A stretch of 32,386 nt of DNA, taken from positions 1 through 32,386 of IMG/VR virus record IMGVR_UViG_3300017967_000106. The stretch is one strand, 5' to 3'. The notes under the pieces were generated by a model that was given only the letters and a program-made list of their open reading frames with translations, searched no databases and was not told the DNA's origin. This document shows positions 1 through 32,386 of the stretch, in pieces (positions within the stretch are counted from its first letter, which is position 1; every line of letters starts with the position of its first letter). Source of the DNA: a virus. The position numbers were made by a program, and so were the translations under genes.

Positions 1-1647
1 CTGTGAACTCCTTATAGGATTAGAAGAACCATATAAATAATCACTATATGCCTCTAATTCTTGATGAGTAAGGTTGCTATCTATCTGTCCCAAAAGAACT
101 GATATAACATTAGCTAATTTATAGCCATGCCTTAGAGTTATAGTCTGTTTTAACGGATCAGATTGAACGGCATTTGTTTCTGACGTATGATGAAACCAAA
201 CACTATGCTCTGTCCACTCGTCTATATTGACTGGAATTAGTACATCTGGATCAGAAGGTTCTGTAAAGTAATTCCCTTGAAAATAAAAAGCATCATCTGA
301 AACAACACCATAATTGTCAAAAACTATAGAATTATTGTCTGATATTACAATTTGATCACTGCTTAAATTTATAGGAACTACATATTTATAATTATCATTT
401 TGAGAAATAATATCTTCTGTTGGTTGCTCGTAATCAGTTTCCATGATTAAAGCATTTATTCCCAACAAATTACCAACGAGAAGACTATCAGTTAATACTC
501 TTGAATAGACAACGCTAACAAGTATCCTTACTTGACTTGAAGATGTTAGGCTAGTAAATGCAACTCCTTTTGCGTATGTTGGGTCACCATTTAATTCTGT
601 ATTTATCTTAGCTATATATACATATTCAGAATCAACAGTATCATATATGGCAAACCTATATTTCTGACCAGAGTTAGGATCTCCAACATAAACTTGATTA
701 CCAGTATTCGTTCCACCCGAAACATGAACTAGAGTACCTCCTGTAGGAAAAGAAGAACCATCGTTATTTCTAAAACAATATAAATCCAAGTCTTCATCAT
801 AACCAATAAAAGAACATTGCTTAACACCTACCGACCAAACACTATTGAAATCTTCGTCAGTAAGAGTTCCACTTGGAATATCAAAAGCTAATGTACCATC
901 AAAACCGTCAAGATCACTACCCACATCACCAGTTCCATTTGGGTCAAAGGGAATGCCATAGCTTACAATTATATACCTACTATCCGAAGACCTAGTAAAT
1001 GGAGACACACCGCCATCTATTGGGTCAAGCTCTAAGTATTGCGGAGAATACTCACCTGTCACATCAGGACTTGCACCACCACCCACACCTTGAATAAATG
1101 CTTTTAAGATTGGTACAGAATCACCGAACTTATATGTGTTAGTTAATACTCCATGATTGTATGTTGGTCTTGCTTCTTGTTCCCAACGTCTACCCCCAAT
1201 TATATTTGTAATTTTATTAGAACCTCTGACATATAGTTGAATAACAGAAGTTTTCTTATAATTTACATCATAGATTCCAGGGTTGTACTTCAAGAAATCA
1301 TACTCTACATCCAAACCTTCTAAGAAAGTAGTGTACCTATCAATAGTAACTGGAGTGACTTCTAAACTCCTTACATCAGCATCTATCTTGCAATCTAACT
1401 TTGAGAACTTACCCCTCACAACCTCTTGATAGTCTCCATCTATCAATTCCTCTAAAATAAGTATGTATTGATACCTTATAGAACCATCATTGACTAAATC
1501 GAAATCCCTACCCGTAAGCCTTATGTTGGGCATCTTTTTTCTAAGAAACATAAATCCCTCTTCCCTCTCTTCAGCAACAGAAGCATTGGAATAAACAGGA
1601 TTTACCTCGTAAGTAGAATTATATATCTGTAATTTCCATCTATACAT
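1..1647 (-). CDS. Tail protein (probable tail tip/distal tail), 3' part beyond window edge
   Basis: An open minus-strand frame runs 549 codons from an ATG at 1647 to base 1 without a stop. The start overlaps the tape measure stop by 8 bases, so the two are probably translationally coupled. It opens MYRWKLQIYN and reads as a soluble, beta-rich, Gly/Ser/Thr/Asp-rich protein with no signal peptide or membrane segment. A gene directly after the tape measure in a siphophage usually encodes a distal tail or tip protein, so that role is inferred from position. The frame is continued exactly by the open frame at 32386 (six codons, then a further 75 codons and a stop), which would give about 630 residues if the genome is circular. 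The reading frame is certain; the precise role is not. Confidence 0.8.
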   Translation of the reverse strand, partial: MYRWKLQIYNSTYEVNPVYSNASVAEEREEGFMFLRKKMPNIRLTGRDFDLVNDGSIRYQYILILEELIDGDYQEVVRGKFSKLDCKIDADVRSLEVTPVTIDRYTTFLEGLDVEYDFLKYNPGIYDVNYKKTSVIQLYVRGSNKITNIIGGRRWEQEARPTYNHGVLTNTYKFGDSVPILKAFIQGVGGGASPDVTGEYSPQYLELDPIDGGVSPFTRSSDSRYIIVSYGIPFDPNGTGDVGSDLDGFDGTLAFDIPSGTLTDEDFNSVWSVGVKQCSFIGYDEDLDLYCFRNNDGSSFPTGGTLVHVSGGTNTGNQVYVGDPNSGQKYRFAIYDTVDSEYVYIAKINTELNGDPTYAKGVAFTSLTSSSQVRILVSVVYSRVLTDSLLVGNLLGINALIMETDYEQPTEDIISQNDNYKYVVPINLSSDQIVISDNNSIVFDNYGVVSDDAFYFQGNYFTEPSDPDVLIPVNIDEWTEHSVWFHHTSETNAVQSDPLKQTITLRHGYKLANVISVLLGQIDSNLTHQELEAYSDYLYGSSNPIRSSQ

Positions 1648-4600
1648 ACCTCTTTGTTCTGTTTCCTTTGATGACTACCTTCTTTCCATTATCGTATATT
1701 GTCTGAATCTCTCCTTGCCTACGGATGGCAACCAACTCTTTTTCTACCCTAGTAGTGTCAGTATTCACAATAACTGCAGATGGCTGGATGTAAGAATTCC
1801 TACCTATCATAGAGTCAGCATTAAAAGTGCCATTACTTAGCTGATTAAATAGTGTCGGAAGTATGTCTGCATACCTTGCCGTAGCCCTCCGTGATAGTAT
1901 CATTCTCGCTTCGCCTTGCTCAGCAAATTGCGCCCTACCGCCTGAGAAACCTACCAACGTATCATTACCACTACCATGCCTACCTCCTCCTATAATACTC
2001 AAATCACCTTCTGCAAAATTTTGGCGAGTAAGCTCGAACGCCTTTGCCTTAGCAGCCACAAATGCACCAAACATAGGGGCAACAAACGCTAACCCAAGAG
2101 GAAAAGGAAACTGCTTAAAAATATTAACCGCAGCAAGTGTAAGACCACTCGCTTGTGATATACTGTCGGCTATCAACTGCTGTCTCTGAAATGCTTGTCT
2201 CTGCCTTAGTGCTTCCTCTTGACTTTTCTTTGCTTGGTCGAGCCTGTTCTGAGCATCATCTACAAAGTTGGCATATCCTGCATTCCTAGAAGCTATCTCT
2301 CGTTCTAATGCTCTCTCTGCACTTGCCACCTCTTGGTTTCTCTGTTGAACCAACTCATTAGATAATTGTATTGCCGTTCTATAGTAGTCAGTCATAGCGT
2401 CTTTGGCTATAGCAAATCCACTAACAACGGCTTCAAATGCTGCATCTACTTTTTTCTCATCTTCTCTAGCTTCTTCTGGCAACAATTTTTTAATAACTTT
2501 CCTTAAACTAAACCCAAATATTTTAGCATCTTTAGGCTCTTTAGTATCACCTTTCACACTTTGAGTAGATTTAGCAATAAAATCTGATTCAGCAGCAGTT
2601 ATCTGAGACTGAATTAGATCCTTCTTAGTGTCATCTGTTTCTAAGTCCTTCAGTTTCCTTAAATAAAGAATTTTGTTGCCAAGAATCTCCAATTCTTCTT
2701 GTTGCTTGTCAAGATTTTGCGCTCTAACTTTATTATCTTGTATTTGAAGCTCTATAGATAATTGTTCTTTTTTTAATCTTAATTCTTCCTTATCACGTTC
2801 TTCTTTTTCTTTATCATATTTGTCTTGTAAATCGTTTATATCATTTAATGCTTGAAGATTTATCTTGAGTCTTTGTCTTAAATACTCTTGTTCGGCATCA
2901 AACTTATCACTACTTCCTTCTTTTGCGTTATGAATATCTTGATCTCTAATTAATTCAGCTTTTTCAAGGTCAAGTAACCTCAACGCTGCTATTTTCTTAA
3001 AACTTTCTTTGGCAGATTCTACCCAAATTCTTTGATATTCTATTTCAGCCAATCTTTCCGCATGGATTTCTTCTTTAGATGAACCAGTTGTATCAGTTGT
3101 ATCAGTTGTATCAGTTGTCTTAGTTTTACCACTAGGCTCAAAAAAGCCTAAATCAGACTTTATGCCCTTAACTATCTCAGCAAGATCCCCTTGTAGTATT
3201 AAAAGTTCTTCATCTATCTTTAATGACCTTGCCTTTGAGTAATCTATCTCATTATACAATATAGCTATTTTCTGCAAAAGTTTTTCCTCTTCAGGTAAGA
3301 ATTTAGGTACGCCAGTACTACTATACTGGCTGAAATAACCTGGGTCTTCTTTTTGAGTTGGCACGTCTCTACCGGTCTGACTTCTAAAGAAATCATTAGC
3401 CGCTTGGATTATAGACCCCCCCGATTCTTCAATGATGCGGTTCGCCTCATCCACACCCAACTGCTCGTTAAGAATACGCCTTAACTCTTTCTGTTTCCCT
3501 AGGCGTGAAATGCGTTCATCTATTGCCTTACTAGACTTTTCAGATATTTTATCTTCAAACTTCTGTATTGCAATCTTTTCAAGGTAGGCAGCATTAACCT
3601 CCTTTAATCTATCTCTTAAATTAGTGTTTGTTACTTCTTCGGCATCTATGTTTTTAAGAAAGTTCGGATATTCAGCTTTAAGCCTTTTAATTAACCCCAA
3701 TCTTTGATTTTCTGTCGTATTTACATCAGTAATTGTTTGAACTAACACATTAAGCTGGATTTGTTGTTCTTGTAATGCCCTGACGTTATCTGAAACCTCA
3801 TCAGTATTTCCCTCTAATAACTTGGTAACATAATCAACCCCTTTTGCTATTGTGTCATACAAACTAGCCAAAAAATCTCCAGCTCTTAGTGAATCTACAA
3901 GATTAATTATAGATGTTTTTAACCTTCCTTGTGCTGCTACAAGATTTTCTACTCTATTTAAATTTTCTATACCATAAGCAATCTCCAACTGCTTGGCAAA
4001 CTTAGGCAGTGCCTCATCAGAAAGTACCTTACCCTCTTCAAGCATCTTAGATAACTCAAGGGTTGTAACATCTAAGGCATCAGCCATTATCTCCATTGAA
4101 CCTGGCAATGAATCACCCAACTGCTGCCTTAATTCCTCTGAACTGACTTTTCCTTTCGATAGCATTTGTTCCAATGCATTGAACGCTCTGTCTATTTTAA
4201 TCGCCTCTAAGCCCATTACAGAACCAGCTTTGGCTACAGAGCTAAAGATGGCTTGAGACTCTTCCATCGTCAAATTAGACGACTTAGATGCTGCCGTAAA
4301 ACGCAAGTAATTCTTACGAAGACTATTCAAGTTTATACCGTAATTATCTGCCGTCTCAGATAAAAACTTATTAGTCTTGGCTAACTTGTTAGAGTCAGGA
4401 ATAATCTTACTATATGCAAGCCTCAAAGAATTCGTCTGAACAGTCAATTCTTTGGTAATCCTAATCGCAGCATTCATAGCTGCGAAACCGAGGTAAGTCG
4501 CAGCAAAACGTTTAACAGTACCAATAACGCCCTTTAGTCCAGAATTATAATTACCAACATTACGCTTGTGGACTCCCATCATCTTGTCCATTTTCTGTAA

Positions 4601-5074
4601 TTTTTTCTCGGTAGTTTCAATATCTTTGGCTAACTTCCTAAAATCATCACCACCTTCGCCCAAAGCATCTCCAAGATCTTTTATCTTTATCTTATTTAAA
4701 GTTAGCTCTGCTGATAATCTATTGTATGAACCTTGAGCACTTTTGTTCATTTTTGCCTCTGCGGACTTTTGCGCATTTAGCTGTTTTGCTTCATATAAGT
4801 TCTCTCTATATTCTTTATTTGATTTATGAAGAGACATCGTCAATTCATCCTGACTGTTTTTAAGTCTCCTGGCCATCTTAGCTTCTGCGTCCATTACCTT
4901 TGCTTTTTTCTTTGAAGCATTACTCTGCTTCTTCATGGCGTTCGCTACATTCTTAATTTCAGCCAAAGTTTGCTCTAAAATGTTAGAGTGCTGCCTCCAA
5001 GCATCAGAAAGAGCTTTTAGTCCCTCCGCAAAACCGTCATCAAAAAACTCATTTATTCCTATCTTCTTACTCAT
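1640..5074 (-). CDS. Tail tape measure protein
   Basis: This 1144-residue protein sets siphophage tail length and is ejected with the DNA. Residues about 1-165 are a charged coiled coil. Residues about 205-400 match the N-terminal tape-measure domain, including GKVSSEELRQQLGDSLPG at about 308-325. A second long coiled coil covers roughly 650-860. A hydrophobic Ala/Phe/Pro-rich segment lies near 985-1025, as is usual in tape measures. A TTD repeat sits near residue 655. It is the longest gene in the window, follows the tail-completion genes by 6 bases and overlaps the next tail gene by 8 bases. By the common rule of about 0.15 nm per residue, the tail would be around 170 nm; that figure is an inference. 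Confidence 0.93.
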   Translation of the reverse strand: MSKKIGINEFFDDGFAEGLKALSDAWRQHSNILEQTLAEIKNVANAMKKQSNASKKKAKVMDAEAKMARRLKNSQDELTMSLHKSNKEYRENLYEAKQLNAQKSAEAKMNKSAQGSYNRLSAELTLNKIKIKDLGDALGEGGDDFRKLAKDIETTEKKLQKMDKMMGVHKRNVGNYNSGLKGVIGTVKRFAATYLGFAAMNAAIRITKELTVQTNSLRLAYSKIIPDSNKLAKTNKFLSETADNYGINLNSLRKNYLRFTAASKSSNLTMEESQAIFSSVAKAGSVMGLEAIKIDRAFNALEQMLSKGKVSSEELRQQLGDSLPGSMEIMADALDVTTLELSKMLEEGKVLSDEALPKFAKQLEIAYGIENLNRVENLVAAQGRLKTSIINLVDSLRAGDFLASLYDTIAKGVDYVTKLLEGNTDEVSDNVRALQEQQIQLNVLVQTITDVNTTENQRLGLIKRLKAEYPNFLKNIDAEEVTNTNLRDRLKEVNAAYLEKIAIQKFEDKISEKSSKAIDERISRLGKQKELRRILNEQLGVDEANRIIEESGGSIIQAANDFFRSQTGRDVPTQKEDPGYFSQYSSTGVPKFLPEEEKLLQKIAILYNEIDYSKARSLKIDEELLILQGDLAEIVKGIKSDLGFFEPSGKTKTTDTTDTTDTTGSSKEEIHAERLAEIEYQRIWVESAKESFKKIAALRLLDLEKAELIRDQDIHNAKEGSSDKFDAEQEYLRQRLKINLQALNDINDLQDKYDKEKEERDKEELRLKKEQLSIELQIQDNKVRAQNLDKQQEELEILGNKILYLRKLKDLETDDTKKDLIQSQITAAESDFIAKSTQSVKGDTKEPKDAKIFGFSLRKVIKKLLPEEAREDEKKVDAAFEAVVSGFAIAKDAMTDYYRTAIQLSNELVQQRNQEVASAERALEREIASRNAGYANFVDDAQNRLDQAKKSQEEALRQRQAFQRQQLIADSISQASGLTLAAVNIFKQFPFPLGLAFVAPMFGAFVAAKAKAFELTRQNFAEGDLSIIGGGRHGSGNDTLVGFSGGRAQFAEQGEARMILSRRATARYADILPTLFNQLSNGTFNADSMIGRNSYIQPSAVIVNTDTTRVEKELVAIRRQGEIQTIYDNGKKVVIKGNRTKRYV
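3085..3120 (-). repeat. Four 9-base tandem repeats inside the tape measure gene
   Basis: Four tandem units (cagttgtat on the plus strand, the last with one change) encode a Thr-Thr-Asp repeat in the tape measure protein. It is probably a flexible linker between its N-terminal domain and the second coiled coil. Such microsatellites change copy number by slippage, and because the unit is a multiple of three the frame would be kept. Confidence 0.85.
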
Positions 5075-5080
5075 AGTGCC

Positions 5081-5836
5081 TTATGTCTTTTTGTTTAACT
5101 TTTCAGCTAATTCCTTAGCCTGATAAAACTGTAAAGTAGTAGAATTATTCATGTCCATACCCATGTACTTCGATAAAGAAGACATGGCTTCCTCACAAGA
5201 CCTTACAAAGGCAGCCTCCTTGCCCTTGTGGCCACCCATCAACGAAGGTGTATACCCTGAGTAAATGTCGTCATTTATCTTTATAATGCCTTCATTGTAC
5301 TCATCCTTAGTATACTCATCTATAATAGAGTCAAGAACAAAATCAAGATGCCTTTTCCTTGCTACTTTCCTTTCTACTCTTTGGCCCACTGAACCACCTG
5401 GGAAATAAACTTCGAAATCGCTGTCGATTTTTTTTTTTAATGTTTCAAATTTATCCAATACCCAGGCATATGAAATATGAAAGCTTTCTAACCTTTTTTC
5501 AATCTCTTCAATATCCGAATCACTAAGATGATTTGGATACTCCTTGCCATCTATAGACTTTATGAAGCAATAGACTGCTCTGCCCTTCAAATTAAAACCC
5601 TCCATCATAAACCTAAAAGCCTCAGAAGTATTAAAAAGCTCCATTAGAGCATCGTCATTCTGACCTTTCCTTATAAGCCGAGATAAATGCGAGAAATGAT
5701 TATTAATTGAACTTGGATCGCTTCCGATACCCGAGTCAATAATAACATACCGAGTGAACGAAAAAAACCTCCGTATAGGAGCATTTTCAATACTATCATA
5801 AATCTCAACATCATGACCGTTAATAATTTCCTTCAT
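5081..5836 (-). CDS. Hypothetical protein in the tail assembly chaperone position
   Basis: This is a 251-residue acidic soluble protein with no membrane segment, directly upstream of the tape measure gene (6-base gap). In siphophages that slot normally holds the tail assembly chaperones, so a chaperone role is the positional guess; no motif confirms it. The coding strand contains a run of eleven A at about 5428-5438 (residues LKKKI). Slippage there could produce shorter variants: the -1 and +1 frames stop after about 28 and 20 codons respectively, so a long fused product like the classical G/GT pair is not available. It starts at the ATG at 5836, 17 bases after the preceding gene. Confidence 0.85.
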   Translation of the reverse strand: MKEIINGHDVEIYDSIENAPIRRFFSFTRYVIIDSGIGSDPSSINNHFSHLSRLIRKGQNDDALMELFNTSEAFRFMMEGFNLKGRAVYCFIKSIDGKEYPNHLSDSDIEEIEKRLESFHISYAWVLDKFETLKKKIDSDFEVYFPGGSVGQRVERKVARKRHLDFVLDSIIDEYTKDEYNEGIIKINDDIYSGYTPSLMGGHKGKEAAFVRSCEEAMSSLSKYMGMDMNNSTTLQFYQAKELAEKLNKKT

Positions 5837-5853
5837 GTGTGTATTTTAAATGT

Positions 5854-6450
5854 CTATAAACAACCCTGACTGAACTTAACAGTACAGTCCAACCTAAATC
5901 CACCGAATGGACGTATTAAAGCCTGACGCATACCTTCATTGTCTTTGTAAGCGTCAATAGCCCTTGTTGAAAAAGTGCTATACATCTCCCTCGCACTCTC
6001 TTTGAGCATATACGGAATAACCCTACCATTGATAGGTATTCCCGATGATAAAGCAGTCAACACCTCATGCTTCACATTCTCTATCGTTCTGTTCTGCCAG
6101 TCATTAGGGTATACAGTCCTATAGTCCCACCAAAATATAATGGCTATCTTAGATTCTATAGTCACAGAACCTATATTGTTCTCAGGAATAGACTGCTCCA
6201 CGTCCACATCAATAAAACAGAAATTGCCCAAATCCTGATCAGGCAATAGCTTTATATAATCAAGACCATCCCTGCCTCCTGTGTATATAACAGGAAATAT
6301 AAAGTCACTCCCAACGTCTTGATACTCCACAAACTTATCGCATCGCCCAAAAGAATTATTGAGCCATGAAAGCCTCGAAGAAAGCGCAGAAGCTATCGTA
6401 TCACAAACATTATCTAAAAGCTTAGGAGAAACCTTAGTTGGCACTTCCAT
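5854..6450 (-). CDS. Probable neck/tail-completion protein
   Basis: This 198-residue protein lies between connector genes and the tail assembly genes. Its size, its position, the mixed alpha/beta look and the absence of membrane segments suit a tail terminator or tail-completion protein, but I recognise no diagnostic motif. It contains an IIFWWDY aromatic strand near residue 107 and ends in a conserved-looking GGFRLDCTVKF segment. Its start overlaps the preceding gene by 17 bases. The role is inferred from gene order only. Confidence 0.82.
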   Translation of the reverse strand: MEVPTKVSPKLLDNVCDTIASALSSRLSWLNNSFGRCDKFVEYQDVGSDFIFPVIYTGGRDGLDYIKLLPDQDLGNFCFIDVDVEQSIPENNIGSVTIESKIAIIFWWDYRTVYPNDWQNRTIENVKHEVLTALSSGIPINGRVIPYMLKESAREMYSTFSTRAIDAYKDNEGMRQALIRPFGGFRLDCTVKFSQGCL

Positions 6451-6913
6451 ATATAATCCTTTTCATTGTTTCTAAAATACGAGGCTTTATTATGCCACGA
6501 ATTATATTCATATTATTTTCGGTTAACCCGAAAATATCATCAGTAAACCTGTCCATAAGTATGTCAGTCTTCTCGTCCGTAGAAGATATGACAATCCCAT
6601 CTCCATCTGCATCCCTCTCTACAAAGAACCTATCATGGAAATCACCAAACCAATTTAAGGTAATAGGGCTGCCTGGGGTCTTAGGTCTAAATATGCCATC
6701 TCTGTCAGCATAAGCTTGAGTATTTGGACTGTACTCGTCAAAAGACCTAATATCAACACCAGTGGATATCTTACTCTTATCTAACTGAGAAGTGTTTAAT
6801 GAGACAATAGTTTCAGCCTGCTCCATTAGCTTGTCAGTGACAATCTCGTTATAGTCAGAGCTTACTCTGTCTAACGCCCTACCTATAGCCTGAACCTTTT
6901 TTAAGCCTTCCAT
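6434..6913 (-). CDS. Head-tail connector / minor structural protein
   Basis: I place the start at the ATG at 6913 (MEGLKK), one base after the stop of the upstream gene, giving 159 residues. A longer reading from 6985 would overlap that gene by about 70 bases with an unconvincing hydrophobic leader. The protein is helical at both ends with a central PGSPITLNWFGDFHDRF segment, a pattern I associate with small phage neck/tail-completion proteins of the gp10-like kind. The assignment is tentative and rests on order: capsid, connector, this gene, tail completion. It overlaps the next gene by 17 bases. Confidence 0.8.
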   Translation of the reverse strand: MEGLKKVQAIGRALDRVSSDYNEIVTDKLMEQAETIVSLNTSQLDKSKISTGVDIRSFDEYSPNTQAYADRDGIFRPKTPGSPITLNWFGDFHDRFFVERDADGDGIVISSTDEKTDILMDRFTDDIFGLTENNMNIIRGIIKPRILETMKRIIYGSAN

Positions 6914-6914
6914 G

Positions 6915-8159
6915 TTAGTGAGCAGTAATTTTAAGCCCTCTATTAGAACAAGGCAGACAAATACTGTCAATCTTGCTCCTATCAAATTGGATAGAATCTA
7001 TCGCATCCTCATACTTCTTATTAACACTTCTATCCATCTTAGAGTTCCCTCGTGGGTCACCATTTACCTCATTCATAGTCCAAGCCAAATCAACACCATT
7101 CTCATGCCTGTTAACCCTGTCTTCAGGATTCAATGCCAACTTCTTAAGTACGCCTATAGCAACATTTAGCATTATAGCCTGAATGAAAGAATCTGCCTGA
7201 TCAATAATAAACTGAGTTAAATCACACTCTACAGATACCTTTAGGTTTAGACCATAATTATTGTGCGTGTCATAACTGTTATTGTCTAAATCCCACAAAT
7301 TTGTAAAGTCTCCAGGGTGAGAACCACCAACAGCATCAAAATATTCTCCAAGCGGAGCATATATATAGTCATAGTCATATCCTCGGTCAACCATCCCATT
7401 GATTGAACCACCAGTAACAGCAGATTCGTCATATGCAATCCAATACCTAAAACCAGCATCCAATTCCACACTCAAATCAAACCATTGCATAGATTTAGCA
7501 TTAGTATAGCTGAAAGACTCCGTATGTATAGGTGAATACTGTCCAGACTTAAATATCTTGACCTCTATGCTTTGAGCCTGTTCAAACTGAAGCCCTATCT
7601 TGTAAGGCCTTACTTTCATAGCTAAAGACTGATATGGAGTAATCTCTATAAACCGAACCTTCCCTTGGTTTGTGTTTACGTCAGCAATATTACCAGTCGT
7701 CTTTACTAAATAACCATTCGCTAATACGTCCTTTGCCGTCTTCAACTTACTCTTTCTCGTATACCAATCCCATATAGTATTCGAGATTCCTGCCTCTGTC
7801 TCTCGCCTCAATGTCTCTGTTAATACCTCATATTCCCTCCAATAAGTAGGAGAAGAACTTGGAGTATTTCCAGTGCTTGCAGTCTGATTAAAATAAATAT
7901 AATTTGTGCCACCGTCTTCAACTACATCTCCAAAACTATACTCTGTTCCTGCATCGTAGGCAGGATATGTATAGTTAGTGTCATCTTCACACAAAGAAGA
8001 CAACTGATTAAACTTCATTGACGGATGCACGTCATTGTAGTACCGACCCGTAGTAGACGTGTAAAGGTCAACAAGCTTTGTTTTTGATGGATCAAGTGGC
8101 TGTCTCCAACCAACCATCGGTAAAAAAGCTGCTTTTATTAAATCGTAATCAATCTTCAT
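6915..8159 (-). CDS. Virion structural protein, likely head-tail adaptor with an inserted carbohydrate-binding-like module
   Basis: This 414-residue protein follows the capsid gene across a terminator. The helical N-terminus (about 1-55) and C-terminus (about 310-414) flank a beta-rich middle. Residues about 66-110 read AYDAGTEYSFGDVV...GTNYIYF...NTPSSSPTYW, which matches the spacing of the chitin-binding CBM5/12 type module (W/Y..GT.Y..GD.V...G..Y......N.P..SP..W). Residues 150-300 look like a jelly-roll or lectin-type sandwich. A connector or decoration protein with a surface-exposed sugar-binding insertion would explain this. The gene ends one base before the next start. The structural role is inferred from context and the module from its motif. 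Confidence 0.8.
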   Translation of the reverse strand: MKIDYDLIKAAFLPMVGWRQPLDPSKTKLVDLYTSTTGRYYNDVHPSMKFNQLSSLCEDDTNYTYPAYDAGTEYSFGDVVEDGGTNYIYFNQTASTGNTPSSSPTYWREYEVLTETLRRETEAGISNTIWDWYTRKSKLKTAKDVLANGYLVKTTGNIADVNTNQGKVRFIEITPYQSLAMKVRPYKIGLQFEQAQSIEVKIFKSGQYSPIHTESFSYTNAKSMQWFDLSVELDAGFRYWIAYDESAVTGGSINGMVDRGYDYDYIYAPLGEYFDAVGGSHPGDFTNLWDLDNNSYDTHNNYGLNLKVSVECDLTQFIIDQADSFIQAIMLNVAIGVLKKLALNPEDRVNRHENGVDLAWTMNEVNGDPRGNSKMDRSVNKKYEDAIDSIQFDRSKIDSICLPCSNRGLKITAH

Positions 8160-8172
8160 TTCTCATTTTATT

Positions 8173-8208
8173 AAAAAAGGGAGGAGCTAAAAAATAATAA
8201 CCCCTCCC
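8173..8208 (-). terminator. Intrinsic terminator after the capsid gene
   Basis: On the minus strand GGGAGGGG (8208-8201) pairs with CTCCTCCC (8186-8179) around a 14-base loop, one pair being G-T, and is followed by six T (8178-8173). It lies about 50 bases beyond the capsid stop and immediately before the next gene. It probably gives partial termination, which would keep capsid mRNA in excess of downstream connector and tail mRNA. Confidence 0.85.
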
Positions 8209-8260
8209 CGACTTTACACACACAAAATTCTATTACTCAATGATAAACATTAGTAGTCGA

Positions 8261-9307
8261 TTACGCAGGATCAGCAACCTGGAATTTCATGATTGGACTT
8301 GCGTTGTTCACCAAGTCATCATTGTATGCAGTAATGAAAGCAATCTCAACTGAGAAACCAAAGTTTTCAACTCCTGCTCTTGTCAAATGAGAAGAAGCTG
8401 CACCAGCAATAGCTGACTGATCTTCTCTTGACTCATAGTAGTAAGTTGACATCGGAATGTTTAGAACAGGAACCATCGCTGTGTCAAATTCCGTACTTTC
8501 TCCAAGTCGAGTTCTCATAATTGCATCAGGCTCATGAGTGAACAATAGACCAAGAGATCCTGGGTTAATTGCATAACCAGTAGCTTGATAGCCTACAGCA
8601 TTTGAAAGCTGATTGGTGAAGTGCAATGTTTTGTCAAGATACTCAAGAGTCTTGTTCTCTTGGTTTAACTGACCATACTTCTCTTGTTGTCTGATGAAGC
8701 CCTGAACTCCTGGATTACCAACAATTCTTAGCTTGTCAGAATAGAAGTCGTGAGCATTCATGATAACACTAAGGTCACCAAGAAGCCTGTCCTTGTTAGC
8801 GTCTGTAGACGTGATAGTGTCAGACACTTCAGTATGAACAAGAAGTTCGCTGTAAGGCTGGTTCTTGTTCGTGTTCAACTCAGTCAAAGCATCAGTCTCA
8901 AGTTGGACGATAAGAGCGTCAAGATACTTCTTGAACTTTCTTTGCCAATCCTGACGATACTTGATTTCGTTGTTCATGTACTGAGCAGGTGTCATTGTGA
9001 ATCCCCAAGAATAAACATTCTTAGTTACAGACATCAAAGCAGACGTGTTTTCAGAATCTGAAATAGAAACAGGACGAGTTCCAGAAGTGATACTGATAGA
9101 CTCAGAATCAAATACAGGAATCTTAATGTCTCTACCAGCCGATGCAGCTGCTTCGTCAAGCATGTCTTGCGTCACAATAGAGCCAAGCTCAGAGTTTCCT
9201 AAAGCATAGCAATCGAAAGCCCCAGCTCTCGTTGTTCGAGTGGTATATTTACTCGCTTCTGGTGAGGCTGCACGATATTCTTGCAATCTTGTAAGTACAA
9301 TACTCAT
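8261..9307 (-). CDS. Major capsid protein
   Basis: This 348-residue protein is preceded by a scaffold-like gene and followed by a terminator, the usual arrangement for an abundant major capsid protein. The sequence has the mixed layout expected of an HK97-type fold: an N-terminal arm, a long helical stretch near 115-150 (WQRKFKKYLDALIVQLETDAL) and a beta-rich C-terminal half. It lacks Cys-rich, membrane or signal features. The start is the ATG at 9307, with an A/T-rich leader. No delta domain is apparent because the separate upstream gene supplies the scaffold. The identification rests on context plus general sequence character. Confidence 0.85.
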   Translation of the reverse strand: MSIVLTRLQEYRAASPEASKYTTRTTRAGAFDCYALGNSELGSIVTQDMLDEAAASAGRDIKIPVFDSESISITSGTRPVSISDSENTSALMSVTKNVYSWGFTMTPAQYMNNEIKYRQDWQRKFKKYLDALIVQLETDALTELNTNKNQPYSELLVHTEVSDTITSTDANKDRLLGDLSVIMNAHDFYSDKLRIVGNPGVQGFIRQQEKYGQLNQENKTLEYLDKTLHFTNQLSNAVGYQATGYAINPGSLGLLFTHEPDAIMRTRLGESTEFDTAMVPVLNIPMSTYYYESREDQSAIAGAASSHLTRAGVENFGFSVEIAFITAYNDDLVNNASPIMKFQVADPA

Positions 9308-9378
9308 TGTAAATGTTAATTTAAAAAATTAGATAATAAGGTGCATTCCCTTCACACCACAAATAAATATAATATTAA

Positions 9379-10272
9379 TTAGAACGGGAGCTTTGAAACT
9401 CCATATTCCGCATATAGTTTATCTTGAGCTTCCTGAAACTCCATAGTGTCCCGAACAAAACCTTGGTCGAGTAATTCACTACGAATAGCCTCAGTAGCTT
9501 CTCTTTGGTTAGCAAAACTATTACTCACCGCTTTCGATGGTTGCGTTCTGCCTCCTGTTCCAACAGAACCAGTCACTCCAGGCAACTCCCCGACAATGTC
9601 AGAAAACGCCTCTGTAACAGTCTGTGGCTTACGGAAATCAGCCTTACTTGCAATCGGCAAGTCGTTCTCATCTAAGAAAACAACAGTCTTCTTGCCCTCT
9701 ACGTCTCTAATAGACATAGAGCCAATTTCACGCAACTTAGATTTGGCCTTGTCTATGGCAGCCTCCCTCATGAAGTCACTGTACTCATCAGGAAACTGTA
9801 TCTTAGATACCTCAGCATCAATGAGAGTATCCATGATGTCCTGCTGAGCCTGACTTTTAATCTGCTCAATGGCCTCATTGTTAGCTTCAGATACCTTCTG
9901 TAATTGCTCCTGAAGAGATTTTACTTGGCTCTTATACTTGTCGGCCTCTGCGTGCAAGTCTTTGTTATCGCTATTTCCTTTTAGACTTTCAACCTCAGAT
10001 TGCAAATTCGATATAGTTCCATTCGCATCGTCTCGGGCATCTTTCAAAGAAGAAAGAGCAGACTTCATGTAGTCGTAAGTTTTTACATCTGGATCTTTTT
10101 TGATCCCAGTAGCAGCTTCTATATCCGCATCTAAGTCGTTATAAATCTGCTTAATTCTTGCACCAATAACTGCGCTCTCATCTTTCTCAGAAAGTTCCGA
10201 TATCAGTTTCAGTGCATCGTCCGACACTTCGTTAAGTGCCTCTTGACCCCTTAATAAATCAAATCTTAACAT
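9379..10272 (-). CDS. Capsid scaffolding-like protein
   Basis: This 297-residue acidic protein has a long coiled coil at about 70-150 (heptad-like runs such as LQSEVESLKG and VKSLQEQLQKVSEANNE). A compact DUF/protease-like part follows, then a low-complexity Gly/Thr linker near 235-250 and a C-terminal helical tail. It sits directly upstream of the capsid gene (71-base gap), and charge, length and coiled coil are typical of phage scaffolding proteins. No protease active-site motif is evident. It begins at the ATG at 10272. Confidence 0.82.
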   Translation of the reverse strand: MLRFDLLRGQEALNEVSDDALKLISELSEKDESAVIGARIKQIYNDLDADIEAATGIKKDPDVKTYDYMKSALSSLKDARDDANGTISNLQSEVESLKGNSDNKDLHAEADKYKSQVKSLQEQLQKVSEANNEAIEQIKSQAQQDIMDTLIDAEVSKIQFPDEYSDFMREAAIDKAKSKLREIGSMSIRDVEGKKTVVFLDENDLPIASKADFRKPQTVTEAFSDIVGELPGVTGSVGTGGRTQPSKAVSNSFANQREATEAIRSELLDQGFVRDTMEFQEAQDKLYAEYGVSKLPF

Positions 10273-10300
10273 ATATCCCCTTTAGTTAAATAATCGATTG

Positions 10301-10648
10301 TTAAGCCTTGTCGCTGTAATTAGCCTCTACTTCTTTGGCAAATTCAGCAATAGACTTCGCTCCCTCAGGAGTCTGTATCTCCTCAAGAACAATGCAGTTC
10401 CCGAAGATCATAATAACTTCACCACCTCTGACAGTGGGACTCGCAATCTTAAAAAGATTGTTCCACTCTCGTGTGTTATATGTGCAATTAAATGGCTTAT
10501 TCGTAGGCTTTCCAGTAATGGCATCTACACCTACTTTTCTTAGTTTCAGTACGCCTATATCTTTAGCATACTTCGGTGCGCTAACCTTAACCTCTGCCTT
10601 TACCTTTGGAGCAGACTTAGCGGTTGTCGACTTTTTTGATTCACTCAT
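10301..10648 (-). CDS. Small virion-associated protein of unknown function
   Basis: This 115-residue protein has a Lys/Ala/Ser-rich disordered N-terminus (about 1-28) and a compact beta-rich core containing TYNTREWNNLFKIASP and GGEVIMIFGNCIVLEE. It overlaps the portal gene by 8 bases and lies 28 bases ahead of the scaffold gene, so it is translated with the head module. It could be a head decoration or portal-associated factor. I recognise no family. Confidence 0.78.
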   Translation of the reverse strand: MSESKKSTTAKSAPKVKAEVKVSAPKYAKDIGVLKLRKVGVDAITGKPTNKPFNCTYNTREWNNLFKIASPTVRGGEVIMIFGNCIVLEEIQTPEGAKSIAEFAKEVEANYSDKA

Positions 10649-12344
10649 CTTTATCGTTTTTATTAGTAATAGTAGGGACTTTTAGTTCTACCTGCTTATA
10701 AAGGAAGTCGTTTATCTTATCGATAACATCTTCCAAACTATCAGCAGCCAAACCAAACTCCTTTAAACTTTTGTGCTTCCTCTCAAATAAAGAAATCATA
10801 TAAGAGAAATTAAGCTTTAAATAAGCTTCCTGGCGATTCGCTATTCCTTGAGACACAAGACTCATAACGCTTCCTCTTGTTAGATGCCTAAATGGCTCTA
10901 TCTCAAACATTATTCTCGCCCTTCTGTAGCCTCCAGGATTTTCCCTGTACTGAGACTCCAAATACTTCATATATATAGCATCCAGTATCGTGTCAGCCAA
11001 TGATGCCTCTACACCCTTCTTATATGCGCTGAGTAGGACATCTGCTGAGAACACAAAATGCTTTGTGCCGTATGAAACTGTATACTGCCCGAAGTCCTTT
11101 CCATACTTAATCCTGAACATCATGTTCATCAGCCATTCTTCAATATCCTGAAATGGCTTTTGTAGGTCAAGTAAGGTCTGTTGAGCAGAATCAAACAGCG
11201 TAAGAACCTGAGTCTCATTCATGGCCTCGTAATCTGTCGGATTGTATACATCGTTAGTGATTCCAACATATATATATCTCTCCAACTTCTCCAAATCTTC
11301 CCTGAGCATCTTAATAGACTTGACATCTGCATCCAACCTACCTACAGGCTGCTTTAGCTCAGGAATGTCATCACCATTTGGAAACGGAGCCTTCACAAGA
11401 GTCCCTACGCCAATACCCTTAGAACAAGCAGGGCAAGGAATAGAAGAAGAGCTGGGACTGAAGACAGCACCCTCGTTTTTCTGCGTAAGATACCCTCCTG
11501 AACACTTATGAGAACCATCCTCGTAATCACAAGAACCCTCATATAGCCAATGGATAGGGTAGCCAGCACCAAGCTTTGCGTACTTGAAAGATACAATGTC
11601 AAAAAGTAAGTCATCGATCTTGCCTAAATAAGCAGATAAAGGCGACTTGGCAGTCACCCCATCACTCTGCTTAACGCTCCAAAACCACCGAGCAGGACAG
11701 GAGCCAAGGTTGTGGGGAGTGCTTGAATAATCAGATATAGTGTTCTGCTCAAATCTAAAGATATGATATGCAGAGCTATCTATAGCACAATAAACCCCAT
11801 CACCCTTTTGGTAGATGATGTATTCAAAACCACCTCTACCGTCATCCTCAAAATCAGTTATATTAGAAACAGGAACTTCATAAAACACAGGATTACCACC
11901 CTCATCAGAATCTACAACGTACACGTTGTTTATTCCGTACATGAAAGTATTATAAAGCCTGCTACGAAGACCATTGGGATAGCCCCACATTTCTTTGGCA
12001 TATCTCCTCGCATCGTCCTCCTTGTCTTTATCATTAAAGCCAAAGTCTACCGCAGGATCTACACCGTCAAATACCTTCTTTAAACACTGATAAATTTCCG
12101 TAGTAGTAGCTACAGTATCTACAGGAAACCCAACAAGCTTTTCAAATGTCTCAAAATTGTCCTTTGACAATAGACTACGAGATTTATCCATGAACTTACG
12201 CCTGTAAGCACTGTTCCTGGACTCTTTCTCGGTATGAAATAAAAGCTGATTGTGTTGATCAATCGCATCACGAAGAGATTTACTCCTCCTCGTCTGCGAA
12301 GCCCCCGATATCAGCTCTCGTATCTTCTTCTCGGTTAACTGCAT
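10641..12344 (-). CDS. Portal protein
   Basis: This 567-residue protein is downstream of terminase and upstream of scaffold and capsid, where siphophages encode the portal dodecamer through which DNA passes. Helix-rich segments near 345-400 (KSIKMLREDLEKLERYIYVG, then NETQVLTLFDSAQQTLLDLQ) resemble the portal stem/clip region. Residues about 260-310 carry two Cys pairs (SCDYEDGSHKCSGGYL and PCPACSKG) that look like a small zinc-binding insertion. It overlaps a small upstream gene by 65 bases and the following gene by 8. Identification is by position, length and pattern rather than by one diagnostic motif. Confidence 0.88.
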   Translation of the reverse strand: MQLTEKKIRELISGASQTRRSKSLRDAIDQHNQLLFHTEKESRNSAYRRKFMDKSRSLLSKDNFETFEKLVGFPVDTVATTTEIYQCLKKVFDGVDPAVDFGFNDKDKEDDARRYAKEMWGYPNGLRSRLYNTFMYGINNVYVVDSDEGGNPVFYEVPVSNITDFEDDGRGGFEYIIYQKGDGVYCAIDSSAYHIFRFEQNTISDYSSTPHNLGSCPARWFWSVKQSDGVTAKSPLSAYLGKIDDLLFDIVSFKYAKLGAGYPIHWLYEGSCDYEDGSHKCSGGYLTQKNEGAVFSPSSSSIPCPACSKGIGVGTLVKAPFPNGDDIPELKQPVGRLDADVKSIKMLREDLEKLERYIYVGITNDVYNPTDYEAMNETQVLTLFDSAQQTLLDLQKPFQDIEEWLMNMMFRIKYGKDFGQYTVSYGTKHFVFSADVLLSAYKKGVEASLADTILDAIYMKYLESQYRENPGGYRRARIMFEIEPFRHLTRGSVMSLVSQGIANRQEAYLKLNFSYMISLFERKHKSLKEFGLAADSLEDVIDKINDFLYKQVELKVPTITNKNDKDE

Positions 12345-12468
12345 TATCTTGATTTAAAGGCACTTCAGAAAATCCAACATTCTTACCCAAAAGCATGGCA
12401 GCACTCTCCTTGGAGTACTGCCTGCCTTCTTCAGGTAAATTTTTGTGGTATAAAATTACGTAATCCAT
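12280..12468 (-). CDS. Small hypothetical protein overlapping the portal start
   Basis: This 62-residue frame starts 3 bases after the tail-tube-like gene and overlaps the first 65 bases of the portal gene in another frame. The N-terminus DYVILYHKNLPEEG looks folded and the C-terminus is acidic (DTRADIGGFADEEE). The tight spacing in an otherwise packed operon favours a real gene; the long overlap is the main reason for doubt. No family is recognised. Confidence 0.6.
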   Translation of the reverse strand: MDYVILYHKNLPEEGRQYSKESAAMLLGKNVGFSEVPLNQDNAVNREEDTRADIGGFADEEE

Positions 12469-12471
12469 ATA

Positions 12472-13134
12472 TTATGCTACGTATTTCTGTATAGTAAGTG
12501 CATCAAAATCACTTGGAGTATAAGTCTTGTAAAGGTCAGACCATCCTTCTTCCAATTTGAAAGAAATCATGTTTTTGTCAATTCCATCTCTCTGACCAAA
12601 CATCTTATCTCCAACATAGAAAGAACGGATAGGAATACCCCTAACCGCAGTTGGTGATGCAAGATCATCAACAAGAACTCCAAGATTACCGTTCTCATGA
12701 ACGAAAAAAGCAGAAAGGTTTCCGTCATGACACATGAAATCCTTCAAAGTGTCGATAATATCTTGTGGCAACCTCAAGAACTCACCACTGAAGTCCATAG
12801 ATTCAGAACCCCTAACCAAAGGAATTCCACCGAAAGTAGCGTTTCCACCACCATACTCTCTTTTCTCTCCGCCAGAAATCTCACCAGCATGAATAATAGG
12901 AGTAATTACACAGGTAGTTCCATCTGATACCTCAAGCAATCCAGTTCCCGCACCAGCACCATCAGTCCATGTTGCCTGTAAAATAACATCAGCAGGAGCA
13001 ATAGTGTTCAAGGAAGAACCATCTTTGGTCTTTTGTAGAATTAATTTTACAGGAACCCCGACATCTTCACAGCCAGCACTACTCAGGAACGCAGCAGTAA
13101 AATCCCCAGGGTCACAAGCGCATATTAAACTCAT
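12472..13134 (-). CDS. Candidate major tail (tube) protein
   Basis: This 220-residue, beta-rich, Gly-rich protein has no membrane segment. Segments such as SMDFSGEFLRLPQDIIDTLKDF, then NLSAFFVHENGNLGVLVDD and a late SFKLEEGWSD, recall phage tail tube subunits. The tail module at 1-6.9 kb lacks an obvious tube gene, which supports the idea that it has moved here between terminase and portal. It has its own 203-base upstream region containing an operator-like palindrome, consistent with separate strong expression. A head decoration protein is an alternative. Confidence 0.55.
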   Translation of the reverse strand: MSLICACDPGDFTAAFLSSAGCEDVGVPVKLILQKTKDGSSLNTIAPADVILQATWTDGAGAGTGLLEVSDGTTCVITPIIHAGEISGGEKREYGGGNATFGGIPLVRGSESMDFSGEFLRLPQDIIDTLKDFMCHDGNLSAFFVHENGNLGVLVDDLASPTAVRGIPIRSFYVGDKMFGQRDGIDKNMISFKLEEGWSDLYKTYTPSDFDALTIQKYVA

Positions 13135-13204
13135 CTTTAATATTTTTTTATACGTTAATAATTATTAAGCTAATCGCACTGCTAACCCTTTGAGTGCAAA
13201 TACA

Positions 13205-13227
13205 ACATATACAATGTATATATATGT
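13205..13227. repeat. AT-rich inverted repeat upstream of the tail-tube-like gene
   Basis: ACATATA and TATATGT arms face each other across 9 bases in the leader of the gene starting at 13134. It may be part of a promoter or a regulator site. On the minus strand the nearby TGTATTTG (just downstream) is one base off the Bacteroidota -7 box. The inverted repeat is visible; its function is not. Confidence 0.4.
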
Positions 13228-13242
13228 AAAAAAGTTCCCTAA

Positions 13243-13261
13243 AAGTGTATTTTTTACACTA
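13243..13261. promoter_or_regulatory. Operator-like palindrome, fifth copy of the 17986-18079 motif
   Basis: The site reads AGTGT-N7-ACACTA, with an AT-only spacer. It matches the TAGTGT-N7-ACACTA palindrome repeated four times at 17986-18079, with one end base different. It lies about 110 bases upstream of the tail-tube-like gene on the minus strand. The same protein may bind both places and link control-block occupancy to late gene expression. Confidence 0.6.
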
Positions 13262-13286
13262 AGTATTTTTAGATATACTATTAATG

Positions 13287-13311
13287 CCTGATATTCAACA
13301 GAATATAGGCA
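13287..13311. other. Hairpin downstream of the large terminase gene
   Basis: GCCT and ATATTC pair with GAATAT and AGGC around a 4-base loop, with one bulged base, making about ten pairs. On the minus strand it follows the terminase stop by about 25 bases, but the T-rich tract precedes it rather than follows it. It is therefore not a standard intrinsic terminator; it could protect an mRNA 3' end or be a binding site. Confidence 0.5.
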
Positions 13312-13337
13312 AAAAAAATTTAAAAAAAACACAAAAT

Positions 13338-14597
13338 TTATCTATAAAACTTCAATCCAAGCCTCGACCTTCCCTTGCCTAAATACTCAAATCCATACCT
13401 CATGGCATCCATGGCGTGATTATGCTTGTCTACGGGAATAGATGCTTTTTTGTCATTCCACTCGTATAACCGCAGTTCACTCATCACATTGAAAGATAAG
13501 GGGTCAATGACAATCTCATAATCTTGTATCTTCATAATACCTTCCAATATAGTCCTCTTCTTAGCCTGCTTTACGTTTAATCCTGCGTCCTGTAACGCCC
13601 GTATGATCCTTTTATCATGCTCAGTGATTATAACATCGCTAATGCGGTCTAAATGCCTTACAGTGGCATCTACAATCTCCTCATGGGACATTTCGGTGTC
13701 ATAAAAGCATTCTTTTATATATATCCGCTTGTTTTTCCTATCTACGGCCATTTTAATCATCACAGACGGGTCAGGACTGTACCCATAATCCTGAGCATAG
13801 CAATAAGGCAAAGATCTGTCAAATTCTCCAGTCGTCCAGTTCTTATATACCGCACCTTCAGCAGTCTCCAACCACGATCCCATAAATATACGGTGATATT
13901 TCTCTATATTCTCGTCCTTCAATCTCTGCGCCTGGTTTAAAAACGAGGCAGATAGGTTGTCATCATTATCCCTATATGTAGTATGTATATGCAAAACATC
14001 GGGATGCGTAGATATAGGAATCTTAGCACCCTCATAATCCACATATTTCATGCTATTCTTAAAAAACCGCTTGTATATAAAGTGGTCGATAGTAGTAGGG
14101 TTCAAAATCAATACAACTAAGTTCCTCGCATTGTCCTTACGAATAGAATAATCTATCTTCTCGAATTCCTCCTCGTCAACCAACTCCTCCGCTTCATCCA
14201 AAATCCAGATGTTTACACCAGATATAGACTTCATATTCGCAGATAAGTTACCCGAAGATGTCTTCAATCCCCTAAATAAAATGTCAGAACCACTACGAGT
14301 ATTCTTGATATACGAATCCCTCGGATCAAAGTCATCCCGCACCTTCAGTAATTCCAACTTCTGAGTGAATTCAGGAATAATGGATATCTTAGCAGACACC
14401 ATAGTATACCTCGTATATAATATCCTCGTCTCAGCCTCATATGTCATCAAATCAGCCAAAGTGGATATGGCAAAAGACTTACCAGACCCACGACCACCCG
14501 TAATAATAACATAACGCTTGTCAGTAGTCAAAATCTCCGTATACTTAGGAGATAACTCTATACCATCATATCCATTAACTTCCTTGTTCCTCTCCAT
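13338..14597 (-). CDS. terL: Terminase large subunit
   Basis: This is the 419-residue DNA packaging motor and nuclease. The ATPase half has Walker A GGRGSGKS at about 34-41, Walker B NIWILDEAE with D134 and E135, and a coupling motif LILNPTT at about 163-169. The nuclease half has the first acidic residue in YCYAQDYGYSPDPS (D270), a middle VIITEHDKR at about 322-330, and the terminal KHNHAMDAMRYG with D397. Length and motifs fit the PBSX-type large terminase group. Its start overlaps the small subunit gene by 23 bases. Confidence 0.96.
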   Translation of the reverse strand: MERNKEVNGYDGIELSPKYTEILTTDKRYVIITGGRGSGKSFAISTLADLMTYEAETRILYTRYTMVSAKISIIPEFTQKLELLKVRDDFDPRDSYIKNTRSGSDILFRGLKTSSGNLSANMKSISGVNIWILDEAEELVDEEEFEKIDYSIRKDNARNLVVLILNPTTIDHFIYKRFFKNSMKYVDYEGAKIPISTHPDVLHIHTTYRDNDDNLSASFLNQAQRLKDENIEKYHRIFMGSWLETAEGAVYKNWTTGEFDRSLPYCYAQDYGYSPDPSVMIKMAVDRKNKRIYIKECFYDTEMSHEEIVDATVRHLDRISDVIITEHDKRIIRALQDAGLNVKQAKKRTILEGIMKIQDYEIVIDPLSFNVMSELRLYEWNDKKASIPVDKHNHAMDAMRYGFEYLGKGRSRLGLKFYR

Positions 14598-15144
14598 CTA
14601 CGTCATTTGGTTCTATATCAATAGTCTTGTCCTGGTCCTCTAAGTTCTTATTTTCAGCCCACCGAAAAGCAGGCATACTGAAGTTATGATTGTGGTTAGT
14701 CGTAGACGTAACCTCAGCCTTACCACTGAACAACTCGATAATATCACGAATGCGCTTATAAGAGCCATATATGATAGCCTCTTTATACGTCCGAGCCAAC
14801 ACCTTTTCCAAAACACTCGCATTGGGATCACCCAACAAATAATCAATCTCCTCCTCAGTCATCGCAGAAATGGTCGCAAACATCTCACGAACTTCCTCCT
14901 TGGTATACTTCAAGTCTTCCATCCTACGCATCATACTCTTGCGCCTCGCAGTGCGAATACCCTTCTCTATAGAATACTCCGCATCACCAACCTCAAATAA
15001 ACCACTCTTCTTAGCCATCTCCATCAACTTCTCCCTCGGATGAACAGCATCAATGCGCTCCTGCCACCTACTCTGACGTGTACCCATCTTCGCCTTATTA
15101 GGAGCCATGTCAGCCATCTCCTCATGATCATCATTATCTTTCAT
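14575..15144 (-). CDS. terS: Terminase small subunit (probable)
   Basis: This 189-residue protein lies directly upstream of, and overlaps, the large terminase. The N-terminus is charged and probably disordered. Residues about 75-100 are helical (DLKYTKEEVREMFATISAMTEEE), and residues about 113-140 (VLARTYKEAIIYGSYKRIRDIIELFSGKAE) resemble the oligomerisation/linker helix in many small terminases just before GKP/GKA. The C-terminal tail is acidic. It should recognise the packaging site, possibly in the adjoining 15145-15798 region. No clear helix-turn-helix is visible, so the call rests on position and the helical pattern. Confidence 0.78.
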   Translation of the reverse strand: MKDNDDHEEMADMAPNKAKMGTRQSRWQERIDAVHPREKLMEMAKKSGLFEVGDAEYSIEKGIRTARRKSMMRRMEDLKYTKEEVREMFATISAMTEEEIDYLLGDPNASVLEKVLARTYKEAIIYGSYKRIRDIIELFSGKAEVTSTTNHNHNFSMPAFRWAENKNLEDQDKTIDIEPNDVDGEEQGS

Positions 15145-15798
15145 ATTACTTAAATTTTCTTAACAAAAAAAATACAGAATTTCCAAATTCCAAATAAACA
15201 AATCCCATTTTCAGAAACTTTTTTCTTAAGGAACACTATCAACAACAATAACACCCCCAAAATAATTCCCCAAAACACATTTTTTTTAAAAAAAAATCAC
15301 ATCATAGGGAACTATTTTTTAAAAGATTTCGTTAGGACTTATAAAAAGTTTTTTTTTACTTATCTACATAGTCTTTATTCACATAAGTCTATGTTCATAA
15401 ATCCTATTATAAAGTCCAAAACATTCCAAGCCCGAAAGGGCGCAGGAGTCTATATAATGCAATGTTAAGAAAACTTAACGTTCTGTCTCACAAGTAGTTA
15501 TACACACCTCACATCAACTCATACTAATCCAAAATACCTATCCAAGGTCTAAGTATCAACACAAAAAAAAGCACGTCTAATCCACCCTAAACAACCCTGA
15601 GTAAGTAAATTTAACAATGAAGTTTTGTCGGTAGAAAAGGAGGGTAAAAGGCCAGGCCGTAGGCCTGGGCTCCCCCCCCTCTCGCTCGATTTAAGCGGTT
15701 CGGGTCCCTTTGTGGGGTATACCCCTGCTGCTGCAAAGATCGGCTGTTATAGGCCGTTTAAGGCAGCAACTGGAGGCTTTTAAGCTTAAGCGCGCGGA
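15145..15798. other. Gene-free region with hairpins and a GC-rich block; candidate packaging region
   Basis: No convincing gene was found here. The region contains hairpins at 15366-15394 (ACATAG/CTATGT with inner pairing), 15430-15441 (GCCC-GAAA-GGGC), 15464-15479 (GTTAAG-AAAA-CTTAAC), 15652-15668 (CCAGGCC-GTA-GGCCTGG) and nested arms at 15729-15768. There is also a perfect 12-base palindrome at 15714-15725 (GGGGTATACCCC) and a C8 run near 15672. From about 15640 the sequence is much richer in GC than its surroundings. Being adjacent to the small terminase gene makes a cos or pac site plausible, but nothing here proves it. Confidence 0.5.
15714..15725. repeat. 12-base perfect palindrome
   Basis: GGGGTATACCCC is a perfect palindrome inside the GC-rich block upstream of the terminase genes. 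Nicking by terminase at a symmetric site of this kind would give cohesive ends, so it is a candidate cos core. A binding site for a dimeric protein is equally possible. Confidence 0.5.
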
Positions 15799-15918
15799 CT
15801 ATCTTTCAGGCCGTTCGCGTTCATCAACTTCCGCGGGTTCGATATCATCAAAATGAGGTACATAATCATGATACATTTGATCGATCAACCGCGCGTGCTC
15901 AATTGGTATATTGTACAT
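15799..15918 (-). CDS. Small acidic ORF after the Gp88-like gene
   Basis: An ATG at 15918 opens a 39-residue frame (MYNIPIEHARLIDQMYHDYV, then an acidic tail ending ERERPER) with the stop at 15799. It lies 36 bases downstream of the Gp88-like gene on the same strand, behind an A/T-rich leader. The frame is more GC-rich than most neighbours, like the adjoining block. It is too short for a family call and may be a chance frame. Confidence 0.4.
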   Translation of the reverse strand: MYNIPIEHARLIDQMYHDYVPHFDDIEPAEVDERERPER

Positions 15919-15954
15919 ATTAGTAATTTTTATAATGTTTAAAATGTGGTTTAA

Positions 15955-16590
15955 TTAATGGAATACAAGGCCTATTTTGTGGCTATCCGCGAACCACTTC
16001 GTAGCGTATAGGTCGTATTGGCTCGCGTCTACGTATCCCGCCGCTTGTAGTTCCTCGACACTATCAAAGATCCTTGCATGACGTTCTGTATCTCTGTTCA
16101 GCTTGTGATCAAGCTTTGATCCCTCACTGTATATGATATCCATGTTATCGGGTAGTGTGATACCTCGAAACATATCGTGACTTTTGGTGTAGGCATAAAA
16201 GTTAATGTGTGGCAATGCATTCGCGATAGCGATCCACTTATCGCGATAAGCTTTGGAGTAAAAATCCCCGCTATCATGTATCCGTACAAAATTAGCCTTA
16301 GACCTTTGCAGCGCTGCAATTGCAAAGAATACAAAGAATTCATTTTTAGTGGCTTGGTACCGTTTCTCAAATGCTGCCTTAACATTTGACCAAACATAAG
16401 CACCGTTACAAGCATAGCAATATTTAACGCAAGCATCCGCGAACGGACAAACTACTTTCCCCGTAATAGACTTATATGCGGGGATACCAAAATTGACAAG
16501 CTTAATCCCAAACTTTTTGGACGTTTTTTTGATCTTACTATTTTGGGTGAATAGCTTTGTGGTACCTAAAATATTTTTAATTGTTTCCAT
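15955..16590 (-). CDS. Gp88-family phage protein with Cys cluster
   Basis: This 211-residue protein matches the gene product 88 family first named in mycobacteriophages. It has LVNFGIPAYKS near 31, a cysteine cluster at C48, C54, C58 and C61 (VCPFADACVKYCYAC), RIHDSGDFYS at about 103-112 and YAYTKS at about 132-137. The Cys pattern suggests a metal or Fe-S site, and the rest is a compact alpha/beta domain. The biochemical function is unknown to me. It stands apart from both replication and virion modules, in a small cluster with a SprT-like gene, behind the C/A-rich leader shared by its neighbours. Confidence 0.85.
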   Translation of the reverse strand: METIKNILGTTKLFTQNSKIKKTSKKFGIKLVNFGIPAYKSITGKVVCPFADACVKYCYACNGAYVWSNVKAAFEKRYQATKNEFFVFFAIAALQRSKANFVRIHDSGDFYSKAYRDKWIAIANALPHINFYAYTKSHDMFRGITLPDNMDIIYSEGSKLDHKLNRDTERHARIFDSVEELQAAGYVDASQYDLYATKWFADSHKIGLVFH

Positions 16591-16628
16591 GATATAAATT
16601 TTTGTTTGTTGTTTGTTTGTTTGGTTGA

Positions 16629-16736
16629 TTAATACGGCAAATATGACGGACCAATGAAGTTAAAAGCTGCAAACATAAACGCAGCAAATAGGCTAAATGT
16701 AGCGATCGAAATAAGTGTAATTTTCAAAGTTTTCAT
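16629..16736 (-). CDS. Single-helix membrane peptide, 35 residues
   Basis: ATG at 16736, stop at 16629. The peptide begins MKTLKITLISIATFSLFAAF and is hydrophobic to about residue 28, so it should form one membrane helix or act as a signal anchor. Its leader contains CAACCAAACAAACAAAAATT, almost the same as the leaders of the genes starting at 16590 and 17071, which argues that it is a genuine gene despite its length. An element resembling the 17103-17134 promoter lies just upstream. Function unknown. Confidence 0.65.
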   Translation of the reverse strand: MKTLKITLISIATFSLFAAFMFAAFNFIGPSYLPY

Positions 16737-16795
16737 AATAGTTAAATTTTTGTTTGTTTGGTTGATTAAAATAAAATCAGTTTTTGGGATAGGTT

Positions 16796-17071
16796 TTATA
16801 GTTTGATATTCACTTCGTTGTCTTCTTCAAACCTCGATCTTCCGCTGTTCCATATTGTCCAGTATGCCTGTTGAATTTTTGCGGGAGTATCTATTACAAA
16901 ATGGCTTAAAATATATTCTTTCTCTGAATCTTCATTTTCATCCTTAAAAATATTAATAAATGAAACGTGTTTATATTCAAAATTAATTTCGCCAGTATAT
17001 GTTGAATATTTGCCAACAGATAGATTCACTTCTTTAGCAATTAAATCCATAATGTTTTGTAAAGTTTTCAT
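16796..17071 (-). CDS. Hypothetical protein
   Basis: This 91-residue acidic soluble protein starts MKTLQNIMDLIAKEV and has a beta-rich middle and a helical AKIQQAYWTIWNSG segment near 64-77. I recognise no family. It follows the SprT-like gene and has its own promoter (TTTG-N20-TATATTTG at 17134-17103) and a CAAACAAACAAAAATT leader. The first codons resemble those of the neighbouring membrane peptide (MKTL). Confidence 0.8.
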   Translation of the reverse strand: MKTLQNIMDLIAKEVNLSVGKYSTYTGEINFEYKHVSFINIFKDENEDSEKEYILSHFVIDTPAKIQQAYWTIWNSGRSRFEEDNEVNIKL

Positions 17072-17102
17072 GATATTAATTTTTGTTTGTTTGTTAATGA
17101 TT

Positions 17103-17134
17103 CAAATATAATCGGTTTCTGGGACTTATGCAAA
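17103..17134 (-). promoter_or_regulatory. Bacteroidota-type promoter for the gene at 17071
   Basis: Read on the minus strand, TTTG (17134-17131) is followed after exactly 20 bases by TATATTTG (17110-17103), the published -33/-7 consensus for Bacteroidota primary sigma. The start codon is 32 bases further on. The spacer CATAAGTCCCAGAAACCGAT resembles two other elements in the window (16771-16800 and 19181-19215). Confidence 0.8.
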
Positions 17135-17563
17135 TTATTTTAAAGTTTTTTTCCAATTATTATAATACTTTTTAAATAGGTCCCATGCGAGTTTTTCACT
17201 CGGTAAATTTTGCCAAAATTTTGAACAATGCATAAGCTTACAACCTTTCACCTCGCCTATCCCGAAAATAGCGTGAACCAATTCATGTAAGATAATTTGC
17301 TCAAACATATTTCGCCTTTGAACACTTTTGCTAAATGCATAAAGGTCGACGTGGACAACGTTTTGGCCAGTGTATGCGTAGGCCGTGGCATTGCTACATT
17401 CAATTATTCTAATTTCAACACGTGGTATATTAAATCCCGAGCTTTTTACCTTATATATTACATTCATAACTTCGCGACGTAATTTATAAGTATCTTTATT
17501 CATACTGAGAATTTTTGCTCCATGCGCGGGTTTGTTTTTTAGTATTTGTGTATAATTGATCAT
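17135..17563 (-). CDS. SprT-like zinc metalloprotein
   Basis: This 142-residue protein carries HELVHAIFG (H93, E94, H97) and a downstream H112 in KLMHCSKFW, matching the HExxH...H zinc site of the SprT/Spartan-like family. The N-terminal half has the beta strands expected before the site. SprT-like proteins are putative proteases, and the Spartan branch degrades proteins crosslinked to DNA; phage copies are of uncertain function. It could help clear bound proteins from DNA or act in lysis. It has its own upstream promoter (17632-17600). Confidence 0.83.
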   Translation of the reverse strand: MINYTQILKNKPAHGAKILSMNKDTYKLRREVMNVIYKVKSSGFNIPRVEIRIIECSNATAYAYTGQNVVHVDLYAFSKSVQRRNMFEQIILHELVHAIFGIGEVKGCKLMHCSKFWQNLPSEKLAWDLFKKYYNNWKKTLK

Positions 17564-17599
17564 AATTTTTTATTTGTTTATTTGTCAATGTTGACAATA

Positions 17600-17632
17600 C
17601 AAAGATAAGCGCAAATAATCCATATATCCAAA
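17600..17632 (-). promoter_or_regulatory. Bacteroidota-type promoter for the SprT-like gene
   Basis: On the minus strand TTTG (17632-17629), a 21-base spacer and TATCTTTG (17607-17600) match the -33/-7 pattern. The gene starts 36 bases downstream. A short dyad (GTCAA/TTGAC) lies between the -7 box and the start codon and could be an operator. Confidence 0.75.
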
Positions 17633-17985
17633 TTTTTTCCCAAATTTTAACATATAAAATTTTTTGTAATATGTAAAGATCTATGATCCAGGACGGTACA
17701 CATATGAAAAACTTTAATTTGTTTCTAAGGGACGATCTCGGGGTTCATGGTGTGGTAGTACCAAAAATAGGTGAAATGCTCTGAGAGAGGCTTAAAATGG
17801 CCTTAAAACGGACGCAAAATAAAGTTTGCAAAAAGCTTGCTTTATTCAATTATTTGTGTAAGCTTTGCCAGGTGATGAAGACAGAAAAAAACATATTATA
17901 AAAAAATGTAATATGTATCATATAACAAAAATATTTAATATGTAATAATCCAAATAACATATTACAAATTATCATTATATGTACT
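17633..17985. promoter_or_regulatory. Gene-free control region with clustered TGTAATATGT words
   Basis: I see no convincing gene here. TGTAATATGT occurs exactly at 17665-17674 and 17907-17916 and, inverted, at 17957-17966, with near copies at 17891-17900 and 17935-17944. This repeated word in an AT-rich tract suggests binding sites for one protein. The region also contains the inverted 29-base element at 17785-17813. It merges into the palindrome array at 17986. Confidence 0.5.
17785..17813 (-). repeat. 29-base element, inverted copy of 31179-31207
   Basis: Read on the minus strand, the element is TCC-n-TTTTAA-n-GCCATTTTAAGCCTCTCT. It matches the plus-strand sequence at 31179-31207 at all but two of 29 bases. 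Inside it the word CCnTTTTAAG is repeated at an 11-base step. Both copies are non-coding and face inward around the early region. Confidence 0.75.
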
Positions 17986-18079
17986 TAGTGTATATTTGAC
18001 ACTATCTACTTAGTGTAGATTGGACACTATGTACTTAGTGTAGATTGGACACTATGTACTTAGTGTCAATGTGACACTA
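17986..18079. repeat. Four palindromic sites at 25-base period (iteron/operator array)
   Basis: TAGTGT-N7-ACACTA occurs at 17986-18004, 18011-18029, 18036-18054 and 18061-18079. The starts are exactly 25 bases apart and the spacers differ (atatttg, agattgg, agattgg, caatgtg). Conserved arms with variable centres and fixed period are typical of cooperative protein binding at an origin, partition site or operator. A fifth copy lies at 13243-13261. The protein that binds them is not identified. Confidence 0.85.
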
Positions 18080-18082
18080 TCT

Positions 18083-18107
18083 GGGGATGGGCCGGGCCGG
18101 GCCGGGG
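18083..18107 (+). other. G-quadruplex-forming motif
   Basis: Five runs of three or four G separated by 2-base loops (AT, CC, CC, CC) occupy 18083-18107, satisfying the common G3-N1-7 quadruplex rule on the plus strand. The GGCC units could instead fold into short hairpins. It is striking in such an AT-rich genome and lies between two repeat arrays. Confidence 0.7.
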
Positions 18108-18130
18108 CTGGAATGTATCAAAAATGGAGG

Positions 18131-18193
18131 TCCCATTGGGCAAAGCTCCCATTGGGCAAAGCTCCCATTGGGCAAAGCTCCCATTGGGCAAAA
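18131..18193. repeat. Four 16-base direct repeats (TCCCATTGGGCAAAGC)
   Basis: Three full units start at 18131, 18147 and 18163, and a fourth at 18179 runs to about 18193, touching the stop codon of the minus-strand gene at 18194. Each unit holds a small CCCA/TGGG dyad. There are no unique spacers, so this is not a CRISPR array. The GGGCAAAG core is also found four times in the 23428-23487 coding repeat. Confidence 0.9.
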
Positions 18194-18427
18194 TTACAGC
18201 TTTCCACCGAGCAGTTGGTCGTAGATCTTCTCCTGGATTTTCGGGGCGATGATTTGGTAGATGAGGAAGATCGTGTCTTGATCGTAATCGCTGTTGGAAG
18301 CTCTTGCTCCATTCCATGAATCTCCTGACGCATATCCGTAGACACCTGCGAAGTCGTCATCTGTGAGATTTAGGTGACGTTTCATCATGTCGTAGCCTCG
18401 GTTCCTCTTACGCCTCTTCTTGGCCAT
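18194..18427 (-). CDS. Small hypothetical protein, basic N-terminus
   Basis: This 77-residue protein begins MAKKRRKRNRGYDMMKRH, a basic stretch that could contact nucleic acid, followed by an acidic/neutral region and a helical C-terminus (DTIFLIYQIIAPKIQEKIYD). It overlaps the preceding minus-strand gene by 20 bases and ends against the 16-base repeat array. No family is recognised. As the gene nearest the palindromes and quadruplex motif it is a candidate DNA-binding partner, which is an inference from place and charge. Confidence 0.72.
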   Translation of the reverse strand: MAKKRRKRNRGYDMMKRHLNLTDDDFAGVYGYASGDSWNGARASNSDYDQDTIFLIYQIIAPKIQEKIYDQLLGGKL

Positions 18428-18635
18428 TACTATCTAAATTAAACTGTTTGGAAAGGTCAGAATCCAGTGCCATGACCATTATTTCGTAGCTCTTTCCCTT
18501 TGGACTGTTGTAGGTTCCAATATTTTGGATAAGCTCATCGAGGTCTGTGGATCCTTTGTGCATTGCATTGAGTTGTTGATCGATAGCATCGAGGAACTCC
18601 AACATCATAGCATTTATTATTTCACTTTTTTTCAT
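18408..18635 (-). CDS. Small hypothetical protein
   Basis: This 75-residue, mostly helical acidic protein begins MKKSEIINAMMLEFLDAIDQ, with no recognised family. It is the first gene of a short minus-strand pair reading away from the A-rich divergent region and is coupled to the next gene by a 20-base overlap. Its leader is AT-only, without a clear Shine-Dalgarno site. Confidence 0.75.
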   Translation of the reverse strand: MKKSEIINAMMLEFLDAIDQQLNAMHKGSTDLDELIQNIGTYNSPKGKSYEIMVMALDSDLSKQFNLDSNGQEEA

Positions 18636-18774
<139 letters not shown>

Positions 18775-18789
18775 TACCATCATTGGGTA

Positions 18790-18820
18790 TTGCGTAGCAT
18801 TAAAATTACCCTTATGTTTG
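18790..18820 (+). promoter_or_regulatory. Early promoter, copy 1 of 3
   Basis: TTG (18790-18792), a 20-base spacer and TATGTTTG (18813-18820) fit the Bacteroidota -33/-7 consensus. The surrounding sequence (ACCAT...TTGGGTATTGCGTAG, then AAATTACCCTTA before and GAAGTATTAA after) is shared with copies at 19285 and 20244. GGGTA and TACCC form an inverted repeat within it. The gene start is 65 bases downstream, and an A-tract lies directly upstream. Confidence 0.85.
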
Positions 18821-18885
18821 AAGTATTAAGCAGAAAAAAATAAAAATAAGGGCGTAATAATTAACACATTAAAAAAAATACTATT

Positions 18886-19179
18886 ATGAAAAACTTCACT
18901 AAAAAAGAAATAACTTTTATTACTACATTAGTCAAAATGATCGACTCAGACATAGACGTTTTATGTTATGGTAATAAGATATATTTGAATTCAGTATGCT
19001 TCTCTGAAAGGATATATTTTATATTAAAACAAATAAACGATGGTAAATTAGTTAAACCATTTTATACATATTTAATATCTTTCGACATTGCAAATAAGTA
19101 TGCTCCTGAACCAATAAAAAATAGGCGTTGTCACTTAGACGATAAAGAGGATACTATAGTATATTTATTAAAATCATAA
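18886..19179 (+). CDS. Hypothetical early protein
   Basis: This 97-residue protein begins MKNFTKKEITFITTLVKMID, with no recognised domain, signal peptide or membrane helix. It is the first plus-strand gene after the divergent region, with promoter copy 1 upstream and an AT-rich leader. It is probably expressed immediately after infection, and such genes often modify the host. That role is inferred from position only. Confidence 0.78.
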   Translation: MKNFTKKEITFITTLVKMIDSDIDVLCYGNKIYLNSVCFSERIYFILKQINDGKLVKPFYTYLISFDIANKYAPEPIKNRRCHLDDKEDTIVYLLKS

Positions 19180-19180
19180 A

Positions 19181-19215
19181 ACCTATCCCAAAAACCGATT
19201 TATTTTTATATCAGC
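19181..19215 (+). repeat. Promoter-like element shared with the minus strand at 16771-16800
   Basis: ATAAAACCTATCCCAAAAAC followed by CGATTTATTTTTATATC is nearly identical to the minus-strand sequence upstream of the membrane peptide gene at 16736. It also resembles the 17103-17134 promoter (TCCCAGAAACCGAT then TATATTTGAATC). Here the -7-like box is imperfect. It lies just after the stop of the first early gene. Confidence 0.6.
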
Positions 19216-19284
19216 AAAAAACAACAAAGGCAATTTTACCACACATTAAAAAAATAAATATATGATAATTACCACTTTTGGGTA

Positions 19285-19315
19285 TTGCGTAGTATTGTGG
19301 GCCGTTGTATATTTG
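19285..19315 (+). promoter_or_regulatory. Early promoter, copy 2 of 3
   Basis: TTG (19285-19287), a 20-base spacer and TATATTTG (19308-19315) match the Bacteroidota consensus. The upstream TTTTGGGTATTGCGTAGTATTG matches copies 1 and 3, but the spacer lacks the TACCC half present in the others, so this copy may escape control acting through that dyad. The gene starts 36 bases downstream. Confidence 0.85.
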
Positions 19316-19350
19316 AATTATAATTGATTAACAACTAAAAACAAACAGAC

Positions 19351-19551
19351 ATGAAAGAATTAAAAAAAACACAGAGAACGCTACTGTTAGAACTATTACA
19401 AGAAGAAATTAGGATGATAGATAAGTGGAGGTTTCTTCTCGATGAAGCACAAGAAGATATGGTTGATTATTATGAGATTAAGTTACACATATCAGAGAAA
19501 AATAAGGATATAATTATAGAAATGCTGGAAAGCAATTCTATTGACAACTAA
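19351..19551 (+). CDS. Small helical hypothetical protein
   Basis: This 66-residue protein is nearly all helical and acidic (MKELKKTQRTLLLELLQEEI...), possibly a short coiled coil. No family is recognised. Its leader AACTAAAAACAAACAGACATG is repeated almost base for base before the next gene. Confidence 0.72.
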   Translation: MKELKKTQRTLLLELLQEEIRMIDKWRFLLDEAQEDMVDYYEIKLHISEKNKDIIIEMLESNSIDN

Positions 19552-19563
19552 AAACAAACAGAC

Positions 19564-19779
19564 ATGAAAGAAAATAGATTTGAAATAATAGAAGACAAAA
19601 GCACATTGTCGTTTATTTTAAGACAAACAGACGACACTTTTGTTACGGAATATCACATTTTTTGTTCCCGTGAAACAGAATGGGAAGAAATGCAATATAA
19701 TAGCCAAGAGGACTGGACAAGTTATATACGAACAGAAGAAGTTAAAGTAGTGACATTTTTAAATGAGAAAAAATTTTGA
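19564..19779 (+). CDS. Small hypothetical protein
   Basis: This 71-residue protein is rich in beta-prone and aromatic residues, beginning MKENRFEIIEDKSTLSF. It starts 12 bases after the previous stop behind the duplicated leader, so the two form an operon ended by the terminator at 19831. No family is recognised. Confidence 0.75.
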   Translation: MKENRFEIIEDKSTLSFILRQTDDTFVTEYHIFCSRETEWEEMQYNSQEDWTSYIRTEEVKVVTFLNEKKF

Positions 19780-19830
19780 TTGATATTAGTTTTTTTTTGT
19801 TTGTTAGGTTCCCGTTAGAGGGGGGAAATT

Positions 19831-19860
19831 GAGCTGCATAAAGATGTGGCTCTTTTTTTT
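19831..19860 (+). terminator. Intrinsic terminator of the first early operon
   Basis: GAGCTGCAT pairs with ATGTGGCTC (two G-T pairs) around AAAG and is followed by an unbroken T8 run. It ends transcription of the genes at 19351-19779 and isolates the following RNA-like region. Confidence 0.85.
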
Positions 19861-19885
19861 GTTTTCTTGGGAACTATTTTTTTCC

Positions 19886-20200
19886 TACATTTGTATATGT
19901 GTTACAGAGTTTTTCACAGCACTCTATAAAAAGCGATGTCCGTAGCGGTCAGGACAATGTTAAATAATGCAATAATCCGCAGTGGTGTTTAATAGTGAAG
20001 CTTAAACAGAGGGAGCAATGTCTTCGAAGGTGACAACTCTCGACTATCAAGTTAATCTTTTTTTTCATAAAGCTTGCTGTGGTAATGCACCTATCAGAGT
20101 TGACACTTGGCTGATAGATTAAACAACGAGACCCTTCCTTGATTGAAGAGTCCATATCCTGAACTTGATAGGATATAGACCTTCGCTTATCTTCCTGGAT
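19886..20200 (+). ncRNA. Candidate structured non-coding RNA
   Basis: This segment lies between a terminator (19831-19860) and promoter copy 3, with no convincing gene. TACATTTG at 19886-19893 matches the -7 box, although the -33 box is weak. Stems with perfect or nearly perfect arms follow: 19937-19941/19952-19956 (TGTCC/GGACA), 19986-19992/20002-20008 (TGTTTAA/TTAAACA), 20091-20097/20111-20117 (CTATCAG/CTGATAG), 20130-20137/20145-20152 (one mismatch) and 20154-20160/20170-20176 (ATATCCT/AGGATAT). This density of stems is unusual for spacer DNA. A T8 run at 20058-20065 may end a shorter form. I cannot assign an RNA family. Confidence 0.5.
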
Positions 20201-20243
20201 CATATTATAAAAAAAAATATGTGAAAAATACCATTCTTGGGTA

Positions 20244-20274
20244 TTGCACAGTATTGAAATTACCCTTAGATTTG
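20244..20274 (+). promoter_or_regulatory. Early promoter, copy 3 of 3
   Basis: TTG (20244-20246), a 20-base spacer and TAGATTTG (20267-20274) fit the -33/-7 consensus, with the same flanks as copy 1 including GGGTA/TACCC and GAAGTATTAA. It drives the long plus-strand run of genes beginning at 20304. Confidence 0.85.
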
Positions 20275-20303
20275 AAGTATTAAACAATTAAAAACTTAAT
20301 AAC

Positions 20304-20504
20304 ATGAAAAATAAAAACAACAAGATTCAAACTTACCGTATGGAAAAGTGGTCAGAAGATAGATTAGTATCAACTTTTGAGGAAAAAACAAATATGAATT
20401 GGGAAGAGTGGAAATACAGAAAGGCAATTAAGCAATGCGGAGGTTTTAGAGGTGAATTGATGAGAGTGTATATAGATGACGTTGAGCAATTCGGAAATTG
20501 GTAA
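20304..20504 (+). CDS. Small hypothetical protein
   Basis: This 66-residue basic-then-acidic protein contains NWEEWKYRKAIKQCGGFRGE. It is the first gene behind promoter copy 3. The leader (AAAACTTAATAACATG) recurs before the next gene. No family is recognised. Confidence 0.72.
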   Translation: MKNKNNKIQTYRMEKWSEDRLVSTFEEKTNMNWEEWKYRKAIKQCGGFRGELMRVYIDDVEQFGNW

Positions 20505-20546
20505 AAAAAAAAATAATATTAAACAACATTAAAAAAACTTAATAAC

Positions 20547-20816
20547 ATGAGAAAATCATTTCAAAAATTTATCAACGAAAAAACAATCATGAGCGCTCAA
20601 CAGTATTACGAAAAGTACGGCGCAGATTTTGCAGATGAGGGAGAGTTCGCTTGGGTTTATGAAGATGGCTTAAATATAAGCATCAATAAAGATGGTGGAT
20701 TTTATTTGGTATTAGATAGGTCTTGCTACACCAATGACAATTGCAATTTAGAAGACCTTGAAAAAATACTTTATGACTATGCGTGCAATAACGTTTGGGA
20801 AAGTCCTGAAGATTGA
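20547..20816 (+). CDS. Small acidic hypothetical protein
   Basis: This 89-residue acidic protein starts MRKSFQKFINEKTIMSAQQY, and its C-terminal half (NLEDLEKILYDYACNNVWES) looks helical. No family is recognised. It has the same AACTTAATAACATG leader as the preceding gene, so it is probably co-transcribed with it. Confidence 0.75.
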   Translation: MRKSFQKFINEKTIMSAQQYYEKYGADFADEGEFAWVYEDGLNISINKDGGFYLVLDRSCYTNDNCNLEDLEKILYDYACNNVWESPED

Positions 20817-20885
20817 GCAACATTTATTGCTTAGAATGCAAGATTACTTCTATCAGCTATTAACTAATTAAAAAAACATAAAAAA

Positions 20886-21224
20886 ATGAAAAAGAAAATT
20901 AATTTTGAAGACATTACATTGAGAAAGCAAATATCATCACGAGGTGGAGGCATTGAGATAGCTTTGGATTCATTTGGATTCTTTAACGAAAAAATGGCTG
21001 CATACCAGAACTACCTCGGAGGTGGCATTCTTGGACGCATCTGCGTGAATGATACAGTCAGGGCATACAATGATGGCGAGGACATCTCTGATCACGACAA
21101 CCAAGCTCTTGATCAAATAGGAGAACAACTGATGCGGTACTTTCATGAGTTGACCAATCCTGATTCAGAATGGGAAGGAATGACTTTTGACGAGAATCAA
21201 AATCTGCCTATATCAGGATTTTAA
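20886..21224 (+). CDS. Hypothetical protein
   Basis: This 112-residue protein has a central Gly-rich segment (YLGGGILGRICVND near 43-56) and an acidic C-terminal half. It has no signal, membrane segment or recognised family. The base composition is slightly richer in GC than the genes just upstream. The A-rich leader ends AAAAAAATG, typical of this genome. Confidence 0.78.
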   Translation: MKKKINFEDITLRKQISSRGGGIEIALDSFGFFNEKMAAYQNYLGGGILGRICVNDTVRAYNDGEDISDHDNQALDQIGEQLMRYFHELTNPDSEWEGMTFDENQNLPISGF

Positions 21225-21304
21225 AAAAAAACTAAAATAGATTTGCATATATAAAAAAGTATTTGTAGATTGCATTATATTATAAAATTAAAACATTAAA
21301 AACT

Positions 21305-21652
21305 ATGGAAACAATTATTGTAAATTCTTCAGAACTTTCACTCCTTGCAGAGGCAAGAGAGATCATCAGTTGCTCAAATGGGTCAATTAAACTGGACCAT
21401 GCGTTCAAGTTGGCCAAAACACGTGACACCCTATTGGGCAAACTGCGCTCAGGCATAGCCTACTTCCAATTCATTAAAAGAGACGGAAGCATTCGCAATG
21501 CAATCGGCACGTTGAATCCTCGGAATTACGAGTACGAATTCAAGACGGAATCCGCCCCAAATGAGAATCCTTTGATTATCAAGTATTGGGACATTGAAAA
21601 GAAGGGATGGAGATCGGTTAAAGTTGAAACAATTCAATCTATAGCACTATGA
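21305..21652 (+). CDS. DUF2693/WYL_2-type SH3-barrel protein
   Basis: This 115-residue protein has the pattern IAYFQFIKRDGSIRNAIGTLN near 51-71 and a later IIKYWDIEKKGWRSVKVETI near 91-110. These fit the DUF2693 (WYL_2) family of Sm/SH3-like barrels found in Bacteroidota phages and mobile elements. The family is thought to bind nucleic acid or regulate; no activity is established here. Its stop overlaps the start of the next small gene as ATGA. Confidence 0.8.
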   Translation: METIIVNSSELSLLAEAREIISCSNGSIKLDHAFKLAKTRDTLLGKLRSGIAYFQFIKRDGSIRNAIGTLNPRNYEYEFKTESAPNENPLIIKYWDIEKKGWRSVKVETIQSIAL

Positions 21653-21738
21653 TGGCTAAGAAGTATTTATATCTCCTCTTGGAGGCCACATTATTTATCG
21701 CAGCACTATATATGGTAGCGATGTTATTATTAAACTAA
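21649..21738 (+). CDS. 29-residue membrane peptide
   Basis: ATG at 21649 overlaps the previous stop in an ATGA arrangement and opens MMAKKYLYLLLEATLFIAAL, continuing hydrophobic to the end. One membrane helix with a KK N-terminus is predicted. The stop-start overlap supports coupling and a real gene; a second ATG at 21652 is an alternative start. Function unknown. Confidence 0.62.
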   Translation: MMAKKYLYLLLEATLFIAALYMVAMLLLN

Positions 21739-21749
21739 AATAAAAAAAC

Positions 21750-22055
21750 ATGACACACACAACAATTGATATCAACAGTCTTCCCGCATTGGAAATCGTT
21801 TCAATCGGAATGAGATTAAAAAATGTAAGCTATTCTGCTTACTCGGACAAATTCACATTTGCCTTAAATGACGGCAAAAAGTATGAAATAATGGCTCGGA
21901 TAGTAGCTGAGGACATTCATGCGATCACCGAGGTAGAAAAAGAAGGTCTGACGGTTACAGACACCTTAAATGTCCTAAAAAGAAACCCTCAGCATCTTCG
22001 TAATTCACCAACTATGGCAGCCATGGTTATTCTAAATCAGGAGGGCCATGAGTAA
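21750..22055 (+). CDS. Hypothetical protein
   Basis: This 101-residue protein has a beta-rich first half (YSAYSDKFTFALNDGKKYEI) and a helical C-terminus. No family is recognised. It overlaps the next gene by 8 bases, so the pair is probably translated together. Confidence 0.75.
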   Translation: MTHTTIDINSLPALEIVSIGMRLKNVSYSAYSDKFTFALNDGKKYEIMARIVAEDIHAITEVEKEGLTVTDTLNVLKRNPQHLRNSPTMAAMVILNQEGHE

Positions 22056-22320
22056 GCTGAGACAGAAGCTATTAAGGGAGGAGCGGAGAGAGAAAATTAT
22101 TAATCTCGCTCTGGGCAAAATTGAAGGACACCCCGACTTTAAGCTTGAGGTCACTAAGAACTCCCTGAAGCTACGTTTTCGTGGCTTCGGGAAGCTTACC
22201 TCTCTGAGCAAAATATCTGCGCTCTACGAGGACATAAAAGAGGATTTCGAGGCTTATATGACTGCTGAATTTGATGCAGAGGAGTCTTTCCCAATTATTT
22301 ACCTTATCGAAAAAAAATAA
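22048..22320 (+). CDS. Small basic hypothetical protein
   Basis: This 90-residue protein has a strongly basic N-terminal helix (MSKLRQKLLREERREKIINL) and a basic beta segment (NSLKLRFRGFGKL), then an acidic C-terminus. The charge suggests nucleic-acid contact, but no family is recognised. The start is fixed by its overlap with the preceding gene. Confidence 0.75.
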   Translation: MSKLRQKLLREERREKIINLALGKIEGHPDFKLEVTKNSLKLRFRGFGKLTSLSKISALYEDIKEDFEAYMTAEFDAEESFPIIYLIEKK

Positions 22321-22325
22321 CAGAC

Positions 22326-22634
22326 ATGGAATCAATAAATGTAGGCGGAAAAAAGATAGTTGGCAGGTTTATCAGACACACCAACAGAATGTTATTCCAG
22401 GCGGATGATGGCCAATGGTGGTTCGGGAAAAATCTTCGGGTTGATTCAACAGGCGAACCAAAGCATATAATCTTCAAGAAAGGCGACATGAAGGTCAGGA
22501 AGGAACCCAAAATCTTTTTAGAAGATGAAGGATGGTATAATACTGTCACCAATGATGCGACTCCGACACAAATAAGTAGAAAGTACGGAACTAAAAAAAA
22601 TTACGAAAAAAGATTTAAAAAGTTTTTTATTTAA
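22326..22634 (+). CDS. Hypothetical protein, paralogue of the next gene
   Basis: This 102-residue basic protein is clearly related to the following gene. Both have a G-[RQ]-FI-x-x-T...LF...DG-x-x-WFG strand-rich N-half, DST-x-EP, a DM-x-VR segment and PKI-x-LEDE, then a divergent C-terminus. The aromatic, beta-rich N-half could be a small nucleic-acid-binding fold. It starts 5 bases after the preceding stop behind AACAGAC, the same leader motif as at 19351. Confidence 0.78.
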   Translation: MESINVGGKKIVGRFIRHTNRMLFQADDGQWWFGKNLRVDSTGEPKHIIFKKGDMKVRKEPKIFLEDEGWYNTVTNDATPTQISRKYGTKKNYEKRFKKFFI

Positions 22635-22667
22635 AAAAAAATAATTAATTTTAAAAAAAATAAAAAA

Positions 22668-23027
22668 ATGAAATTAATAAAATTAGATAAAACACATCTT
22701 TACAACAAGAAGACTAAGACTGCCATCAACGGCCAATTCATAAAGAATACAGACGAATTGTTATTTAAAGATGAGAATGGAGAATATTGGTTTGGCAATC
22801 CCAGTGGATATGATAGCACTAATGAGCCTATATACATATATTTTGAAAAAAGAGATATGGTAGTCAGGGACAAGAAACCTAAGATCTATTTGGAAGATGA
22901 GGCGTTTTTCTCATCGCTAACAATGAGCGATTATAATAGCAAATACAAAAGTGTTAACAGGACACTGCAGGGCATTTGGGGTTCTAAAGAAAATTATCTT
23001 AATCGCAAAAATCCAAGTATTATTTAA
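22668..23027 (+). CDS. Hypothetical protein, paralogue of the previous gene
   Basis: This 119-residue protein aligns with the preceding one from GQFIKNTDELLFKDENGEYW onward, including DSTNEP and PKIYLEDEAFF. It has a longer N-terminus and a different C-terminus. Tandem duplication followed by divergence is the simplest reading. Both lie just upstream of the recombination genes. Function unknown. Confidence 0.78.
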   Translation: MKLIKLDKTHLYNKKTKTAINGQFIKNTDELLFKDENGEYWFGNPSGYDSTNEPIYIYFEKRDMVVRDKKPKIYLEDEAFFSSLTMSDYNSKYKSVNRTLQGIWGSKENYLNRKNPSII

Positions 23028-23067
23028 ATTTATTTATTTTATAATTATTTTTACAAAAAATTAAAAT

Positions 23068-23649
23068 ATGGGTACAGAACTAAAAACAATCAACATACAT
23101 GGAAAGCAGTATGTTGAAGTATCTGAAAGGGTCAGGTACATCAGGGAAGCTCATCCTGAATTCCGTATAGTTACGGAGTTAATTAGCATGGACGGTGATT
23201 CTTGTCTATTTAAGGCATCACTGCTCAATCAGGACGATGAAGTATTGGCTACGGGCCATGCATATGAAGAGAAGTCTTCGAGCCGAATCAACAAGACTTC
23301 TCACGTTGAAAACTGTGAAACCAGTGCCGTGGGTAGATGCCTCGCCATGTATGGTGTCGGGATTGAGAATAGCATAGCATCGGCTAATGAGGTGCTGAAT
23401 GCTAAGGCCAATGGAAAATCCAATGCTCCTTCGGGCAAAGTTCCTTCGGGCAAAGTTCCTTCGGGCAAAGTTCCTTCGGGCAAAGCAGAGCCATCAGACA
23501 AGTCTGTAGAGAACTTGATTAGGCTTATCGAGGCTATGTCTGACATAAATGACTTGCGCCAGGCATGGAAGGACAATGTTGTTCAAATAAATAGTTCTCA
23601 GAAGCTAAAGAAGGCGTTTGAGGTCATGGCTAAAAAGCTCGGGCAATGA
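23068..23649 (+). CDS. Single-strand annealing protein (ERF/Rad52-like), probable
   Basis: This 193-residue protein has the N-terminal pattern of a phage annealing/ERF-like family: RVRYIREAHPEFRIVTELIS, then ATGHAYEEKSSSRINKTSHVE and NCETSAVGRCLAMYGVGIEN at about 82-101. Residues 121-139 are four PSGK[VA] repeats forming a flexible basic linker, followed by a helical C-terminus. Annealing proteins pair complementary ssDNA, and this one overlaps by 4 bases a YqaJ-type exonuclease gene, as in lambda Bet/Exo pairs. Family assignment is from pattern memory, strengthened by that neighbour. Confidence 0.75.
   Translation: MGTELKTINIHGKQYVEVSERVRYIREAHPEFRIVTELISMDGDSCLFKASLLNQDDEVLATGHAYEEKSSSRINKTSHVENCETSAVGRCLAMYGVGIENSIASANEVLNAKANGKSNAPSGKVPSGKVPSGKVPSGKAEPSDKSVENLIRLIEAMSDINDLRQAWKDNVVQINSSQKLKKAFEVMAKKLGQ
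23428..23487 (+). repeat. Four 15-base in-frame repeats encoding PSGK[V/A]
   Basis: Units CCTTCGGGCAAAGTT start at 23428, 23443, 23458 and 23473 and encode the PSGKV linker of the annealing protein. They resemble the non-coding TCCCATTGGGCAAAGC array at 18131-18193 in sequence and copy number. The 15-base unit preserves the frame if copies are gained or lost. Confidence 0.9.
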
Positions 23650-24389
23650 CAATAAAAAGAGAATTAGAGGCAAAGAAGTTGGGTGGTATTGGAGCCAGTG
23701 AGGCATATCCATTATTTGTGAAAGACTACGAGAATTCTTCTTCGTATCGTGGCCTTATAGTCTCCAAGGTCGAGGAATTAATCCTTGGCTTTGGTAAGAC
23801 TATCACGAATGAACATCTTACACATGGGATAGAGACTGAAGAGGAGGCATACAATTACATTGTCGATAATATGCACCCCGAAGCTATATTGTGTTCCCAG
23901 GATTCTGTTTTTTACAAGGAATCGATGTGGGCTACTCCCGATGTTTTTATCGGAAAGGATAGATTGATAAATATAAAATGTCCGACAAGCATTTTTTCTT
24001 TTTTTTCAAATATAAAAAAAGTTTCAAGGAGCTATGTTGTTCAGGCCCATTGGGAAATGTTTGTGACTGGAATAGATAAGCATTCGTTTTTTTATTATCT
24101 TTCTCCTGTCGTTTCGGAACTTTCTGAACCAAAGGTTCGTTCTATTAATGTGGTTACTGAGAATGAGATAATGGATGAGATAGAGCCAAGGTTTGATTTA
24201 TTTATTTCTAATCGAAATATTCTTTTTGATCAGGCCATGATGGCTCCACACCTGGAGCCTGAAGAGTTTTATGCGTGTTGTCAAACTCACAATATGACGA
24301 GGTTGAAACAAAAGAGTAACATCTTTAATTGGGCAAATGAATTAGTGGTTTATAACAACACATTGTATGTCAGGCAAGCAATCGGATAA
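23646..24389 (+). CDS. YqaJ-like exonuclease (lambda Exo family), atypical active site
   Basis: This 247-residue protein carries GGIGASEA at about 13-20, an acidic GIETEEEAYNY at 61-71, ATPDVFIG with D99, LINIKCP at 107-113 and QAHWEMFVTG at about 133-142, all in the order of the YqaJ/lambda exonuclease fold. These enzymes resect dsDNA to give 3' tails for annealing. In the usual [E/Q]-x-K motif the acidic residue is Asn here (N109-I-K111), which could reduce or alter catalysis. It overlaps the annealing gene by 4 bases and the GIY-YIG gene by 23. Confidence 0.83.
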   Translation: MTIKRELEAKKLGGIGASEAYPLFVKDYENSSSYRGLIVSKVEELILGFGKTITNEHLTHGIETEEEAYNYIVDNMHPEAILCSQDSVFYKESMWATPDVFIGKDRLINIKCPTSIFSFFSNIKKVSRSYVVQAHWEMFVTGIDKHSFFYYLSPVVSELSEPKVRSINVVTENEIMDEIEPRFDLFISNRNILFDQAMMAPHLEPEEFYACCQTHNMTRLKQKSNIFNWANELVVYNNTLYVRQAIG

Positions 24390-24849
24390 TTCAGAGAGCA
24401 AGTGGATTTACAAAGGTAAAGCACTTAGATGCCCCGTAAAAGGCGCATTTGGATTTATATACTGTATTAGTCACAACGATTCTGATCTTTTTTATGTAGG
24501 CAAGAAGCAGTTTTATTCTACAAGGAGAGTAAAAGTGGCAGGCAGGAAAAACAGAAAAAAAGTTGTGAAGGAAAGCAATTGGAGAATATATCAAAGTTCG
24601 AGCCAAACAGTTCAGAAGATGATTGCAGAAGCAGGAGAAGATGCGTTCAGCTACGATGTATTGGCCATTGCTTATACACCTGGGGAATTAAGTTTCCTCG
24701 AAGAGAAGGCGCAGCACGTAAGCTGTGCATACCTCAGGGACAACTGCTTGGTTGATTCTATTGGTCAGCGAAGGTTTGTGTCTCTGAAAAAAAATAATAG
24801 ATTACTTAACTCAGCAAAATCGATTATCCTCTGGGCAAATGGAATATAA
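24367..24849 (+). CDS. GIY-YIG endonuclease-like protein (SegE-type)
   Basis: This 160-residue protein has FGFIY (about 28-32) and FYVGKK (about 42-47), the GIY and YIG elements. A basic RRVKVAGRKNRKK loop, ESNWRIYQSSSQ and the helix FLEEKAQ supply a candidate catalytic Glu. This matches the T4 SegE-like group of phage GIY-YIG nucleases. It could be a free-standing homing endonuclease or, given its place after the exonuclease, a junction-cleaving enzyme of the recombination set. It overlaps both neighbours, which suggests an integrated operon member. Confidence 0.78.
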   Translation: MSGKQSDNSESKWIYKGKALRCPVKGAFGFIYCISHNDSDLFYVGKKQFYSTRRVKVAGRKNRKKVVKESNWRIYQSSSQTVQKMIAEAGEDAFSYDVLAIAYTPGELSFLEEKAQHVSCAYLRDNCLVDSIGQRRFVSLKKNNRLLNSAKSIILWANGI

Positions 24850-25102
24850 CCCGAAAAAAAAGACGATAACTCCGCATATGGTGTACGCCCTTATGATTGA
24901 CTACGAAAGTAGCTTTGAGGTTCCACTATGTATTAATGAGACTATGTTTTGTTATCCAATTGGAGTTATTTCGTACCACAAAGAAGAAGATTTAGTGTTT
25001 TTCCACTGTCAAATATATTCTTCTGAGGTTGGTTATTACCATGGTGTTATTTCATCCGAGAAGCTATCGAAATTAAAGTATCCTAAATTTAACATTTTTT
25101 AA
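24839..25102 (+). CDS. Hypothetical protein
   Basis: This 87-residue beta-rich protein has several aromatic residues (SYHKEEDLVFFHCQIYSSEV) and three Cys. No family is recognised. It overlaps the nuclease gene by 11 bases and precedes the SSB-like gene by 20, so it is part of the replication/recombination operon. Confidence 0.75.
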   Translation: MEYNPKKKTITPHMVYALMIDYESSFEVPLCINETMFCYPIGVISYHKEEDLVFFHCQIYSSEVGYYHGVISSEKLSKLKYPKFNIF

Positions 25103-25122
25103 AAAAACAAAATTTTATTATT

Positions 25123-25365
25123 ATGATTACAGTTAGTATTGATTTGAACAAAATTCCTGAGGACACTATTTTCGAATCTGAGAACGGTGGCAGGTACATT
25201 AATGTTGTTGTTGTCCCTTATAAGGATGGCGAGAACCAATGGGGTAAAACTCATGCGGTTAAGCTTTCTCAATCCAAAGAGGATAGAGATGCAAAGAAAC
25301 CAGTGGTGTATGTAGGCTCTGGAAAAGAGTATGTTTTTGAGAATAAGGAAAATCTTCCTTTTTGA
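25123..25365 (+). CDS. Small SSB-like protein (tentative)
   Basis: This 80-residue protein contains GGRYINVVVVPYKDGENQWG then THAVKLSQSKEDRDAKKPVVYVGSG, a beta-rich layout like compact phage ssDNA-binding proteins. It ends KENLPF, resembling the acidic LPF/IPF tip with which SSB proteins recruit partners. Its position before the winged-helix and helicase genes fits an SSB role. The OB-fold itself is not proven by sequence. Its stop overlaps the next start (TTGA). Confidence 0.6.
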   Translation: MITVSIDLNKIPEDTIFESENGGRYINVVVVPYKDGENQWGKTHAVKLSQSKEDRDAKKPVVYVGSGKEYVFENKENLPF

Positions 25366-25628
25366 AAAAAATAATTTTTGATACATACGGCAGGCCGAGG
25401 GAAATCGAGGAACCACCTTTATTGGTGGTACTCGATCCCTACTGCTGGTCTAAGAAGACGGAAACTGAAAAGAAAACAGAGGTGAGGATGGAACTACTCA
25501 TCTTAGAGCGTCAAATTAAGCAGGACGACATTTTTTTTGAAAAACTAAAACAGGAAACAAATGAGACTAAAGGGAGTATGGATTTCGATAGATATATGGC
25601 ATCGAGAGGGATTGTCACCAACGGCTAA
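25362..25628 (+). CDS. Small hypothetical protein, TTG start
   Basis: This 88-residue protein, acidic and helical toward the C-terminus, begins at a TTG that overlaps the preceding TGA stop, suggesting coupling; no in-frame ATG gives a comparable start until codon 43. The N-terminus contains a Pro-rich segment (GRPREIEEPPLLVVLDPY). It overlaps the winged-helix gene by 68 bases. No family is recognised. Confidence 0.65.
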   Translation: MKKIIFDTYGRPREIEEPPLLVVLDPYCWSKKTETEKKTEVRMELLILERQIKQDDIFFEKLKQETNETKGSMDFDRYMASRGIVTNG

Positions 25629-26103
25629 GTTCCTCATATCGTATCTTATCGGAAGAAAAAAAAATAATGGAACACTTAATTACACCAATCTGTCAAAGAT
25701 ATTAGGCTGCACTAAGGCCAGGGTTTCCCAAGTTATTGAGGAATTAGAGAAATCGGATTTAATAAGGATTAAGGAGGATGGCAAGACGAGGCTCTACTCA
25801 CTTGTAGGCATGGATGCTATGCAAATTCCATCTATATTTGATGGTTTAATAGATGACCTGCCTGAAGACAAGAGAGAATTGCTTGAAATATGGATCGAGT
25901 ATAGGGATGAAATAAAGAAGCCTATCAAGACGAGGCGTTCAGCTAAGGTTTTGGTATCAATGTTTGAAGATCATGGCTTAGAGAGCCTCAAAAAGGCTTT
26001 AAATAGGTCTACAGCTAATGGTTGGACGGGTATATTCCCTGAAGATGAGAAATCATCGGAAACCAAGGTCGTAGTAACTCCATCTAAATACAGGGAGCTA
26101 TGA
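25561..26103 (+). CDS. Winged-helix replication initiation/helicase-loader-like protein
   Basis: This 180-residue protein has an N-terminal winged helix: GVWISIDIWHREGLSPTAKF at 5-24 and a helix-turn-helix around NYTNLSKILGCTKARVSQVI at about 40-59. The C-terminal part contains ESLKKALNRSTANGWTGIFP, a motif of phage primosome/helicase-loading proteins. It is followed by a 4-base overlap with the DnaB gene, so a role in loading the helicase, possibly at the 17.9-18.8 kb control block, is likely. This is inferred from the domain and neighbour. Confidence 0.78.
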   Translation: MRLKGVWISIDIWHREGLSPTAKFLISYLIGRKKNNGTLNYTNLSKILGCTKARVSQVIEELEKSDLIRIKEDGKTRLYSLVGMDAMQIPSIFDGLIDDLPEDKRELLEIWIEYRDEIKKPIKTRRSAKVLVSMFEDHGLESLKKALNRSTANGWTGIFPEDEKSSETKVVVTPSKYREL

Positions 26104-27374
26104 TCAACAAGTCTTTTGTCGAATGTGCATTCATAGGTTGTCTGATTAAGAATCCGAACCTATTGCACCAAGCCAAGGTCGAAGAGAAGCATTTCTCAGC
26201 GTCAGACCGCAGGGATATATTTAAGGAGGCAAAGCGTCAGATAGACGAGCAGGGAGAGGCAGATGTGGTATTGATGGCCTCTTACGCAGAAGACAATCAC
26301 AGAATATCTATTTTGCGCTTTCAGGAGGAATTCATTGGTCAGTCATCGCTTTCTTCATTTAATGATTATGAGAATCTGATTATTGCCAGGTGGATGAAGG
26401 ATCAGTATACCACCACCACTATGAAATATGCTGCGGAGATAAAAGATTCCAACGATCCGAGAGTGATTATAGAGAAGTTGTCTTCGGACATATCTGAGAT
26501 ACTAAATGAGGGTTCTTCTGAAGAGGCTCATGTATCCAACTTTTCTATGGAGGCAATAGATGGCATATACAAGGCCATGTCTTCTGATTCTGTTTCGGGC
26601 ATATCTACGGGAATCGCTAAATTGAATTCTATCACAGGAGGATGGCAGGATACAGACCTTATAATTATTGCAGGAAGGCCAGCAATGGGTAAGACTACCT
26701 TTGTTTTGAATATGGCCCTAAATGCAATAAAAGAAAATAAATCTGTAGTTGTGTATACCTTGGAGATGTCTCCTGTGCAGTTTATATATGTTTTGGCAGG
26801 CATTTTGACTGGTATTAGCACTCAGGACATAAGGACGGGAAGAATTTCTCAGGAAGAATTAAAAGAATTGGAAGAAACGATAGGGTGGCTGAACTCTTTA
26901 GAGCTATATATTGTTGATAAGCATAGGACTATTGAGGATATAGCGTCTTCAGTCAGGTTCCACAAGAGAAAATACGGAGTTGATATGGCAATTATTGATC
27001 ACTTGCACCTTGTCAGGACGGCTTCCAACTTTCAGTCTGATGCATTGAGAATTGGGCATATAACGTCTACATTGAAGGAATTGGCCTCAAAGTCAGATTG
27101 CTGTATGCCTGTGGTGTTGTTATCTCAGTTGTCTCGGGCTGTAGACCTTCGTGAAGACAAAAGACCAATGCCGTCAGATTTAAGAGGATCTGGAGCCATT
27201 GAGCAGGATGCAGATATAATTATGTTTCTTTATAGGGATAGTTATTATTCAGGCAATATAGATGATGATACGGTGGAATTGCTGATTGCAAAGAACCGTA
27301 TGGGAGATATAGGAAAAATTTATTTAAGATACGAAAATAGAGAATATCATGAAGCAAATAAGTTTCACAATTAG
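26100..27374 (+). CDS. dnaB: Replicative DNA helicase, DnaB family
   Basis: This 424-residue protein has the DnaB N-domain (about 1-140) and RecA-type C-domain: Walker A GRPAMGKTT at 192-200, the LEMSP motif at about 221-225, Walker B DMAIIDHLHLV at 295-305, a sensor LLSQLSR near 340-346, and SDLRGSGAIEQDAD at 359-372. It unwinds the fork 5'-3' as a hexamer. No phage polymerase or primase is seen, so it must cooperate with the host replisome. Overlap with the loader-like gene is ATGA. Confidence 0.96.
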   Translation: MINKSFVECAFIGCLIKNPNLLHQAKVEEKHFSASDRRDIFKEAKRQIDEQGEADVVLMASYAEDNHRISILRFQEEFIGQSSLSSFNDYENLIIARWMKDQYTTTTMKYAAEIKDSNDPRVIIEKLSSDISEILNEGSSEEAHVSNFSMEAIDGIYKAMSSDSVSGISTGIAKLNSITGGWQDTDLIIIAGRPAMGKTTFVLNMALNAIKENKSVVVYTLEMSPVQFIYVLAGILTGISTQDIRTGRISQEELKELEETIGWLNSLELYIVDKHRTIEDIASSVRFHKRKYGVDMAIIDHLHLVRTASNFQSDALRIGHITSTLKELASKSDCCMPVVLLSQLSRAVDLREDKRPMPSDLRGSGAIEQDADIIMFLYRDSYYSGNIDDDTVELLIAKNRMGDIGKIYLRYENREYHEANKFHN

Positions 27375-27519
27375 TGATGGTTCGTATGAATTGCTAAAAG
27401 AGATTTCAAAAAAAGATGGTCGTGAAATAAAAAATATAATGAAAGACCATGTCGCTGATTTAATAGTAAAATTCAAATATGGCACAGAAGATTTCGAAAA
27501 ATTTTCTAACGATTACTAA
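27349..27519 (+). CDS. Small ribbon-helix-helix-like protein
   Basis: ATG at 27349 opens a 56-residue frame (MKQISFTISDGSYELLKEIS, then helical KNIMKDHVADLIVKFKYG), stop at 27519. A short beta strand followed by two helices with this spacing resembles Arc/CopG DNA-binding proteins. It overlaps the helicase end by 26 bases and the next gene start by 41, in a different frame from both. A dimeric RHH protein is a natural candidate to bind the palindromes in this genome; that link is inference. Confidence 0.6.
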   Translation: MKQISFTISDGSYELLKEISKKDGREIKNIMKDHVADLIVKFKYGTEDFEKFSNDY

Positions 27520-27685
27520 TTATGCTCTCAGAACCAGAGATAGGAGGCGTTGTTGGAAGACTTGCAGGGATTGTGGCTGCAAAATGAATGCCAGTGAGAC
27601 TCAGTATGCTCACATGAAGGTAGAAGGTATGAAAACGTATTTTATATGCGATAAATGTGCTGACAAATACGATTCTTTAAGTTAA
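27479..27685 (+). CDS. Small zinc-ribbon-like protein
   Basis: This 68-residue basic protein has Cys at 25, 29, 32, 34, 57 and 60 (RCWKTCRDCGC and YFICDKC), consistent with a zinc ribbon. It is likely to bind nucleic acid or protein. The start overlaps the RHH-like gene; 9 bases separate its stop from the phosphoesterase gene. No named family. Confidence 0.75.
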   Translation: MAQKISKNFLTITNYALRTRDRRRCWKTCRDCGCKMNASETQYAHMKVEGMKTYFICDKCADKYDSLS

Positions 27686-27694
27686 ACAAAAAAA

Positions 27695-28339
27695 ATGAAA
27701 GTACTTGTAATTGGAGATCTACATGAGCCGTTCTGCTTAGACGGATATCTTGAGTATTGTAAAAAGATGCGCAAGAAGTACAGGACTAATAGGACTGTAT
27801 TTATAGGCGATGTAATCGACAACCATTATTCATCTTACCATGAAACCGATGCCGATGGAATGGGAGGTGGAGACGAGCTTAAATTAGCTAAGAAGAAGAT
27901 TAAAAAGTGGTATCGGGCATTTCCTGATGCTGATGTGACCATTGGTAATCACGACAGAATGATCATGCGTAAGGCTCAGACATCTGCGATTCCAAAGGAG
28001 TGGATAAAGAACTACTGTGATGTCCTGGACGTTCCTGGATGGAACTTTGTTGATCGGGTTGTCTACGATGATGTTCAGTACATACATGGAGAGGCTGGTA
28101 CGGCAAGAACGAAGTGCAGGGCAGATATGATGAGTACAGTTCAGGGCCATTTGCATACTCAGTGTTATACAGAATGGTATGTAGGTGCTAACTTCAGGAT
28201 ATTTGGAATGCAAGTTGGGTGTGGCATTGATCACAAGTCATATGCTATGGCATATGCAAAGAGAGGTAAGAAGCCAGCGATAGGCTGTGGGGTTATAATT
28301 GATGGTGAGACTGCCATTAATTTACCTATGAACTTATAG
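27695..28339 (+). CDS. Calcineurin-like metallophosphoesterase
   Basis: This 214-residue protein carries the family motifs in order: GDLHEP (D8, H10), GDVIDNH (D39), GNHD (N85, H86), IHGEA (H131) and GHLHT (H152, H154), the binuclear metal site of calcineurin-type phosphoesterases. Substrates range from nucleotides and DNA ends to proteins, so the target is not known. It is the last gene before the terminator at 28365. In phage replication modules such enzymes are often thought to process DNA ends or host nucleotides. Confidence 0.93.
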   Translation: MKVLVIGDLHEPFCLDGYLEYCKKMRKKYRTNRTVFIGDVIDNHYSSYHETDADGMGGGDELKLAKKKIKKWYRAFPDADVTIGNHDRMIMRKAQTSAIPKEWIKNYCDVLDVPGWNFVDRVVYDDVQYIHGEAGTARTKCRADMMSTVQGHLHTQCYTEWYVGANFRIFGMQVGCGIDHKSYAMAYAKRGKKPAIGCGVIIDGETAINLPMNL

Positions 28340-28364
28340 TTTCCTGTTTTTATGTTTATTTTTT

Positions 28365-28396
28365 GGGGCGCAGGATTAATTTTCTGCGCTTTTTTT
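28365..28396 (+). terminator. Intrinsic terminator after the replication operon
   Basis: GCGCAG (28368-28373) pairs perfectly with CTGCGC (28384-28389) around a 10-base loop, followed by T7. It lies 26 bases after the phosphoesterase stop and closes the replication/recombination operon. Confidence 0.9.
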
Positions 28397-28660
28397 AAAA
28401 AAAACTTGATATTATATATTATTATGTTTATATTGACTAAAAATCAAATGATCAGTTTTAAATTAAATCAAAAGCCAGACCAAAAATTACAAGACTTAAT
28501 CGTAGTCTTTTGGAATAATAAAATATGGCATTCACATAATTAATCAACAAAATATTTAAGATATACTTTAAACAATCAGAGAGATAAAGTTTGGAGCGTG
28601 GGATTCGTACAATAAAAAAATGACGAACATTATAACAGACATTGACTTTAATTTAATGAA
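28397..28660. other. Gene-poor region after the terminator
   Basis: About 260 bases with no convincing gene. A weak 39-codon frame (28424-28543) and a 14-codon frame that overlaps the next start (28620-28664) are present but unsupported. No exact TAnnTTTG promoter was found, so the source of transcription of the next cluster is unclear. Confidence 0.4.
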
Positions 28661-28957
28661 ATGACAGTATTACAATTTTTAAAAGATAGATATTGCGGAA
28701 AAGACATAAAGTATTATGTAAGAACCTTAAAATATCTTAATGGCAAAACAGAGGAAAGAATTGACTTTCCTAATAGGTGCTACATTTCCGAATGGGTAGA
28801 TAGGGGCGGTGCTGATAATCCTTTTGTTATGAAAGATGTCGAGACTGTTGGTAAAGTAGTATCAGTAACTCCATTTAGAAACAAATGGAAATTAGAACTC
28901 CTTGATGGAAAGGTAATAATAATGAGTCAGTATGAGTATTATGAGTGTTGTTCCTAA
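28661..28957 (+). CDS. Hypothetical protein
   Basis: This 98-residue protein with a basic N-half and several Cys (C12, C43, and CCS at the end) appears beta-rich. No family is recognised. It is the first gene of the last early cluster, with a C/A-rich spacer (CAACCAAACAAACGCC) between it and the next small gene. Confidence 0.75.
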   Translation: MTVLQFLKDRYCGKDIKYYVRTLKYLNGKTEERIDFPNRCYISEWVDRGGADNPFVMKDVETVGKVVSVTPFRNKWKLELLDGKVIIMSQYEYYECCS

Positions 28958-28986
28958 CAACCAAACAAACGCCATAAACAAAGAAT

Positions 28987-29103
28987 ATGAATAAAGATAA
29001 CAAAGTATCAGCAACCTGCAAAAACTGTGGATGCCCTGACATGGAAGAAAGGCACGACCATTTGTGGTGTGATTGGTGTGGGAATGAGGAAAATATTAAT
29101 TAA
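28987..29103 (+). CDS. Mini zinc-ribbon protein, 38 residues
   Basis: ATG at 28987 and stop at 29103 frame MNKDNKVSATCKNCGCPDME followed by a WCDWCGNEE segment. The two Cys pairs (CxxC...CxxC) form a classic zinc ribbon. The compact motif and A-rich leader support a real gene despite its size. It probably binds nucleic acid or a protein partner. Confidence 0.72.
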   Translation: MNKDNKVSATCKNCGCPDMEERHDHLWCDWCGNEENIN

Positions 29104-29120
29104 CAAATAAATAAGTAAAT

Positions 29121-29444
29121 ATGAAAAAAGAAGAATTAATTGAATCTTTTTATTACCTACTTATGTTCTTGACATTAGGAGTAATGATACTTAACTTTAC
29201 CTCTTGTTCTAAAGCAGAGTGTATTGATTATGATTATTCAGAACGCAGCCTGAATCAGTACAAAGCAGTAGGCTATAATTTGGCCATAGAGGTGATATCT
29301 CGTGGCGAAACTACTATTAATGCCAGGATCATATGGAATGAGCTTAGAGAGGACGAGATTGACTGTGAAATCGTAACTTTAGATGCTCGGATTCTGGAGG
29401 GTTACAAGGTATGTCCTTGGTGTCCTAATTTATGTGACAACTAA
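29121..29444 (+). CDS. Small membrane protein, possible lipoprotein
   Basis: This 107-residue protein has one hydrophobic segment at about 11-27 (YYLLMFLTLGVMILNF) followed by TSCSKAEC. The FTSC site resembles a lipobox, and Bacteroidota lipoproteins often continue SCSK. The rest is acidic and ends with CPWCPNLC, a possible metal site. It is probably anchored with the bulk outside the cytoplasm; a plain membrane anchor is the alternative. Function unknown. Confidence 0.72.
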   Translation: MKKEELIESFYYLLMFLTLGVMILNFTSCSKAECIDYDYSERSLNQYKAVGYNLAIEVISRGETTINARIIWNELREDEIDCEIVTLDARILEGYKVCPWCPNLCDN

Positions 29445-29456
29445 AAACACACAACA

Positions 29457-29780
29457 ATGACTAAAGAAGATTTTTTTAAATTTCAAGAAGAGTTCTATTC
29501 TATGTGTATGGCTATTACACGCAAGAAGAATCATGACTACACATCTGATTCAGGTGATCCATTTGCTAATTTCAAGGCAATAGAGACACTGGGCATATCT
29601 ACTGAAGAGGGATTTCTTACTCGAATGATGGATAAGATGATGAGGCTTGGTACATATGTCAGCAAGGCAGAACTGCAAGTTTCCGATGAATCAGTATTAG
29701 ACACATTAAATGATTTGGCAAACTACTGTTCATTGATGGCAGGATTTATAAAAACAAAAAACACACAAAATGAAGGATAG
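29457..29780 (+). CDS. DUF1599-family protein (nucleotide-metabolism associated)
   Basis: This 107-residue all-helical protein has KKNHDYTSDSGDPFANFKAI near 24-43, GFLTRMMDKMMRLGTYV and DESVLDTLNDLANYCSLMAG, matching DUF1599, a family named nucleotide modification associated domain 1 and related to all-alpha NTP pyrophosphatases. It may clean or modify nucleotide pools for phage DNA synthesis. The exact reaction is not known. It overlaps the next gene by 11 bases. Confidence 0.85.
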   Translation: MTKEDFFKFQEEFYSMCMAITRKKNHDYTSDSGDPFANFKAIETLGISTEEGFLTRMMDKMMRLGTYVSKAELQVSDESVLDTLNDLANYCSLMAGFIKTKNTQNEG

Positions 29781-30003
29781 AAAAACAGAAGCAAAAAGAA
29801 TAAAGGAGATCTCCAAGTCACTCCTTGGGTGTTCAAGGTTTCTTATATTAAAGATGCATTCAGGTGGGAATATGTCTGTGGATGTATCCCATCAAGAATC
29901 TTTGGCTTTAATATACAACGCTCTAATCCTCTCTGAGCCACTTAGAGAGATGGCAAGGCAAGCACTAAAGGATTATGAAGAAAAGGCCTCAGAAGAAGAA
30001 TAA
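29770..30003 (+). CDS. Small hypothetical protein
   Basis: This 77-residue, mostly helical protein begins MKDRKTEAKRIKEISKSLLG and has an acidic C-terminus. No family is recognised. It overlaps both neighbours (11 bases upstream, 29 downstream), so it belongs to a tightly packed operon. Confidence 0.72.
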   Translation: MKDRKTEAKRIKEISKSLLGCSRFLILKMHSGGNMSVDVSHQESLALIYNALILSEPLREMARQALKDYEEKASEEE

Positions 30004-30139
30004 AAGGCATTCTCAGGGCTTTGACAGGGGCATCAACCCCTTTGATGGGTCGAGGAGGAGACTATCAAGCTCTGAGCATAAAGATAAGACTAAGTATTCA
30101 CGCAAAATTAAACACAGAAATGAAAGAAGAGACGACTAA
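29975..30139 (+). CDS. Small highly basic protein, 54 residues
   Basis: ATG at 29975 opens MKKRPQKKNKRHSQGFDRGI, then NPFDGSRRRLSSSEHKDKTK and YSRKIKHRNERRDD, stop at 30139. Nearly half the residues are charged and most of these are basic, so it is likely to bind nucleic acid or ribosomes. It bridges the gap between the genes ending at 30003 and starting at 30120, overlapping both. This fits a continuous operon better than a 116-base empty gap. Confidence 0.65.
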   Translation: MKKRPQKKNKRHSQGFDRGINPFDGSRRRLSSSEHKDKTKYSRKIKHRNERRDD

Positions 30140-30389
30140 CATAACCCAAATACCTGAATTCAGTATTTACGATGGTACACATGACTACGCAGAAGATGAA
30201 AACGCTTTGTCGCCCCTTGCAGGAGGATGGAGGACAATGATTCGTGATATAAAGAATATTGATTGGGATGAGGTGGATAAGGAATTAGTCAAGGATGATG
30301 CAGAGGAGGCTATAGTCTTGTTTGTGTGTATGTATGTGTTTTTAGTGTCTATGGCTGCGATCATTAATCTTTTTAAGCATTTAGTATGA
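30120..30389 (+). CDS. Small protein with C-terminal membrane helix
   Basis: Start taken at the ATG at 30120 (MKEETTNITQIP), 89 residues, behind an A-rich leader; an upstream TTG extension to 30021 would run through another gene and is less likely. The N-terminal 65 residues are acidic and soluble, and residues about 66-84 (IVLFVCMYVFLVSMAAIINL) form a tail anchor. Its stop overlaps the next start as ATGA. A holin-like or membrane-modifying role is possible but unproven. Confidence 0.75.
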   Translation: MKEETTNITQIPEFSIYDGTHDYAEDENALSPLAGGWRTMIRDIKNIDWDEVDKELVKDDAEEAIVLFVCMYVFLVSMAAIINLFKHLV

Positions 30390-30550
30390 CTATAAAGAGT
30401 CTATACAATAAATTAACAGAATCTTTTCAAAACTTTAAGATGAAAATGCATACTTTGTTTCTTCTTCAATACGTTTGCTTTTTAAGTGTAATTTATTTTT
30501 GTTATTATCATATAAAGAATTATATTTGTAGAAACAAAAAACATATATAA
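30386..30550 (+). CDS. Small membrane protein, 54 residues
   Basis: The ATG at 30386 overlaps the previous TGA as ATGA, so coupling is strongly suggested. The product starts MTIKSLYNKLTESFQNFKMK, has a hydrophobic helix at about 23-42 (TLFLLQYVCFLSVIYFCYY) and ends with a basic CRNKKHI. Together with the previous gene it makes a pair of small membrane proteins, which could be host-takeover or lysis factors. The 3' end of this gene contains the promoter at 30498-30528. Confidence 0.72.
   Translation: MTIKSLYNKLTESFQNFKMKMHTLFLLQYVCFLSVIYFCYYHIKNYICRNKKHI
30498..30528 (+). promoter_or_regulatory. Bacteroidota-type internal promoter
   Basis: TTTG (30498-30501), a 19-base spacer and TATATTTG (30521-30528) match the -33/-7 consensus. 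It lies in the end of the small membrane gene, 24 bases before the gene at 30553, and could give extra expression of the last two plus-strand genes. Confidence 0.7.
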
Positions 30551-30552
30551 AC

Positions 30553-30750
30553 ATGGAAAAAGACATTATTAATTCAGAAAACGGATGGCTAAAGATAGAC
30601 TTGATGTCTATCGAACTGATCGACATGGTTGAGCCACAAGATGCACACACCCAATTATTGGTGATGTACTCAGACAATGAACCAACTCACCAGGACTTGG
30701 GTTATAATACAGTGCAATCCGAAACGAGTAAATTAATTAATTTAAACTAA
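30553..30750 (+). CDS. Small acidic hypothetical protein
   Basis: This 65-residue acidic protein begins MEKDIINSENGWLKIDLMSI, with no recognised domain or membrane segment. It starts 2 bases after the preceding stop and has the -7 box of the internal promoter close upstream. It is probably co-transcribed with the secreted protein gene that follows. Confidence 0.7.
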   Translation: MEKDIINSENGWLKIDLMSIELIDMVEPQDAHTQLLVMYSDNEPTHQDLGYNTVQSETSKLINLN

Positions 30751-30757
30751 TTCTATT

Positions 30758-31069
30758 ATGAAAACATCGATTACAGCCATTCTAATGGCACTTACAACGT
30801 GCTTATCGGCTCAGACAGAACCACAAAGGACTACTACGCCCCTTGGTACTGTAATAGCCGAGATGGTCACTCAAACAACGGTTTTGGAAGAACCGAGAAT
30901 GACGTACGTTTTTGTTGATGACGAAGGCAAGGAAGTAAACGCTCAGGACATTACAGATGGAATGAGACTTACGGCAGTTGCCAAACAAATTACAGAAGAC
31001 GTGCAGCAAGTTATCTTGTTCTTTTATTACAATGATAAGGGAGAAAAGAAATACCTCCCGCTAAGATAA
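30758..31069 (+). CDS. Secreted/periplasmic hypothetical protein
   Basis: This 103-residue protein has a signal peptide (MKTSITAILMALTTCLSAQT, probable cleavage after SAQ near 19). The mature part is beta-prone, with VFVDDEGKEVNAQDITDGM and a terminal FFYYNDKGEKKYLPLR. It is the last gene before the terminator of the plus-strand module. It might act on the cell envelope, for example in superinfection exclusion, but I recognise no family. Confidence 0.75.
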   Translation: MKTSITAILMALTTCLSAQTEPQRTTTPLGTVIAEMVTQTTVLEEPRMTYVFVDDEGKEVNAQDITDGMRLTAVAKQITEDVQQVILFFYYNDKGEKKYLPLR

Positions 31070-31110
31070 TCATTCTAATTTTATTTTTTAACCTTGTGTT
31101 GGTTGCAAGT

Positions 31111-31139
31111 AGGTCAGGCTAAAACCTGACCTTTTTTTT
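31111..31139 (+). terminator. Strong intrinsic terminator ending the plus-strand module
   Basis: AGGTCAGG (31111-31118) pairs perfectly with CCTGACCT (31125-31132) around CTAAAA, followed by T8. It ends early transcription before the convergent minus-strand module. Confidence 0.93.
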
Positions 31140-31178
31140 GTTTTTGTCAGAATATAACCTGACTAATGACCCCTAAAA

Positions 31179-31207
31179 TCCATTTTAAAGCCATTTTAAG
31201 CCTCTCT
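31179..31207 (+). repeat. 29-base element, inverted copy of 17785-17813
   Basis: TCC-n-TTTTAA-n-GCCATTTTAAGCCTCTCT differs from the minus-strand copy at 17785-17813 in only two of 29 bases. It lies in the gap between two terminators. The two copies flank the early module in opposite orientation. Confidence 0.75.
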
Positions 31208-31273
31208 GGGAGGACTTCTATATAAAGTAATGGTAATACCCCACTAATAGCATAAAGTCTCTTAGAACGCAAA

Positions 31274-31302
31274 TAAAAAAGCCCCCAGAATTAACTGAGG
31301 GC
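31274..31302 (-). terminator. Intrinsic terminator of the late minus-strand transcript
   Basis: On the minus strand GCCCTCAG (31302-31295) pairs with CTGGGGGC (31288-31281), with one T-G pair, around a 6-base loop, and the following bases give T6. It stops leftward transcription from 32386 and, if the genome is circular, the entire late operon. Confidence 0.9.
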
Positions 31303-31342
31303 CGTCCGTAGGTAGCGAATCAAACACGAAACACAGTGTATT

Positions 31343-31432
31343 TTAATACTCGAACTCCTCTATATTTGGGAGGCCCTCACAATCAGGGCAAATTGCTTCG
31401 ATCTGCTTGTTAACCCACTCAATTATTGTCAT
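31343..31432 (-). CDS. Small acidic ORF, 29 residues
   Basis: ATG at 31432, stop at 31343: MTIIEWVNKQIEAICPDCEG then an acidic LPNIEEFEY tail. It overlaps the end of the preceding gene by 14 bases and is the last frame before the terminator. The CPDC pair could bind metal. Support is modest: spacing and amino-acid composition only. Confidence 0.42.
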   Translation of the reverse strand: MTIIEWVNKQIEAICPDCEGLPNIEEFEY

Positions 31433-31787
31433 TTCCTGCTCCATCGTTGAAATCATTTAGTGGTATATCATCAAAGCCCATCTGCTTTAATTTACTTCTG
31501 ATCAAGGAGAATGCTCCCATTAGTCTGAAGTAATCGTCAGACATAGTTTTCACCAAAATCTTTTCTTGCTCTAATAATAGCTCAAGTTCTGAAATCCTTT
31601 TATTTAGCTTTTCTATCTCCAACACTTTCTCTGCAATTTCTTTGTTTCTCATCCTAACGGCTTCTTGGAATATAGGTAGTATTAGCTTATTGCTTGACCA
31701 CATAAGGACAACTGCCGAAGCTACCCAAATAGGTAGTCCATTTAGTAGTTCTACTATAGGCAAATCGACAGTTGTTCCTGGTATCAT
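31419..31787 (-). CDS. Membrane-anchored coiled-coil protein (holin/spanin candidate)
   Basis: This 122-residue protein has one membrane helix at about 15-37 (ELLNGLPIWVASAVVLMWSS), a long coiled coil at about 42-80 (EIAEKVLEIEKLNKRISELE, LLLEQEKI) and an acidic tail ending GAGNDNN. This architecture is shared by some holins and by inner-membrane spanins, and the position at the end of the late transcript suits a lysis gene. No partner o-spanin or endolysin is recognised beside it, so the function remains tentative. Confidence 0.78.
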   Translation of the reverse strand: MIPGTTVDLPIVELLNGLPIWVASAVVLMWSSNKLILPIFQEAVRMRNKEIAEKVLEIEKLNKRISELELLLEQEKILVKTMSDDYFRLMGAFSLIRSKLKQMGFDDIPLNDFNDGAGNDNN

Positions 31788-31820
31788 TTGATTATTTACT
31801 ATCTTTTTTTAATAACTGTC

Positions 31821-32114
31821 CTACCACTTTACTTTGTCAGCCCAGTATGCAGCCGACATTTTACCTTTCTTGATATTCTTGGCATGGCGAGCCTTGAAAG
31901 CTGCACGTTTCTTTTTCATTTGCTCTGACTCGCCCTTTTTAGGCTTACCAGCAGTTTTAGCTCCTTGCTGACCAAAGCGGATAGTCTTTACTTTACTACC
32001 CTCTTTAGCAACAACAACGTGCGACTTTGTAGGATGCTTTGGAGTACGCTTAGGCTTGTTATAGCCCGATACTCCAACTCTTGCCAATCTTGGATCTTTT
32101 TTACTATTTGGCAT
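31821..32114 (-). CDS. Conserved basic phage protein
   Basis: This 97-residue, highly basic protein contains PKRTPKHPTKSHVVVAKEGS, KVKTIRFGQQGAK and the C-terminal FKARHAKNIKKGKMSAAYWA motif. I recall very similar small proteins from marine phages, but their function is unknown to me. The charge suggests DNA binding or a packaged protein. It lies between the tail gene frame and the lysis candidate. Confidence 0.83.
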   Translation of the reverse strand: MPNSKKDPRLARVGVSGYNKPKRTPKHPTKSHVVVAKEGSKVKTIRFGQQGAKTAGKPKKGESEQMKKKRAAFKARHAKNIKKGKMSAAYWADKVKW

Positions 32115-32140
32115 AATTATTCTTATTTGTTTATAAAATA

Positions 32141-32386
32141 TTACTTCCTCTTTGGTCTTGCCACTATCTCAAAGCCTGATTTGAACTTGTAGTCTATTAC
32201 ATTACCAAGACTATCCATTACTGGTATTTCCTTGTCCCAAAACTTTATAAAATACTTTCTGTGTTTTAATTCAAAGCAAGTAGAACACACATCAAAGGCA
32301 GGTTTCCAAACCACGTTTGTATCAGCCTCAGATAGCAAGAACGCCTTTCCTCTTCTCGTGAATTTCATCTCCGCAACATCTTCGTA
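32141..32386 (-). CDS. C-terminal part of the tail protein (open at window edge)
   Basis: A 75-residue frame begins at an ATG at 32368, but the same frame stays open through six more codons (YEDVAE) to the window edge at 32386. No A-rich leader precedes the ATG, unlike most genes here. The frame joins exactly to the open minus-strand frame ending at base 1, so I read it as the 3' end of that tail gene. It contains CSTC (CxxC, metal-binding-like) and ends FEIVARPKRK. If the genome is linear, it is either an independent gene or the end of another protein. Confidence 0.7.
   Translation of the reverse strand, partial: YEDVAEMKFTRRGKAFLLSEADTNVVWKPAFDVCSTCFELKHRKYFIKFWDKEIPVMDSLGNVIDYKFKSGFEIVARPKRK

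Follow-up and report, generated by a model that had tools for sequence, protein, structure and literature searches.

The window, that is, the whole stretch of DNA analysed here, is an entire IMG/VR record of 32,386 bases from a tailed phage. Its terminase is closest to those of Riemerella phages (46%), followed by Nonlabens and Bacteroides phages, which makes a host among the Bacteroidota likely. The window shows no terminal repeat. When its ends (1 and 32386) are joined, one minus-strand frame stays open across the junction; therefore, the record possibly represents a whole genome in circularly permuted form. At the place where the gene orientation parts into the late/minus and the early/plus halves, as the original prediction had placed it, the palindrome TAGTGT-N7-ACACTA occurs in four exact copies, at 17986-18004 (centre ATATTTG), 18011-18029 (AGATTGG), 18036-18054 (AGATTGG) and 18061-18079 (CAATGTG), which are referred to below as NrtR-type boxes 1 to 4. 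The arms are constant, the centres differ and the period is exactly 25 bp. No exact match was expected by chance and none appeared in 100 dinucleotide-preserving shuffles, which bears out the regular array of the original prediction. Two further boxes, each with one mismatch and likewise assigned to no strand, had escaped the original prediction. The site at 13243-13261 (AAGTGT-N7-ACACTA) lies about 110 bp upstream of a 220-aa minus-strand gene among the virion genes (12472-13134) and is a fifth box of the window, its position being kept in relatives. The other, at 7976-7994, lies in a coding frame and may be a chance occurrence; it is also present in a 97%-identical sister, but at such closeness its presence there says little.

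The array is flanked by several other elements. The first minus-strand gene to its left (17135-17563, 142 aa) has a weak match to Peptidase_M76, below the cut-off. A second palindrome family, ACATATTA-N10-TAATATGT, which was also absent from the original prediction, lies at 17891-17982 (no strand), with an exact copy at 17891, a copy with two mismatches at 17918 and one with a single mismatch at 17957; when up to three mismatches are allowed, seven matches are found against 0.57 expected. This family is also present in the related L137 (15554, 15620 and 15691) and L078 (7560), and in L137 one copy stands between two NrtR-type boxes. A weak candidate minus-strand promoter at 17926-17953 (TATTTTTG, with TTG at 17 bp) lies about 33 bp beyond the array. 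The neighbours on the right that the original prediction had named were all located: a G-rich segment, GGGGATGGGCCGGGCCGGGCCGGGG, read there as a quadruplex motif (18083-18107, plus strand), a repeat array (18131-18192, plus strand) and an A-rich tract (18662-18766). The GGGCC repeat at 18089-18106 is the right-hand neighbour of the boxes, and in relatives other sequence takes the place of the G-rich segment. The repeat array after it is made of four tandem copies of TCCCATTGGGCAAAGC, and similar GGGCAAA/TTTGCCC repeats adjoin boxes in the related L137, L078, L136 and L079; the GC-rich tandem repeats with the GGGCAAA core are at 7274-7335 in L078, 4508-4577 in L136 and 8993-9025 in L079. A related 15-base repeat at 23427-23485 of the window is translated as PSGKV repeats. 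Two minus-strand ORFs with no function assigned follow: one of 77 aa (18194-18427), for which a 25%-identical protein is encoded at the same place in L078, and its partner of 75 aa (18408-18635). A candidate early promoter on the plus strand (18790-18820; TTG at 18790-18792, 20 bp, TATGTTTG at 18813-18820) is presumably of the Bacteroidota type. No Bacteroides Crp-like sites were found near the array, Rfam and tRNA searches gave nothing, and no isolated phage similar in DNA to the array region was found. Plasmid matches (Terrisporobacter ParA) were weak and were set aside; the single locus examined held three-mismatch sites only.

Relatives were found by a major-capsid search, several of the viral records being fragments. 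The sister L110 (97%) and the more distant L078/L111 and L112 (59%) all carry boxes, and none was found in 19 other records, 17 of which are more distant capsid relatives (36-50%). The array locus, beside small ORFs and GGGCAAA/TTTGCCC repeats, has three boxes in L110 and a single one in both L078 and L112; the counterpart of box 4 in the L110/L137 sister has the same centre and one mutated arm. The box upstream of the 220-aa gene, whose product is 54% identical in L078, is exact in L078 (13957) and has one mismatch in L112, as it has in the window. A further orthologous box is located upstream of another virion-region gene in L078 and L112, and both also carry a box pair in another gene-free stretch. 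Thus, the search of related phages bore out the array: boxes stand at orthologous places in L137, L078 and L112 with conserved arms and variable centres, and a loss of the arms among relatives, which would speak against a binding site, was therefore not what was seen. Boxes are lacking in L003 and L004, to which a search with the 142-aa neighbour gene had led, and there is no box in the stretch examined of MW202828, a G3 relative.

The identity of the site was suggested by bacterial genomes. A query of two TAGTGT-N7-ACACTA palindromes within 30 bp, run against 84,980 genomes (one per species), returned 50 loci. NAD-regulon genes were present in 38 of them and NrtR in 32 (tblastn), often with no more than about 60 bp between NrtR and a box, and in most cases an ORF of the NUDIX type directly adjoins the sites. 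Pfam matched one box-adjacent gene product to NUDIX (E 3e-20) as well as to NrtR_WHD (E 2e-26), and NadA, NAPRTase, ADP-ribosylglycohydrolase and Band_7 were among the neighbours at other loci. No Bacteroidota is named in the titles of the 50 loci. Because paired sites adjoin NrtR and/or NAD genes at most of these loci, the palindrome is of the NrtR operator type. The match comprises 12 fixed bases plus the spacing, and the GTGT-N7-ACAC core of NrtR-family operators is present in all four array sites. On this sequence likeness, the TAGTGT-N7-ACACTA sites are predicted with high confidence to be NrtR-family operators. A Clostridia MAG (L026, 337-1352) carries eight copies in a long array, and no NAD-gene match was found in the stretch examined. 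The original prediction had been unable to match the locus to a known phage system. This was wrong in part, as the operator type is a known one, although its occurrence in phages that lack the regulator seems undescribed; among the papers searched, none appeared from its title and abstract to deal with NrtR boxes in phage genomes. NrtR boxes of NAD genes have the same arms and N7 centre and are found in many phyla, paired beside nrtR, nadA, NAPRTase, nadE, pncA, ADP-ribosylglycohydrolase and Band_7. In contrast, the window has no nrtR and gave no match to the NAD genes tested, its four sites stand in a strict 25-bp register and the array overlaps no conserved promoter.

The same paired-box scan of viral contigs gave 16 stretches, mostly from unrelated phages, several of which carry arrays similar to that of the window; a permuted-arm control (TGATGT) with the same query, a single run on the viral collection, gave none. 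Two of the box-carrying groups resemble Flavobacteriia phages in their terminase or GroEL. In another phage group (L005 at 11190-11300, L006, L020, L218/L220), the repeats next to the boxes are TGAAACTGCC or TGAGACTGCC instead. In L010, L015 and L221, the boxes alternate with TTATTGT-N7-ACAATAA palindromes built on the same 7+7+7 plan, perhaps the sites of a second NrtR-family member.

What binds the boxes is probably encoded by the host. Neither the window nor any of the 16 viral records has the NrtR winged helix (NrtR_WHD), tblastn of the same records with NrtR, NadV, NAPRT, NadE, NadD, PncA, NadA, Prs, DraG and prohibitin gave no match, and no nrtR or NAD gene was found downstream of a box within the window. 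These negative results, together with the lack of any ORF family common to all box-carrying groups, point to the host, and the simplest reading is that several phage lineages reached a host-encoded binder independently. The small proteins encoded at 18194, 18408 and 27349, which had been proposed as candidate binders, are not required, and blastp finds no relatives of them in the unrelated box-carrying phages. The box is no marker of NAD genes in phages either, because none was found at 80 phage nadV loci (675 kb).

In Bacteroidota, the NrtR family also includes AraR and XylR (PMC4666351, PMC3878776). The operators of BtAraR are AGTGT-N7-ACAC and often tandem, the BtAraR-DNA structure (PDB 5DEQ) defines GTGT as the motif, and the footprint of the dimer is 25 bp (PMC4666351). 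This footprint equals the period of the array, so four dimers could stack on it without gaps. The AraR/XylR branch thus shares GTGT-N7-ACAC and the tandem habit with the window but differs in the outer bases (AAGTGT...ACACCC or ACACTT), and its known targets are pentose operons. The Bacteroidota loci read agree with this operator type, although their outer bases vary: TTTGTGT-N7-ACACAAA precedes prs in the nrtR-prs-nadV locus of Persicobacter, with arms different from TAGTGT, and the arabinose operons of Emticicia and Bacteroides carry tandem GTGT-N7-ACAC pairs. TTAGTGT-N7-ACACTAA was absent from four Bacteroidota plasmid records with up to one mismatch allowed. On viral contigs, no exact boxes were found at NrtR-like genes, and boxes with one or two mismatches precede several of them; in L243, for example, which counts among the agreeing Bacteroidota examples, a NUDIX regulator (NrtR homologue) at the contig end has TTAGTGT-N7-ACACAT about 40-60 bp upstream. 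The host partner is most likely a repressor of the NrtR family, which may belong to the NAD branch (NrtR itself) or to the pentose branch (XylR/AraR, for instance).

From these observations, we consider it fairly likely that the sites are NrtR-family operators bound by a host repressor, with the array titrating the repressor and the single sites placed at phage promoters. The four palindromes are placed so that four dimers of an NrtR-family protein (NUDIX plus winged helix-turn-helix) could sit side by side. As the phage DNA multiplies, the array would soak up the host repressor, and the host regulon would be derepressed. Where single boxes lie at late-gene promoters, phage transcription would also come to depend on the ligand of the repressor, ADP-ribose or a sugar. 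That titration is the main job of the boxes is close to an even call, if anything slightly doubtful; that control of phage promoters is their main job is possible, though we lean against it.

A version without titration, in which the sites are ordinary operators through which a host NrtR-family repressor controls phage promoters and late transcription follows ADP-ribose/NAD or a sugar, is rather unlikely. It is consistent with L078 and L112, where two genes of the virion region are each preceded by a single box that starts 11-25 bp after the start of TANNTTTG on the coding strand (23-25 bp at the 220-aa gene, 11 bp at the other). We take TANNTTTG to be a promoter -7 element; such elements occur at only about 1.4 per kb on both strands. 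However, no excess of the element was found near the arrays, either in the window group or in other phage groups, it is absent at the 13243 site of the window, and four to seven copies of the box exceed the need of one promoter.

The match to the NrtR operator, in its 12 fixed bases and its spacing, argues against a phage-encoded regulator, a repressor or a late switch, whose recognition sequence merely resembles the NrtR box. So does the lack of NrtR_WHD and of an ORF family shared by the unrelated box-carrying groups. Such a regulator would fit the scatter of sites over intergenic regions in the window group, which is like a phage regulon, and small ORFs of no assigned function flank the array, but we regard it as improbable.

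The original prediction had offered origin iterons, a partition site or a stacked operator as the kinds of protein-binding array that this one might be. A binding array is supported, with the stacked operator as the best fit, whereas origin and partition roles are less likely. For an origin, whose iterons would lie where transcription diverges and the GC skew turns, we see little probability. The cumulative GC skew has its minimum at about 15.5-17.5 kb, near the parting of the late/minus and early/plus halves, and AT-rich DNA and the second palindrome family adjoin the array; yet divergent transcription alone accounts for the skew. Iterons of the lambda type are likewise short palindromes repeated in an array, and in L019 (409-472) same-arm paired palindromes sit inside a replication initiation O-like (RepO-like) gene as such iterons do, so the box arms can occur in another setting. 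In the window, however, the RepO-like gene (25561-26103) is 7.5 kb from the array, and single copies of the box precede virion-region genes. L078 and L112 keep one box at the place of the array, yet have single boxes before virion-region genes, so the sites are not confined to an origin. As for partition, no parA or parB was found among the scanned ORFs, which are part of the ORFs of the window.

RNA hairpins acting as terminators or processing sites are very improbable: the fold of a 106-nt stretch is more stable than those of its shuffles (z -4.1), but a favourable fold follows automatically from repeated palindromes, no U-run follows the repeats, and pairing is not kept, because one arm changes without the other in L137 (TATTGT...ACACTA) and in L220 and L219 (left arms TTATCGT and TTAACGT with ACACTAA).

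The reading that we prefer is therefore that the array titrates an NrtR-family repressor of the host and that single sites act at phage promoters. ADP-ribose causes NrtR of other bacteria to dissociate from DNA (PMC4666351). Several phage defences cleave NAD (PMC12774641), and a link of the array to NAD depletion is possible. The same paper describes phage genes for NAD+ salvage or reconstitution (NadV, NARP1), which would serve a similar end, namely to keep NAD available during infection. Those phages carry enzymes, with no boxes at the 80 nadV loci, whereas the window has boxes and no such enzyme was found in it. A bolder reading, which we hold to be rather unlikely, is that phages of separate lineages arrived by convergence at DNA sponges made of host NrtR-family operators, which would titrate a host metabolic repressor during replication and so raise NAD or pentose metabolism without an enzyme gene, possibly in answer to NAD-depleting defences.

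If the preferred reading is right, DNA sites alone allow phages to manipulate a metabolic repressor of the host or to read its state. This would be an influence on NAD or pentose metabolism during infection that needs no gene, and it would bear on NAD-depleting defences. The array would also serve as a DNA signature by which such phages can be searched for, and the prediction is that a host protein of the NrtR/XylR type binds it.
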